A stretch of 64,000 nt of DNA from Pseudomonadota bacterium (GTDB taxonomy: Bacteria; Pseudomonadota; Gammaproteobacteria; Acidiferrobacterales; Acidiferrobacteraceae): contig JAJYDT010000003.1 in the NCBI GenBank assembly GCA_021777335.1, positions 1 to 64,000 on the forward strand. Direction: 5' to 3'. The stretch's first letter is position 1. Every line of letters starts with the position of its first letter. A program made the translations under genes and the position numbers. This document shows positions 1 to 64,000 of the stretch, piece by piece. Below the pieces are notes generated by a model. That model did not search any database. It saw nothing but the letters and a program-made list of their open reading frames with translations, and was not told the DNA's origin.

Positions 1-63
1 TGGGCCATCATCGACAGCTTACTGTCCTGGTTCTACGTGCTGTACCACCTGATCTTTCATTAG
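1..63 (+). CDS. C-terminal end of an unidentified protein (partial)
   Basis: The first 20 codons of the window are open in frame 1 and end at a TAG at 61-63. The visible tail is hydrophobic and aromatic, closing with FYVLYHLIFH, which suggests the end of a membrane protein. The family cannot be named from so little. The same frame stays open after the TAG until a TGA at 166-168, which may be chance. The start lies outside the window. Confidence 0.4.
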   Translation, partial: WAIIDSLLSWFYVLYHLIFH

Positions 64-203
64 CAGCTCTTGCCAAGACGCTTGCGGGTAGTCCCGGCGA
101 TGGAAGCCCGGGAAGCGGACCACCGCGCGTTGCCCGACGGAATTGCAGCCCTGGCAGAAGCCAATTGAACACGCTCCGGCGGCTGCCGAGCCGTCTGCGG
201 GTC

Positions 204-524
204 TCAGAGCGTGCTGTGGGGCTCAGGGTTCTGGCCGTCCCCGGCGTCGGTCATCTGGATCGCCTTGCTGTTGCCCCAGTGGGCCAGGTTGTCGACCTGG
301 ATGCCCACCCAGTAGAGCGCGCCGATGTCGTCGGCAGCGCGGCCGCCGACGAGCTGCTGGCCCTCGGAGAGCAGAACACTGTCCGAAAAGCTCACTGCGT
401 CGGTCGTGGTCCGGAAGATGCGCCAAAGGACGATCCGTTCACCCGCAGGATCCTGGGGCAGCGACCGCAGTTTTTCGAGCACCGTCTTCTCAATCGGGCT
501 GGCTTTTTGGGGAGTCTGAGTCAT
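204..524 (-). CDS. Hypothetical protein, 106 aa
   Basis: I do not recognise the family. The frame could start further upstream at 596, but the likely start is the ATG at 524, which gives a protein beginning MTQTPQKASPIEKTVLEKLR. There is no signal peptide, membrane segment or known motif. The N-terminal third is charged and probably helical; the rest has alternating hydrophobic residues. I prefer this strand because its protein looks natural, while the opposite-strand frame is Arg/Pro-rich and has no visible domain. It stands alone, divergent from the GalT-like gene. Confidence 0.45.
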   Translation of the reverse strand: MTQTPQKASPIEKTVLEKLRSLPQDPAGERIVLWRIFRTTTDAVSFSDSVLLSEGQQLVGGRAADDIGALYWVGIQVDNLAHWGNSKAIQMTDAGDGQNPEPHSTL

Positions 525-690
525 GAATTCATTGTCGCGCAGGCGTCGTGGGTTGTCGAGGGCATGTCCGACCTTCGGCCCCGGGCGCTCCCGCACCCAT
601 GTGGCTCTTCAATAGGGTCATCAGTGGATTCACGTGTATATGCGCGCGGGTGGAGGTAAGCTCATCGCGAGCCCCGGGGGAGCCTACTGA

Positions 691-1788
691 ATGTCCGACG
701 ACACCAACCCGAAAGCGGTCCGTGAGATCCGCATCAACCCCGTTGTCCCGAGCGAATCCGTGCTGGTTGCAACCGCACGCAGCATGCGACCAAAGCGGCG
801 CGAGGATCTGGGCGTGCGCGAGCACGAAGACTACGTGGCGACGTGTCCGTTTTGCCGTGGTAACGAGCACCTGACGCCGCCCGCGATTGATGTCTACCCA
901 GGGCCCGCGGATTGGCGCATTCGCATCGTCGAGAATCTATACCCAGTGCTGGGGGATGATCGTCAGGAGCGCAACCTGAGCCTTGGCCTGCAGCAGACGA
1001 TTGATGGTTACGGGCGTCACGAAGTGATCATCGATCACAACCGGCATGGCATCGCGCTGTATGAGATGGAGGCCTCCCATATCGCCGATCTCTTCAGCGC
1101 GTATCAGAAGCGCATGCGGGAGCTTTATCAGTCGAACCCGCGTCTGCGCTATGTGCTCGTGTTCAAGAACTCGGGCGCCGCCGCAGGAGCGAGTCTCAGT
1201 CACACCCACAGCCAGATCATCGGCATGCCCGTCGTGCCCTATAACGTACAGGCTGAGGTTGAGCACAGTCTTAGCTACTATCGCAAACACCACCACTGCA
1301 TCTTCTGTGCGCTCATCGACGAGGCGCTCACCTTCGAGGCGACCATCTACGACCGCACGTCCGGGGCGGTCCAGCGGCGCATCCACGTGGGGCAGTATGT
1401 TATTGAGCGCGGCACGCGGTTCCTGGCGGTGAAGCCGTTCGCGAGCCGTTACGAATGGGAGATCCAGATCCTGCCACTTGCGCACCAGGGGGACTTTCTG
1501 GACGCGTCGGGCGATGATCTTCGCGATTTTGCCCGCGTCCTGCGCCGGTCGATGGCACGCCTCAGCGCGGTGCTTGGCGAGGTGCAGTACAACTATTTCC
1601 TCCACGCCCTGCCGCACGCGCCCGAGACGGAAGAGAGCAGACCAAGCTACCATTGGCACCTGGAGATCTGTCCGCGCACGACCATCCCTTCGGGTTTCGA
1701 GCTGGGATCGGGGCTCTTCGTCAATACCGTCAGCCCCGAGGACGCCGCCCGGCAGCTGCGTGAGGTGGTATTGACGGATCCGGACTAG
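691..1788 (+). CDS. galT: Galactose-1-phosphate uridylyltransferase family protein
   Basis: The product (365 aa) is a HIT-superfamily hexose-1-phosphate uridylyltransferase, which in the classical case exchanges UMP between UDP-glucose and galactose-1-phosphate through a uridylyl-histidine intermediate in the cytoplasm. A zinc-type pair is visible at C52/C55 (CPFC), with a second pair later (CIFC). The active-site triad reads H171-T-H173-S-Q175 after a SLS run, and the C-terminal half carries the HWHLEICPR signature. The usual enzyme has HPH where this one has HTH. No other Leloir-pathway gene is adjacent, so the true substrate could be another sugar phosphate. The start is ATG at 691. The neighbouring hydrolase and methyltransferase do not clarify its role. 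Confidence 0.85.
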   Translation: MSDDTNPKAVREIRINPVVPSESVLVATARSMRPKRREDLGVREHEDYVATCPFCRGNEHLTPPAIDVYPGPADWRIRIVENLYPVLGDDRQERNLSLGLQQTIDGYGRHEVIIDHNRHGIALYEMEASHIADLFSAYQKRMRELYQSNPRLRYVLVFKNSGAAAGASLSHTHSQIIGMPVVPYNVQAEVEHSLSYYRKHHHCIFCALIDEALTFEATIYDRTSGAVQRRIHVGQYVIERGTRFLAVKPFASRYEWEIQILPLAHQGDFLDASGDDLRDFARVLRRSMARLSAVLGEVQYNYFLHALPHAPETEESRPSYHWHLEICPRTTIPSGFELGSGLFVNTVSPEDAARQLREVVLTDPD

Positions 1789-1828
1789 GCGTCGGCGCCG
1801 GTCGTCGGCGGAAGCGAGAGGCGCGGAA

Positions 1829-2719
1829 GTGGCCCTTGAAGACATCATGGAGGTTGACGTGCCGGGCGGCAGGGAAGAGATCCACGTGCTCAGGAATGGC
1901 ACGGGACCGGAACGGTTTGTGGTCTGGCACGGATTCGATTCGGTGAATCGCTTCTACGACTGGGGCTGGTTGCTCTCCTATGGTGAGGTGATCCGCGCCG
2001 GCCTGCCAGGCCACGGTCCGGTTGCACCCAGGGACTGGCGTACCTACCGTCGCTGGACGACGGGGCATTTCTTCGACACGGCTGCGGGTCTCTGCCGCCA
2101 GCTCTTCGATGGCCGGCCATTCACGCTGATTGGTCATTCCGCCGGGACACAATGCGCGCTTGGCGTGGCACTTCGGGAACCGGACCTCGCCAGCCGGCTG
2201 ATCCTCGTCAATCCGCTCATATGGCCTCCGTATTCGCGGCTCTCCCAGCGCCTTGTCCGGTCGCCCCTTTGGCCTGTGGTGGGGGCGGCTGTGCTTGGAC
2301 GCACACGCCGTCGCAAACGAGTCTCGGTAGACCGGCATCTGACCGCTTCCCGGTCAATCGTGGTCGACCATGAGCGCTTCAGCCGGGACCCGCGTACACG
2401 GCGGTTTGTGGCGGAGGGGCTCGGCGACTATCGCCGGACGTCCCTGCGGGCGCTGATCGCGGGGGCACGGGTACTCGTCTCAAGCGACCTTCGGCCCGTG
2501 GTCGCGCACGCGCGCGTTGCCGTACCGACGCTGATCCTGCACGGGCGCGCTGATCCGGTCTGCCCACTGGCGCAGGCTGAGTGGCTCGTGCGGCACATCC
2601 CCGGCGCGGCGCTTGTCATCATGGAGGAGGTTGGCCATATCGGTTATGCCGAGCGCGAGGATATCTTCCGCAGTGCCGTCACGGAGTGGCTCGACCGGCA
2701 CGGTTGTGTCCCGGCTTGA
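1829..2719 (+). CDS. Alpha/beta hydrolase
   Basis: The 296-aa protein has the alpha/beta hydrolase fold pattern: an oxyanion region with WHGFDSVN near residue 30, the nucleophile elbow G102-H-S104-A-G106, an acid in HGRADPVCP and a catalytic His in VGHIGYAE near the C-terminus. A basic RTRRRKR stretch sits in the lid region. The substrate cannot be told; esterase, lactonase or C-C hydrolase are all possible. The start is taken as GTG at 1829; an in-frame ATG at 1847 would remove six residues. There is no signal peptide, so it is probably cytoplasmic. It lies 40 nt after the GalT-like gene and 40 nt before the methyltransferase, so the three may be co-transcribed. Confidence 0.8.
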   Translation: MALEDIMEVDVPGGREEIHVLRNGTGPERFVVWHGFDSVNRFYDWGWLLSYGEVIRAGLPGHGPVAPRDWRTYRRWTTGHFFDTAAGLCRQLFDGRPFTLIGHSAGTQCALGVALREPDLASRLILVNPLIWPPYSRLSQRLVRSPLWPVVGAAVLGRTRRRKRVSVDRHLTASRSIVVDHERFSRDPRTRRFVAEGLGDYRRTSLRALIAGARVLVSSDLRPVVAHARVAVPTLILHGRADPVCPLAQAEWLVRHIPGAALVIMEEVGHIGYAEREDIFRSAVTEWLDRHGCVPA

Positions 2720-2759
2720 AACAGTTGCGCCAGATCCGGAGCCGCGCTATAAGCCGATC

Positions 2760-3401
2760 ATGACGACAAACGGCGATTTTGGACAAGACCTGTCGGCGCA
2801 CTGGGACGGGGTGTATCGCAATAAGGCAATCGAGGATGTGAGCTGGTTCGAAGAGGTCCCCGCCCAGTCGCTGTCGATGATCAAGGATTGCGGGCTCGCC
2901 CTGGACGACGCGGTGGTGGATGTCGGTGGCGGCGCGTCGCGGCTCGTGGATTACCTGTTGCGGGAGGGTTACCGCGACCTTACCGTGACCGACATTGCGC
3001 GTTCGGCGCTTGCGGCAGCACGTGCGCGTCTCGGCGATGCCGGGCAGAAGGTGCAGTGGATGCCCGGGGATATCACGCGCATTGACCTTGCGGGCCGCTA
3101 CCGGCTTTGGCACGATCGCGCGGTTTTTCACTTTCTTACCGAAGCGGACGCACGCGACCGCTATCTCGCGACCCTGCGTATGGCGCTGTTGCCCGGTGGT
3201 CATCTTGTGATCGCGACCTTCGGTCTGGCCGGTCCGGAACGCTGCAGCGGGCTGCCGGTACAGCGTTACGATGCCCAGGGACTTGCCTCGGTGCTCGGCC
3301 CCGGTTTTTCGCTTACGGCCACCGTGGTCCGCAGCCACGTCACCCCGCAGGGGCGAGAGCAGACCTTTACGTACTGCCGTTTCAGGCGTCTTGCCCGCTG
3401 A
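2760..3401 (+). CDS. Class I SAM-dependent methyltransferase
   Basis: The product (213 aa from the ATG at 2760) begins MTTNGDFGQDLSAHWDGVY. It shows the class I methyltransferase glycine motif (VVDVGGGASRLVDYLL, about residues 47-62), a motif II acid (LTVTDIA), a WMPGDIT segment binding the adenine side, and LLPGGHLVIATFG as the post-I strand. The opening SAHWDGVYRNK...VSWFEE resembles small TPMT/UbiE-like methyltransferases of unknown substrate. The frame is open further upstream, to 2613, but that extension overlaps the hydrolase gene and is not protein-like. No operon partner fixes the substrate. Confidence 0.8.
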   Translation: MTTNGDFGQDLSAHWDGVYRNKAIEDVSWFEEVPAQSLSMIKDCGLALDDAVVDVGGGASRLVDYLLREGYRDLTVTDIARSALAAARARLGDAGQKVQWMPGDITRIDLAGRYRLWHDRAVFHFLTEADARDRYLATLRMALLPGGHLVIATFGLAGPERCSGLPVQRYDAQGLASVLGPGFSLTATVVRSHVTPQGREQTFTYCRFRRLAR

Positions 3402-3481
3402 AGACTGGTGAGTGCGGACGTGGAATGCGCTACGCTGTGGCACGCTTTCCGTAGACAGCACAGAACCATCCGGAGGTGTCC

Positions 3482-3868
3482 ATGAGGATTCTGCATACCA
3501 TGCTGCGCGTGGGTGATCTTGACCGCTCGATCCAGTTCTATACCGAGGTCCTCGGGATGCACGTGCTGCGCCGGACGGATTATCCGGAGGGCAAGTTCAC
3601 GCTTGCGTTCGTCGGCTACCAGACCGAGGCTGAAGGCGCGGTGCTCGAACTCACCTACAACTGGGGCGTTGGCCGTTACGAGCTCGGCACGGCATTTGGC
3701 CATATCGCGCTTGCGGTCGATGATGTCTACGAGGCATGCGAGCGCGTCACCGAGCGCGGCGGCAAGGTGGTGCGACCGGCGGGTCCGATGAAGCACGGCA
3801 CGACCGTCATCGCGTTCATCGAGGACCCGGACGGCTACCGGATCGAGTTCGTCCAGACGCGGCACTGA
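3482..3868 (+). CDS. gloA: Lactoylglutathione lyase (glyoxalase I)
   Basis: Glyoxalase I isomerises the hemithioacetal of methylglyoxal and glutathione to S-lactoylglutathione in the cytoplasm. The 128-aa product starts [20 protein letters not shown] and keeps all four metal ligands of the bacterial nickel type in their usual positions: H5, E56, H74 and E122. The length matches the E. coli-like class. The start is ATG 3482 because a GGAGG at 3472-3476 lies at proper spacing, whereas the in-frame GTG at 3476 falls on that ribosome binding site. The gene ends 24 nt from the convergent cytochrome gene. Confidence 0.96.
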
Positions 3869-3892
3869 CCACCGGCACTTGCAGCAGCTGAA

Positions 3893-4480
3893 TCATTGCA
3901 CGATGGCGCCAGGGTGCATTTTCAGCAGTTTGTCGTAGACAGGGGTGATCTCCTGTTTTGGAAAAAAGGCCTTCCAGGTCGAGGCGGACAACAGCTGCGT
4001 CGGCGGCGGTGCGAAAACCAGATCCTGCTTGCGGACCATGACATGGCAGGAAATGCAGGTCCCTATCTTGCCGAAGGCCAGGGCTTTGCCCGTGGGCCCG
4101 TAGGCCGCCATGACCCAGTTGCGGTCGGCGGGATCATAGCCAGCCAGTTTGAGCATGGCCGCAATACCGGTCAGCTTCCTATCCTTGTTGTAGTTCTCCT
4201 TGACCAGCAGGCTGCCGTTGGGATAACGGCGGACTTGCACGATCCCGCCCGCTTTTTTGATGGTCATGCTGGCCGGGCCATTGCCGAGATCGGTGGTGTA
4301 ATAATCCACCGTCCGGGAACCCGGTTGCAGAACCCTGCTTTCGGGCATGAGCGCATTCGCCTTCTGGACGGACTGGATTTCCCGCCAAACGGCTTTCGGG
4401 CTGGGTGTGTCCGCCCCATAGGACAAGGGCGCCAGCAAGAACGTCATACCTGCCAACGTGTACACTGCCAATCGGTTCAT
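3893..4480 (-). CDS. Periplasmic cytochrome P460-like monoheme protein
   Basis: The 195-aa product has a signal peptide (residues 1-22, ending SYG-AD) and one heme c motif, CISCH, near residue 142, followed by a short tail. The heme at the C-terminal end, preceded by a GPTGKALAFGKIGTC stretch and a LLVKENYN strand, fits the cytochrome P460 / cytochrome c'-beta superfamily. Members oxidise hydroxylamine or bind NO; P460 proper has a Lys cross-linked to the heme. Lys residues are present in LLVKENYNKDRK, but which one, if any, is cross-linked cannot be told. Upstream, an AGGGAGG is followed by a four-codon reading frame (M-R-L-stop) whose stop overlaps the start ATG. The gene is convergent with gloA. 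Confidence 0.75.
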   Translation of the reverse strand: MNRLAVYTLAGMTFLLAPLSYGADTPSPKAVWREIQSVQKANALMPESRVLQPGSRTVDYYTTDLGNGPASMTIKKAGGIVQVRRYPNGSLLVKENYNKDRKLTGIAAMLKLAGYDPADRNWVMAAYGPTGKALAFGKIGTCISCHVMVRKQDLVFAPPPTQLLSASTWKAFFPKQEITPVYDKLLKMHPGAIVQ

Positions 4481-4866
4481 AAGCGCATAAGCCTCCCTGA
4501 GGTTGAAGCGCCCCCGAGGTCACAGACACCCGGCTAAGCCGCCATCGTCATCGCTTCGAACTCAGATGGGGGGCAGTCGCCCGCGGGCGAGCGGCGATGA
4601 TCGGATCCTGGAACGCTTCAATATACCGGAAGAGGTCCTGTGTTTCATGCCCGCGGATGTGGCAGCTCCGGTGATGGCCGGTTCTTGTCGCATCTTGTCG
4701 CAGACGAGGCGCGGAGTCCCCTTCCAGGTTTCATCATGAAAAGATAAAGCCAGCGACTTCAGTCGCGGGTCATTCATGTGAAGTGTCCATCACCGCAAAA
4801 AAACCGCAAACGGATGCCCTGTTGTTTTCGTGCGCGTCCGACTGGCCCTGGATGGCTGGCGTCGCC
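4481..4866. other. Gene-poor stretch with a 10-bp tandem repeat and a GACT/AGTC stem
   Basis: This 386-bp gap between the cytochrome gene and the SPOR gene holds no convincing gene. A minus-strand frame at 4562-4777 (71 codons) starts MNDPRLKSLALSFHDETW but becomes Arg/Ser-rich and has no recognisable domain. Two structures stand out: a perfect tandem repeat TCTTGTCGCA x2 at 4683-4702, and the stem GCGACT-tc-AGTCGC at 4753-4766 next to AGCCA and GGGTCATTCATG. Such a stem is reminiscent of IS200/IS605-type element ends, but no transposase remnant can be read. Confidence 0.4.
4683..4702. repeat. Perfect tandem duplication of a 10-mer
   Basis: The unit TCTTGTCGCA occurs twice head to tail without mismatch inside the gene-poor stretch before the SPOR gene. 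Only two copies are present, so it may be a slippage product with no function. Confidence 0.6.
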
Positions 4867-5424
4867 TCACCTGCCCCGGGGCAGCGGGTGGACATCAAGA
4901 CGCAGCGCATGGATGCCGAGTGACGCGAGGCGTTGATCGGCGCGGTCCAGCGCCGTCAGGCTGTAGTAGGGACCGACGCGTACACGATAGAACACTCCGC
5001 GACCCTGAATGGTGACCTTCTGGATGTAGGCATTAAGGCCCCGTAGCGCGAGGTGTGCGGTGAGATGATTCGCCTCCGCGAAGTCGGAATATGATGCCGC
5101 CTGGAGTTCATAGTGATCGCCGCCCGGGGGATGGGCTGCGGGCGGCAACTGCCGCTGTGTCTTTGCCGGATGACGCCTGGGCAACACGGTCTCGAGTTCC
5201 GGCAGCATGGTGTAGAACTGGTAACGCGAGCGTTTCGGCACTGCCGCGTGCGGGGCGCGCTGTGTGATCGTGGGCTGCACCGGTTCTGGTTTTGGTTTGT
5301 GGACATAGACATAGTAAGCGGCCCAGCCCAGGATGAGTCCTGTGACCAGCATGACCCACGGCCAGACCCATCCCGGTAGCCGCGCGCGTGCGGGCCGACC
5401 GGCGATCCGTCGTCTCTTCGCCAT
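4867..5424 (-). CDS. SPOR-domain membrane protein (FtsN/DedD-like)
   Basis: This 185-aa protein has a basic N-terminus (KRRR, RPARAR), one membrane segment at about residues 19-41, a Pro/Lys-rich periplasmic linker and a C-terminal SPOR domain (about 103-182, beginning HYELQAASYSDFAEANHL). SPOR domains bind glycan strands denuded of stem peptides at the division septum. The linker carries YQFYTMLPELETVLP, a juxtamembrane helix common in short SPOR proteins encoded next to argS. Its start overlaps the argS stop by one base (TAATG), so it is translationally coupled. I infer a role in septal cell-wall synthesis, in keeping with mrcA in the same run of genes. Whether it is the true FtsN cannot be decided. 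Confidence 0.88.
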   Translation of the reverse strand: MAKRRRIAGRPARARLPGWVWPWVMLVTGLILGWAAYYVYVHKPKPEPVQPTITQRAPHAAVPKRSRYQFYTMLPELETVLPRRHPAKTQRQLPPAAHPPGGDHYELQAASYSDFAEANHLTAHLALRGLNAYIQKVTIQGRGVFYRVRVGPYYSLTALDRADQRLASLGIHALRLDVHPLPRGR

Positions 5425-7175
5425 TACATCTGCTCCGGCGCGGATACGCCAAGCAGGGCGAGACCGTTCGCCATCACAACCCGCGCCGCTTCGATCAGGG
5501 CGAGGCGCGCGTCGCGGACCTCCGGCTCCGCCGTCAGGATCCCGTGGGCGTTATAGTCGCTGTGCAGCGCGTTGGCGAGCTCGCGCAGATAGTAGGCCAC
5601 CTGGTGAGGCTCGAATCTCCGCGCCGCCTCGGTGACAACTTCCGGGTAGCGTCCGATCTCGAGCATCAGCGCGCGCTCCTCTGGCGCCCCGAGCGGTGTC
5701 AGGTCTGTGTCGGCAAGGTTCTTCGGGACGGCGAGGCCGCGTTCCTCAAGTTGCCGGAAAACGCTTCTGATGCGCGCATGTGCGTATTGAATGTAGTACA
5801 CCGGGTTGTCGTTCGACTGCGACTTGGCGAGCTCGAGGTCGAAGTCCATGTGCTGCTCGTTTTTCCGGAGTACATAGAAGAACCGGGCGGCATCCTTCCC
5901 GACTTCGGCGCGCAGGTCGCGCAGGGTCACGAAGTCACCACTGCGGGTGGACATTGCCACCCGTTCCTTGCCGCGATAGAGCACCGTGAACTGCACAAGC
6001 AGCACCTCGAGCTGGCGGGGATCGCGCCCAAGCGCGGAAAGCGCGGCCATGATTCGCGGAACGTGGCCGTGATGGTCCGCGCCCCAGACATCCAGGCACA
6101 GGTCGAACCCCCGGGCCATCTTGTCGAGATGGTAGGCGATATCGGAGGCAAAGTAGGTCGGCACGCCATTTTCCCGCACGAGTACCCGGTCCTTTTCATC
6201 GCCGAACGTGGTCGAGCGGAACCAGAGGGCCCCCTGTTCCCGGTATACGTGTCCTTTCGCCTCGAGCTCCGAGAGTGCGCGTGCAACTTGCTCGCTATCG
6301 ATCAGGCCGCGCTCCGAGAACCAGGTGTCATAGACGATTCCAAACTCCTCCAGGTCCTCACGAATATCGGCGAGCATCGCGCGAAGCCCGAAACCGTGCA
6401 CCTGGGCGTAGCGCACGGGTCCAAGCAGTGTCCGGGCGCGGCGAATCAGGGCGTCGATGTACTGCTCCTTGTCCCCGCCTTCCGGTTCGTCGGGCGGCAG
6501 GTCTTCGGTGATCGCACGCACGTCTGCCTTGAATGCCGCTCCGTATTCCCGCGTGAGCCCACGGGCGACGGTGTGCACGTATGCGCCCCGGTAACCGTTC
6601 GCGGGGAACGGAACCGTCTCGCCCGACGCTTCGAGGTAGCGCAGCCAGACGCTGACCGTGAGAATGTCCATCTGCCGGCCGGCATCGTTTACGTAGTATT
6701 CGCGGTGCACGTGCCATCCGGCCGTCTCGAGCAGGCGCGCAAGGGAGTCGCCGAACGCGGCACCGCGGCCGTGTCCCACGTGCAGCGGACCATTCGGATT
6801 GGCCGACACGAACTCGATCATGACGCGCCGGCCCTGTCCGATATCGGTGCGGCCGAAACGTTCCCGTTCCGCGAGCACGCCTCTCACCGTCTGGTGGTGT
6901 GCATGCCCGGCCATGAAGAAATTGATAAAGCCGGCGCCCGCGGTCTCGCTGCGTTCCACCATCGGCGACGGGGGCAGCACGCCCTGAAGCCGTTCCGCCC
7001 AGGACCGCGGTGTGCCCCCCCGCCTGGTGAGCGTGAACGCGATCTTGCTTGCGAAGTCGCCGTGTCCTTTCTGCCGGCCGCGCTCGATACTCGCCTCGAT
7101 CGCGGTGTCAGGGACGTCGGTCACATCAAGGCGGGCTAGAGCATCCCGGATCAGGGAGACAAGATGTGGTTTCAC
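5424..7175 (-). CDS. argS: Arginyl-tRNA synthetase
   Basis: The 583-aa class I synthetase attaches arginine to tRNA-Arg. It has the N-terminal Arg-tRNA-synthetase additional domain, the HIGH-type motif HVGHGRGA within ANPNGPLHVGHGRG, a KMSKS-type loop in degenerate form (VAMSTRSGDFVTL) and the DALR anticodon-binding domain in the last 120 residues (YIQYAHARIRSVFR onward). The missing canonical Lys in the KMSKS loop is common in ArgS. It lies 78 nt from the 211-aa unknown gene upstream, and its stop overlaps the start of the SPOR gene. Confidence 0.97.
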   Translation of the reverse strand: MKPHLVSLIRDALARLDVTDVPDTAIEASIERGRQKGHGDFASKIAFTLTRRGGTPRSWAERLQGVLPPSPMVERSETAGAGFINFFMAGHAHHQTVRGVLAERERFGRTDIGQGRRVMIEFVSANPNGPLHVGHGRGAAFGDSLARLLETAGWHVHREYYVNDAGRQMDILTVSVWLRYLEASGETVPFPANGYRGAYVHTVARGLTREYGAAFKADVRAITEDLPPDEPEGGDKEQYIDALIRRARTLLGPVRYAQVHGFGLRAMLADIREDLEEFGIVYDTWFSERGLIDSEQVARALSELEAKGHVYREQGALWFRSTTFGDEKDRVLVRENGVPTYFASDIAYHLDKMARGFDLCLDVWGADHHGHVPRIMAALSALGRDPRQLEVLLVQFTVLYRGKERVAMSTRSGDFVTLRDLRAEVGKDAARFFYVLRKNEQHMDFDLELAKSQSNDNPVYYIQYAHARIRSVFRQLEERGLAVPKNLADTDLTPLGAPEERALMLEIGRYPEVVTEAARRFEPHQVAYYLRELANALHSDYNAHGILTAEPEVRDARLALIEAARVVMANGLALLGVSAPEQM

Positions 7176-7253
7176 AGGAATGGCCGAGACGAGGACGTGG
7201 CGCCGGATTCTAACAGAAGCAAAGCCCGTGCTTCCAGCGGCGGCGCAGGGTCG

Positions 7254-7889
7254 CTAGCGAGGTCCGACGTTTCCGGCAAGCAGCCCTTCCAGGTCTTTCA
7301 GCGTGGCACGGGCCATTGGCCGGCCGTCGATCGGGCTCAGTGGCGACGCGCGTCTCAGTGTGGGATTGAATACCAGCACCTCGATCGGAACGTCGCCTGC
7401 GACAAACTCGAATGCCGGTACCGCCTCCGTGTGCTCGCCGCCAAATCTGAGCCGTTTTTCGGTCTGCTCGTTGGGAATCCCGTGTTGCGCAAGAAACAGG
7501 TCGAAATCCTCGGGTGTGTTTGCCACTGTGTGCAGCTGCACCACGCTGAATTTGGTGACCCAGCCGCTTAAAACTGCTCCGACGAGTCTCGGCTCGAAAT
7601 CCGCGAGGAACCGCATGGCCTCGGCCGCTGCCTGACGCAGCCGCCCACGGGTTTCAGACAGGTCGGGATGGAACAATGTGAGGTGCGCCTCGAATGCCCG
7701 CTCGATCTCGACGTTGCCCGGCCAGTTCCGGGTTTCTGGAAGATTCAGACGCTGCGCGGCCTTGCGTTTGGCGAGCTGAAAATCACGCACACCCTCGTCC
7801 GCCATGATGCGCGCCGCGGTGTCGATGAGCAGTTGCCGCCCATGCCCCTCGGGACGCATCTTGCGGGATGGTGCCACCCGCCGCGGCAT
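7254..7889 (-). CDS. Conserved-looking protein of unknown function, 211 aa
   Basis: I cannot assign a function. The protein has a basic start (MPRRVAPSRKMRPEGHGRQ), then a helical segment LIDTAARIMADEGVRDFQLAKRKAAQRL that superficially resembles a TetR-type helix-turn-helix but continues differently. A central part reads RFLADFEPRLVGAVLSG, and the end carries SPIDGRPMARATLKDLEGLL. There is no signal peptide or membrane segment. The start ATG overlaps the mrcA stop (TGATG), so the two are translationally coupled. Composition matches the neighbours. A DNA-binding or nucleotidyltransferase-like role is conceivable but not shown. Confidence 0.75.
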   Translation of the reverse strand: MPRRVAPSRKMRPEGHGRQLLIDTAARIMADEGVRDFQLAKRKAAQRLNLPETRNWPGNVEIERAFEAHLTLFHPDLSETRGRLRQAAAEAMRFLADFEPRLVGAVLSGWVTKFSVVQLHTVANTPEDFDLFLAQHGIPNEQTEKRLRFGGEHTEAVPAFEFVAGDVPIEVLVFNPTLRRASPLSPIDGRPMARATLKDLEGLLAGNVGPR

Positions 7890-10300
7890 CAGAAGAGTCC
7901 CTGGCGCACGTTCTGCGTGGCCTGCGGGATTGCACCGTCGGGGGTGCTCACCATAGACGGTTTCGGCTGGGTCCCCTGGATGAAATATTCACGGATCGCT
8001 CGCGGGTCGGTAGGGGATGTGAGCGCCCCGGTATCGCGATTGATGGTTGCCGTGACCACCCCGGGCGGTGGTACGGGCGGAAGATCGGGCATGCCTTGCA
8101 GCGCCGTCTGCATGTAGCGCATCCAGATCGGGAGCGCGGCAACTGCACCCACCTCGTTGTGCCCAAGCGGCGCCGGCTGATCAAATCCGACCCAGACAGT
8201 GGTGACAACGCGGGGGTTGAACCCCGAGAACCACGCGTCGCGCTGGTGGTTGGTGGTTCCGGTCTTGCCGGCAATGTCGCTTCTGCCGAGTGCGCGTGCA
8301 GCGACGCCCGTGCCGTAGCGGATCACGTCCTTCATCATGCTGGTCATGATGAAGGCGTTCCCGGCGCCGATGACGCGCGGGGCGTAATGGGGTGCCGGCG
8401 CGCCAGCGCGCGCGACCACAGGGGTTTTTGGCGGAACGATCGCCGGATTTGCGCGTTCGAGCACGTGGTGATGCGTATCCTCCACGCGCTTGATGAAGTA
8501 CGGCGTGACGCGGTAGCCCCCGTTCGCGAACACCGCGAACGCGGAGGCCATCTGCATCGGCGTGACGGAGGCGCTGCCGAGCACAAGCGACAGGTCGTGC
8601 GGCATCGATTTCGGGTTAAACCCGAACCGGGTCAGGTAGCGCACCGCATACGAAGGCCCGATCGCCCGCAACAGTCGCACGGAGACGAGGTTCAGCGACA
8701 AGGCCAACGCCTTGCGCAGCCGCGTCGGACCGAAAAATTTGCGCGTGTAGTCCAGGGGTCGCCATTTCTCCTCGAGGCTCGGGTCATTGACCACGATGGG
8801 TGCCCCGCTCAGCATGCTGGCCGCGGTGAACCCCTTGTGAAGCGCGGCGGAGTAGATGAACGGCTTGAAGTTCGACCCTGGCTGCCGTAGCGCCTGGGTC
8901 GCCCGGTTGAAACTGCTCTCGTAGAAATCGAACCCGCCGGCCAGTGCGAGCAGGGCGCCGTCGCGCGCCCGCAGCGAAACCAGGGCACCCTGGACCTTGG
9001 GGACCTCGGCGAGCCACCACGCGCCGTTGCCGCGCTGCACCACATAGATGATGTCACCGCGTCTGAGGGCGTCGGAAGCCTCAGTCAGGGGCGGACCCTC
9101 GCGGTTTACCGAGATGTAGCGTCGCGCCCAGCTCAGGCCATCCCAGCCGATACGGACACGGTCGCCGTCCTGGGTATAGGCTTCCGCCGATTTTTGGCCT
9201 ACGGCCGTCACGATTGCCGGCACAAGATCCGATCGGTCCATATAGCCCTTGAGGTCCTCATCGAGGAGCGCGGGATCGGGGTAGGGCCCGATGTGCGCGT
9301 GCGCGAGCGGGCCCCGGTACCCGTGTCGCCGGTCATAGGCGAGAAGCCCGTCCTCAAGTGCCCGGTCCGCGGCAGTCTGGTCCTTGGCGCTGATCGTGGT
9401 ATAGACCTTGAACCCGTCGGCATAACTCTTCGCGTTATAGTGTTTCAGCATGTATTTGAGGACCATCGCCGCCACATAGGGTGCCTGGACTGCGGCTCGG
9501 AGCCCGTGCACATGAGCTGTGACCGGTGCGCTGTTCGCTTTTGCGTACTGTGCCTTCGTAATGAAGCCGAGCGCACGCATGCGGTCGAGCACGTAGGTGC
9601 GTCGTATGCGCGCGTTTACCGGATTGCTTACCGGGTTGTCGGCCGACGGCGCGCGCGGCAATCCGGCGAGCATCGCCATCTGCGCGAGGTCGAGACTCTT
9701 GAGCGGTTTTCCATAGTAGATCTGGGCAGCAGCCGCGAGCCCGTACGCATGGTTCCCGAGGAATACCTTGTTGATATAGAGATCCATGATCTGGTTCTTG
9801 GACAGTGCCCGGTCGAGTTTCAGCGCGAGCAGGATCTCCTTGATCTTTCGGGTATACGTTTTTTTCGGGCTGAGAAAATAATCGCGCGCGACTTGCATCG
9901 TGATCGTGCTGGCACCCTGGACCTTGGCGCCAGCACGAAGGTCCGCAAGCGCGGCACGCACAATACCGGCGAAATTGACGCCGGGCTCGGAGTAGAAGTC
10001 GGCGTCTTCGGCCGCGATCAGCGCCTTGATCTGGAGCGGCGGAACATCGCTCAACGGGACCGGGATGCGGTTTTCGTTGCCGAATTGGGCGATCAGCTGG
10101 CCGCCACGGGTATAGATGCGCAGTGGCACCGTGAACCGGTGATGCGCGAGGCCCTTGATCGAGGGAAGCGTGGGGGCAATCAGCAGCGCGACCAGCGCGG
10201 CCGTGAGGACGCCGAAGGCGACTAGCCCGAAGAAGCCGAGGATCAATAACTCGAGCGGGTTTCGCGGGCGATGCGCGGACCACTTCGCGCGAAGGCTCAT
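7889..10300 (-). CDS. mrcA: Penicillin-binding protein 1A (bifunctional class A PBP)
   Basis: The 803-aa protein polymerises and cross-links peptidoglycan in the periplasm. One N-terminal membrane anchor (about residues 16-41) is followed by a GT51 glycosyltransferase domain with the catalytic EDADFYSEPG motif and GASTITMQVARD. An OB-like insert comes next, and then the transpeptidase domain with SxxK in PGSNFKPF (Ser near residue 476), SxN in LSLNLVS and KTG in AGKTGTTN (near 678). The length is typical of PBP1A. It is divergent from pilM, as in pseudomonads where ponA/mrcA precedes pilM. Its stop overlaps the next gene by one base. Confidence 0.97.
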   Translation of the reverse strand: MSLRAKWSAHRPRNPLELLILGFFGLVAFGVLTAALVALLIAPTLPSIKGLAHHRFTVPLRIYTRGGQLIAQFGNENRIPVPLSDVPPLQIKALIAAEDADFYSEPGVNFAGIVRAALADLRAGAKVQGASTITMQVARDYFLSPKKTYTRKIKEILLALKLDRALSKNQIMDLYINKVFLGNHAYGLAAAAQIYYGKPLKSLDLAQMAMLAGLPRAPSADNPVSNPVNARIRRTYVLDRMRALGFITKAQYAKANSAPVTAHVHGLRAAVQAPYVAAMVLKYMLKHYNAKSYADGFKVYTTISAKDQTAADRALEDGLLAYDRRHGYRGPLAHAHIGPYPDPALLDEDLKGYMDRSDLVPAIVTAVGQKSAEAYTQDGDRVRIGWDGLSWARRYISVNREGPPLTEASDALRRGDIIYVVQRGNGAWWLAEVPKVQGALVSLRARDGALLALAGGFDFYESSFNRATQALRQPGSNFKPFIYSAALHKGFTAASMLSGAPIVVNDPSLEEKWRPLDYTRKFFGPTRLRKALALSLNLVSVRLLRAIGPSYAVRYLTRFGFNPKSMPHDLSLVLGSASVTPMQMASAFAVFANGGYRVTPYFIKRVEDTHHHVLERANPAIVPPKTPVVARAGAPAPHYAPRVIGAGNAFIMTSMMKDVIRYGTGVAARALGRSDIAGKTGTTNHQRDAWFSGFNPRVVTTVWVGFDQPAPLGHNEVGAVAALPIWMRYMQTALQGMPDLPPVPPPGVVTATINRDTGALTSPTDPRAIREYFIQGTQPKPSMVSTPDGAIPQATQNVRQGLF

Positions 10301-10627
10301 CGTGCTGGAATCGCTCTATTTTAAGAAATGACGGCAACGAGACGGTCGCCAAGGGTCAGTATAAAACGAAATGACCCTCTTCCCCAAGTTGCCCGTAATT
10401 GCCCGTGCTGCCGTGTCTGCCCCGCTCGTTCCGACCGGAATGTCATCGCCGACCTTGCCGGAAGGCATGGTTTTTGGCGGGCCGGTGATCACGGCTTCAT
10501 GGCGGTGCGCACGTTCGCAGTCTATATGAATACTCATCAGGGGCGTTGCGTGTGCGCCAGATGTGGCGCGCATTTGACCGCCGGTCGCCTTTAAAGCGGC
10601 GCGTGTACCCCTGCACCGGCTGGCAAT

Positions 10628-10655
10628 TTGTCATTTGAAAACCGTCGTCTATAGT
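10628..10655 (+). promoter_or_regulatory. Possible sigma-70 promoter of the pilM operon
   Basis: TTGTCA at 10628-10633 and TATAGT at 10650-10655 are separated by 16 nt, a fair match to the -35/-10 consensus. The -10 element lies in a duplicated 10-mer, so a second TATAGT occurs at 10660-10665, but without a well-placed -35. This is a pattern match only. Confidence 0.4.
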
Positions 10656-10663
10656 CGTCTATA
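10644..10663. repeat. Tandem 10-bp repeat overlapping the pilM promoter
   Basis: GTCGTCTATA occurs twice head to tail with no mismatch. It duplicates the candidate -10 hexamer. It could be a slippage product or a paired binding site for a regulator. Confidence 0.6.
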
Positions 10664-10693
10664 GTTGAAAAGGTATTTAAACAAGCGGGATAT

Positions 10694-10712
10694 CTGCGGT
10701 CGATAACCGCAG
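10694..10712 (+). promoter_or_regulatory. Leader hairpin or operator before pilM
   Basis: The perfect 7-bp inverted repeat CTGCGGT / ACCGCAG with a 5-nt loop (CGATA) lies 23 nt before the pilM start codon. It is followed by GAAAACCAAGG and no T-run, so it is not an intrinsic terminator. It could be an operator or an RNA structure near the ribosome binding region. Confidence 0.45.
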
Positions 10713-10735
10713 GAAAACCAAGGGTTAAAACGTCC

Positions 10736-11800
10736 TTGCAACTACTGATAAAAAAGAAGCCGGCGTTGATCGGCATCGACATCAGCGCCTCCTCGGTCAA
10801 GCTGTTGGAGCTGAGCAAGGAGGGCGCGCACTTTCGTGTCGAGCGTTATGTGGTCGAGCCGTTGCCGCAGAACGCCATAGTCGAGCACGCGATCACCGAA
10901 ATCGAGCAGGTGGCGGAGACCGTCGGGCGCGCGCTGAAGCGCTCGGGGACCCGCACCCGGCGCGCTGCCGTGGCGATGGCGGCGTCGCACGTCATCTGCA
11001 AGACCATCAGCGCGCCGCGCACGCTGGGTGACCGCGATCTGCAGGCGCAGATCGAGATGGAGGCGGATCACTACATTCCGTATCCGCTGGACGAGGTGAA
11101 TCTCGATTTTCAGACCGTCGGCGTGTCCGAGGACAATCCGGACGAGAACGAGGTCCTGGTCGCGGCGTGCCGCAAGGAGATCATCGACGACTATATCGCC
11201 GTGCTTCAAAGCAACGACCTGGTGCCGGCCGTGATCGACATCGAGACGTATGCCATGGAGAACGCGTATACGCTGATCGCGCAGAACATGGCCGGGGGCG
11301 GGATGGAGAAGACCGTTGCGATCTTCGACATCGGGGCCACCAGCATGACGCTGAATGTGATGCATAACCTGCGCTCGGTCTACATCCGCGGCCATAACTT
11401 TGGCGGGCGCCAGCTGACGGAGGAGATTCAGCGCCGCTACGGCCTCTCGTACGAGGAGGCCGGTCTTGCCAAGAAACAGGGAGGCCTGCCTGACAATTAT
11501 CAGGCTGACGTGTTACGCCCGTTCATGGAAGCCATGTGTCAGGAGATCATGCGCTCCCTTCAGTTCTTCTATTCTTCAAGCCCGTTCAACAGTGTCGATC
11601 AGGTGCTGCTCGCCGGCGGGTGCGCGCAGATCCTCGGGGTCGACGAGCTTGTGTCGGCGCGTATCGGCGTGCCGGCCATGATTGCGAACCCCTTCGTCAA
11701 TATGTCCGTGGGGTCGCGGGTGAAGGCCCAGGCGCTCACGCGTGAGGCCCCATCGCTCATGGTCACCTGCGGGCTTGCCTTGCGGAGTTTCGACGCATGA
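10736..11800 (+). CDS. pilM: Type IV pilus assembly protein PilM
   Basis: PilM is a cytoplasmic actin-like ATPase-fold protein that binds the N-terminal tail of PilN and links the inner-membrane alignment complex to the pilus motor. The 354-aa protein has the phosphate-1 loop GIDISASSVKLLEL at residues 13-26, and ATSMTLNV and LLAGGCAQI later as phosphate-2 and adenosine motifs. The only sensible start is a TTG at 10736, because the N-terminus LLIKKKPALIGIDIS aligns with known PilM proteins and no ATG lies upstream in frame. It is the first gene of pilMNOPQ and overlaps pilN by 4 nt (ATGA). Confidence 0.95.
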   Translation: MQLLIKKKPALIGIDISASSVKLLELSKEGAHFRVERYVVEPLPQNAIVEHAITEIEQVAETVGRALKRSGTRTRRAAVAMAASHVICKTISAPRTLGDRDLQAQIEMEADHYIPYPLDEVNLDFQTVGVSEDNPDENEVLVAACRKEIIDDYIAVLQSNDLVPAVIDIETYAMENAYTLIAQNMAGGGMEKTVAIFDIGATSMTLNVMHNLRSVYIRGHNFGGRQLTEEIQRRYGLSYEEAGLAKKQGGLPDNYQADVLRPFMEAMCQEIMRSLQFFYSSSPFNSVDQVLLAGGCAQILGVDELVSARIGVPAMIANPFVNMSVGSRVKAQALTREAPSLMVTCGLALRSFDA

Positions 11801-12375
11801 TCCGTGTCAATCTGCTGCCCTGGCGCGAGATGCGGCGCAAGGAAGAGGACCGCGAGCTGCTGGTGATGGCAGGCGGGGCCTGGGCTGTCGTGGCATTGAT
11901 CGTGCTCTACGTGCACATGCACGTGCATGCGCTGGTCGCCAACCAGAAGCAGCGCAATCTGTTTCTGACGCAGCAGATCGCGCTCGTGAACAGCCAGATC
12001 GGACAGATTTCCAGGATCAAGAAGCAGCGCGCGGATCTCATCTCGCGGATGAAGATTATCGAGCAAACGCAGCAGAGCCGTGAGCAGATGGTGCACGTCT
12101 TTGATGCGCTGGTGCGGGTGGTGCCCCCGGGTCTTTATCTGACTTCCGTGCTGCAGAACGGCAAGGTGTTCACGATATCGGGTGTCGCCCAGTCGAATAC
12201 GCGTGTGTCCACGTTCCTCAGGCAGCTCGACCACTCCCGGTGGTTCGCGAATCCGAACCTCAATATCATCAATGTCGTGCGGAAGAATGGCGCACGTGTG
12301 AGCAAATTCACCCTGGTGGTATCCGAGGCCGACAAGAAACCGAAACCGAAGCAGGGCCCGGAGCACAAGTCGTGA
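11797..12375 (+). CDS. pilN: Type IV pilus assembly protein PilN
   Basis: PilN (192 aa) is a bitopic inner-membrane protein. Its cytoplasmic N-terminus carries the conserved INLLPW-type motif (MIRVNLLPWREMRRKEE), which docks in PilM. A membrane segment follows at about 24-44, then a coiled coil (NQKQRNLFLTQQIALVNSQI) and a periplasmic ferredoxin-like fold that pairs with PilO. It overlaps pilM and pilO by 4 nt each (ATGA, GTGA), so translation is coupled along the operon. Confidence 0.95.
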   Translation: MIRVNLLPWREMRRKEEDRELLVMAGGAWAVVALIVLYVHMHVHALVANQKQRNLFLTQQIALVNSQIGQISRIKKQRADLISRMKIIEQTQQSREQMVHVFDALVRVVPPGLYLTSVLQNGKVFTISGVAQSNTRVSTFLRQLDHSRWFANPNLNIINVVRKNGARVSKFTLVVSEADKKPKPKQGPEHKS

Positions 12376-13001
12376 GCGCGACAGCGATTAACGTGCGCGG
12401 GGCGGTGGACGCGGTCGTCCGTGATCTCAAGAGTCTTGATCTCAATAACCTTGCCGCGGCGGGCCGTGCCGCCAAGATCGTCGGCGTCGTGCTGATGTGC
12501 GTCGTGATCGTGATTGGCGGCTACTGGTTTATCGTCCGGGGCGAAGTGCGCCAGTACGCGCGGTTGCAGGCGAAGGAGGCGTCACTCAAGCGGCTCTTTT
12601 TGCAGAAGAAGGCGCTCGCGGTCAATCTTCCGGCATACAAGCTCCAGATGAAGCAGATGAAGAAGATGTTCAACGTCATGCTGGAGCAGCTGCCAAACCG
12701 CAACGAAGTGCCGGATCTTCTGGTCGACATCACGCAGGCAGGGCTTGGGCGTGGCCTCAAATTCGTCCTGTTCAAGCCAAACCCGGAGAAGCCCGTAGCA
12801 TTCTACGACGAGCTGCCGATCGATATCACGGTCAAGGGTACTTACCATGAGCTCGGCGAGTTCGTCAGCGACCTTGCGGCGCTGCCGCGCATCGTTACCG
12901 TCGGCGACATCAATATCGCCGCGCCGCGGAAAAGCGGCGGCCTGTTGACGATGTCGGCGGTCGCGAAGACCTACCGCTATCGGCAGGGCAAGGGCAAATG
13001 A
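12372..13001 (+). CDS. pilO: Type IV pilus assembly protein PilO
   Basis: PilO (209 aa) forms the periplasmic heterodimer with PilN. It has a cytoplasmic N-terminus with LKSLDLNNLAAAGRAAK, a membrane segment at about residues 36-56 (IVGVVLMCVVIVIGGYWFIV), a coiled coil (RLQAKEASLKRLFLQKKAL) and a ferredoxin-like domain. The start is the GTG at 12372, overlapping the pilN stop as GTGA. A longer open frame to 12240 lies inside pilN and is not used. It overlaps pilP by 4 nt. Confidence 0.95.
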   Translation: MSATAINVRGAVDAVVRDLKSLDLNNLAAAGRAAKIVGVVLMCVVIVIGGYWFIVRGEVRQYARLQAKEASLKRLFLQKKALAVNLPAYKLQMKQMKKMFNVMLEQLPNRNEVPDLLVDITQAGLGRGLKFVLFKPNPEKPVAFYDELPIDITVKGTYHELGEFVSDLAALPRIVTVGDINIAAPRKSGGLLTMSAVAKTYRYRQGKGK

Positions 13002-13516
13002 GCGCCCGGCACCTGCGTCGCGCCCTGCTGCCGCTCCTCGTGGCGATGCTGCTCGGCGCCTGCCATGAGAGCAACACGGCCGATCTGCAGGCATTCGTCC
13101 AGAATGCCTATAAGGGCCAGCATCTCAAGGTGGAGCCGATTCCGGTCATGACTCCGCCCAAGCCCTTTGTCTACTCGGCTGAGCATCTGCCCGACCCGTT
13201 TTCGCCGGCGAATCTCGAGACCGGGGCTGCCCCCGCAGGGCCTCGGCCGGACCTCAATCGTCCCAAGGGACCGCTTGAGCACTTTCCGCTCGATGCGCTG
13301 AAGATGGTGGGAACACTGTGGCGGCACCAGGAAAAATGGGCCATCGTCGAGGCACCCAATGGCTCGGTGCACAGGGTACGGCTGGGAGATCACATGGGAG
13401 AGAGTTACGGAACCGTGACGAAGATCACCTCGGAGAAGGTGAGTCTTGTGGAGCTGATCCCGGGACCGAATGGCGGGTGGGTCACCAGGCAGGCGAGCAT
13501 CGCGATCGGAAAATAG
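12998..13516 (+). CDS. pilP: Type IV pilus lipoprotein PilP
   Basis: PilP (172 aa) is an inner-membrane lipoprotein connecting PilN/PilO to the N0 domain of the secretin PilQ. The lipobox is LLGAC with the acylated Cys at about residue 22. A Pro-rich unstructured segment leads to the C-terminal beta-sandwich homology-region domain (MVGTLWRHQEKWAIVEAPNG and GDHMGESYGTVTKI). The start ATG overlaps the pilO stop (ATGA). It ends 10 nt before pilQ. Confidence 0.95.
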   Translation: MSARHLRRALLPLLVAMLLGACHESNTADLQAFVQNAYKGQHLKVEPIPVMTPPKPFVYSAEHLPDPFSPANLETGAAPAGPRPDLNRPKGPLEHFPLDALKMVGTLWRHQEKWAIVEAPNGSVHRVRLGDHMGESYGTVTKITSEKVSLVELIPGPNGGWVTRQASIAIGK

Positions 13517-13526
13517 AGAGAACAGA

Positions 13527-15968
13527 ATGAACAAAACCTTATTGGCATGGGCTCTGTCGGTCGGCACGCTGCTGCTGAACGTCGCGGCCGCTGCGATCGT
13601 GACCGGTATCCAGTGGGCACCCGGGCCTGCCCCGGTGCTCGAGGTACACCTGACGGGATCGGCCAAGTACCAGGTCCGAAAGCTGGCGCACGGGCTGCGC
13701 CTGAGCCTGACCCTCGCGGATTCCTCGCTGGGCCCGAAGGTCACGGATCTCGGCAGCAACGGCGCCGTGAAGGGTGTTTACCCCTACCTGGCGGATGGCG
13801 GCAGGGGTGTCAATATTGATCTGCTCATGAAGGCGCCTGGCACGGTCAAGGTCTCGCCGGCGACCGGCATGTTGTCCGTGGCGGTGCTCTCGGCCTCGGG
13901 TGCGCCAGCGGTTGCGGGTGCGACGCGCACGGGTACCATCAACGAACTGACCGGGATTTCGTACTCGCCGCTCCCGGGAGATCAGGTTCAGCTGCACCTC
14001 GCCATGACGGGGCCTCCGGTCGCGCCGATTGCCTTCCGCATCGACAGTCCCCCGAGCATCGTGCTTGATTTTCCGCATACCCGCCTTGACGTGGCGAAGC
14101 CGCAGATCAAGGTTGGCGTGGGCGCGGTCGTACGGGTGGTCGCCGTGGCCGCGGGCAACCGTACGCGTGTCGTGCTGACGCTCGTGAAGAATGCCCGATA
14201 CTCGACGTTCGTGGGCCACCACAGCGTGAGCCTCGTGGTCCAGAACCCGGAGGCCGTTATTGCCGGGGCGACAACCGGGCCGCGGATGGTCCATTTCGCC
14301 ACGTCCATAAAAGGCAAGCACCGGATCATGAACGTGAACTTCACACGCGGACCGGAAGGTGATGGGCGCGTGACCGTGCGTCTGTCCGATCCCAACGTCG
14401 GCATCAACATCACGCGCAGACATGGGCAGATCATCGTCGATTTCCTGAATACGCACCTGCCGCGAAGCCTCGAGCGGCGCCTGAACGTGGCTGATTTTGC
14501 GACCCCGGTACAGACCATCGACACCTTTGTGCGCGGACGCAACACGCGCATGATCGTCAGGCCGTCGGGTGCCTACGAGCAGCTCGCGTACCAGACCGGG
14601 CGCAAGTTCACGGTCGATGTCAAACCCGTGAGCGCGTCGGTCACGGCGAAACGGCGGCACAAGTATACCGGCAAGAAGATCTCGATGAATTTTGACCGGA
14701 TCAGTGTCCGGTCTGCACTCCAGGTGCTTGCGGATTTCACGCACCTCAACTTCGTGACCAGCAATGCGGTGCACGGCAACCTCACGCTGCGGCTTGAGAA
14801 TGTGCCATGGGATCAGGCGCTCGCGATTATCCTGGATTCAAAGGACCTTGCCATGCGCCGTGTCGGCAATGTCATCATGGTCGGACCCGAGAAGGAGATG
14901 GCAGCCCAGGAAAAGGCCAAGCTGGAGGCGGAGCAGGAAGCAGCCAAGCTGCAGCCGCTGGAATCAGTCCTGATCCGCATCAATTATGCCAAAGCCGCAG
15001 ATATCGCCGCGCTGCTGAAGTCGATCAAGCCGGTGAACAGCGTGCCAAGCCACTTCATGCCATTCAGCAACGTGAACTACAGCAAAGTGGCCACCGAGTC
15101 GAACTCGCTTCTGTCTCCGCGTGGCCAGGTCACGGTGGATCCTCGGACCAATTCGTTGCTGATCCAGGATATCCCGTCGAAGATCCGCCAGGTGCGCAAG
15201 CTGATCGCAAAGCTTGACCAGCCGGTGCAGCAGGTATTGATCGAGGCGCGCCTGGTCGAGGCGACGGACGATTTCAGCAAGAGCCTCGGTGTCCGTTTCG
15301 GCAGCAACATCACGAGCTCGAACGGCAGCACCTCGATCTCGCAGGTGCCGAACCTCGGAGGTATCACGACGACCAGCGGACTCGACACGTTCAACGTCGA
15401 CCTTCCGTCGATCGGTTCGGGTTCGATACCGCCGGGAACCGTCGGTCTCACAATCGCGAAGCTCGGGACCAGCAATCTTCTGAACCTCGAGATCTCTGCG
15501 CTGCAGGCCGACGGCAAGGGCAAGATCATCTCAAGCCCGCGCGTCATCACGGCCAATCAGGAAGAGGCCAAGATCGAGCAGGGTCAGCAGCAGTTTTTCA
15601 ACCTTGGTTTTGGGCAGTCCCAGATCGAGTCGGCGGTTCTCGGGCTTGATGTGACCCCCCAGGTGACGCCTGACAACCGGGTGATCCTGACCGTAAAGAT
15701 CACGGACGATACGTTCGCCAACGCGGTCGCAGGCACTCTGAACACGAAGAAGATCACGACCCAGGTCCTGCTCGACAACGGCCAGACGGTGGTGATCGGC
15801 GGTATCTACACGCGCAACAAGCTGACCAGTGTCGACAAGGTTCCGGTGCTCGGCGACCTGCCGCTCATCGGGTGGATGTTCCGGAACCGCGCCGTGAACA
15901 ACCAGAAGGATGAACTCCTGATCTTCCTCACGCCCCGTATCCTGTCGCCGTCGCTGAATCTGCACTAG
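13527..15968 (+). CDS. pilQ: Type IV pilus secretin PilQ
   Basis: PilQ (813 aa) forms the outer-membrane channel for the pilus. After a signal peptide (1-22) come AMIN peptidoglycan-binding domains (first about 25-115, second about 145-240, with a third related block near 280-370). The STN/N0 domain is at about 385-450 (KISMNFDRISVRSALQVLAD), the N1 domain from about 477, and the secretin domain about 570-805 (VLIEARLVEATDDFSKSLGV, then LLIFLTPRIL). The start is ATG 13527, preceded by a purine-rich GAGAGAAC site; a longer frame to 13470 lies within pilP. It is last in pilMNOPQ; aroK follows after 59 nt, as in many gammaproteobacteria. Confidence 0.96.
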   Translation: MNKTLLAWALSVGTLLLNVAAAAIVTGIQWAPGPAPVLEVHLTGSAKYQVRKLAHGLRLSLTLADSSLGPKVTDLGSNGAVKGVYPYLADGGRGVNIDLLMKAPGTVKVSPATGMLSVAVLSASGAPAVAGATRTGTINELTGISYSPLPGDQVQLHLAMTGPPVAPIAFRIDSPPSIVLDFPHTRLDVAKPQIKVGVGAVVRVVAVAAGNRTRVVLTLVKNARYSTFVGHHSVSLVVQNPEAVIAGATTGPRMVHFATSIKGKHRIMNVNFTRGPEGDGRVTVRLSDPNVGINITRRHGQIIVDFLNTHLPRSLERRLNVADFATPVQTIDTFVRGRNTRMIVRPSGAYEQLAYQTGRKFTVDVKPVSASVTAKRRHKYTGKKISMNFDRISVRSALQVLADFTHLNFVTSNAVHGNLTLRLENVPWDQALAIILDSKDLAMRRVGNVIMVGPEKEMAAQEKAKLEAEQEAAKLQPLESVLIRINYAKAADIAALLKSIKPVNSVPSHFMPFSNVNYSKVATESNSLLSPRGQVTVDPRTNSLLIQDIPSKIRQVRKLIAKLDQPVQQVLIEARLVEATDDFSKSLGVRFGSNITSSNGSTSISQVPNLGGITTTSGLDTFNVDLPSIGSGSIPPGTVGLTIAKLGTSNLLNLEISALQADGKGKIISSPRVITANQEEAKIEQGQQQFFNLGFGQSQIESAVLGLDVTPQVTPDNRVILTVKITDDTFANAVAGTLNTKKITTQVLLDNGQTVVIGGIYTRNKLTSVDKVPVLGDLPLIGWMFRNRAVNNQKDELLIFLTPRILSPSLNLH

Positions 15969-16027
15969 ACGGCCCTGGGCGCGCCTATGGTTGATTTATC
16001 GGCCGGATACTGGCATATCTCACAGCC

Positions 16028-16567
16028 ATGGAGGGCTCCAAGAACGTTTTTCTGATCGGACCGATGGGGGTTGGAAAATCCACGATCGGCCGTCATCTAT
16101 CCGACCTGCTCGGCCTGCGTTTCCTGGACTCCGACCAGGAGCTCGAGCGGCGCACCGGTGTCTCCATCCCCTGGATCTTCGAGATCGAGGGCGAGGAGGG
16201 TTTCCGGCGGCGGGAATCCCAGATCATCGAAGAGCTTGCGCATCGCGAAGGGGTGGTCCTCGCGACCGGCGGGGGCGCGGTACTGCGCGAAGAGAACCGG
16301 GCGTGCCTGAGCGCGCATGGCTTCATTGTGTATCTCGAGGCGAGCCTTGAGACACTGCTTGAGCGCACCCGCCGTGACCGTCACCGGCCGCTGCTGCAGC
16401 AGGGAGATCCGCGCGCGGCGCTCGAGGCCCTTATCGCAGTGCGCCATCCCCTGTATCTCGGACTCGCGGATCTCGTGATTTCAACCGACCGGCGGTCGGC
16501 GACCGCGGTTGCGCACGAAGTGGCCCGCCATGTCGGCCCGGAAAATCATGAGAACGTTCAGGCTTGA
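16028..16567 (+). CDS. aroK: Shikimate kinase
   Basis: The enzyme phosphorylates shikimate at the 3-hydroxyl with ATP. The 179-aa product has the Walker A loop G11-P-M-G-V-G-K17-S-T, the DxD metal/substrate motif in FLDSDQE and the shikimate-binding GGG in [12 protein letters not shown] with RDRHRPLL carries the catalytic Arg. The length is typical. Its 3' end overlaps aroB by 20 nt, so the two consecutive shikimate-pathway steps are translated together. Confidence 0.97.
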
Positions 16568-17621
16568 CCTTGGACCGAGAAGCTATCCGATCCATATCGG
16601 GCGCGGCCTGATCGATCGGGCGGACCTGATTGCACCGCAACCCGCAGGGCGGGTCGCGGTGGTGACCAACGAGAAGGTGGCGCCGTTCTATCTCGACCGT
16701 GTCCTCAGGGGCCTTGCGCATCTTGCCCCGGTGCCGGTCGTGCTGCCGGACGGGGAGCGGCACAAGACGCTCGCCGGTCTTGATCCGATCTTCACCACGC
16801 TCCTCAGGGAGCGCTGTGACCGCGACACCATGCTCGTCGCACTGGGTGGCGGGGTGGTCGGCGACATGACCGGTTTTGCCGCAGCCTGCTATCAGCGTGG
16901 CGTGCCGTTTGTCCAGATCCCGACCACGCTGCTCGCGCAGGTCGACTCTTCGGTCGGTGGCAAGACTGGTGTGAATCATCCGCTCGGCAAGAACATGATC
17001 GGCGCGTTTCATCAGCCGTGCAGCGTGGTCATCGACACTGCGACTCTGGGGACGCTGCCCGACAAGGAGCTCTCGGCAGGCCTCGCCGAAGTCATAAAAT
17101 ACGGGCTTATCCGTGATGCGGCGTTCTTCGACTGGCTCGAGGACAACGTCGACCGGCTGCTCGCGCGCGACGATGAGGCGCTCGCCGAGACGATCGAGCG
17201 CTCATGCCGTCACAAGGCACTCGTAGTGGCTGAAGACGAACGCGAAACCGGCGCACGCGCACTTTTGAATCTCGGACACACCTTCGGCCATGCGATCGAG
17301 ACCGGAGTCGGGTACGGTGGCTGGCTGCACGGCGAGGCGGTGGCGGCGGGGATGATGATGGCGGCAGACCTGTCGCACCGTATCGGCTGGATCAGCGAGC
17401 GGGATGTCTCGCGCATCGCCGGCCTTTTGCGGCGTGCGCGGCTTCCGGTCGCGCCGCCGCCGATCGATCCGGAGCGGTTCCTCGAACTGATGGCGGTCGA
17501 CAAGAAGGTGCGCCACGGCCGCATGCGGCTGGTGCTGCTCAAGGCGATCGGCCAGGCGGTCATCACCGATGATGTTCCTCCGGATGCACTCAGACAGACG
17601 CTCACGCAGGTGATCTCGTGA
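16548..17621 (+). CDS. aroB: 3-dehydroquinate synthase
   Basis: AroB converts DAHP to 3-dehydroquinate using NAD+ and a divalent metal. The 357-aa product starts [20 protein letters not shown] at ATG 16548. A longer frame to 16509 would extend over the aroK end and is less likely. Key stretches are the nucleotide loop [14 protein letters not shown], the active-site [20 protein letters not shown] and the metal ligands around [12 protein letters not shown] and LHGEAVAAG. It overlaps dgt by 4 nt (GTGA). Confidence 0.97.
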
Positions 17622-18754
17622 ATCTCGCCGCCTATGCGGTGTCGAGGTCGCGCGGACGGCGGTTTCCCGAGGACGTGCCTGCCTATCGCAGCGAGTTCCA
17701 GCGGGACCGCGACCGCATCATCCATTCAAGCGCGTTCCGGCGTCTCGAGTACAAGACGCAGGTGTTCGTCAACCACGAGGGCGATCTGTTCCGGACCCGG
17801 CTCACGCACTCGATCGAGGTGGCCCAGATCGCCCGCTCGATCGCGCGCGCGCTCGGGCTGAACGAGGATCTCGCAGAGGGCATCGCGCTGGCGCACGATC
17901 TCGGGCACACGCCATTCGGACATTCCGGTCAGGATGCACTCAATGCGTGCATGAGCAACTACGGGGGCTTCGAGCACAACCTCCAGTCGCTGCGGGTCGT
18001 CGAGTTTCTCGAGGAGCGCTACGCCTCATTTCCGGGACTCAATCTGACGTTCGAGACCCGCGAGGGGATACTCAAGCACTGTTCCGTGAAGAAGGCCGCG
18101 GAGCTTGGCGACGTGGGTGAACGTTTTCTGCGCAATACCGAGCCGAGTCTCGAGGCGCAGCTCGTCAATCTCGCGGACGAGATCGCTTACAACAACCATG
18201 ACGTCGATGACGGTCTGCGCGCGGGCCTGGTGGAGTTCGACGAGATTCGCGCCGTGACCCTGTTCGCCGAGCAGTGCGCTACCGCCGAGGCCGCGCATCC
18301 CGGGCTGCCGGAGCGCCGTCTCATCCATGAGACCGTCCGGCGCATGATCAACGTCCTCGTGGTCGATGTCATCGACTACAGCCGGTCGCTGATCACGGCC
18401 GCAGGCGTCCAGGACGTCGATGAGGTGCGCTTGGCCGGGAAGCCGCTCTTCCAGTACAGCCCGCCGATGGCGGAGAAGAGTCTCGAACTCAAACGTTTTC
18501 TGCGCGAGCAACTGTATGCCCACTTCCGCGTGCGGCGCATGAGCCTGAAGGCGGCCGCGGTCGTGCGCCGCCTGTTCGAGGCCTTCATGAGCGACGCACG
18601 TCTGCTCCCGCCCCAGTATCAGCAGGCCATCCGGGATGCCAATGGGGAGGAGACGGCGCACGCACGCGTCGTGGCCGATTATGTGGCCGGCATGACCGAT
18701 CGTTTTGCCATCCAGGAGTATGGCCGCCTGTTCGAACCCGCTGAACTCACGTGA
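17618..18754 (+). CDS. dgt: dGTP triphosphohydrolase-like HD-domain protein
   Basis: The 378-aa protein is a dNTP triphosphohydrolase of the HD superfamily, removing triphosphate from dGTP or other dNTPs. Metal ligands are visible in order: [12 protein letters not shown] (His), [12 protein letters not shown] (HD) and the later [17 protein letters not shown] (Asp). The N-terminal [18 protein letters not shown] motif is typical of the shorter (about 380 aa) Dgt type. The start is GTG 17618 overlapping the aroB stop. Many relatives keep this aroB-adjacent position. The exact substrate preference cannot be read. Confidence 0.92.
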
Positions 18755-18842
18755 CGCCGGTGAACTGGCCAGCGCCTGCGATGCCACGTCGTGCGCTGGA
18801 GCATGGCCGGGGGCGGGTCAGCAACGGGATTCCACGGGCTCA

Positions 18843-18871
18843 TTGAAAATGCAGCGGTTGCACGGCATACT
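18843..18871 (+). promoter_or_regulatory. Possible sigma-70 promoter of gltB
   Basis: TTGAAA (18843-18848) and CATACT (18866-18871) are separated by exactly 17 nt in the dgt-gltB gap. Transcription would begin near 18878, about 36 nt before the proposed GTG start of gltB. This also argues against the longer gltB reading frame, which would begin upstream of the promoter. This is a pattern match only. Confidence 0.45.
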
Positions 18872-18913
18872 TTCTGCCCTTTTTTTGACGGTCTGATAGT
18901 CACCGCGCACGAC

Positions 18914-24779
<5,866 letters not shown>

Positions 24780-24780
<1 letters not shown>

Positions 24781-25844
24781 TGTCTACCCGGCTTCGCAAT
24801 GACCGGCTGCTGCGGGCCCTGGCCCGCCAACCGGTGGATATGACCCCGGTCTGGTTGATGCGCCAGGCCGGGCGGTATCTGCCGGAATACCGCGAGGCAC
24901 GGGCGCGGGCCGGGTCCTTTCTTACCCTCTGCACGACCCCTGAATTGGCATGCGAGGTGACGCTGCAACCCGTGCGACGTTTTCCGCTCGACGCGGCGAT
25001 CCTGTTCTCCGACATCCTCACCATCCCCGATGCCATGGGGCTTGGTCTGGAGTTCGATGATCAGGGGCCACACTTCAGCCGGCCCTTGCGGTCAGCCGCC
25101 GAGATCGACCGGCTCGGGGTGCCGGATCCGGAAGAGGCGCTTCGTTACGTGCCTGATACCGTACGCCTGGTGCGGCGCGAACTGGACGGCATGGTCCCGC
25201 TCATCGGGTTTTCCGGATCACCCTGGACACTGGCGACCTATATGGTGGAAGGGGGATCGAGCCACGATTACCGCCTGATCAAGGGGCTCTGTTTTACGGA
25301 GCCTGCGGCCGCGCGTCGCCTGCTCGATGTCTTGGCGCGCGCGATCACGGTCTATCTCAACGCCCAGATCGCGGCCGGTGCCCAGGCCATCATGCTGTTC
25401 GATACCTGGGGCGGCGTGCTGACCGAACATGGTTATCGCGAGTACTCGCTTGACCCTATGCGGCAGGTGGTTGCAGGGCTCACGCGCCAGGCGGACGGAC
25501 GCGATGTGCCGGTCATCGTGTTCACAAAAGGGGGTTCCGCATGGCTCGAAGCGCAGGCGGACCTTGGGGTCGATGCCCTTCAGCTCGATTGGACCGTGAG
25601 CCTGGCGTCTGCCCGCGCGCGGGTTGGAGACCGGGTGGCCTTGCAGGGGAATCTCGATCCGGCACTGCTGGTGGCGCCTGTGGCGCGGATGGAGGCTGAG
25701 GTCAGGACCCTGCTGGCGGACTACGGGCCCTGGCCAGGCCATGTGTTCAATCTGGGTCATGGGGTGACGCCCGATGTCGACCCCGGACACGTCGGCAGGC
25801 TCGTGGACGCCGTGCATCGACTGAGTCTCGCATACCACCGCTAA
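24780..25844 (+). CDS. hemE: Uroporphyrinogen decarboxylase
   Basis: HemE decarboxylates the four acetates of uroporphyrinogen III to give coproporphyrinogen III. The 354-aa protein has the N-terminal signature [16 protein letters not shown], the catalytic region [20 protein letters not shown] and the GNLDPALL and HVFNLGHGV motifs. The start is GTG 24780, overlapping the gltD stop as TAGTG. The gltBD-hemE order is shared with pseudomonads. The later heme-related genes hemW and hemJ lie elsewhere in the window on the other strand. Confidence 0.97.
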
Positions 25845-25872
25845 ATCAGTATTCCCTTATGGGAATGGTGGT

Positions 25873-26085
25873 TTATGCACATTGTGCTGAGGCTGGCAAT
25901 AGCCGGCCCGACAATTTTTTTCAAACCAGAGCGTTTCGCAGCTGATCGGTGTTATCAGTTGAAAACATTATGTTTTCTCGCCAGTCTATTTTTTGGTCAA
26001 ACTAAAGAAAAATAAGGAATCAGGCCTTGATCGGAGTGTCTTTCAGCACACTGTCAACAATGTTATCCACAGCTTCTGTGGGTAA
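25873..26085. promoter_or_regulatory. Cluster of three DnaA-box matches (candidate origin-like or DnaA-regulatory site)
   Basis: TTATGCACA at 25873-25881 and TTATCCACA at 26063-26071 are perfect matches to the TTATNCACA consensus on the plus strand. TGTGGGTAA at 26077-26085 is a one-mismatch box (TTACCCACA) on the minus strand, facing the second box across 5 nt. Between the first two lie AT-rich runs and a palindrome. Possible roles are a replication origin, a DnaA-titrating or DnaA-reactivating locus (datA/DARS-like), or DnaA control of priA. The dnaA gene is not in the window, and gene directions do not diverge from this point. Confidence 0.5.
25961..25977. repeat. 17-bp perfect palindrome
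   Basis: GAAAACAT-T-ATGTTTTC is a perfect inverted repeat with a single central base, inside the AT-rich gap and between the outer DnaA-box matches. It is long enough for a dimeric regulator. It has no flanking T-run pattern of a terminator. Confidence 0.6.
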
Positions 26086-26170
26086 TTGGACCTTTCGGTT
26101 TTTTCTCAACGAGTTACGGTCTCATGCGTGGGCCGATGCTCCACCGCAACCCCCTCCGGCCCCCTGATTC

Positions 26171-28339
26171 ATGCCGACGCTACCGCGGGTATCCGTTGCG
26201 GTACCGGCTCCGCGCCGGGTCCTGTTTGATTATCTGTGGCCGGAAGGGATGTCTTTGGTTCCGGGGGTGCGGGTGCGCGTGCCGTTTGGATCCCGCAGCG
26301 TCGTCGGCATCGTGGTCGCGCTGGACGTTCAGAGCGCCATCGCACCCGACCGGCTTCGTCCCGTCACCCGGGTCCTTGATGAAACCCCGCTGTTCGGCGC
26401 GGGACTGTTGCGGCTTTTACGCTGGGCCGCTGACTACTATTGCCATCCCATCGGCGAGGTGATGAACGCGGCGTTGCCACGCACACTGCGTGAGGGTGCG
26501 GCGCTGCCTTGCGGGGCGCGTCTCTGGAGCCTCACCACGGAAGGGCGTGCGCGCCTTGAGCCACCGGGCAGGGGTCCGCTCGCGGCCCGGCTGTGGGCGG
26601 TCTTGCGCCGGCAGACCACCGTTGCCGAGGAGGGACTCACGCCCGCAGGGCGCGCCTGGTTCGCGCGCTGGCACGGCCAAGGGTTCGTGGTCGCCCACGA
26701 GGCGCCACTTGTGACCCCACCCGAGGCGCCGGCCGCCGCGCCGACGGTGCTGAATGAGGCGCAGCGGCATGCCGCGTCCGGGATCGAGGCGCTCGCCAAG
26801 GACCCCAGGCCGGTGCTCTTGCACGGTGTCACCGGCAGTGGCAAGACCGAGGTGTATCTCGCGGCTATCCGCGCCACGCTCGGCCGCGGTCTGCAATCGC
26901 TCGTGCTTGTGCCGGAGATCGGGTTGACACCGCAGTTCGTCCGCCGTCTCGAATGTCTCAGTGCGACGATTGTCCTTCTGCATTCCGGGCTTTCCGATGG
27001 CGAACGCGCACGTGCCTGGACTGCGGCTTACCGGGGAGAGGCGGCGATCGTGGTGGGGACGCGGTCGGCCGTGTTCGCGCCGCTCGCACGGCCCGGGCTC
27101 ATCGTGGTTGACGAGGAGCACGACCTCTCCTACAAGCAGCACGAGGGATTCCGTTACCATGGGCGCGACCTTGCGGTTCTGCGCGCTCATTACGAGCGGG
27201 TGCCGGTAGTGCTCGGTTCGGCGACGCCATCGCTCGAGAGCCTGCACAACGCAGCGCTCGGCCGTTATCGTCTGCTGTCGCTCCCGGGCCGCGCGCTGGC
27301 CCAGAAGATGCCCGGCATCCAGATCCTCGACTTGCGGCGTCTGCCGCTTGCAGACGGCATATCACCCCCGCTGCTTGAGCGGCTGCGCGCGGTGTATGCG
27401 GGCAGGGATCAGGCGCTCCTCTTTCTGAACCGCCGCGGTTTTGCCCCGGTGCTTACCTGTCCTTCCTGCGGCTGGATCGCCTCCTGCACCCGCTGCGATG
27501 CGTACTTCACCTGGCATCGCGGAAGTGCCCGCCTGCGATGCCACCATTGCCAGTCGGAGCAACCCGTGGCTTCGCGCTGTCCGATGTGCGCCTGCGAGAC
27601 GCTCAAGCCCCTCGGTGCCGGCACCGAGCGGATCGAGCAGGCGCTCAAACGCCACTTCCCGGAGGCGATTGTGGAGCGCATAGACCGTGACACGACATCC
27701 GGCAAGGGGGTCCTCGCCAAACGTCTTCGGAGCGCCGAAGACCACGCGGATTTTCTCGTGGGTACGCAGATGTTGTCGAAAGGCCACGATTTTCCACGGG
27801 TCACACTGGTGGCCGTGCTTGCCATCGACGGGGCGCTCAATAGCGCGGATTTCCGTGCCCCGGAGCATGCTGCCCAGTTGCTGATCCAGGTCGCCGGCCG
27901 CGCGGGACGTGGCCAACGCCCAGGTGAAGTGTGGGTCCAGACGCAGCGCCCCGATGACCCGCTCTTCGCCGCCCTGCGGACACACGATTATCTCCGGTTC
28001 AGTGTCTCCACCCTGCGCGAACGGGAGGCAGCAGGATACCCACCATTTGGCCATCTCACACTCCTGAAGGCGCAGTCCAAGCGTCCTGGCGAGGCCCTGG
28101 ACTTTGTTTCCGCGGCGCGTGCGCGGGTCGACGGGCGGGTTCCGGACATCGAGCTTTTTGATCCGGTACCGAGCCTGATGGAGCGGCGTGCCGGCTGGCA
28201 CCGCGCACAGCTGCTGGTACGAGCGACCTCCCGCGGCTCGATGCGGCGCTTTCTCATGCGCTGGATGCCGGAACTGGAAGCGCTCGGTAGCCGCGTCCGC
28301 TGGCATCTTGACGTGGATCCGCAGGTGATCGAGACATGA
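26171..28339 (+). CDS. priA: Primosomal protein N' (replication restart helicase PriA)
   Basis: PriA recognises abandoned replication forks and reloads the replisome. The 722-aa protein has the N-terminal 3'-DNA-binding domain (VSVAVPAPRRVLFDYLWPEG), Walker A in LLHGVTGSGKTEVY, DEEH box in IVVDEEHDLSYKQ and helicase motifs through VAGRAGRGQRPGEV. Two zinc-binding groups lie between helicase lobes (CPSCGWIASCTRC and CHHC with CPMCAC). The start is ATG 26171, matching the usual PriA N-terminus. It follows a DnaA-box-containing gap. Confidence 0.97.
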   Translation: MPTLPRVSVAVPAPRRVLFDYLWPEGMSLVPGVRVRVPFGSRSVVGIVVALDVQSAIAPDRLRPVTRVLDETPLFGAGLLRLLRWAADYYCHPIGEVMNAALPRTLREGAALPCGARLWSLTTEGRARLEPPGRGPLAARLWAVLRRQTTVAEEGLTPAGRAWFARWHGQGFVVAHEAPLVTPPEAPAAAPTVLNEAQRHAASGIEALAKDPRPVLLHGVTGSGKTEVYLAAIRATLGRGLQSLVLVPEIGLTPQFVRRLECLSATIVLLHSGLSDGERARAWTAAYRGEAAIVVGTRSAVFAPLARPGLIVVDEEHDLSYKQHEGFRYHGRDLAVLRAHYERVPVVLGSATPSLESLHNAALGRYRLLSLPGRALAQKMPGIQILDLRRLPLADGISPPLLERLRAVYAGRDQALLFLNRRGFAPVLTCPSCGWIASCTRCDAYFTWHRGSARLRCHHCQSEQPVASRCPMCACETLKPLGAGTERIEQALKRHFPEAIVERIDRDTTSGKGVLAKRLRSAEDHADFLVGTQMLSKGHDFPRVTLVAVLAIDGALNSADFRAPEHAAQLLIQVAGRAGRGQRPGEVWVQTQRPDDPLFAALRTHDYLRFSVSTLREREAAGYPPFGHLTLLKAQSKRPGEALDFVSAARARVDGRVPDIELFDPVPSLMERRAGWHRAQLLVRATSRGSMRRFLMRWMPELEALGSRVRWHLDVDPQVIET

Positions 28340-28697
28340 CCCTGTTTGTACTGCCCGCTTGGTACGGCCGGCGGGGCCCGAGCGGTGTTTCCCGTTTGCC
28401 TCGTCGGGGCATCGAGAAAGAACCGGGTGCCTGGCGGCCCATGGCGACGACGACCCAAAACCGTGCACATCATTTTGACCCGGGTTTGATGGCGTCGTGG
28501 GATTTAAGACAAGCAGGGGGTTGGCAGAGGGACCCTGTCCCATCCTAAAAACGGAGATTGAAACCCGCTGTTCTATGTAATCTCCTGGGTGGGTTCCTGA
28601 CCCGAACACCAAAATTTCCTTGACCGCCAATAACCCGGTCGGCGTTTCAGGCGCATGACGGCGATCACCTGAATCATTCGGTCATCATGCCGATAAG

Positions 28698-28953
28698 ATG
28701 ACCGCAAACGCCGCCAGTCCCGATACCGCCGCAGCCGATACCGAAACGCTCCGTTTGCTCGAATGGCCGATGCTCGATGACGCAGGCGTCTATCGCCGGG
28801 CGGTTGCCCTCCCCGCTGAAGCACCCCCTCTTCGATACGCGCTACCAGGCGGTGGCTTTGGAGGCTGGTGCCGCGCTCGTGACTGCTGACGAGGCGTATT
28901 GGCACAAGGCGTATCCGCTCGGCGCGATCACCTTGTTGCGCGCTGCCGCGTGA
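28698..28953 (+). pseudogene. Frameshifted remnant of a PIN-domain (VapC-type) toxin
   Basis: Two frames together read as the C-terminal half of a type II toxin RNase of the PIN family. Frame one (from 28698) gives LEWPMLDDAGVYRRAVALP. After a one-base shift near 28815, frame two gives LKHPLFDTRYQAVALEAGAA, then LVTADEAYWHKAYPLG and a TGA at 28951-28953. The HPLFDTRYQAVALE and LVTADE blocks are the hallmark of the third and fourth acidic motifs of VapC. The N-terminal half with the first catalytic Asp is missing, as is an antitoxin gene. I conclude that a vapBC locus once stood here and has decayed. Confidence 0.7.
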
Positions 28954-28968
28954 TCGCTGTGTGGACGC

Positions 28969-28996
28969 AACCCCGCCACGATGCTCCGTCGGGGTT
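28969..28996. terminator. Possible bidirectional stem-loop terminator
   Basis: AACCCCG (28969-28975) and CGGGGTT (28990-28996) form a perfect 7-bp stem with a 14-nt loop. It lies between the plus-strand toxin remnant and the end of the minus-strand YdjM-like gene, where a terminator is expected. There is no T-run on either strand, so the call is weak. Confidence 0.3.
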
Positions 28997-29022
28997 ATAA
29001 CCGGCTGCCTGAAACAACCCCA

Positions 29023-30090
29023 TCACGAACTCATGCGGTCGGGTAATCCGCTGAGTGCGCGTGGTGCGAACCAGATACCATGGTTGCGGCAGAGGCCGTA
29101 GACGAGATGCGGGGCGTGTGGGGCCGGCAGCAGGAAGCGCACATCGCCAAAGAGCGCGCAGCGGTGGCCTTTGATCAGGGTCTCACCGGTCGCGAACGGA
29201 AATAGGCTGAACCGGCGATAGGGCCGGAGCGCCCGCGACTTCCACGCCCGCCACTCGAAACGCCGTGTATCCGGTGTCCCGTTCAGGAACGACAGACGCC
29301 GCCAGCCGGGGTGCGCAAGCGGGCGGTAGGCGTGCCACAGTGTATTCAGGAGGCCGGCGTCGGCCGGCACCGGCGAGGGTACTGTCCGTTGGTGCAGGTT
29401 CACGTAGGCGATCCGGTACTGCAGGATGCCGTAGGCGTTCCTGCGTGCGACGATGACCTGCCAGTTGAAGGGGGAGAGTGGTTGGGCCTCGGCCATCACC
29501 TCCGCCGGGGTCCAGCCGCGTCCCTGCGCGTAAGCCGCACCCCAGTGCTGCGCCTGCTCCCGCAGGCTGTTCTGGAATCCGATGTAGCCTGCGAGCAGTG
29601 CGAGCGCGATACCGGCCGGAAGCACGGAGTGCCGGAACACCCAGGATCCCGCGAGCCCTGCCACCACGATCCCCGTAAAGTACGGATCGATCACGAAGGT
29701 CGTCGGAACGCTGACGCGGATGTCCGAGATCGGCGCGAAGATCATGGTGCCGAATGAGGTCAGGACATCGGCGCCAATATGGGCCGCAATCGCGAGCGCG
29801 GTGACAGGCAGAAACGCGCGCCACGAATAACGGCCCCGGTAGATCCAGGAAAATATGAATGAAAGCAGGAGTGTCCACAATGGCAGCATGACGAGCGAGT
29901 GCGTCAGGCCACGGTGGATCAAAAGATACTGCTGACGGTTGAAGAACCAGACGATGAAGTCGATGTCCGGGAATATGCCCGCCAGGAACCCGATCCACAT
30001 GCGCGTGCGCACGGGCAGAGACCTCGGGTCCGTGCGCGCGGTGGCCCGCGCAAGCAGCGCGCCGACAAGGCCGTGGGTGAGTGTGTCCAA
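29023..30090 (-). CDS. YdjM-like membrane-bound metal-dependent hydrolase family protein
   Basis: The 355-aa protein begins MDTLTHGLVGALLARA and carries the histidine/aspartate signature of the DUF457/YdjM family: a first His in LTHG, then FPDIDFIV and HRGLTHSLVMLP, and a later AAHIGADVLTSFG. At least four or five membrane segments fill residues 30-190. The C-terminal 150 residues are a soluble domain rich in aromatic residues. Family members are annotated as inner-membrane hydrolases, but no substrate is known. It follows the RND gene by 9 nt on the same strand and is probably the last gene of that operon. Confidence 0.85.
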   Translation of the reverse strand: MDTLTHGLVGALLARATARTDPRSLPVRTRMWIGFLAGIFPDIDFIVWFFNRQQYLLIHRGLTHSLVMLPLWTLLLSFIFSWIYRGRYSWRAFLPVTALAIAAHIGADVLTSFGTMIFAPISDIRVSVPTTFVIDPYFTGIVVAGLAGSWVFRHSVLPAGIALALLAGYIGFQNSLREQAQHWGAAYAQGRGWTPAEVMAEAQPLSPFNWQVIVARRNAYGILQYRIAYVNLHQRTVPSPVPADAGLLNTLWHAYRPLAHPGWRRLSFLNGTPDTRRFEWRAWKSRALRPYRRFSLFPFATGETLIKGHRCALFGDVRFLLPAPHAPHLVYGLCRNHGIWFAPRALSGLPDRMSS

Positions 30091-30099
30091 GGCCCGGTT

Positions 30100-33000
30100 C
30101 TAGGGTACCCGGCCGCCGCGGCCAGCGTATGCGTGATAGCCGATCGGGATCACGAACAGTGTCAGTATGGTCGAGGCGAAGGTACCGAAGATGAGCGAGA
30201 TCGCGAGTCCGCCGAACACCGGGTCTACGATCATGACGAGGGTGCCAAAGATGATCGCGAACGCTGTCAGCAGGATTGGCCGCAGCCGCACGATGCCAGC
30301 CTGCAGTACTGCCTCGTCAAGCGTATGACCGGCGCGCCGGTACTCCAGAATGAAATCGATGAGCAGCAGGGCATTGCGCACAACGATACCGGCGAGTGCG
30401 ATCACGCCGATCATCGACGTGGCGGTGAAGTACTGGTGCATGAGCGCATGTCCCGGCAGGACGCCGATGACCGTCAGCGGGATCGCGCCCATCACGATGA
30501 GCGGGATCATGAACGAGCGGTAGTACGCGACCAGCGCAATGTAGATGAAAACGATGGCTACGCCGAAGGCGGAACCGAGATCGCGGAATACCTTGAGGGT
30601 CAGGCGCATCTCCCCGTCCCATCTGAGGCTGTAGTACAGACTGCTCGGCGGGGAGAGCAGCGTCTCGCGCAGGCGTATGCCGTTGCCCACGGGATGGATC
30701 CTGAAATAGCGCCAGAGATGCATCACCGCGTATACGGGACTCCCCCCGCTGATGCCGGCCGTGACGTAGACCACGGGCCGCTTGTCCTTGTGGAAGATCG
30801 GTCTTGGCGCGCGGCCCACATGCACGTCCGCGATTGCGGAGAGGGGAACTTGCCGACCGAAGCGGTTGGTAAAGAATACCTTGCCAAGATCCTGTGGGCT
30901 GACCCGGTTTGCGATCGGCACTTCGAGCCGGATCGGCACGGGCTGGCGCTCTCTGGGCATATGTACCGTGCCGATGTTGCTGCCATGCAGATAGGTCCTG
31001 AGTGTCTCCGCGACCTCCGACGGCGGGATCCCTGCAAGCGCCGCCTTTTTCTGATCGACGTGGATGGTGTACTGGAGCGCCTGTGACGGGACCGAATCGT
31101 CGACGCCGACGACGTGCGGCGTCTGGCGGAAGGCCTGTTCGACCTGACCGGCGATATGCTCCAGGACGTGGTAGTCCGGCCCCGCGAGCTCCGCGATGAT
31201 CGTGGCGCGTACGGGCGGCCCCGGGGGCTCCTGTACGAGCTTGATCGTGGAGTGCGTCTTGCGGGCGAGGCGGCGCAGCGGTGCGCGCAGGCGGTTCACG
31301 ATCTGGATCGATGTCAGAGAACGCCGGCGCTTGTCCTCAAGGTCGACGCGGACGTCCCCCATCTGGGGGCCGGTTTTCAGGACGCTACCCCGTAGCAGGC
31401 CGTTGAAATCCACCACGCCGCGGCCCCCCACGCTCGACTCATAGGTTGTCACATAACGCGCACGGCGCACCACATTGCCGACCATCCGCACAACACGATC
31501 GGTATCCTCAAGGGTGCTGCCCCGGCGGGTGCGTACGGTGATGTCGAATGTGTTGGTATTGTTCCTTGGGAGCATCTTGAACCGTACGAGCTTGAATACC
31601 GGCATTAACAGTACCAGCGCAAGCAGTACGACGATGGTGCCGAGGAAGATCCAGCGCAGGAGGCGGCTTCGGAGCAGGGCCCCCATGATGCGCGCGTAAC
31701 CACGCTCGAGCTGCTGTCCCCTGTGCGCGGGGGGTGGCGCGCTCGCCCTTGCGAGCCAGCGGCACGCGGCCCAGGGCGCCACGGTATAGGCGACGAAGAG
31801 CGACGCGAGCATGGCAACCGGCACGTTGAACGGGATTGGCCGCATGTAGGGACCCATCATGCCCGTGACCCAGAACATCGGCAGGAACGCCAGTATCACC
31901 GTCAGCGTGGCGAGGGTGGTCGGACGGCCGATCTCGTTTACCGCAGTCACGGCCGCGTGTTCAGGGTCTGCCAGTGATTTCGTGTAATGGCGGTGGATGT
32001 TCTCGACAACGACGATCGAATCATCGACCAGGAGGCCCAGCGCCAGGATGAGCGCAAACAGCGTGATGCGGTTGATGGTCTGTCCGGCGACCAGCCCCAC
32101 CGACAGCGTGATGAACAGTATGAGCGGGATCGTGATCGCGACGATCGAGGCGGCGCGCCATCCGAGAAACAAGATGAGCAGCAGAACCACGGTCGCAACC
32201 GCAATCGCGAGGTGCTCTACCAGGGTATTGACCGCTTCATTGGCACGGTGCCCGTCGTTGCGTGTCACGTTGACATGCACTGTCTCCGGGATCAGGTCCT
32301 TGCGTACCGCTTTGAGTTTCGCGAGCACCGCGCGCGCCACCGTCACTGCATTCGTGCCTTCGCGCTTGGCAATGGCGATCGTGACGGCATTGGTTTCTAT
32401 ATCGCGCGGCCGGCGGCCGGTGTAAGCGGGGCCGAAGCCGATATAATTGATGTGATGCAGCACGCCAGGGCCGTTCGTGATTCTCGCGATGTCGCGCAAC
32501 AGCACCGGGCGATTGCGGTACAGGCCAACCATGATATCGCTGATGCCGCGCGCGTTGTGCAGCATGCTGCCCGCGCGAACCGTGCCTGTGCCGTTATTGT
32601 TGACGAAATGCCCGGAGGGTACCGCCACATTGGCGGCTTTCAGCACGGCCTGGATCTGCGGCAGGGTGATGTTGTCCCGGTGCATGCGTGCGAGGTTGAG
32701 ACGCACATTGATCTGGCGGCGCTGGCCGCCCAGCACATAGGATACCGAGGTCCCGCGCACGCGCCGGAGGTGGTCGAGCACCTTCACGGCAATGTGTCTC
32801 AGGCTGGTGTCATTCATGCGGTTCGACGCAAGCGATACGGTCAGGATCGGGACATCGTCGACATTGACCGGCTGAACCAGTGGCGTCAGCGTACCGGGTG
32901 GCATGTGGTTCATGTTGCTCATGATCTGGTCATAGAGCTTGACCAGAGACTCGATCCGGTTCTGACCGACCTTGAAGCGGACCGTGACCACCCCCATGGA

Positions 33001-33288
33001 ATTGACGGCCATACCGTAGGTGTGGGCCACCCCCGGCATGCCGTGCAGGATCGCCTCCAGCGGATCGACAATGAGGCGCTCGACCTCCTTCGGCGTCGCC
33101 CCTGGTTTATAAACAATGATATTGGCGGCCGGTACCACGATCTTCGGATTTTCCTCGCGCGGGGTGAGCGCGAGCGCAAGCAGACCGGCAAACAGCGCCA
33201 CGACGATGAGCAGCGGGGTGAGCTTGCTTGTCACGAAATAATTCGCAAGCCGGCCCGCCGCGTTGAGCGGTTTTTCCGGACGGGTCAT
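30100..33288 (-). CDS. RND efflux transporter, inner-membrane permease subunit
   Basis: The 1062-aa protein is an AcrB-type resistance-nodulation-division proton antiporter. A first membrane helix at about 22-42 is followed by a large periplasmic porter domain. TM4 carries the paired proton-relay acids in ALGLLVDDSIVVVENIHRH (about residues 419-420). A second porter/docking domain and TM7-12 complete the fold, with a GIVVRNALLLIDF helix near the end. The N-terminal PREENPKIVVPAANI resembles the subgroup of AcrB-like pumps of uncertain substrate. It overlaps the small adaptor gene by 4 nt (ATGA), and a TolC-like gene precedes that. Substrate (drug, solvent or metal) cannot be inferred. Confidence 0.93.
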   Translation of the reverse strand: MTRPEKPLNAAGRLANYFVTSKLTPLLIVVALFAGLLALALTPREENPKIVVPAANIIVYKPGATPKEVERLIVDPLEAILHGMPGVAHTYGMAVNSMGVVTVRFKVGQNRIESLVKLYDQIMSNMNHMPPGTLTPLVQPVNVDDVPILTVSLASNRMNDTSLRHIAVKVLDHLRRVRGTSVSYVLGGQRRQINVRLNLARMHRDNITLPQIQAVLKAANVAVPSGHFVNNNGTGTVRAGSMLHNARGISDIMVGLYRNRPVLLRDIARITNGPGVLHHINYIGFGPAYTGRRPRDIETNAVTIAIAKREGTNAVTVARAVLAKLKAVRKDLIPETVHVNVTRNDGHRANEAVNTLVEHLAIAVATVVLLLILFLGWRAASIVAITIPLILFITLSVGLVAGQTINRITLFALILALGLLVDDSIVVVENIHRHYTKSLADPEHAAVTAVNEIGRPTTLATLTVILAFLPMFWVTGMMGPYMRPIPFNVPVAMLASLFVAYTVAPWAACRWLARASAPPPAHRGQQLERGYARIMGALLRSRLLRWIFLGTIVVLLALVLLMPVFKLVRFKMLPRNNTNTFDITVRTRRGSTLEDTDRVVRMVGNVVRRARYVTTYESSVGGRGVVDFNGLLRGSVLKTGPQMGDVRVDLEDKRRRSLTSIQIVNRLRAPLRRLARKTHSTIKLVQEPPGPPVRATIIAELAGPDYHVLEHIAGQVEQAFRQTPHVVGVDDSVPSQALQYTIHVDQKKAALAGIPPSEVAETLRTYLHGSNIGTVHMPRERQPVPIRLEVPIANRVSPQDLGKVFFTNRFGRQVPLSAIADVHVGRAPRPIFHKDKRPVVYVTAGISGGSPVYAVMHLWRYFRIHPVGNGIRLRETLLSPPSSLYYSLRWDGEMRLTLKVFRDLGSAFGVAIVFIYIALVAYYRSFMIPLIVMGAIPLTVIGVLPGHALMHQYFTATSMIGVIALAGIVVRNALLLIDFILEYRRAGHTLDEAVLQAGIVRLRPILLTAFAIIFGTLVMIVDPVFGGLAISLIFGTFASTILTLFVIPIGYHAYAGRGGRVP

Positions 33289-33671
33289 CGCGCCGCCTGC
33301 GGAACTATCGGGCTGCCATCATGCACATCGTGCAGATCCCCGAGCACCAGTATCTCGCGCCCCGACAGACCGCTCAGGATCTGGACCCTGAGCCGTCCGA
33401 TTTTCCCTGCGCGCACGAGACGAAAGCGTGCATGGTCGTGGCGGTTGAGAACAAATACCCCTGGCAGGCCGCCGAGCGTCGTCAGCGCGGCACGCGGTAT
33501 GACGAGATGATCCTGGGGTGCGCCTGCCGTCTGGTGCGGCTGCCACGACACCCGCTGGTGGAGTGCCACGACCGGACGGTGAAGGACGGGCAAGGCCATC
33601 GGCGACGAGGCCGGCAAGGGCCGGGAACAGCCTGCGACCAGCAGCAGGAGCGCCGCAGTCACAGACCTCAT
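33285..33671 (-). CDS. Very short lipoprotein resembling the C-terminal part of an RND periplasmic adaptor
   Basis: The 128-aa product has a lipoprotein signal peptide with lipobox LVAGC (Cys near residue 15). About 35 Pro/His-rich linker residues follow, then a domain that reads like the membrane-proximal end of a membrane-fusion protein: LVIPRAALTTLGGLPGVFVL, FRLVRAGKIGRLRVQILSGL and GREILVL...HDGSPI. The lipoyl and alpha-hairpin domains of normal adaptors (about 350 aa) are absent. Overlaps of 4 nt on both sides show the gene is intact and coupled. It probably links the TolC-like and RND proteins, or it needs a separate full adaptor. Confidence 0.75.
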   Translation of the reverse strand: MRSVTAALLLLVAGCSRPLPASSPMALPVLHRPVVALHQRVSWQPHQTAGAPQDHLVIPRAALTTLGGLPGVFVLNRHDHARFRLVRAGKIGRLRVQILSGLSGREILVLGDLHDVHDGSPIVPQAAR

Positions 33672-35017
33672 GGAAGGGGTTTCCCCTCGGCGAGCTTGAG
33701 CAGGGTATCGCCGCGCAGGAGCGCATAGCGCGCGCGTTCGCGCGCGATTCGCGCCTTCGTAAGGTTCTGTTCCGACTGAAGCAGATCAAGCAGCACCGTG
33801 CGACCCTCGCCGTAGCGACGGCGCACGAGGAGTGCTGCGCGGCGCGCACGTTCGACCCGACGCCTTGCGAGTGCGAGCCTGAGCGCGGCTGTGCGCATGG
33901 TCACGATTGCCTGGCGCACCTCGGAGCGGATGCGCGCGGCAAGTGCCCGGCGCTCGAAGGCGAGCGCCTGCATCCGTTCGGAGGCGGCGGATGCCCGGGC
34001 GCTGGCGGCGCCGCCGTCATAGAGCGCTTCGTGCACGGTCGCCATGACCGTCCAGGACCGGTTGGCGAACCCCGGTGCGCTGCCATACCATTGATTGGCC
34101 GCGCTGATCCCTATGTGCGGGCGCATGGTGGCACGCGCGATCGTCACCTGGGCCCGCGCCGCACGCCATTGCCGCACGACCCCCTTAAGGTCAGGACGGT
34201 CGCGCAACGCGCGGCGCACGAGCGGGCGCGTCGCGGCGGGAAGCGAGGGCAGCGAAGCCGGCGCGAGTGTCAGCGGTACGCCAGAGGGCAGGCCCATGGC
34301 GAGCCGCAGCTCGCTTTTCGCGGACGCAGCTGCCGCCCGCACCTTTGCAGCGAACCCCTGCAGCGCCGCGAGATTCACCTGCGCTGTCAGCCAGTCGGAA
34401 CGCACGATGCGGGCTTCCTGCAGGAGCCGGCGGGTCGTCCGGACGTGACGCCGTGCCGCGGAGACCGCCGCCTTTGCAGTCCGCATCCCCTGCATCGCGG
34501 CCTCGACCCCGTAGTAGGCGATCAGTGTCTGGGCCGCTACCTGTTCGCGTTCACGCTTGAGTTCATCGCGGTGCCAGGCGGCACGTTCGCGCGCGGCCTC
34601 GATGCCGGCATTGATCCCGCCGCCGGCATACAGCGGAAAGGTCAGCGCGATGCTTGTGGTGCTCAGGTGCCGGGTGCCCGGATTGTCGAGCAGCGGGGGG
34701 CTGAAGCTCCCGGTGGTGACGCTGCGTGTCTCGAGGAGGTCCGTGAGGCCGGCCAGCGGGTCATCGCTCAGGCCATAACTAACACCTGCGACGAGTTTCG
34801 GTCGGGCCATGCTACGCGCCGCCGCGATGCGCTCCCGCGAGGCTGCTGCCATGGCCCCTTGCGCACGCAGGCCAGGATTGTGGGCAAGCGCATAGGCGAC
34901 GGCCTGCTGCGGGTCGAATGTCTGCGCTGTTGCCGATGTCGCCATGAGGCACGCGAAGCACACGAGCGACCACCACGTCACGCCATGGCCATTATCCGCT
35001 TGTCCGACAGGGGTCAT
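33668..35017 (-). CDS. TolC-family outer-membrane efflux protein
   Basis: The 449-aa protein has an N-terminal signal region ending near ATSATA-QTF and two repeated outer-membrane-efflux units made of long Ala/Arg-rich helices (such as ALERAAWHRDELKRE-type stretches and VERARRAALLVRRRYGEGRT), with LYAGGGINAGIEAARER and LYDGGAASARASAASER as the paired beta-strand entries. Such proteins form trimeric outer-membrane tunnels. The start is taken at 35017; the first 15 residues before the hydrophobic core (WWSLVCFACLMA) are unusually polar. It is first in the tolC-adaptor-RND-ydjM run. Confidence 0.9.
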   Translation of the reverse strand: MTPVGQADNGHGVTWWSLVCFACLMATSATAQTFDPQQAVAYALAHNPGLRAQGAMAAASRERIAAARSMARPKLVAGVSYGLSDDPLAGLTDLLETRSVTTGSFSPPLLDNPGTRHLSTTSIALTFPLYAGGGINAGIEAARERAAWHRDELKREREQVAAQTLIAYYGVEAAMQGMRTAKAAVSAARRHVRTTRRLLQEARIVRSDWLTAQVNLAALQGFAAKVRAAAASAKSELRLAMGLPSGVPLTLAPASLPSLPAATRPLVRRALRDRPDLKGVVRQWRAARAQVTIARATMRPHIGISAANQWYGSAPGFANRSWTVMATVHEALYDGGAASARASAASERMQALAFERRALAARIRSEVRQAIVTMRTAALRLALARRRVERARRAALLVRRRYGEGRTVLLDLLQSEQNLTKARIARERARYALLRGDTLLKLAEGKPLP

Positions 35018-35098
35018 CCTCGATCTCGTCCCGTCAGTACCACCCGTATCAATAGGTGCGTACGGCTAATATAGGGTATTGCTGCCCGCTGGCGGGCC

Positions 35099-35515
35099 TT
35101 AGAGCTTCGGTTGTACCACCACGAGGATCACGATCGCGATCAGAAACACCACCGGCAGTTCGTTCAGCCAGCGATAAAAGATGTGCCCATGGCGGTTGCG
35201 ACCGGCCCGGAAATCGAACCACAGCTTGATGCAGTAGCCATGATAGAGCAGCAGCAGTCCGACGAGAACAAGTTTCAAGTCAAGCCATGTGCCTGAGAAT
35301 CCGTATCCCCGCCATAGCCAGATGCCGAACCCGACCGCAAGAACCGCTGCCGGCGTCATGATGCCAAAGAGCAGCTTGCGTTCCATCACCACGAACCGAT
35401 CCTGGCTGATCCGGTCTTCGGCGAGGCTGTGGTAAACATAGAGCCTCGGCAGGTAGAAGAGGCCGGCAAACCAGGAGACTACAAACACGATGTGGAATGC
35501 CTTAATCCAGAGCAT
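35099..35515 (-). CDS. hemJ: Protoporphyrinogen IX oxidase HemJ
   Basis: HemJ oxidises protoporphyrinogen IX to protoporphyrin IX at the inner membrane. The 138-aa protein has four membrane helices and the conserved opening LWIKAFHIVFVVSWFAGLFY with PRLYVYH after it. A lysine-bearing helix follows (WLDLKLVLVGLLLLYHGY), and NELPVVFLIAIVILV closes the protein. The size fits the family. Its start overlaps the thioredoxin-like gene by 14 nt, and hemW lies just upstream, so this is a small heme-related operon. No hemG or hemY occurs in the window. Confidence 0.9.
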   Translation of the reverse strand: MLWIKAFHIVFVVSWFAGLFYLPRLYVYHSLAEDRISQDRFVVMERKLLFGIMTPAAVLAVGFGIWLWRGYGFSGTWLDLKLVLVGLLLLYHGYCIKLWFDFRAGRNRHGHIFYRWLNELPVVFLIAIVILVVVQPKL

Positions 35516-36026
35516 GGTGAGCCCCCGTGGTCGATGTGTGCTGCGTGCGCCATTTTAGGATATCCCGCCTGAGGGTGAACACACGGAAGGCGCCCGCGCG
35601 ATCAAACAAGATACGCCCGCCAGGACCGATCAGGATCGCGTGTGGAATCGATCTCAGATGGAAGGCCGCCGCTGCACGACCTTCCGGGTCAAGCGCCACC
35701 GGATAGGGCAGGGCGGTGTGCGCGAACTGCCGTACCACGGATATGGGGTCAGCCTTAAGGTCGACCGCGACGACATCGACTCCGAGCGGGTGGAGTGTTC
35801 GCCAGGCGCGGACGACAATCGGGACCTGTTTCAAGCAGGGTGTGCACATGACTGACCAGAATACCAGCAGGATCGGTGCCTGCTGCGCCCGGCCGATCAG
35901 TACTTTTCCTCCGCCCAGAAGAGGCAGGGCCAGTGTCGGCGCGATGCGCGGACCGCGAGGAACCATCAGGAGCGCGACCACGGCAAGCGTGAGCGCCGAG
36001 ACGATTGCTAGCGCACGTCGGCGCAT
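35502..36026 (-). CDS. Thioredoxin-fold, TlpA/ScsD-like thiol-disulfide protein
   Basis: The 174-aa protein has an N-terminal membrane anchor (about 5-23) and a periplasmic thioredoxin-like domain with the redox pair C61-T-P-C64 in FWSVMCTPCLKQVP. A cis-Pro region lies at SIPHAILIGPGGRI. Such proteins reduce or transfer disulfides in the periplasm, often in cytochrome c maturation or for redox-sensitive partners. It overlaps the end of hemW by 19 nt and the start of hemJ by 14 nt. The context suggests a link to heme or cytochrome assembly, but the partner is unknown. Confidence 0.82.
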   Translation of the reverse strand: MRRRALAIVSALTLAVVALLMVPRGPRIAPTLALPLLGGGKVLIGRAQQAPILLVFWSVMCTPCLKQVPIVVRAWRTLHPLGVDVVAVDLKADPISVVRQFAHTALPYPVALDPEGRAAAAFHLRSIPHAILIGPGGRILFDRAGAFRVFTLRRDILKWRTQHTSTTGAHHALD

Positions 36027-37168
36027 GAGGCTGCGGGCAGGAACAGGGCCTGCAGGTCGTTAAGGAACCGTGATCCAAGCAGGGTCGGTCGCACATGGTC
36101 GCCATCGATCGCCGCGAGGCCGCGCGCGAGCGCCGGCCGGAGCGCATGGACGAGCCGCGCCCCGGATTGGCCGGTCCGGTGTTCGAACAGGGAAAGCGGA
36201 AATCCATCCACCAGCCGCGTCGCATTCAGCATGAACTCGAACAGGATCTCGTCGGGCAGGAGGCGTGTGGGTGTGATTGCTTGGCTGTGCGCGCGCAGAT
36301 AGGCCTGCGGCTGCCTGGGTTTGCGGTAGCGCCAGATGCCGTCTGCGCGCGAGATCTTTCCATGCGCCCCCGCCCCGATGCCGATGTAATCGCCGAAGTT
36401 CCAGTAATTGAGGTTATGGCGGCAGGTGCGGTCCAGGCGCGCATAGGCGGATACCTCGTAACGCCGGTATCCTGCTGCCGACACGACGGGGGCGAGCAGC
36501 GATTCCATTGCCTCGATCTCGCTTTCGCCGGGACGCACCGGTGGCCTGTGCGAGAACGGCGTGCCCTCCTCGATTGTCAGCTGGTAGAGCGACAGATGTT
36601 CCGGGAAGATCGCGAGTGCGCGCGCAAGGTCCTGTGCAAGGCTACCCTGGTCCTGCTCCGGCAGGCCGTACATGAGATCGAGGTTCAGGTTGTCGAAGCC
36701 GGCGGCGCGGGCGCTTTCAGCGGCCTGCAGGGCGCATTGAGCGTCATGAATCCGTCCGATCGCGCGCAGGTTTCTGTCGTCAAAACTCTGCACGCCGATC
36801 GAAAGGCGGTTTACGCCTGCCGCCCGATAGCCCTGGAAGCGTTCTGCGTCGGATGCCCCGGGGTTTGCCTCGAGCGTGATCTCGCACCCTGGTTCGAGTG
36901 CAACGCGCGCGCGTACGCCATTGAGGATCATCCCGATCGCGTCCGCGGAAAACAGGCTCGGGGTACCGCCCCCGAAGAAGATCGAATGGAGCGGGCGCGC
37001 GGGTGCTTCGGCAAGCTCGGCATCGAGGTCTTCGAGGAGTGCATCGACGTAGTGCGGCTCGGATGGCGCCGTGCCTTCGTAGGAGTTGAAATCGCAATAA
37101 GGGCACTTGCGGATGCACCAGGGCAGATGGATGTACAGCGCGCAGGGAATGGTTTCAGGATCCAGCAT
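36008..37168 (-). CDS. hemW: Radical SAM heme chaperone HemW
   Basis: HemW (formerly taken for a coproporphyrinogen oxidase) binds heme and inserts it into respiratory enzymes. The 386-aa protein carries the radical-SAM cluster motif C-x3-C-x2-C in WCIRKCPYCDFNSY, GGGTPSLFS for SAM binding and the HemW-type C-terminal domain with GIGAGAHGKIS. The first motif lacks the extra Cys position used by HemN, which supports HemW. It is last in the rph-rdgB-hemW order common to gammaproteobacteria, and it overlaps the next gene. Confidence 0.93.
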   Translation of the reverse strand: MLDPETIPCALYIHLPWCIRKCPYCDFNSYEGTAPSEPHYVDALLEDLDAELAEAPARPLHSIFFGGGTPSLFSADAIGMILNGVRARVALEPGCEITLEANPGASDAERFQGYRAAGVNRLSIGVQSFDDRNLRAIGRIHDAQCALQAAESARAAGFDNLNLDLMYGLPEQDQGSLAQDLARALAIFPEHLSLYQLTIEEGTPFSHRPPVRPGESEIEAMESLLAPVVSAAGYRRYEVSAYARLDRTCRHNLNYWNFGDYIGIGAGAHGKISRADGIWRYRKPRQPQAYLRAHSQAITPTRLLPDEILFEFMLNATRLVDGFPLSLFEHRTGQSGARLVHALRPALARGLAAIDGDHVRPTLLGSRFLNDLQALFLPAASCADVR

Positions 37169-37376
37169 GCGGGAGATATCCTACGCTGAAGCGGCAGCAC
37201 CCGTCTAACGGCGCAGGCAGGGCCGGGGGCGTGATGATCACGCCGTCGACGCTGCACCCGCGACCAAGTGCGGCGCGCGGTTCAGGGTCGGCTGACGGAT
37301 ATCCATCACCGGGCGCTGATCGGCAACCGCAGGGGACCGCTCAAAAAACAGGGATGCTCTGCGGACACGGGACGGG

Positions 37377-38024
37377 TCAGCGTCCGTCCGGGACGCGTGA
37401 TGACGCGTGTTCCGCGGCCACCATGCGCAGGGCTTCCCGCATCCGCGTGAACGCCTGGCCACGGTGACTCAAGCGGTTTTTTTCGGTTGGATCGAGCTCG
37501 GCCGCTGAGCATCCGAGGTCGGGGACAAGGAACACCGGGTCGTAACCGAACCCGTTGGCGCCGCGTGGCGCGTCGAGGATCATACCCTCCCAGCAGCCCT
37601 CACAGAGGATCGGTGCCGGGTCGTCGGGGCGACGCAGGTATACGGCCAGGCAGCGGAAGCGCGCGGTGCGGGCGCGTGGCGGGATCGCCTTGAGTGCCGC
37701 GAGCAGTTTATTGAGGTTCGCGATGTCGCCCGCGTCGTCGCCCGCGTAGCGTGCTGAATACAAGCCAGGAGCGCCACCGAGCGCATCGACCTCGAGCCCA
37801 GAGTCCTCACCGATCGCAGGCAGCCCGGTGTTCGCGCTCGCATGCCGGACCTTGATCAGGGCATTTTCGATGTAGGTCAATCCGGTCTCCGCAGGGCTGG
37901 AGATGCCCCATGCGGACTGTGGCTGTACGCTGAACGTGCCGCTGAGCAAGGCCTCGATCTCACGCGCCTTGCCGGCATTCCCGCTCGCGAGCACCAGAAC
38001 CGGCGCCTGGGCATCCGCTGTCAT
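37377..38024 (-). CDS. rdgB: XTP/dITP pyrophosphatase (RdgB/HAM1)
   Basis: The enzyme hydrolyses non-canonical purine nucleotides (dITP, XTP) to monophosphates and so keeps hypoxanthine and xanthine out of DNA. The 215-aa product has all family blocks: [16 protein letters not shown] near the start, [28 protein letters not shown] and LSHRGQAF. About ten residues at the C-terminus beyond the usual end are an additional tail. Its start overlaps rph by 4 nt. Confidence 0.95.
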
Positions 38025-38740
38025 GGGCTGGCAAGGGCGCGCTGCTGGTGTCCGATCAGCTCGCGAATGCCGTGGCGCGCAAGCTCCGTCATGCGCAGCA
38101 TCTCTTCGAGGGTGAAGGGGCGCCCCTCCGCCGTGCCCTGGATTTCGACAAAGCCGCCTTCCGCATTCATCACAAAATTCATGTCGGTCTGGGCGGCCGA
38201 ATCCTCAAGATAGTCGAGATCCAGCACGACCTCCCCTTGGCACACACCGACCGACACCGATGCCACAGAGTGGCGGATCGGATTGCGGGTGATCAGACCC
38301 TTTTCGAGCAGACGCGAGACTGCGTCCGCGAGGGCGACGTAGCCCCCCGTGATCGAGGCCGTGCGCGTACCGCCGTCGGCCTGCAGCACGTCGCAGTCTA
38401 CCGTGATGGAGCGCTCCCCCAGCTGCCTGAGGTCCAAAACAGAACGCAATGACCGCCCGATCAGTCGCTGTATCTCAAGGGTGCGGCCGCCTTGCTTGCC
38501 ACGTGCGGCCTCGCGCGGCATGCGCTGTCCGGTCGAGCGGGGCAGCATCCCGTACTCTGCGGTGATCCAGCCCTGCGCTTTGCCCTTAAGGAACTGCGGC
38601 ACCTTTTCTTCGACCGTGGCATTGCACAGCACGCGCGTATCGCCGAACTCGACCAGCACCGATCCTTCGGCGTGCCGCGTGTAGTGACGGGTGATTCGAA
38701 CAGGCCTGAGTTCGTCCGCTGCGCGTCCGCTGAGTCGCAT
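38021..38740 (-). CDS. rph: Ribonuclease PH
   Basis: RNase PH is a phosphate-dependent 3'-5' exoribonuclease that trims tRNA precursors. The 239-aa protein has the RNase PH domain with [20 protein letters not shown], the [14 protein letters not shown] active-site strand, [15 protein letters not shown] and the phosphate/metal region [15 protein letters not shown]. It overlaps rdgB (ATGA). The kinase/phosphatase pair precedes it, and yicC sits on the opposite strand, which is the normal rph-yicC neighbourhood with two genes inserted. Confidence 0.97.
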
Positions 38741-38798
38741 GGTGGTGCCGTACCTGGATGGGATAGACCACGGATTCTAACAGGAAGCGGCGGCGCGA

Positions 38799-39707
38799 TC
38801 AGTGTGGGGATTTCGGGTCGCGTCGGTGTACCAGTTTTTCAATCTCTGACAGGGCTTCCTCGACGCTATAGTCCTCGATGTTTTGCGGGTGGCTCCCGAG
38901 GGTGTCCGGTTGAGCGTTGCCCGGGACTGCCCCGGCAGGGGCTGGTCGCAGGGGCGGGCAAAGCGCGCGCGCCTCGCGCCAGCGCAGGCATATGGCGCTC
39001 ACGTTGTCAGAATGCCCATCCATGCGCTCCTCGGCCGCGAGCAGCAGATCGTCGAGCGCCTCCTCAAGCGTGCCTTCACGTAGATGCAGGGCCATCTCCC
39101 GCGCATCAAAGGCTTCCCACAGGCCGTCGCTGCAAAGCAGCACCACGTCATCGTAGTGCAACGGCGTCTCGGGCCCTATGCTGATGCTGGGAAGCTCATG
39201 GGCGCCGAGGCATTTGAACAGCTGGCTCTTGTCAGGGTGCTCCGGCATCTCCTCTTCGGTCAGCACGCCGCCCTGCCGCAGACGCTCGACCGGGGTGTGA
39301 TCGAGGGTGCGCGCGATGACGGCATGATTGCGCAGGTGATAGAGCCGGCTGTCGCCGACGTGTGCCCAGTAGGCATAGCCATCCTGCACGAGGCACGCAA
39401 CGCACGTGGTGCGGGGCTCAATCGGAGGGCGTAGGGCCGCACCCCGTTGATACATGCGCTTGTGCGCATCGCTGAGCGACATGGCCAGGAACGCGGGCGG
39501 ATTGTCGATGTGCTGCTTCTTGAGGCCGCGGAACGTATTGAGGACCGTGTCAACGGCGATCTGAGCGGCCAGTGCGCCGCCCTCATGTCCGCCAAGACCA
39601 TCAGCAAGAACCATCAGTATCGTGTGCGCCCGTTCCGCTACCCCGACGCGATCCTGGTTGGAGGGGCGTGCCCCGGTCCGGCTCCCGTACGTGATCTCGT
39701 ATTTCAT
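38799..39707 (-). CDS. PP2C-type Ser/Thr protein phosphatase
   Basis: The 302-aa protein (start ATG 39707, MKYEITYGSRTGARPSNQDR) is a PPM/PP2C metal-dependent phosphatase. The motifs appear in order: NQDRVGV, ADGLGGHEGG with the first metal Asp, AHVGDSRLYHLRN, LLCSDGLWEAF and DNVSAICLRWR. A C-terminal tail of about 50 residues (Pro-rich, then EDYSVEEALSEIEKLVHRR) is extra. The longer frame to 39866 overlaps the kinase and is rejected. It overlaps the kinase gene by 4 nt, so the two are coupled and most likely oppose each other on shared targets. Confidence 0.92.
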   Translation of the reverse strand: MKYEITYGSRTGARPSNQDRVGVAERAHTILMVLADGLGGHEGGALAAQIAVDTVLNTFRGLKKQHIDNPPAFLAMSLSDAHKRMYQRGAALRPPIEPRTTCVACLVQDGYAYWAHVGDSRLYHLRNHAVIARTLDHTPVERLRQGGVLTEEEMPEHPDKSQLFKCLGAHELPSISIGPETPLHYDDVVLLCSDGLWEAFDAREMALHLREGTLEEALDDLLLAAEERMDGHSDNVSAICLRWREARALCPPLRPAPAGAVPGNAQPDTLGSHPQNIEDYSVEEALSEIEKLVHRRDPKSPH

Positions 39708-40663
39708 AGCTTGGGTTTGGGCCACGGCCAGCGCAGGCCCAGCCGGTTGAGGTAGGATCGGGGCCCGATGCCGGCGGGTCCGTGCGGCTCCATCGCCGGC
39801 TGTTTCAGCGCATTGAGGAGTTCCGGTACGGTCTGGGGCCGCTGGCTCGGGGCGTATTCGAGACACCAGTCGATCGTTTCCAGCAGGCCCGCCGAGTAGC
39901 GATGCGCAAACGCGACCGAGGCCCGCCGGTATTTGTCCTTGGCCTGCCGTTCGGGGGCTGGCGGTGGCGGTCGCCCGTTGATGCAGGCATACATCGATGC
40001 CCCCATCGCGTAGAGATCGGTAAAGGCCCCGAGCGCGCCCTTCTCATGCTGCTCGATCGGCGCGAAGCCAAAGGTCAGTGTCTGTGGTCCGTTGGGGCGC
40101 CCCGACTCACAGGCGCGCTGGGCGGCACCGAAATCGAGCAGCAGGGGGTTTCCTCCGGGCCGGAGGAAGATGTTTGCGGGTTTGATGTCGAGATGCAGCA
40201 ACCCGTTGCGGTGCAGTTCCTCGAGGCCATCCAGCAGTGGTGGGAACACCGTGCGGATGAATTTCTCGCTCAAGCCCCTCGGATGGCGCTTGATATACCA
40301 GCGCAGATCGTTACCTTCCTCATAGCGCATGACCATGTAGGCGGTGTTGTGCGCGCGGAAGAAGTTGGTTACGCGAACGATGTTGGGGTGATGTACCCGC
40401 GCGAGCGCGCTGCCCTCCTCGAAAAACCGTTTGATCCCATGATGAAAGAAGCGCGCGCTCTCCACCGATGCCGGCTCGACCCGCCCGTTTGGCAGCCGGC
40501 GTGCCTGCATGCTCGGCAGGAACTCCTTGATCGCCACGCGTTCCTGGGTTTCAAGGTTGGTTGCAAGGTAGACCAGGCTGAATCCGCCACCGCCCAGGGT
40601 CTTCTCGATCCGATAGCCTTTGAGCAGGTAACCGTTGCTGAGCGGATTCTTACGTACACCCAT
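39704..40663 (-). CDS. Hanks-type Ser/Thr protein kinase
   Basis: The 319-aa kinase has a Gly loop in LGGGGFSLVYLAT, the ATP-anchoring Lys in VAIKEFLP, the catalytic loop HLDIKPANIFLR (Arg of HRD replaced by Leu) and the metal DFG in LLDFGAAQR. The activation segment shows TFGFAPIEQ in place of APE. No membrane segment or sensor domain follows; the last 40 residues are Pro-rich. The missing Arg next to the catalytic Asp suggests activity independent of activation-loop phosphorylation. It precedes the phosphatase gene with a 4-nt overlap and is divergent from yicC. Confidence 0.9.
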   Translation of the reverse strand: MGVRKNPLSNGYLLKGYRIEKTLGGGGFSLVYLATNLETQERVAIKEFLPSMQARRLPNGRVEPASVESARFFHHGIKRFFEEGSALARVHHPNIVRVTNFFRAHNTAYMVMRYEEGNDLRWYIKRHPRGLSEKFIRTVFPPLLDGLEELHRNGLLHLDIKPANIFLRPGGNPLLLDFGAAQRACESGRPNGPQTLTFGFAPIEQHEKGALGAFTDLYAMGASMYACINGRPPPPAPERQAKDKYRRASVAFAHRYSAGLLETIDWCLEYAPSQRPQTVPELLNALKQPAMEPHGPAGIGPRSYLNRLGLRWPWPKPKL

Positions 40664-40701
40664 GATGACAGCTGCGCTGTTTCCTCTGGTCCCGTTGGTG
40701 A

Positions 40702-40723
40702 TTTACCATCCATTTACCGTCCA
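40702..40723. repeat. Tandem 11-bp repeat in the kinase/yicC divergent region
   Basis: TTTACCATCCA and TTTACCGTCCA lie head to tail with one mismatch, about 40-60 nt before the kinase start. They may form a paired regulator-binding site or be a chance duplication. Confidence 0.55.
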
Positions 40724-40759
40724 TTCCCGCTGCCTGGCTGGCGCGGTGTTCTGGATGAG

Positions 40760-40772
40760 GCACGAATCGTGC
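40760..40772. promoter_or_regulatory. 13-bp perfect palindrome, possible operator between the kinase and yicC genes
   Basis: GCACGA-A-TCGTGC is a perfect inverted repeat with one central base. It lies in the 239-bp divergent region, next to a TATAAA/TATAGT-like element near 40786-40793 that could serve as a -10 box for the kinase operon. No clear -35 accompanies it. Confidence 0.4.
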
Positions 40773-40902
40773 GGATCTGGCTCTTTTTATAGTCGTTTGG
40801 ACATGAAAATGCCATCATGACCCGGCGTGGGTGGCGCAAACCGGCACCTTGTGGTCGCCGCGTGGCGCGGATCGGGGCCATTCGCGGGATATTGGGGGGG
40901 TT

Positions 40903-41763
40903 ATGGCAAGTAGCATGACCGGTTTCGCGCGGCGCAGCCGCGCGCTGGGTCCTGGCGTGCTGACCTGCGAAATCCGGTCGGTGAATCACCGGTATCTGGA
41001 GATCGCGCTGCGGTTGCCGGATGCCATGCGCCCTCTCGAGGGCGCGCTTCGCGAGCGGCTCGCCGTCGACCTGAAACGCGGCAAGGTGGAGTGCTCTGTG
41101 CGTCTTGAGGGCGGGACGGAGTCCCAGGACCTTGTCGTCAACGATCAGATCGTGGACTCCCTGTGCCGGCTGGGGGCCGAGCTTGAGCGCCGCCATGGAG
41201 TTGCGCCCCTGCGCGTGATTGACCTACTGCACTGGCCGAATGTCCTCGCTCCGGGTGTCGCCGACACGACCGTGCTGGCGCCAGCCGCGGAAGCGCTCGT
41301 GGCTGAGGCGCTGCAAGATCTTGTGGTGCATCGCGTGCGCGAAGGCGCGAAGCTCATGGTCGTCCTCAAGAGCCGGCTTGCCGATATCCGCGCGGAGGTC
41401 GCCCGGGTGAGGGAGATTGTGCCGGAACTCGTGCCGGAGTTCAGGGCGCGCCTGCGTTCGCGGCTTGCGGAGCTCACGACCGGTGTGGATTCCACGCGTC
41501 TGGAGCAGGAGATCACGCTGTTCGCGCAGCGCAGCGACGTGAGCGAGGAACTGGACCGTCTGTGGGCGCACCTTCAGGAGGTCGAGCGGTTGCTGCAGGC
41601 GCCAGGCGCGGTCGGGCGCCAGCTGGACTTCATGATGCAGGAACTCAATCGTGAGGCCAATACGCTTGGTTCGAAATCCACTGACCTGAGGCTGACCGCG
41701 GCATCGGTCGAGATCAAGGTGCTTATTGAGCAGATGCGCGAACAGATTCAGAACATCGAGTAG
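40903..41763 (+). CDS. yicC: YicC family endoribonuclease
   Basis: YicC-type proteins are hexameric endoribonucleases affecting small-RNA turnover. The product (286 aa from ATG 40903) starts MASSMTGFARRSR, the normal family N-terminus (SMTGFAR). It has the N-terminal YicC domain with EIRSVNHRYLEIALRLPD and the C-terminal DUF1732 domain ending MMQELNREANTLGSKSTDLR. The frame is open to 40831, but the family start and a G-rich site before ATG 40903 decide for the shorter form. It is divergent from the kinase-rph series and followed by gmk. Confidence 0.94.
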   Translation: MASSMTGFARRSRALGPGVLTCEIRSVNHRYLEIALRLPDAMRPLEGALRERLAVDLKRGKVECSVRLEGGTESQDLVVNDQIVDSLCRLGAELERRHGVAPLRVIDLLHWPNVLAPGVADTTVLAPAAEALVAEALQDLVVHRVREGAKLMVVLKSRLADIRAEVARVREIVPELVPEFRARLRSRLAELTTGVDSTRLEQEITLFAQRSDVSEELDRLWAHLQEVERLLQAPGAVGRQLDFMMQELNREANTLGSKSTDLRLTAASVEIKVLIEQMREQIQNIE

Positions 41764-41819
41764 GAAAAGCCGCGCTGCGGTAAGGGTTTAGGCCACAATC
41801 GTTATCCAGAGTCAGTCGA

Positions 41820-42461
41820 ATGAACGGAATGCCGCGGGACCTATTTGTGCTCTCGGCGCCATCAGGCGCGGGCAAGACCAGTCTGGCAAAGGCGCTTAGA
41901 GAGTCGCTGCCGGATCTCGGCGTGGCCGTGTCTCATACGACGAGGCCCCCGCGTCCCGGTGAGCGGGACGGTGTGCATTATCATTTTGTCACGCACACAC
42001 AGTTCGAGGATCTGATCGCCCAGGGCGTGTTTCTCGAGTATGCGCATGTGTTCGGCCATACCTACGGCACCAGCCGGGAGGCGCTCGCAGCCGTGCGCCG
42101 CCAGGGCCGGGGGGTCCTGCTCGACATTGACTGGCAGGGGGCCCGCCGCATCAAGGCAGAGATGCCGTCCGCAGTGACCGTGTTCATCCTGCCACCCTCG
42201 ATCGAGGTATTGAAAGCGCGACTCAAGGGCCGTGCTCAGGACCACGACGAGGTCGTGGAGCGGCGCATGCGCGAGGCCACATCCGAGATCAGCCATTACC
42301 ACGAGTTCGATCATGTTGTTGTCAACGATGATTTCGAGCAGGCGCTTGCAGATCTCAAGGCCATTATCCGCGATGGAGCACCGCTGCGGGCTGTACCGCC
42401 GGATCTGCCTGCGCTCCTGCTGGCCGGAGCTGGTAAAGGCGGTGAAAAACCTCTAACATAG
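41820..42461 (+). CDS. gmk: Guanylate kinase
   Basis: The enzyme phosphorylates GMP and dGMP to the diphosphates. The 213-aa product has the P-loop S12-A-P-S-G-A-G-K19-T, the GMP-binding VSHTTRPPRPGERDGVHYHF stretch and DIDWQGARRIK. It is the first of the gmk-rpoZ-spoT series, whose products all touch guanine nucleotides: Gmk makes GDP, SpoT makes and degrades ppGpp, and omega helps RNA polymerase to sense ppGpp. The start is ATG 41820; ATG 41829 is an alternative. Confidence 0.96.
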   Translation: MNGMPRDLFVLSAPSGAGKTSLAKALRESLPDLGVAVSHTTRPPRPGERDGVHYHFVTHTQFEDLIAQGVFLEYAHVFGHTYGTSREALAAVRRQGRGVLLDIDWQGARRIKAEMPSAVTVFILPPSIEVLKARLKGRAQDHDEVVERRMREATSEISHYHEFDHVVVNDDFEQALADLKAIIRDGAPLRAVPPDLPALLLAGAGKGGEKPLT

Positions 42462-42485
42462 AACGATCAAGACGCAGGTGACGCA

Positions 42486-42758
42486 ATGGCCAGAATCACA
42501 GTAGAAGACTGCCTCGACAACGTGGACAACCGGTTCCAGCTGGTGCTCGTCGCGGCCAAACGCGCACGGCAGCTTGCCAATGGCGCGGAGCCGTGTGTGG
42601 CACGGGAAAACGACAAACCCACCGTCATCGCCCTGCGCGAGATTGCGACCGGCTTCGTCACAAACGCCATCCTGGACGGCAGCACCCAGGCGGGGCTGGA
42701 GGCGGACGATGACGCAGACCACCTCTCCGCACCCGAGCAGCCCGTCTCAGCCTCCTAA
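42486..42758 (+). CDS. rpoZ: RNA polymerase omega subunit
   Basis: Omega (90 aa) binds the beta-prime subunit, assists assembly and forms part of ppGpp site 1. The family start [20 protein letters not shown] is exact, and the conserved core [13 protein letters not shown]...[16 protein letters not shown] follows. The C-terminal 25 residues are acidic and variable. Its last 50 nt overlap the beginning of spoT in another frame. Confidence 0.96.
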
Positions 42759-44892
42759 AACGAAACGGCCGGCTGCGGCAGACGCGGCCGTCCGGGTCAG
42801 TTTCCATATCAGCGACCTGTGCCGGATCCTCGAGGGATACCTCCCGGCGCACGAGGTCGTGGACGTCTACCGCGCTTACCTCTTCGGGGCCCAGGCCCAC
42901 GAGGGGCAGCACCGCCGCAGCGGCGAGCCCTACATCTACCATCCCATCGAAGTGGCGCATCTGCTTGCCGATCTTCATCTCGATCATCAGACCATCATCG
43001 CTGCGCTGCTGCACGACGTAATCGAGGATACGTCGACGGCCAAGGAGCAGCTGGTCGCGGATTTCGGGCGCGAGGTTGCCGATCTCGTTGATGGTGTCAG
43101 CAAGATCAGCCAGATCGAGTTCGAAAGCAAGGAAGAGGAGCAGGCGGAGAATTTCCGGAAGATGCTGATGGCGATGGCGAAGGATCTGCGCGTCATCCTC
43201 ATCAAGCTCGCGGACCGGGTGCATAACATGCGCACGCTTATCGCGTTGCCGCTGGCGCGCCGGCACGCGATTGCACGCGAGACGCTCGACATCTATGCAC
43301 CGATCGCCAACAGGCTGGGGCTGCATGCCTGGTCACTTGAGCTCGAGGACCTGAGCTTCGCCTGTCTTTACCCGCTGCGTCACCGGATTCTTGCCGACGC
43401 GGTGCGCAAGCGCCATGGGAATCGCAAGACGGTCGTCGAGAAGGTGCGCCAGGCGATCCTCGAGCAGCTGCGCCGGGACGGGCTGGTTGCAGATGTGACG
43501 GGACGGGAAAAGAACGTTTACGGCATCTACAAGAAGATGCGCCAGAAGAGGCTGACATTCGAGCGGGTCTACGATCTGCACGCGTTCCGCATCATTGTTG
43601 ACCGTGCCGACAACTGCTATCGCGCGCTCGGTGTGGTACATGGCCTCTACAAGCCGATACCGGGACGGTTCAAGGATTACATCGCGATACCCAAGGCGAA
43701 CGGCTACCAGTCACTGCACACGGTTGTGTTCGGACCCTACGGGCTGTCGGTCGAGGTACAGATCCGCACGGAGGAGATGCACCGGGTCGCGGAGGCGGGT
43801 GTCGCGGCTCACTGGCTTTACAAGAGTGGTGACGCGGGGGCCCAAAAGCGTGCCCTTCAGTGGCTGCACGGGCTCATGGAGATCCAGCAGCAGGCGGGCA
43901 ACCCGCGCGAATTCCTGGAGCATCTCAAGGTGGACCTGTTTCCGGACGAGGTCTACGTCTTTACGCCCAACGGCGACATCAAGAAGCTGCCTCGGGGCGC
44001 GACCGTGGTCGACTTCGCTTACGAGGTGCACACCGATGTCGGCCATCACTGCGCCGGTGCACGTGTCAACCATCGGGCGGTGTCGCTGCGCACGCCACTG
44101 CATAACGGGGATCATGTGGAGGTTCTCACGTCCGGCTGGAGCACGCCGCACCCATCGTGGCTCAACTACGTTGTGACCGGCAAGGCGCGCGCGCATATAC
44201 GCAACTTCCTGAAGAATCTGCAGCACGACGAAGCGGTTCGTCTCGGTGAGCGCCTGCTTGGACGCGCGGTGAAGGCGTTCGGCGCGGATCTTTCCGCCGT
44301 GAGCGGCGCGCAGAAGCAGGCGCTCCTTGAGACGTTCAAACTCAAGGATTGGGCGGACCTCTTGTCGGACATCGGGCTCGGGAACCGCCTGGCGCCGATG
44401 GTGGCACGCCAGTTGCTCCCGGCGGCACCGGCCGTTCCCGAACGCTCTGATTCTCTGGCGATTCTCGGAACCGAAGGGATCGTTGTGAGCTACGCGAGGT
44501 GCTGCTGGCCGATCCCCGGCGACGCCGTACTCGGTTTCCTTTCATCGGGCCGCGGAATCGTCGTGCATGTGGAGGACTGCCCGAACGTCGCAGAGTCGCG
44601 CAAGCACGCGGAAAAGTGGATCGACGTACAATGGGCGCCGCGCATCGAGGGCGTGTTTCCGGTCGCGCTGCGGATAGAGGTACGCAACCAGCGTGGCGTG
44701 CTTGCGACCGTGGCCGCCGCAATCGCACAGATGGAGGCAAACATCGATACGGTATCGATCGAGGATCGTGACGGACAGAATGCGATGATGGACTTCGTCG
44801 TGGAGGTCCGTAACCGGCAGCACCTTGCCAGGATCATCCGGCGGGTCCGGAGCCAGGATCAGGTGGTGCGCCTCAGCCGCCGTCGTGGCTGA
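42709..44892 (+). CDS. spoT: Bifunctional (p)ppGpp synthetase/hydrolase SpoT
   Basis: SpoT makes and hydrolyses (p)ppGpp. The 727-aa product has an HD hydrolase domain with the intact motif LLHDVIEDT and [20 protein letters not shown], a RelA/SpoT synthetase domain with [19 protein letters not shown] (RxKD type of bifunctional enzymes), a TGS domain ([18 protein letters not shown]), a helical/zinc-finger-like part ([11 protein letters not shown]) and a C-terminal ACT domain. The start is ATG 42709, inside the end of rpoZ. About 25 low-complexity residues precede the HD domain. The intact HDxxED motif argues against RelA. Confidence 0.96.
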
Positions 44893-44913
44893 ACGATTTT
44901 ACGCGAGGAGTCT

Positions 44914-45300
44914 ATGAAAGAGGTGATCCAGGTGGCCGATGCCCCGAAGGCGATCGGCACATATTCGCAGGCGGTACGCGCAGGCGACGTGGTGTATCTC
45001 TCCGGCCAGATTCCGCTGGATCCGGCGACGATGGAGCTCGTGCCGGGCGATGTCAGCGCCCAGGTGGAACGTGTCATCGATAATCTTGCGGCAGTGGCGC
45101 GTGGCGCGGGCGCGGGACTTTCGGACATCGTCCGGTTGACGGTCTATCTCGTGGATCTTGCGCATTTTCCGGTGGTGAACGAGGTCATGGCGCGGCGTTT
45201 CGTGCCCCCTTACCCGGCCCGCGCCGTAGTCGGTGTCAAGACGCTGCCGCGCGCCGCAGCGGTGGAAATCGACGGGATCCTGGTTCTTCGCGGACGCTGA
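44914..45300 (+). CDS. ridA: RidA family reactive-intermediate deaminase
   Basis: RidA hydrolyses reactive enamine/imine intermediates released by PLP enzymes. The 128-aa product starts [20 protein letters not shown] and has SGQIPLDP, the catalytic Arg at R103 in [10 protein letters not shown] and the C-terminal AAVEIDGI. It lies 21 nt after spoT with a GAGGAG site, the standard spoT-ridA-recG position. The length is normal. Confidence 0.95.
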
Positions 45301-45302
45301 CA

Positions 45303-47366
45303 TTGGACGACGGACTTAAGGGGCCGCCGGATCTGCGCGCGCCCGCCGGACTGTTGCCGGGTGTCGGCCCCAGGATTTCCGAGCGGCTTGCGCGCCTGGG
45401 CCTGTCCACGCTCGCCGACCTGCTGCTGCACCTTCCGTTCCGGTACGAAGACCGCACACACGTGACCGCCATCGCGGCCCTGCGCGAAGACGTGGATGTA
45501 CTGATTGAAGGTGAGATCATCGAGGTGCGGCGCGCGGCGCGCGGGCGGACCGCGCTTGCCTGCGTCATCGACGACGGGACTGCGCGGGCGCTGTTGCGGT
45601 TCTTCCATTTGCATCCCTCTCAGGAAAAGATGTTCTCGGCCGGGCGCAGGCTTACCTGCTTTGGGCGTCCGCGCGGATCCTTCGCCGGTTTCGAGTTTGC
45701 GCATCCGCAGTGCCTTTTCGCACCGGGCCGGGCCGTCGAGTCGCATCTCACTCCGGTCTACCATACCGTGTCCGGGCTCGGACAGGTGGTCTTGCGCCGC
45801 ATCATCCAGGAGGCCCTGGAACGCATGCCGGCAGAGCTGGCACGGCCGCTCGGCGTCCTGGGGGCGGAGGGATTTGCCAGCACTGCCGAGGTCCTCCGGT
45901 TTCTGCACCACCCGCCCGCAGGTACGAGGGTGAGGGGGGAGATGCGCCACCCTGCTGAGCGGCGCCTCGCTCTTGAGGAGCTCGTCGGTTTTGAGTTGCG
46001 CGCCCACCAGCGGCGGAGCCTGCGGCGTCACGAACCGGCGTTGCCGCTCGTGCCTCACGGGGTGCTCGCGCAGGGGCTGCGCCGGAGTCTGCCGTTTATG
46101 CTCACCCAGGGCCAGGAAAAGGCGCTTCGCGAGATCGTCACGGACCTCGGCCGGGCATGTCCGATGCGCCGACTGCTGCAGGGCGATGTTGGCTGCGGGA
46201 AGACCGTGATCGCGGCACTGGCCACGGCACACGCGGTCGACTCCGGCGCCCAGGCGGTCCTGATGGCGCCGACTGAACTCCTCGCTGAACAGCACTGGCG
46301 GAACTTCAATCACTGGTTTGCGCCGCTCGGACAGCCGGTGGTGTGGCTGTCAGGGATGCTTGGCCTGAGGGAGCGCAAGGCCACCCTCGCGGCCTTGTCT
46401 TCAGGCCGCGCCTGCATCGCGGTCGGCACCCATGCACTGTTCCAGCAGGGGGTCGAGTTTTACAGGCTTGGCCTCGTCTGTATCGATGAGCAGCACCGGT
46501 TCGGGGTCGCGCAGCGCGCGGCCCTTGCCGCCAAGGCCGGCGGATATCTGCCACATCAGCTGTTTATGACCGCAACGCCGATCCCGCGCACGCTGGCGCA
46601 GACCTTCTATGCCGATCTCGACCTGAGCGAGATCCGCGAGCGGCCCTCGGGTCGCCGTCCGGTCATGACCTCGGTGCTGCCGCAAGCGCGCCGCGGTGAG
46701 GTGGTGGCACGGGTGCGCGAAGCCTGCCGTGCGGGCCGTCAGGCTTACTGGGTATGTCCCGCGATCGAAGAATCCCCTGCGGACCTCAAGGCCGCGACCA
46801 CGACCGCGGAGAAGCTGCGCGCCGCGCTCCCGGAGCTTGCGGTCGGTCTGGTGCACGGGCGCATGCCGGGGGCCGAGAAGGAGCGTGTGATGCGGGATTT
46901 CTCCGAGGGCCGCCTGCCGCTCCTTGTTGCGACCACGGTAATCGAGGTGGGTGTCGACGTGCGAAACGCGAGCCTTATGGTGGTCGAGCATGCTGAACGT
47001 ATGGGGCTTGCACAGCTGCATCAGCTGCGCGGCCGTGTCGGCCGCGGGGAAACCGAGAGTCATTGCGTGCTGCTCTACGCGCCGCCGTTGACCAAGGTCG
47101 CTCGGGAACGCCTGCGCTGTCTGCGTGCGACGGACGACGGCTTCGCGGTAGCGGAGCAGGACCTCGCACTACGCGGTCCGGGCGAGCTGTTCGGTGCCCG
47201 TCAGGCCGGAAGCCCGGTGTGGCGCGTGGCTGATCTCGCGCGCGACCGTGACCTGCTGCCAGCGGCGGGGGCGCTGGCGGCACGCCTGCTGCAGGATGCC
47301 CCGGAGGAGGCCGAACGGCTGCGTTCCCGCTGGACGGTCCTGCACGACCTTGGCGCACGCGCCTAA
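45303..47366 (+). CDS. recG: ATP-dependent DNA helicase RecG
   Basis: RecG regresses stalled forks and processes Holliday junctions. The 687-aa protein has the N-terminal wedge (OB-fold) domain (LPGVGPRISERLARLGLSTL...LPFRYEDRT), Walker A LLQGDVGCGKT, DEQH box CIDEQHRFGVAQR, and helicase motifs VGVDVRNASLMVVEHAERMG and HQLRGRVGRG. The start is a TTG at 45303 two bases after the ridA stop; no nearby ATG would keep the wedge domain whole. Confidence 0.96.
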   Translation: MDDGLKGPPDLRAPAGLLPGVGPRISERLARLGLSTLADLLLHLPFRYEDRTHVTAIAALREDVDVLIEGEIIEVRRAARGRTALACVIDDGTARALLRFFHLHPSQEKMFSAGRRLTCFGRPRGSFAGFEFAHPQCLFAPGRAVESHLTPVYHTVSGLGQVVLRRIIQEALERMPAELARPLGVLGAEGFASTAEVLRFLHHPPAGTRVRGEMRHPAERRLALEELVGFELRAHQRRSLRRHEPALPLVPHGVLAQGLRRSLPFMLTQGQEKALREIVTDLGRACPMRRLLQGDVGCGKTVIAALATAHAVDSGAQAVLMAPTELLAEQHWRNFNHWFAPLGQPVVWLSGMLGLRERKATLAALSSGRACIAVGTHALFQQGVEFYRLGLVCIDEQHRFGVAQRAALAAKAGGYLPHQLFMTATPIPRTLAQTFYADLDLSEIRERPSGRRPVMTSVLPQARRGEVVARVREACRAGRQAYWVCPAIEESPADLKAATTTAEKLRAALPELAVGLVHGRMPGAEKERVMRDFSEGRLPLLVATTVIEVGVDVRNASLMVVEHAERMGLAQLHQLRGRVGRGETESHCVLLYAPPLTKVARERLRCLRATDDGFAVAEQDLALRGPGELFGARQAGSPVWRVADLARDRDLLPAAGALAARLLQDAPEEAERLRSRWTVLHDLGARA

Positions 47367-47415
47367 GTCCGCTGGTGGTGGCGGCAGACCCTCGTGTGTT
47401 TCATAATGCGCGGCC

Positions 47416-48279
47416 ATGATCAAGACGGACCACTGGCGCGACTATCTGAGACTCATGCGGCTGCACCGGCCAATCGGCAGTCTCCTGCTGCTCTGGCCGA
47501 CGCTCTGGGCGCTGTGGATTGCGGCGCGCGGACGCCCGGCGCCCTGGATGGTGCTGGTGTTTGTCGCAGGCGTGCTCTTGATGCGTTCCGCAGGATGCAT
47601 CGTCAACGATCTCTTCGACCGCAAGCTCGACCCGCAGGTGTGGCGCACACGCGATCGTCCGATCGCAACCGGGCGCGTCTCGCGTCCCGAGGCGCTCGCA
47701 CTCGCCGGATTTCTATGTCTGCTGGCGTTGCCGCTTGCGTGGGTGCTTGGCCGGCTCGCGGTGCTTCTGTCGTTGGTCGCGCTCGCGCTCGCGGCGACCT
47801 ATCCGCTCATGAAGCGATACACCGATATGCCGCAAGCATATCTCGGTGTTGCCTTTGGCTGGGGTATCCCCATGGCGTTTGCCGCGGAGCGCGGGGACGT
47901 GCCTGCGATCGGCTGGCTGCTGCTGCTTGCCAACATATTCTGGACTATCGCCTATGACACCGCTTACGCCATGGCGGACCGCGCTGATGACATTCGTGCC
48001 GGTGCGCGTTCAAGCGCGATCCTGTTTGGGCGTGGCGATCGGTTGTGGGTGGGTGTATTTCACGTGCTTGCGCTTGCAACGCTCGCGTTCGTCGGCAGAA
48101 GGCTCGGTCTCAACGCCCTCTACTACGCGGGCCTTGTCGTGGCCGGAATGTTCGCTGCGTATCAGCAATATCTGATCCGCACACGGGAACCCAAGGCCTG
48201 TCTTGCCGCCTTCCATAATAACAACTGGTTCGGCGGTTGCGTTTTTGCCGGATTGTTCTGCAGCTACTTATGGAGATAA
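47416..48279 (+). CDS. ubiA: 4-hydroxybenzoate polyprenyltransferase
   Basis: UbiA attaches the polyprenyl tail to 4-hydroxybenzoate in ubiquinone synthesis at the inner membrane. The 287-aa protein has about eight or nine membrane helices and both Asp-rich motifs: N64-D-L-F-D68-R-K-L-D72 and DTAYAMADRADD near residue 180. FHNNNWFGG near the C-terminus is typical. No ubiC is adjacent. The glutathione transferase gene follows after 4 nt, so the pair may be co-transcribed. Confidence 0.96.
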   Translation: MIKTDHWRDYLRLMRLHRPIGSLLLLWPTLWALWIAARGRPAPWMVLVFVAGVLLMRSAGCIVNDLFDRKLDPQVWRTRDRPIATGRVSRPEALALAGFLCLLALPLAWVLGRLAVLLSLVALALAATYPLMKRYTDMPQAYLGVAFGWGIPMAFAAERGDVPAIGWLLLLANIFWTIAYDTAYAMADRADDIRAGARSSAILFGRGDRLWVGVFHVLALATLAFVGRRLGLNALYYAGLVVAGMFAAYQQYLIRTREPKACLAAFHNNNWFGGCVFAGLFCSYLWR

Positions 48280-48283
48280 TACG

Positions 48284-48913
48284 ATGAAGCTTTATGGATC
48301 ACTGACCTCGCCCTACGTCCGGAAGATACGGATCCTGCTCAAAGAAAAGAATATTCCGTGCGAATTCATTGTCGAGGATCCCTGGTCGGACAAGACCGTC
48401 GGAGCGGCGAAAAATCCGCTCGGCAAGGTACCGGTTCTTGTGACCGACCACGACAAACTGCTCTACGATTCAGCCCTGATCGCCGAGTATCTGGACAGTC
48501 TTGGCGGGGAACGCCTGATCCCGGCAAACGGCGAGGAGCGCTGGGACGTGTTGCGCTGGCATGTCCTGGGCCATGGCATCATCGACGCGGTCGTGACCCG
48601 GCTTTTCGAGACACGTCGTCCGCTGGAACAGCAGTCCGCCAAGGTAATCAGCCGCCAGGAGGACAAGGTGGCGCGTGCGCTCGATGTCGCTGATCACACG
48701 GAGAAGGGGCGGGCCTATCTCATTGGTAACCGGTTCAGTTTTGCCGATCTCGCGCTCGGACTCGCACTTGAGTACATCGATTTTCGCTACCCGCATGACT
48801 GGCGGTCGGCGCACCCAAGGCTGGCACAATGGCTTGCCGGCATCAGCCGCCGCGCCTCGTTCGCCGAGACGCTGCCTCCCGGCATGGAGCGCGCCCTCGA
48901 TGCCCCGCACTGA
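48284..48913 (+). CDS. Glutathione S-transferase family protein (YibF-like)
   Basis: The 209-aa protein has an N-terminal thioredoxin-like GST domain (MKLYGSLTSPYVRKIRILLK, with Ser in the active-site position, and LGKVPVLV plus the glutathione-binding LYDSALIAEYLD) and a C-terminal helical domain (FSFADLALGLALEYIDFR). The substrate is unknown. The start is ATG 48284; a longer frame to 48203 lies inside ubiA. It resembles E. coli YibF-type transferases. Confidence 0.9.
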   Translation: MKLYGSLTSPYVRKIRILLKEKNIPCEFIVEDPWSDKTVGAAKNPLGKVPVLVTDHDKLLYDSALIAEYLDSLGGERLIPANGEERWDVLRWHVLGHGIIDAVVTRLFETRRPLEQQSAKVISRQEDKVARALDVADHTEKGRAYLIGNRFSFADLALGLALEYIDFRYPHDWRSAHPRLAQWLAGISRRASFAETLPPGMERALDAPH

Positions 48914-48995
48914 TTGCTCGGGGGCAGCCGTGACCACCCGGGGCAGGAGATGAGCGAGCCAGGTCCGGCCGCCTGCGCGCGGTGTTAGTCCCTTG

Positions 48996-50009
48996 ATGAC
49001 AGGACTGCTGATCGCGTACGCGATCGGTGCCGTTCTTCTTGGAGCCGAACTCTTCACCAACGCCCTTGAACACCTGGGGGCACGGTTTCATGTCTCGGAA
49101 GGGGTCACGGCGTCAGTGTTCGCCGCCGTCGCGACCGCGATGCCTGAGGCGAGTATACCGGTGATTGCCATCCTCGAGCACGCCGGCACGGGCGCGATCC
49201 GGGAACAGGTGGCCACCGGCGCGATCCTCGGCGCGCCGCTCATGCTTTCGACCGTCGCGTTTCTGGTGATGGGGATCGCAGCCGCCTGGAAACGGGGTGC
49301 GCGCTCGCCGCTTTGTCCCGAGCCGCAGGGACTGCGCCGCGATCTTTTGTGGTTCACGGCAAGTTTCAGCCTGGCGGCGCTCGCGACCCTGCTGCCAGGG
49401 GACGCGTCGCTGCTCAGGGGGGTGGTTGCGGCGCTGCTCGTCATTCTGTACGCGCGGTACCTGCGGGTGACGATTCGTGCCTCAACGGCGCTGGTCGCGG
49501 CGGGGCACGGGACCCGGGTGGTGCGGCCACTTCATGTGGCGCGGCTCAAGCGTTTCTCGTCGGGCCCGTCCGGAATCGCACTGCAGCTCCTGTCCGGTTT
49601 TTTTCTGATCGTGCTTGGGACACGGGCCTTTCTGGATGTCGTTGCGGGTCTGTCCACCCGCTTCCCGCCACTTGCGTTGTCGCTGATGATCATTCCGATC
49701 GCGACGGAGCTTCCGGAAAAAGTGAACAGCGTGCTGTGGATCCGTCGCGGAGGGCAGGACACACTCGCATTCGGCAACATCTCGGGCGCGCTGGTGTTCC
49801 AGGGTACGCTGTTGCCGGCCCTTGGCATCTGGCTCACGCCCTGGACCGTGCGCCCGGATGTCCTCCTGAGCATCGCGCTCACGCTGATCGCCACGGCCTA
49901 CGTGCTCGTGATGCATATCCGTGGCGTGCTTCGTCCCTACCACCTCCTCTTCAATGGTGCCTGCTACGTCATCTACCCGCTGTTTCTGACGCACGCGTTC
50001 GGTTTCTGA
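48996..50009 (+). CDS. Cation/calcium exchanger (CaCA superfamily) membrane protein
   Basis: The 337-aa protein has about ten membrane helices and the two inverted alpha-repeats of the CaCA superfamily. Repeat one carries ATAMPEASIPVIAI (about residues 46-59), with an unusual AMPE in place of the common TSxPE. Repeat two carries IPIATELPEKVNSVLW (about 237-252). A basic cytoplasmic loop (RVVRPLHVARLKRF) separates the halves. It probably exchanges Ca2+ or another cation for Na+ or H+. The start is ATG 48996, with TTG 48993 just before it. Confidence 0.85.
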   Translation: MTGLLIAYAIGAVLLGAELFTNALEHLGARFHVSEGVTASVFAAVATAMPEASIPVIAILEHAGTGAIREQVATGAILGAPLMLSTVAFLVMGIAAAWKRGARSPLCPEPQGLRRDLLWFTASFSLAALATLLPGDASLLRGVVAALLVILYARYLRVTIRASTALVAAGHGTRVVRPLHVARLKRFSSGPSGIALQLLSGFFLIVLGTRAFLDVVAGLSTRFPPLALSLMIIPIATELPEKVNSVLWIRRGGQDTLAFGNISGALVFQGTLLPALGIWLTPWTVRPDVLLSIALTLIATAYVLVMHIRGVLRPYHLLFNGACYVIYPLFLTHAFGF

Positions 50010-50214
50010 CCGAGCCTCCGATCAGCTATAATTGCACTTCCTTTTGCAATGCCTGCGGAGGCGCATGAAGACGGTCGTTCTGCCATTGTGTCAAGTATCT
50101 TCATGACCTTTTGCGGATACGTATCTGGGCGGAATCTCCGGGACAAGCCCGGACCCATCTTTCCGTGGGCCACCCCGGGCATTGGTGCGGCGACATACTT
50201 TATGTTCCATCTGT

Positions 50215-51063
50215 ATGTCTCGTGACCCATTCGCCTTTGAAAAGCCGCGCCGCTATGCGGTCATGGGATATCCCGTCAGTCACAGTCTCTCCCCCCTCAT
50301 TCACGCGGAATTTGCGCGCGCTACGGGCCTCGCGATCACGTATGAGGCGATCGAGGTGAGCCCCGGGGGTTTCCCTCAGGCCGTGAGCCATTTCCAGGCG
50401 CTCGGAGGTGCCGGCCTTAATGTCACGGTGCCGTTCAAGCTCGACGCGGCACGGTTTGCGCACCGTCTGACTCCGGCGGCTGCGGCCGCAGGCGCGGCCA
50501 ACGTGCTGGTGCTCGATACGGAGATTGTCGGCGACAATACGGATGGCGCGGGCCTTCTGCGCGATCTCAATGACAATCTGAAGATTCCGCTGGCGGGTTG
50601 CGACGTTCTCGTCGTCGGTGCCGGCGGTGCCGCCCGTGGTGTACTCGGGCCTTTGAGCGGTGCGGGCGTGAAGCGCATTGTGCTCGCCAGCCGGGATCCG
50701 GGGCGTGCGCGCAGCCTGCTTGCCGTACTTGGCGCCGGACTCGCGGCGCCGACCGAAGCTGTTGCGCTTCATGCGCTCCGTGGGCGGCGGTTCGACCTCG
50801 TGATCAACGCGACCTCTGCCGGGCTTTCCGGCGCACGGCCAGAACTGCCCGACGAGGCAATCGACAGTGGCAGCATCGCCTACGATCTCATGTACGGAGA
50901 CGGCGCAAGGCCGTTCACTGCGTGGGCGCATTCACGCGGCGCGCGCGTGACAGACGGGCTTGGCATGCTCGTCGAGCAGGCGGCGCTGTCATTCGGATTG
51001 TGGCACGGCGTCTACCCGCAGACTGCCGGCGTGCTCGCGATGCTTCGGCGCCAGACACACTGA
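50215..51063 (+). CDS. aroE: Shikimate dehydrogenase
   Basis: AroE reduces 3-dehydroshikimate to shikimate with NADPH. The 282-aa product begins MSRDPFAFEKPRRYAVMGYP. It has the shikimate-binding SHSLSPLIH, the catalytic Lys in NVTVPFK, Asp in GDNTDGAGLL, the NADP fold VLVVGAGGAARGVL with ASRDPGRA, and the closing GLGMLVEQAALSF. The open frame extends back to 50182, but ATG 50215 gives the usual N-terminus. It completes a third shikimate step in the window with aroK and aroB, though transcribed separately. Confidence 0.96.
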   Translation: MSRDPFAFEKPRRYAVMGYPVSHSLSPLIHAEFARATGLAITYEAIEVSPGGFPQAVSHFQALGGAGLNVTVPFKLDAARFAHRLTPAAAAAGAANVLVLDTEIVGDNTDGAGLLRDLNDNLKIPLAGCDVLVVGAGGAARGVLGPLSGAGVKRIVLASRDPGRARSLLAVLGAGLAAPTEAVALHALRGRRFDLVINATSAGLSGARPELPDEAIDSGSIAYDLMYGDGARPFTAWAHSRGARVTDGLGMLVEQAALSFGLWHGVYPQTAGVLAMLRRQTH

Positions 51064-51099
51064 TGGCCGCAAGGAAATTTCCCATTTCAGGTACCCGCC

Positions 51100-53136
51100 A
51101 TGGACAACCCGCTGCTTGATCTGACCGGACTGCCGCACTTCCAGTCCATTCGTGCCGAACATGTGGAGCCGGCGCTCGATACCGTGCTCGCATGGAACCG
51201 GGCGGCGCGTGAACGCCTGTTTGCCACCGAGCGCCCGCTCACGTGGGGGCAGACCATCGATCCGCTCGAGGCGCTTGACGAGCGTCTGGCGCGTCTGTGG
51301 TCACCTGTTGCGCATCTGCACGCCGTGCGGGACGAGGACACCCTGCGTGCGGCCTATAACGCATCCCTGCCGAAGCTCAGCGCGTACCATACGGAGGTCG
51401 CGCAGGACGAGCGCGTCTACCGGGCCTACCGCCATGTTGCACAGTCGCCGGACGCGCGTCTTCTGACGCCTGCGCAGCACAGGATCCTGGAGCAGGCCCT
51501 GCGCGATTTCCGGCTGGCGGGCGCCGATCTCGACCAGGCGCGCAAGGCGCGCTTCAAGGATATCCAGCAGCAGATCTCACTGCTCACCAGCCAATTCGAA
51601 CAGAACGTGCTGGACGCGACCCGTGGCTGGGATCTGGTCCTGACCGATGAGCGCGATCTTTCAGGCCTGCCGGAGTCACTGCGAGCGCTCGCGCGCGATA
51701 CGGCCGAGCGCGACGGAAGATCCGGATGGAGGTTCACGCTGGACGCGCCGTCGTACATCCCGTTCATGACCTATGCCGATAATCGTGACCTGCGTCGCCA
51801 GATGTACGTGGCCTACGTCACACGGGCAAGCGGTGAAGGACCCAATGCCGGGCGCTGGGACAATGGTGTGCTGCTGCCGCAGATTCTGGCCCTGCGGCAA
51901 GAGGCTGCGCGGCTCCTCGGGTTCGAGAATTACGCACAAGAGTCGCTTGCCACCAAGATGGCGCGCACCGAGGACCGGGTTTTAGGGTTCCTGAACGACC
52001 TTGCGTCGAGGTCGCGCCCGGCGGCGCTGCGGGAGTTTGCCGAGCTTGAGGACTTCGCGAGCGCGCTCGGGCGGGACACGCTCGAAGCCTGGGACGTCGC
52101 GTACTATTCCGAAAAGCTGCGCGTCGAGCGCTATGCGTTTTCCGAGGAGGAGGTGCGGGCGTATTTCCCGGAACCGCGTGTGATCAAGGGCATGTTCGAG
52201 GTGGTGCGGCGCCTCTATGGCGTCACGATCAGGGAGGTCGATGGGGTTGAGGTGTGGCACCCGGACGTGCGCTTCTACGAGATCCGCGACGAATCCGGGG
52301 CGGTACGCGGCCGCTTTTACACCGATCTATATGCCCGTCCGGACAAGCGCGGTGGCGCATGGATGGATGAATGCATCGTGCGCAAGCGTGACAACGGAGG
52401 TGTGCAGGTGCCGGTGGCGTACCTGACATGCAATTTTGCACGGCCCGTGGGGGGCAAGCCCTCCCTGCTGTCGCATGACGAGGTCACGACGCTGTTCCAT
52501 GAGTTCGGCCACGGGTTGCACCACATGCTGACACTGGTCGATTATCCAGGGGCCGCGGGGATCAATGGAGTCGAGTGGGACGCCGTGGAGCTTCCGAGCC
52601 AGTTCATGGAGAATTGGTGCTGGCAACAGGAGGCGCTTGCTGTCATCGCCGGGCACTATGCCACGGATGAGCATCTGCCATCCGCTTTGTTCGAGAAGAT
52701 GCGTGCGGCGCGCAATTTCCAGTCGGCGATGCAGATGGTGCGCCAGCTCGAATTCGGGCTGTTCGACATGCGTGTGCATGCCGAATACGATGGTGGTGGA
52801 GAAGCCGCGATCCAGAAGATTCTCGATGACGTGCGGCACCAGGTGGCGGTGATTGTCCCGCCCGCGTTCAATCGGTTTCAGAACAGCTTCACCCATATTT
52901 TTTCCGGCGGGTACGCTGCCGGATACTACAGCTACAAATGGGCCGAGGTTCTGTCCGCAGATGCCTTCAGCAAGTTCGAGGAGCGTGGCATCTTCGACCC
53001 CGCGACCGGCCGCGAGTTTCTCCATCATATCCTTGAGCAGGGCGGAGCGCGGGAGCCGATGGAGCTGTTTGTAGGGTTCCGCGGACGAGAGCCGAGCATT
53101 GACCCCCTGTTGCGCCATAACGGTCTGGCCCCCTGA
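51100..53136 (+). CDS. prlC: Oligopeptidase A (M3 zinc metallopeptidase)
   Basis: PrlC degrades small peptides, including cleaved signal peptides, in the cytoplasm. The 678-aa M3 peptidase has the zinc site TLFHEFGHGLHHML with the third ligand Glu 25 residues later (INGVEWDAVELPSQF), and the SYKWAEVLSADAF block at the C-terminus. The start MDNPLLDLTGLPHFQSIRAE is the family norm. It follows aroE by 36 nt. Confidence 0.96.
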   Translation: MDNPLLDLTGLPHFQSIRAEHVEPALDTVLAWNRAARERLFATERPLTWGQTIDPLEALDERLARLWSPVAHLHAVRDEDTLRAAYNASLPKLSAYHTEVAQDERVYRAYRHVAQSPDARLLTPAQHRILEQALRDFRLAGADLDQARKARFKDIQQQISLLTSQFEQNVLDATRGWDLVLTDERDLSGLPESLRALARDTAERDGRSGWRFTLDAPSYIPFMTYADNRDLRRQMYVAYVTRASGEGPNAGRWDNGVLLPQILALRQEAARLLGFENYAQESLATKMARTEDRVLGFLNDLASRSRPAALREFAELEDFASALGRDTLEAWDVAYYSEKLRVERYAFSEEEVRAYFPEPRVIKGMFEVVRRLYGVTIREVDGVEVWHPDVRFYEIRDESGAVRGRFYTDLYARPDKRGGAWMDECIVRKRDNGGVQVPVAYLTCNFARPVGGKPSLLSHDEVTTLFHEFGHGLHHMLTLVDYPGAAGINGVEWDAVELPSQFMENWCWQQEALAVIAGHYATDEHLPSALFEKMRAARNFQSAMQMVRQLEFGLFDMRVHAEYDGGGEAAIQKILDDVRHQVAVIVPPAFNRFQNSFTHIFSGGYAAGYYSYKWAEVLSADAFSKFEERGIFDPATGREFLHHILEQGGAREPMELFVGFRGREPSIDPLLRHNGLAP

Positions 53137-53178
53137 AGCTCTGCTAATATTAGGAGAGCGGCAATGAGGAGGTTTTCT

Positions 53179-53640
53179 ATGCGCAACGCGTTTGTGTTTG
53201 TCTCGCTGTTGACCCTCGCAATGGCCCCGGCCCATGCGGAACGGATCTACCGGTGGGTCGACCAGTCCGGTCACGTGACCTATCAGGATACGCCTCCCCC
53301 GCCGGGCGCGCGCGACGTGCACGTCCAGACAATGTCGGGCGCCGGTACGCGGGCAGCCAGGAAGGTGCGTGTACCGGTCACCCTGTATGTGATCCCGCAT
53401 TGCGCCCCATGTGATTCGGTTCGCCGTTATCTTGACCGCCGGGATGTGGGTTTTACTGAGGTGAACATCGAAAACCAGCCAAAACAGCGTGCGGTCATGC
53501 AGCACGACACCGGCTACGCGTCGGTCCCGACCGTTGTGGTGGGCCACACCGCGATCAACGGTTTCAATCCGTCCTGGCTCGGCTCGGAGCTCACCAAGGC
53601 AGGATATGCGAAGAAGCCCGTCCACGCTAAGCACAAATAG
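53179..53640 (+). CDS. Secreted DUF4124-glutaredoxin-like protein
   Basis: The product (153 aa) has a signal peptide (about 1-20, MRNAFVFVSLLTLAMAPAHA), a DUF4124 domain (ERIYRWVDQSGHVTYQDTPP) and a C-terminal glutaredoxin-like domain with the redox pair in IPHCAPCDSV and a cis-Pro in YASVPTVVV. ATG 53179 is favoured because AGGAGG stands 7 nt before it; ATG 53164 with AGGAGA is an alternative that adds five residues. It is probably a periplasmic thiol-disulfide or metal-handling protein of unknown partner. It lies 42 nt after prlC. Confidence 0.85.
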   Translation: MRNAFVFVSLLTLAMAPAHAERIYRWVDQSGHVTYQDTPPPPGARDVHVQTMSGAGTRAARKVRVPVTLYVIPHCAPCDSVRRYLDRRDVGFTEVNIENQPKQRAVMQHDTGYASVPTVVVGHTAINGFNPSWLGSELTKAGYAKKPVHAKHK

Positions 53641-53850
53641 GCACACGCACCGGCGCACCAGGGCCCGGACTTTGGCGCGCCTGCCGTGGTGCGGTGTCCC
53701 CCTGCCCGGGTTTGCGGTGCAGGGGCATCGTTAGGGCGCGACCGCCGGCAAGGCTTAAGAATGAAAGGTCTGTCTCATGTCACGGACGCAATGGCGAGTG
53801 TCATACGGAAAGATTTTTCTGGGGGCTGTCAGGTTTGACGTGCGGTCACG

Positions 53851-54636
53851 ATGACCAGAATCGCTACCTGGAATGTGAACTCACTTCGTGTCCGGTTGCC
53901 TCAGGTGCTCGCGTGGCTTAAGGCCGACAGCGCCGACCTGCTTGCGGTACAGGAGACCAAGGTCGAGGATGAGGGATTCCCCCGGTCCGAGATCGAGGCG
54001 GCCGGTTACCACGTGCTCTACTGCGGCGAAAAGACTTACAACGGCGTGGCCCTTATCAGCCGCACGCCGGTCACCGACCCCTGTTTCGAGCTTGACCCTG
54101 CTGATCCGCAGCGGCGCTTCCTCGCCGCCACGCTGGGCGGCGTGCGGATCATCAACGTCTATGTACCGAACGGTTCAGAGGTCGGCTCCGAGAAATACAC
54201 CTACAAGCTTCGCTGGCTCGAGCACCTGGGCCGATACCTGATGTCAGCGCGCGTGCGTTACAAGCACGTGATCGTCCTCGGCGATTTCAACATCGCCCCC
54301 GAGGATCGTGATGTCCATGACCCGGCGACATGGTTCGGATCGGTCCTTGTCAGTGAGCCGGAACGGGAGGCGTTCCGTTGCCTGCTGCAGGCCGGGTTTG
54401 TCGATCTGTTCCGGATATTTTGTGCGGATGGCGGATGCTTCAGCTGGTGGGATTACCGCGCCGGTGCATTCCGCCGCAATCTTGGTTTGAGGATTGATCA
54501 TATCCTTGCGACCGAAACGGTGGCGGCATGCTGTCGTCGCTGTTACATCGACCCGGCGCCGCGCGGCAATACGCGCCCATCCGATCACGCACCCGTGGTC
54601 GCCGAGTTTGACGGTCTTGCGATGCTGGGCGCCTGA
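53851..54636 (+). CDS. xth: Exodeoxyribonuclease III (AP endonuclease)
   Basis: The 261-aa enzyme cleaves at abasic sites and removes 3' blocks in base-excision repair. The endonuclease/exonuclease/phosphatase motifs are in order: TWNVNSLRVRL, AVQETKVED with the metal Glu, VYVPNGSEVGSEKY, GDFNIAPEDRDV, RIDHILATE and SDHAPVVAEF. The length and start are normal. No operon partner is visible. Confidence 0.95.
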   Translation: MTRIATWNVNSLRVRLPQVLAWLKADSADLLAVQETKVEDEGFPRSEIEAAGYHVLYCGEKTYNGVALISRTPVTDPCFELDPADPQRRFLAATLGGVRIINVYVPNGSEVGSEKYTYKLRWLEHLGRYLMSARVRYKHVIVLGDFNIAPEDRDVHDPATWFGSVLVSEPEREAFRCLLQAGFVDLFRIFCADGGCFSWWDYRAGAFRRNLGLRIDHILATETVAACCRRCYIDPAPRGNTRPSDHAPVVAEFDGLAMLGA

Positions 54637-54799
54637 TCGCATGACCATTTGTCCACGCATTCCGGCACGACTCTCTTCGGCAGGTTGGGGTGCTGGCACG
54701 GCCTGATCCCCCGGGCCCCCTGGTTTTTTCTGCCGGACCAATGCTGTTCGCCCCCCTGATTCGTCTGGCGCGTCCCCGGATCCGCGTTATCCCGGAAAT

Positions 54800-54815
54800 T
54801 GGCACAGCTATTGCA
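54800..54815 (+). promoter_or_regulatory. Sigma-54 (RpoN) -24/-12 promoter of the chemosensory operon
   Basis: TGGCACAGCTATTGCA matches the consensus TGGCAC-n5-TTGCA at every specified base, with 10 nt between the GG and GC dinucleotides. Transcription would begin near 54826, about 88 nt before the first gene. The site lies in a non-coding gap of 277 bp, correctly oriented toward the operon. An upstream activator site is not evident. Confidence 0.75.
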
Positions 54816-54913
54816 ACTCCATTGGGTGGCTGTAGGTGTCCGCGACCGGCAGGGCCCGCAGAACTGTCTGCGCTCGTACGGACGGATACCTGGCCAATGT
54901 GAGGGGAGAATTC

Positions 54914-55231
54914 GTGGAACCGAACCGTGGATCTGTTCGTGTCATGTACCCAGAAAGGCCGGCACCCATCGTCCTTGCGGCCGTGCTCGGTGTTGCGCAG
55001 GCCCGGGGACTCCACCAGGAATGGTCAGAGATCCTGAAACAGAAATGTCCGGTTGTATGGGATGCCAGCGCGGTGCTTCGCGTTGACACCGCTGTCATGC
55101 AGCTCCTCGCCGTATTCTGCGCGACCCTGCACGCGCAGAATATTTCGTGGCAATGGGCTGCGGTCGCCCCGGCGCTGCGAGAAGCCGCGCATCTGCTTGG
55201 TCTGGACGCGGCGCTCGGGTTCGAGCAATGA
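54914..55231 (+). CDS. STAS-domain protein
   Basis: The 105-aa protein has a STAS fold: a central conserved strand-loop [19 protein letters not shown] where a phosphorylatable Ser/Thr usually sits (here Asp-Thr), flanked by [13 protein letters not shown] and [12 protein letters not shown] helices. The start is GTG 54914, preceded by GGGGAGA; the upstream open frame would run back to 54836. It is the first gene of the chemosensory operon and overlaps the receptor gene by 4 nt (ATGA). It may sense a partner or recruit the receptor array. Confidence 0.8.
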
Positions 55232-56595
55232 CCTCTGTACTTCCCTTTATCCGCCGGACCGGACAATCCCGCCGCCGGCCCCAGTGGTGGCTTGCTGCGT
55301 GTGTGGGCATCGCCGCCGTCTGGGGCTGGTCGCTGCCCTACGCGCCAGGCTGGGTATTGGCTGGGAGCGGATGCACGGCATTGCTGGTACTGACTGTTTT
55401 GGCGTACTTCGCCCGAATGGAGGCGGAGGTCGCGCACCCGATCCCTGATGGAACCCCCGCAAGGGATGACCCGCATCACGCCCTCAACCATATCGACGAG
55501 ATCCTGGGCATACCACAGGGACTTGAGGCGGTTCCTCAGGTTGACGAACTCCTGGAGTCGCTCGTGGCCGAGAACCAGAGGCGCCGGCTCGAGGAGGTCC
55601 TGCGTCACTGGGTGGACGTTGCCCAGCGCTACAGCGGCGCCGCCACTGACCTGCGCAAGCGTGTGGAGGCGGTTATCCAGCAGACTGAGCATGCCACCGA
55701 CAACATTGCCAGCAGCTTCCAGGCGGTGATCAACAAAGCCACGCTGCAGGCACGACAGGCCATGGAACTGCTGGAAGGAACACAAGGGGCAAACAGCGAC
55801 GGGACACCCGTTTCGCTCAAGGATTTCATTCGGGTTTCGGATGTGCGCCTCAATAAAATGGCAGACGAGGTCGTGCGCGTCGCCGACCTGTCAATGAACA
55901 TGGTGCGCGAACTCGATGGTGTCCAGAAACGGACCCAGGCAATCGATGGTTTTCTCGCGGACGTGGAGAAGCTCGCGGACCAGACCAGCCTGCTTGCGCT
56001 CAACGCCGACATCGAGGCAGCGCGCGTGGGCGAGCATGGCCGCGGGTTTGCCGTGGTTGCCTCAGAAGTACGGCGGCTAAGCCAGCGCTCGCACGAGTTC
56101 AGTGAACGCATACGTCAGCATCTGAAAGAGGTCCGCGCCGGCCTCAGCCGTACCTATGGTGACATGCGTACGCTGTCAGCGGCTGACATGGCACATGCAG
56201 TGCAGATCCGCGAGGACGTTATCCAGCTTACGCGTTCACTCGAAGGAAAAAACCGGGAAGTTGCTGATACCGTGAGCCAGATCAACGCATTGAGCAAGGA
56301 GATCGCCCTCGACGTGCAGAACGTCGTGGTATCGCTTCAGTTCCACGACATTACGAGTCAGGAACTGACCCGTACCCTGATGCCCATGGAGGAACTGCGC
56401 CGGACTTTGTACCACGTGATGCAGGAGACGCTCCATCTCGACCGGGATCTCTGTAAAAGTTTCACGGGTCCGGCCGGCGGCGATCCGGACGCCAAGAAGG
56501 ATCCGGCGGATCCGGGCACTGTGCCGGGATACGCGGTGCCAGCGATGTCCGAAAAAACGCCGGCCGATGCCAATCTTTCCGTGGAGCTGTTCTAG
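55228..56595 (+). CDS. Methyl-accepting chemotaxis-type receptor without periplasmic domain
   Basis: The 455-aa protein has two closely spaced membrane helices (about 21-39 and 43-62) with only a few residues between, so no sensor domain is exposed. A cytoplasmic four-helix part follows and then the receptor signalling hairpin [22 protein letters not shown]-terminal tail is Pro/Asp-rich and ends without a CheR-docking motif. The start is ATG 55228, overlapping the STAS gene. Probably it responds to a cytoplasmic or membrane signal with the STAS protein. Confidence 0.9.
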
Positions 56596-56606
56596 GGGAG
56601 GCGACT

Positions 56607-56969
56607 ATGGCCACGATCATGACCGTTGATGACACCGCGTCCATGCGCCAGATGATCAGCTTTACGCTCAATAGCGCGGGATATGATGTGGTTCAGGCAG
56701 GTGACGGAGTGGAGGCGCTGGCGTTGGCCCGCCAGAGCACTCTCGATCTGGTGATCACCGATATCAACATGCCGAACATGGATGGCATTGCGCTCGTGAA
56801 GATGCTGCGCGCGTTGCCCGATTACCGATTCACACCTATTCTTATGTTGACGACCGAGTCCCAGGACAGCAAACGGCAGGCCGGGAAGAACGCGGGCGCC
56901 ACGGGCTGGATCGTAAAACCGTTCAACCCTGACCAGCTCATCCACATTGTCCGGAAAGTCCTCGACTGA
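56607..56969 (+). CDS. cheY: Chemotaxis response regulator CheY
   Basis: The 120-aa protein is a stand-alone receiver: acidic pocket D8/D9 in MTVDDTAS, phospho-acceptor D52 in VITDINMPNMDG, conserved Thr in LMLTTES and Lys in WIVKPF. It lies 11 nt after the receptor and 3 nt before cheA. It would be phosphorylated by the adjacent CheA and control the output of this system, flagellar or other. Confidence 0.95.
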   Translation: MATIMTVDDTASMRQMISFTLNSAGYDVVQAGDGVEALALARQSTLDLVITDINMPNMDGIALVKMLRALPDYRFTPILMLTTESQDSKRQAGKNAGATGWIVKPFNPDQLIHIVRKVLD

Positions 56970-56972
56970 CCC

Positions 56973-58988
56973 ATGACCATAGACCTGCGCCAGTTCCACC
57001 AGACATTCTTTGAGGAGAGCCTCGAGGGTCTGGCAGTGATGGAGCGCGAGCTGCTGAATATGGCGGGATCTGCGGCAACCGTTCCCCCGAGCCCGCCCGG
57101 TGCCGAATCGCTCAATACGATGTTCCGGGTAGTCCATTCGATCAAGGGCGGAAGCGGTGTCTTCGGTTTTAACAACATCGCCACGTTTGCGCACGCGCTG
57201 GAGTCCTTACTCGATGATCTGCGCGCCGCGCGCCGCGTGCTTGATCCTGAAATAGTCACATTGCTGCTGCAGTGCATGGACGGACTGCGGACTTTGGTCG
57301 CGGATGCCCGGTCGGGCGATTCTGGGGGCGCCGAGCAGGCGGCACGGCTGCAGCAGCGACTGGAGCGTTATATGGGGGGCATCCCAGGCCGGGTGCAAGC
57401 ACCCGCTCCGGTCGAAGCTGCCGAGCGCCGATGGAAAATCGTGTTCCGCCCGGGTCCCGACCTGTTCCGGTCAGGCAACGATCCCTTGCGAATCGTGCGC
57501 GAGATCTCGGAAATGGGGCGGCTGGATGTGCAGGCGGAAACCGCGGCACTCCCCTGCTGGGATCAGTTTGACCCGGAACAGTGTTATCTGGGCTGGACGC
57601 TGATGCTGAACGGATCCGTCGACCGCGAGCGGATCGCCGAGGTATTCAGCTGGGTGATGGATGACAGCAATGTCGCTATCTCGCCGCAGACCACAGCCAT
57701 TGTCCCGCCCGACGCAGTGCCGGTTACATCCGGCCCCGCGGCCGATGGCCCGATGACCTCCATCCGCGTGGCGACCCAGAAGATTGACGCGCTGATTAAT
57801 TCTGTCGGCGAGCTTCTTATCACCCAGTCCATGCTCGCTCAGATCACACGGGATTTCTCGACCGACAGTCTCCCGCTCCTGTTTTCCGGACTGTCCCAGC
57901 TTGAACGCAATGCGCGCGACCTGCAGGAAGGCGTGATGCGGGTCCGCATGGTGTCGCTCAGTTTTATTTTCAACCGCCTGCCACGCGTGATCCACGACGT
58001 GGGCGGCAAGCTCGGGAAGAAGGTCGAGTTGCGGATCTCGGGCGAGCAGAACGAACTCGACAAGACCGTAATCGAACGTATCAGCGACCCGGTCCTGCAC
58101 CTTGTTCGGAATTGTCTGGATCACGGAATCGAAGGGCCGGCGGAGCGCATGGCGGCGGGAAAGCCGGAGACGGGCGTTATCACCGTCGAGGCTTCGCAGA
58201 AAGGTGGCAGCATTGTCATCGAGATCCGTGATGACGGCCGTGGTCTCCCTTATGAGCGGATCCGTGCCACGGGTATCGCGCGCGGATTGCTTGGCGAAGG
58301 AGACATGTCCAGCGAATCCGAACTGGCGGAACTGATCTTCGCACCGGGATTTTCGACGGCCGAGGATGTGAGCGATCTTTCCGGGCGCGGTGTCGGCATG
58401 GATATCGTGCGGCGCAACATTGCGAGCCTTGGCGGTACGATTGACGTTGCCTCGCGCCCGGGCCAGGGCACGTGCTTTAAAGCGTGCCTGCCGCTGACGC
58501 TTGCGATCATCGACGGTCTGAGTGTGCGTGTCGGACCGCAAGTCTATCTTATTCCGCTTGTAAACATTGTCGAGTCGGTCCAGCTCGAGGCCGCGCAGAT
58601 ACGGCATCCGGCGGGGCACGGAGATCTGGTCTCCCTTCGCGGCGAGTATCTGCCTCTGATCCGCCTGCAGGAGCTTCTCGGGGCGCCGGCCGGAGCGAGC
58701 GAAAGACAGCTCATGGTTGTCGTGGAGGCTGACGGCAGGAAAGCGGGGTTGTGCGTCGACGATCTTCTCGACCAGCAGCAGGTGGTCCTGAAGAGTCTCG
58801 ATACCCATTATCGACGTCCGGACGGGGTTCTGGCGGCGACCGTTCTCGGTGACGGAAAGGTGGCTCTGGTGCTTGATCCTTCAAGCCTGGTCCGTCTCGC
58901 GAATATCCCGGCATCGAACCGCGCCGGTTCGTTCGCCGGACCGTCGCAAACCGGATCCGGAAAGGAGGTCCCATGTCTGCCGCACTAG
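56973..58988 (+). CDS. cheA: Chemotaxis histidine kinase CheA
   Basis: The 671-aa kinase has the Hpt domain with the phospho-acceptor H55 in VVHSIKGGSGVFGF, no clear CheY-binding P2 domain in the 110-260 linker, a dimerisation domain (about 260-325, INSVGELLITQSMLAQ), the ATPase domain with the N box LVRNCLDHGIEGP, G1 DDGRGLPYERI and G2 SGRGVGMDIV, and a C-terminal CheW-like domain (about 515-645). The gene overlaps cheW by 16 nt. Confidence 0.95.
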   Translation: MTIDLRQFHQTFFEESLEGLAVMERELLNMAGSAATVPPSPPGAESLNTMFRVVHSIKGGSGVFGFNNIATFAHALESLLDDLRAARRVLDPEIVTLLLQCMDGLRTLVADARSGDSGGAEQAARLQQRLERYMGGIPGRVQAPAPVEAAERRWKIVFRPGPDLFRSGNDPLRIVREISEMGRLDVQAETAALPCWDQFDPEQCYLGWTLMLNGSVDRERIAEVFSWVMDDSNVAISPQTTAIVPPDAVPVTSGPAADGPMTSIRVATQKIDALINSVGELLITQSMLAQITRDFSTDSLPLLFSGLSQLERNARDLQEGVMRVRMVSLSFIFNRLPRVIHDVGGKLGKKVELRISGEQNELDKTVIERISDPVLHLVRNCLDHGIEGPAERMAAGKPETGVITVEASQKGGSIVIEIRDDGRGLPYERIRATGIARGLLGEGDMSSESELAELIFAPGFSTAEDVSDLSGRGVGMDIVRRNIASLGGTIDVASRPGQGTCFKACLPLTLAIIDGLSVRVGPQVYLIPLVNIVESVQLEAAQIRHPAGHGDLVSLRGEYLPLIRLQELLGAPAGASERQLMVVVEADGRKAGLCVDDLLDQQQVVLKSLDTHYRRPDGVLAATVLGDGKVALVLDPSSLVRLANIPASNRAGSFAGPSQTGSGKEVPCLPH

Positions 58989-59452
58989 ACCGCAGGCCGG
59001 TTTCTCCGGAGGGTCAGCGGGAACAGTTCCTGACCTTTCGGCTCGACCGGGAAGAGTATGGAATACCGATCCTGCAGGTTCAGGAAATCAAAGGATGGGA
59101 GCGGGCAACGCACGTACCGAACAGCCCGCCCTACGTCCAGGGCGTCATTAATCTGCGGGGCCTGATTGTCCCGGTCGTCGACTTGCGTCTGCGCTTTAGC
59201 CTGCCCGAACGGGAAGCTGACGAGTTCACGGTCATCATCGTGGTCAATCTCAACGGCCGGCTCGCCGGCCTCGCTGTGGATTCCGTTACGGACGTTATCG
59301 ATCTCGTGGCCGATCAGCTGTGCCCCGTGCCTGAATACGAGGGGCGGACGGACCGGGATTTTATCAGCGGACTGGCCCCGCGAGAGGGCTGCCTGCTTAT
59401 TCTGCTCGACGTTGCGCATCTGCTGGGTCCGGAGATCGCCACGCCGCAGTAA
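58973..59452 (+). CDS. cheW: Chemotaxis coupling protein CheW
   Basis: CheW (159 aa) bridges receptors and CheA. It has the two-subdomain beta fold with [38 protein letters not shown] and [12 protein letters not shown]. An AAGGAGG lies 3 nt before the start ATG 58973, inside the end of cheA, so translation initiates strongly. The receptor gene follows after 43 nt. Confidence 0.95.
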
Positions 59453-59495
59453 CACGGGGTGCCTCGCAAGAGACATCACCCGGAGGAGATGTGTC

Positions 59496-60827
59496 ATGGA
59501 AATGTTCTACGCCAAAGGCCTGTCGTTACGTGTCAAAATCATCATCTCCACCGCAGTGCTGGTTGTCCTGTTCACAGCCGGCGCGCTTGCCGGTCTGCAC
59601 GTCCTGGCGCGCCTTGCATACGCCCTGTCGGGGATAAGCGCGGGGACTGCGCATGCCGGCACTTCCAGTCGCGCGCTGCTGGCTGAGGCCATGCGGTCCA
59701 TCAGGCAAGCGCGCTTGATCGTGATCACCGGAATCGGTGGCCTCGTGCTTTTATCACTGGGTCTCGCGGTGTACCTCGTGCGCGCGGTTGCCGGTCCGCT
59801 GCTCCGCCTGACATCGGGGCTGCAAAAAGCCGCGCAAGGCGATTTCACCGTATCGATCTTCACCCACCGGCGCGATGAGATCGGCCAGGCCGTGGGGGCT
59901 CTTAACCTGCTGATCGACGAGCTCAATCAGAGCATGGTCCAGGTCGCGCAGTCAGCCGAGTCGGTCGCCAATGGCTCGCGCGAGCTCAGCAGTGCTGCCG
60001 AACAGCTCTCATCTGCTGCCCAGGAGCAGGCGAGTTCGCTGGAAGAGACCGCCGCCTCGATGGAGGAGATGACCAGCACCGTCAAGCAGAACGCAGACAA
60101 CGCCCTGCGCGCCGACCGTATGGCCATGGAATGCCGGGAAGCGGCAAATGAAGGCGTAGTGATGTCTTCCACCATGCGCCGTTCGATGAATGGTATCAAT
60201 GACAGCAGCAAACGCATCGCGGACATCATCGGCGTCATCGACGAGATTGCATTTCAGACGAATATCCTCGCGCTCAATGCGGCAGTCGAGGCGGCCCGCG
60301 CGGGGGAACAGGGACGAGGGTTTGCGGTTGTGGCCGCAGAGGTGCGCAGCCTGGCGCAGAGGAGCGCGAGTGCCGCCAAGGAGATCAAGGCGTTGATAAA
60401 GGAGAGCGTGGAAAAGGTCGAGGACGGCGTACAGCTTGTCACCGCCTCCGCAACCACGCTGCAGGGCATTGTCGAGAGCGTAAAAAACACGGCGGAAATT
60501 ATCGGGGAAATCAGCGCTTCCAGCCAGGAGCAGGCCTCTGGAATCGACCAGGTCAACCGCGCTGTCATGCAGATGGATGGCGTCACCCAGTCCAACGCGG
60601 CACAGGTGGAGGAGCTGTCCGGCACCAGCCAGTCGTTAGCCGCCCAGGCGCAGCAGCTTCAGGCCCTGGTTGCCCATTTTACCCTGAGCAATGCGGCGGT
60701 TCCGCGCGCGGCCGTGCCGGCCCGTGCCACGGAGACCAAGCCGGCAGGACCGGTGAAGAAAAACGACGGTGCGCGCAGCGTCGCGACAAAGGTGGAAGAT
60801 ACGCTGGGTGACTGGACTGAATTTTGA
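59496..60827 (+). CDS. Methyl-accepting chemotaxis receptor with C-terminal CheR-docking pentapeptide
   Basis: The 443-aa receptor has two membrane helices (about 12-38 and 71-92), a periplasmic loop of only some 30 residues, a HAMP domain ([20 protein letters not shown]) and a full signalling domain ([20 protein letters not shown], then [20 protein letters not shown]). The tail ends DWTEF, an xWxxF pentapeptide like the NWETF of enteric Tar/Tsr and the GWEEF of Pseudomonas McpB/Aer2, which tether CheR. ATG 59496 has GGAGGAGA before it. cheR follows directly. Confidence 0.92.
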
Positions 60828-60835
60828 TCGCAGCC

Positions 60836-61735
60836 ATGCCAAGGGGTGAAGACAGCCATGGCCGGGAGGTCACCGATCACCCAGCCGGGCGGATCGGGAG
60901 TGACTACGGGCTTTCGATCACCGACGGTGAGTTCCGCCTTCTGCGCGACCTGATCAGGAAGCATACCGGCATTGCATTGTCCGATCACAAACGCGCCCTC
61001 ACCTGTTCGCGGCTCGCGAAACGTCTGCGCCATTACCACCTCGAGTGTTATCAGGACTATTACGATCTGCTTACCCGGAGTGCCGCTGGAAAAGAGGAGC
61101 TGGTCGCGATGGTCAACGCCATCACCACCAACAAGACGCAGTTCTTCCGGGAGCCGCATCACTTCAAATTCCTGTTCGAACGCGTGCTGCAGCCGCTGCA
61201 GACTGAGAGGCGGTGGCCGCTGCTTATCTGGAGCGCGGGGACCGCATCAGGAGAGGAGGCCTATTCGATGGCAATGACCGTACGGGAGGCCACTTCCGAG
61301 GAACGGGACCCCGGTGTCCGGATCCTGGCCACCGACATCAGTACCGATGTCTTGCGGCGCGCCGAAGCCGGCGTGTACGCCAAGGAACTGGCGCGTCATG
61401 TACCGGAGGCGCTTCTGCACCGCTATTTTCTGAACGGACGGGGGGCGCATCACGGGTTCGTATGCGCAAAGCCCGCGCTGCGATCCCTGATCCGGTTCCA
61501 GCAGTTGAACCTGATGGACGACCCCTGGCCCATGCGCGGCCCGTTCGACGTCATCTTCTGCCGCAACGTGCTTATCTATTTTGACAAACCCACCCAGCAG
61601 CAGCTGGTATCGCGTTTCGGCGCTTTGCTCAGACCGGGTGGATTTCTGATGCTCGGGCACTCCGAGGCATTGCATGGTTTTGACTGCGGTTTCCAGCCGG
61701 TAGGGCACAGTATCTACGTCTCGCAGGGGCACTAG
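60836..61735 (+). CDS. cheR: Chemoreceptor methyltransferase CheR
   Basis: CheR methylates receptor glutamates with SAM. The product has the N-terminal helical CheR domain (LSITDGEFRLLRDLIRKHTG; NAITTNKTQFFREPHHF) and the Rossmann methyltransferase domain (IWSAGTASGEEAYSMAMTVR, ILATDIST, FDVIFCRNVLIYF). The start is taken as ATG 60836 (299 aa); a TTG at 60824 overlapping the receptor stop would add four residues. The methyltransferase domain carries the beta-subdomain expected to bind the receptor pentapeptide. Confidence 0.93.
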   Translation: MPRGEDSHGREVTDHPAGRIGSDYGLSITDGEFRLLRDLIRKHTGIALSDHKRALTCSRLAKRLRHYHLECYQDYYDLLTRSAAGKEELVAMVNAITTNKTQFFREPHHFKFLFERVLQPLQTERRWPLLIWSAGTASGEEAYSMAMTVREATSEERDPGVRILATDISTDVLRRAEAGVYAKELARHVPEALLHRYFLNGRGAHHGFVCAKPALRSLIRFQQLNLMDDPWPMRGPFDVIFCRNVLIYFDKPTQQQLVSRFGALLRPGGFLMLGHSEALHGFDCGFQPVGHSIYVSQGH

Positions 61736-61737
61736 CG

Positions 61738-62343
61738 ATGCCGCCGCAAAAAACGCATCCGGAGAGGCAGGTACCTGCGGTCACCGAGACAGCCCAGGGG
61801 CTGCCGCGCATCACGATCCAGGTCGGCGGTCTGCGCGCAAGCCGCGAGCCGGTCGTGCTCGACACCGTGCTCGGTTCCTGCATCGCGGTCTGCCTGTACG
61901 ATCCGGTCATCGCCGCAGGCGGCATGAATCATTTCATGCTGCCTGAAGGCACAAGTTCCGAGAATCCCACGAGCGCGCGCTACGGAGTCTACGCGATGGA
62001 GCTTCTGATCAACGAGCTGATGAAAGAGGGTGGAGACCGGCGGCGATTTCAGGCGAAGGTATTCGGCGGCGGACACGTTCTGAGGGTGCAGGAACGTTTG
62101 GACAGCGTGCCACAGCAGAATATCGAGTTCATACGCAGTTTCCTGATAACGGAGCGGATTCCGGTGATCAAGGAGGATGTTGGCGGCTGTTATCCGAGAC
62201 GGGTGGTGTTTTACAGCCATACCGGCCAGGCGTTCCGCAAGCGTCTCGGAATGGTGGAAGCGGAACGCACGGCCGAGCAGGAGCGCGCATACCGGGCCAG
62301 ACTTGGAAAGCAGAAGCTGGACGGCGATGCGACGCTGTTCTGA
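61738..62343 (+). CDS. cheD: Chemoreceptor glutamine deamidase CheD
   Basis: CheD converts specific receptor glutamines to glutamate. The 201-aa protein has the catalytic Cys in DTVLGSCIAVCLYD and His in AGGMNHFMLP, then FGGGHVL. About 20 residues form an N-terminal extension and another 25 a charged C-terminal tail. It sits 2 nt after cheR and 30 nt before cheB. No CheC or CheZ phosphatase is encoded in the operon, so CheY dephosphorylation must rely on something else. Confidence 0.94.
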   Translation: MPPQKTHPERQVPAVTETAQGLPRITIQVGGLRASREPVVLDTVLGSCIAVCLYDPVIAAGGMNHFMLPEGTSSENPTSARYGVYAMELLINELMKEGGDRRRFQAKVFGGGHVLRVQERLDSVPQQNIEFIRSFLITERIPVIKEDVGGCYPRRVVFYSHTGQAFRKRLGMVEAERTAEQERAYRARLGKQKLDGDATLF

Positions 62344-62373
62344 ACCCGTGGTGACCTTCGTGCCGAGGGGACC

Positions 62374-63447
62374 ATGAGCCGATCGCGAGCCATCAAGGTG
62401 CTGGTCATCGACGATTCGGCGCTTATGCGCCAGATGCTTTCGGCCATGCTCGCTGAAGACCCGGGTATCGAGGTGGTAGGGACGGCCGCCAATGCCTTCG
62501 TGGCGCGCGAGCGCATCAAGACCCTGCGCCCGGACGTCCTGACACTGGATGTGGAGATGCCCGGCATGGATGGAATTACGTTTCTCGAACGGCTCATGCG
62601 CCTGTATCCGCTGCCTGTGGTCATGGTGTCATCGCTGACTGAAAAAGGCGCGGGTGTGACCGTGCGAGCCCTTGAGCTCGGCGCTCTGGACTTTGTCACC
62701 AAGCCGCAGGGCGGCGTACGCGAGGGGCTGTCGACCATTGTGCAGGAAATCCGCTCGAAGATTCATGCCGCTGCCGGTGCCCGGGTGCGTGCACGATGCC
62801 CTGCCGCATTGGCCCGCAGTGCACCGCCCGTTTCGGGCCCGAGGCGGATCGCTGGCACGGTAATCGCCATTGGCGCCTCGGTGGGAGGGCCCCAGGCCAT
62901 CACCGAAATTCTGGAGCCTCTTCAGCGGGATACCCCGCCTATCGTCATCGTTCAGCACATGCCACAGAGATTCACCCGCCATTTCGCCGAGCGCCTCGAT
63001 GGGCAATGCGGAATCGATGTTCGGGAGGCGCAGGACGGGGATCTGCTCCATCCCGGACTGGCCTTGATCGCTCCTGGTGGGGCACACATGGCCTTGTCAC
63101 ACCGCCCGGGGGGATATGCGGTGCGCGTTTTTGACGGGGATCCGGTCAACCGGCATCGTCCGTCTGTGGACGTGCTGTTCGAATCGGTGGCGCGTATTGC
63201 CGGCCCGAATGCCCTGGGGGTCATTCTGACGGGCATGGGTGATGACGGTGCGAAGGGTCTGCGGGCGATGCAGCGTGCCGGCGCGCACACGATTGCTCAG
63301 GATGAGGAGAGTTGTGTCGTGTTTGGCATGCCCGAGCATGCCATTCGCCTCAACGGCGCGCGCGAGGTGCTGCCCCTCGAGAAAATTGCCGGTCGCATGG
63401 CGCGCTGGGAACCCGCCCCCGGCCAGCCGGGCCCCGCCATTCCTTGA
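62374..63447 (+). CDS. cheB: Chemoreceptor methylesterase CheB
   Basis: CheB removes receptor methyl groups when phosphorylated by CheA. The 357-aa protein has an N-terminal receiver (VLVIDDSALMRQML, phospho-acceptor D59 in TLDVEMPGMDG, then TKPQGG) and a C-terminal esterase domain with the catalytic Ser in IGASVGGPQAI, His in VQHMPQRFT and Asp in TGMGDDGAKG. It ends the operon. The order cheY-A-W-mcp-R-D-B equals that of the Pseudomonas Che2 (F7-class) cluster. Confidence 0.96.
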   Translation: MSRSRAIKVLVIDDSALMRQMLSAMLAEDPGIEVVGTAANAFVARERIKTLRPDVLTLDVEMPGMDGITFLERLMRLYPLPVVMVSSLTEKGAGVTVRALELGALDFVTKPQGGVREGLSTIVQEIRSKIHAAAGARVRARCPAALARSAPPVSGPRRIAGTVIAIGASVGGPQAITEILEPLQRDTPPIVIVQHMPQRFTRHFAERLDGQCGIDVREAQDGDLLHPGLALIAPGGAHMALSHRPGGYAVRVFDGDPVNRHRPSVDVLFESVARIAGPNALGVILTGMGDDGAKGLRAMQRAGAHTIAQDEESCVVFGMPEHAIRLNGAREVLPLEKIAGRMARWEPAPGQPGPAIP

Positions 63448-63554
63448 TCCAGGGCGAGCGACGCTCGTGCGGGTGCTGTGGCAGAAGCGCTCTGGTCTTG
63501 TAAGCAGGCGGATCAGACCGTTTCTTGTCGTGGGAAAACCTGCCCGACGGAGCG

Positions 63555-64000
63555 CTAGGAGAGGTGCTGATGCAGACGCTTGAACAGGTCGTCGATGCCG
63601 CGCCGCTCCTCCTCCAATTGTGCGACCCGGTCCTCGGTCGCCCGGATGCGCTCGCCGAGGCGGTCCATGTTTCCATGAATCCGCTTCAGATCGGCGAGAC
63701 GGTCGTTGATCGCTGTTTTGTGCTGCTGGATATGCGTAAACAGTGGTGAAATGAGTTCCTGCAGCCAGCGGCTGGACGCGTCATTGTACTCCCTGAAGAG
63801 GCGCCGTGTTTCTCCGACCAGCGTGATAAAAAATCTGTTCACGACGAAATGCCGTTCCGTCATCAGCATTGCGGCGCTGTTGCGAAACGCCTCCGCTTTT
63901 TTCTCCAGTCGCGCGAGCTCGATCAGGAACGGCACGGGCGACAGCGTTGCCGGCTGAAATTTCGGGAGCAGGTATTCTTTGTGCAGCCGGTCATAGATCT
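63555..64000 (-). CDS. C-terminal part of a probable dynamin-type GTPase (partial)
   Basis: The frame runs in from the window end and stops at 63555, giving about 148 residues. The visible part begins YDRLHKEYLLPKFQPATLSP, then FLIELARLEKKAEAFRNSAA, MTERHFVVNRFFITLVGETR and an extended coiled coil to the end. This resembles what I recall of the C-terminal region of large dynamin-family GTPases of beta/gammaproteobacteria; the GTPase domain would lie outside the window. An internal GTG at 63935 would give only 126 residues and is not preferred. It is convergent with the chemosensory operon. Confidence 0.55.
   Translation of the reverse strand, partial: IYDRLHKEYLLPKFQPATLSPVPFLIELARLEKKAEAFRNSAAMLMTERHFVVNRFFITLVGETRRLFREYNDASSRWLQELISPLFTHIQQHKTAINDRLADLKRIHGNMDRLGERIRATEDRVAQLEEERRGIDDLFKRLHQHLS

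What the first reader, a model, noticed from the sequence alone, without database searches (positions are those of the whole stretch)
25845..26170. DnaA-box cluster in an AT-rich gap between hemE and priA
The gap contains two perfect TTATNCACA boxes (25873-25881, 26063-26071) and a third one-mismatch box facing the second across 5 nt (26077-26085), in a stretch I count at about 42 percent G+C amid GC-rich genes. The gene next to it restarts replication. In Caulobacter the origin also lies beside hemE. It could be oriC, a DARS/datA-type DnaA-control locus, or DnaA regulation of priA. The long head-on gene blocks on both sides speak against oriC.
Basis: partly seen in the sequence, partly recalled or inferred. 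Interest (0 to 1): 0.6.

Follow-up and report, generated by a model that had tools for sequence, protein, structure and literature searches.

The report
DARS-type DnaA-reactivation module before priA
The DnaA boxes in this gap are not a replication origin but part of a conserved, roughly 215-base control element built like the E. coli sites that recharge the replication initiator DnaA; it recurs upstream of the fork-restart gene priA across many gamma- and betaproteobacteria, which suggests this control is far more widespread than the few relatives of E. coli where I found it described.

Summary
The gap holds TTATGCACA (25873), TTATCCACA (26063) and a facing TTACCCACA (26077); a fourth, weak box (26051, CTGTCAACA) lies 3 nt before the second. 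The last three form III-3nt-II-5nt-I(inverted), exactly the three-box core of E. [quoted passage not shown] The core is conserved upstream of priA through the window's order. The outer box is conserved too, same strand, 188-193 bp upstream of box II. Between them lie fixed-position IHF- and Fis-consensus patches. The same module sits at many other loci. In a 124-genome class sample, 28 of 105 core sites lie under 400 bp upstream of priA (0.01 expected). GC skew does not change sign here, and several genomes carry two to five cores, so this is not oriC. It also varies unlike an RNA hairpin. Best reading: a DARS-type element, related to but arranged differently from DARS2. DnaA reactivation itself is inferred, not shown. 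Regulation of priA by the same complex remains possible. In the held literature DARS2 conservation is described mainly for relatives of E. coli; I found no mention of the priA location.

The parts
24780..25844 (+). hemE (uroporphyrinogen decarboxylase), left flank
   Evidence: ORF, Pfam PF01208 4e-132
25873..25881 (+). outer DnaA box TTATGCACA, 190 bp upstream of box II
   Evidence: a perfect box on the same strand at -193..-188 in 28 of 39 non-redundant relatives, shuffle mean 0.01
25952..25964 (-). IHF-like patch (2 mismatches to WATCAANNNNTTR here); at most 1 mismatch at this place in 23 of 39 relatives
   Evidence: binding not tested
25984..25998 (.). Fis-consensus site GTCTATTTTTTGGTC (0 mismatches) in the conserved T-tract/TCAA patch
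   Evidence: perfect consensus at this place in 26 of 39 relatives; binding not tested
26051..26059 (+). DnaA box III of the core, weak (CTGTCAACA, 3 mismatches)
   Evidence: TTATTCACA at this place in G019
26063..26071 (+). DnaA box II of the core, TTATCCACA (TTATCCACAG in nearly every relative)
26077..26085 (-). DnaA box I of the core, inverted, TTACCCACA, 5 nt from box II
26097..26113 (+). approximate place of a patch (TTT....ACAAGC..TTAG) conserved only in the priA-linked copies, shifted about 3 nt here; possibly the priA promoter
   Evidence: inference
26171..28339 (+). priA (primosomal helicase), right flank
   Evidence: PriA_3primeBD, DEAD, Zn ribbon and PriA_C domains

Best explanation
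The stretch 25873-26085 is a DARS-type (DnaA-reactivating sequence) module. Shown: boxes III, II and I have the DARS core order, orientation and spacing; an outer DnaA box and IHF- and Fis-consensus patches stand at fixed distances upstream; the module is conserved upstream of priA and also occurs at unrelated loci. Inferred from E. coli: ADP-DnaA binds II and III side by side and I head-to-head with II; IHF and Fis bend the spacer so that DnaA on the outer box joins or gates the complex; contact between the AAA+ domains of the I- and II-bound molecules expels ADP; apo-DnaA leaves and binds ATP, raising ATP-DnaA for initiation at an oriC elsewhere.
For: E. coli DARS1 and DARS2 cores read III-3-II-5-I(inverted), as here, and the same finder sees no core at datA or E. 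coli priA. Core found upstream of priA in nearly all order relatives examined. A search using only boxes II and I recovered box III at exactly 3 nt in 77 of 104 non-priA and 18 of 18 priA-linked sites. Outer box, IHF and Fis patches at fixed places, far above shuffles in the priA set and also enriched in 90 non-priA sites. Class sample: 105 sites in 73 of 124 genomes, reversed control 0; 28 within 400 bp upstream of priA. DnaA is 63% identical to E. coli DnaA and keeps Asp269, Arg285, Leu290 and Arg334. A Fis homologue (49% identity) and four IHF/HU-family hits are present. Core geometry and head-to-head mechanism: PMC5742627, PMC8682772; IHF/Fis need of DARS2: PMC4245941.
Against: No DnaA, IHF or Fis binding and no nucleotide exchange has been shown. 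Box III (3 mismatches) and the IHF-like site (2 mismatches) are weak in the window itself. Relative to the core, the Fis and IHF patches are in the opposite order to E. coli DARS2, and the outer box is on the opposite strand to box V. Some relatives in families f5 and f6 have lost box I. The IHF and Fis labels rest on consensus matches only.
Confidence: 0.77

Rival explanations
1. A DnaA-controlled priA promoter: DnaA, with IHF and Fis, represses or activates priA in step with the cell cycle, as at nrdA or polA, and the conservation reflects transcription control rather than nucleotide exchange.
For: Recurrent place 24-209 bp upstream of priA, 26 of 28 in one orientation; a priA-specific conserved patch just downstream; E. 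coli DnaA regulates via double boxes 2-3 bp apart (PMC11317965), which the III-II pair matches; f5 genomes keep III-II without box I.
Against: 77 of 105 class-sample sites are not within 400 bp of priA, and non-priA sites share the module's geometry. In G023 and G038 an intervening gene separates module and priA. An inverted box I at 5 nt is a DARS feature absent from the datA and E. coli priA pieces checked.
Confidence: 0.14
2. A chromosomal origin (oriC) or secondary origin.
For: In complete relatives priA lies about 85-190 kb from dnaA.
Against: No skew change in the window; in G007 the sampled skew changes sign at least about 100 kb from priA; skew in G023 and G028 was too weak to decide. 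The same core occurs in two to five copies in some genomes.
Confidence: 0.02
3. A passive DnaA-titration site or datA-like site that lowers ATP-DnaA.
For: High-affinity box, IHF-like site and outer box; datA also combines DnaA boxes and IHF.
Against: The three-box core is absent from E. coli datA; titration alone would not require invariant head-to-head spacing and a fixed 190-bp outer box.
Confidence: 0.05
4. An RNA element: the palindrome is the hairpin of a terminator for the gltBD-hemE operon.
For: UUAUCCACAG-CUU-CUGUGGGUAA folds at -16 kcal/mol, z -3.0, and a T-run follows in the window.
Against: Across 27 distinct copies the left arm is invariant while the right arm varies without compensation; pair 5 is standard in only 37%. 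The module recurs away from hemE.
Confidence: 0.02

Closest known systems
E. coli DARS1 (bioD-uvrB gap)
   Same: Core III-3-II-5-I(inverted); box II TTATCCACA followed by G; intergenic. Cores in three Aeromonas loci have uvrB as a flanking gene, as DARS1 does.
   Different: DARS1 needs no added factor in vitro (PMC5742627); no IHF-consensus match was found near it. Here IHF- and Fis-like patches and an outer box at -190 are conserved, and the neighbour is priA.
E. coli DARS2 (between ygdT and mutH)
   Same: Same core; IHF and Fis sites and a further DnaA box (V, at -197) within about 200 bp on the same side.
   Different: Order from the core is IHF (-83/-99) then Fis (-137) in E. coli, but Fis-like (-78) then IHF-like (-111) here; the outer box is on the opposite strand; different locus.
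E. coli datA
   Same: DnaA boxes combined with IHF.
   Different: No three-box core found there; datA promotes ATP hydrolysis on DnaA, the opposite effect.
DnaA-bound double boxes upstream of nrdA, polA, purH (PMC11317965)
   Same: Two same-strand boxes 2-3 bp apart, as III-II here.
   Different: The paper lists these as double boxes and reports no DARS activity for them; whether they have an inverted third box at 5 nt was not checked here.

Membership tests
DARS (DnaA-reactivating sequence) | Core of three DnaA boxes, same spacing in DARS1 and DARS2, box I opposite to II and III | tested here: met
   III-3-II-5-I(inverted) at 26051-26085, as in E. coli DARS1 and DARS2; box III is weak in the window (3 mismatches)
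DARS (DnaA-reactivating sequence) | Intergenic site with core conserved among relatives | tested here: met
   hemE-priA gap; conserved through the order and beyond
DARS (DnaA-reactivating sequence) | Stimulates ADP release from ADP-DnaA | not testable with these tools
   needs purified DnaA
DARS2 | IHF and Fis sites near the core | tested here: inconclusive
   Consensus matches at fixed places in most relatives; in the window Fis 0 and IHF 2 mismatches
DARS2 | Order and spacing of IHF, Fis and box V as in E. coli, beside mutH | tested here: not met
   Order differs, outer box inverted, locus is priA. Not filed as a DARS2 orthologue
oriC | GC-skew switch at the site | tested here: not met
   +0.033 left, +0.041 right
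oriC | One per chromosome, usually near dnaA | tested here: not met
   Two to five copies of the core in several genomes; dnaA on another contig
datA | DnaA boxes around IHF, ATP-DnaA hydrolysis, no DARS core | tested here: inconclusive
   Window has the DARS core that the datA piece lacks; activity not testable

The most novel reading that the evidence does not exclude
One IHF/Fis/DnaA complex both recharges DnaA and gates the priA promoter, tying fork-restart capacity to the initiation cycle; DARS modules would then be a common, relocatable cis element of gamma- and betaproteobacteria, with priA-linked copies near the origin rather than mid-replichore.
Probability: 0.3. Interest if true: 0.8.

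Novelty: new variant of a known kind. Interest (0 to 1): 0.62.

Why it matters
DARS control of DnaA has been studied mainly in E. coli; DARS2 core and Fis-site conservation is described for gamma-proteobacteria related to E. coli (PMC4245941, PMC8682772) and, in one review, for E. coli-proximal beta- or gamma-proteobacteria (PMC5742627). The pattern here predicts sites in 73 of 124 sampled class genomes, many at a nameable gene, which makes the generality of DnaA reactivation directly testable. If priA-linked copies are oriC-proximal in general, comparison with the mid-replichore DARS2 of E. coli would test why position matters.

Tried and rejected
oriC: skew, multiplicity and dnaA location argue against it. 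The density of perfect boxes alone is uninformative genome-wide (25 against 22 reversed). RNA hairpin/terminator: arms do not covary and the module recurs away from hemE; no Rfam family matched the window. datA: lacks the core. A promoter with -35 in box I and -10 17 bp downstream was considered by eye but the -10 matches are poor and not conserved. Searching the held papers for priA with DnaA boxes or DARS gave nothing relevant. A second DARS core in the window's own genome was sought with up to 3 mismatches: only a poor 3-mismatch match elsewhere.

Full report
OBSERVATION. The gap between hemE (24780-25844) and priA (26171-28339) contains the three boxes exactly as listed: TTATGCACA 25873-25881 (+), TTATCCACA 26063-26071 (+), TTACCCACA 26077-26085 (-). 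G+C is 46.6% for the gap and 42.3% for 25873-26085, against 63.4% for the window; none of 5000 dinucleotide shuffles of the gap reproduced two perfect boxes or a three-box core. Perfect boxes as such are not enriched in the genome (25 against 22 reversed).

NOT AN ORIGIN. GC skew is +0.033 left and +0.041 right of the gap, without a switch. dnaA-dnaN-recF-gyrB is on another contig. In the complete relative G007, priA is at 3.21 Mb, dnaA at 0 and the sampled skew changes sign near 3.30-3.34 Mb, with weak values around zero. In G023 and G028, priA is 95 and 85 kb from dnaA and the skew is too weak there to place the origin. Several relatives carry two to five copies of the core.

CONSERVATION. 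A DNA search of relatives hit the 26054-26085 stretch repeatedly (29 of 29 bases identical in two other families). With priA coordinates, the element lies upstream of priA in nearly all order relatives examined, mostly 80-260 bp away. The organism is placed in the Acidiferrobacter family through a named relative, L108, whose contig matches G017.

IDENTITY. E. coli DARS1 (bioD-uvrB gap) reads, in the orientation used here, TAATACACA TGG TTATCCACA GGAAT AGTGGATAA; DARS2 reads TTCTTCACA ACT CTATCCACA GAAAA GGTGAATAA. The window reads CTGTCAACA ATG TTATCCACA GCTTC TGTGGGTAA. Order, orientation and spacing are the same. PMC5742627 defines the DARS core by exactly this (boxes I-III, same spacing in both, box I opposite), and PMC8682772 describes head-to-head I-II contact as the step that expels ADP. 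The finder sees no core in the E. coli datA or priA pieces. An unbiased check: a database scan used only boxes II and I; box III then appeared at exactly 3 nt in 77 of 104 non-priA and 18 of 18 priA-linked sites (at most 2 mismatches) and at almost no other distance.

MODULE. The outer box is conserved: a perfect TTATNCACA on the same strand at -193 to -188 from box II in 28 of 39 non-redundant order relatives (shuffle mean 0.01). An IHF consensus (at most 1 mismatch) at -118 to -105 occurs in 23 of 39 (0.51), a perfect Fis consensus at -84 to -74 in 26 of 39 (0.25). Ninety non-redundant sites away from priA show the same peaks: outer box (at most 1 mismatch) 37 and 15 in two adjacent bins at about -190, IHF 52, Fis 26, median bin 1. 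So a module of about 215 bp keeps its geometry independent of the neighbouring gene. In the window the Fis consensus is perfect (25984-25998) and the IHF-like site has 2 mismatches (25952-25964).

DISTRIBUTION. In a 124-genome class sample TTATCCACAGNNNNTGTGNNTAA gave 105 sites in 73 genomes and no reversed-control site; 28 sites lie under 400 bp upstream of priA (0.01 expected), 26 in the same orientation. Other recurrent neighbours include uvrB in three Aeromonas loci, the place of DARS1 in E. coli; most other neighbour genes were recognised only by sequence clustering and by eye.

ALTERNATIVES. The palindrome folds as RNA but across 27 distinct copies the left arm never changes while the right arm breaks pairs without compensation, as for a protein site. 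Control of priA remains open: the place and orientation are consistent and a priA-specific patch follows, but most sites are elsewhere, and G023 and G038 have a gene between module and priA. Some f5 and f6 genomes keep III-II but lost box I.

TRANS FACTORS. The genome's DnaA is 63% identical to E. coli DnaA and keeps Asp269, Arg285, Leu290 and Arg334; Fis (49% identity over 77 aa) and four IHF/HU-family matches are present.

VERDICT. DARS-type module, not a DARS2 orthologue: order of IHF- and Fis-like sites, outer-box strand and locus differ. Binding and nucleotide exchange are inferred.

Noticed in passing
G000:C28:21170-21190 (L209 1671-1691): Another perfect double box in the same genome, TTATGCACA-3nt-TTATACACA, in a gap near lptF/lptG-family and RDD genes; resembles E. 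coli DnaA-regulated double boxes.
   Followed up: partly
L033, L045, L050, L052 (family f5); L026, L028 (f6): priA-linked copies keep boxes III and II but have lost the inverted box I.
   Followed up: partly
L039 500-1396; L025 744-1457: Genes (a PEP-CTERM-like protein; an SDR-like protein; named by eye) lie between the module and priA in G023 and G038.
   Followed up: partly
L210, L211, L212, L213: Second DARS-type cores elsewhere in G020, G003, G044 and G025.
   Followed up: no
L098, L150, L166: Methylophaga loci carry two cores 0.4-0.8 kb apart in one stretch.
   Followed up: no
window 25851-25866 and 25961-25977: Two short inverted repeats in the gap (ATTCCC-TTAT-GGGAAT just after hemE; GAAAACA-TTA-TGTTTTC); function unknown.
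   Followed up: no
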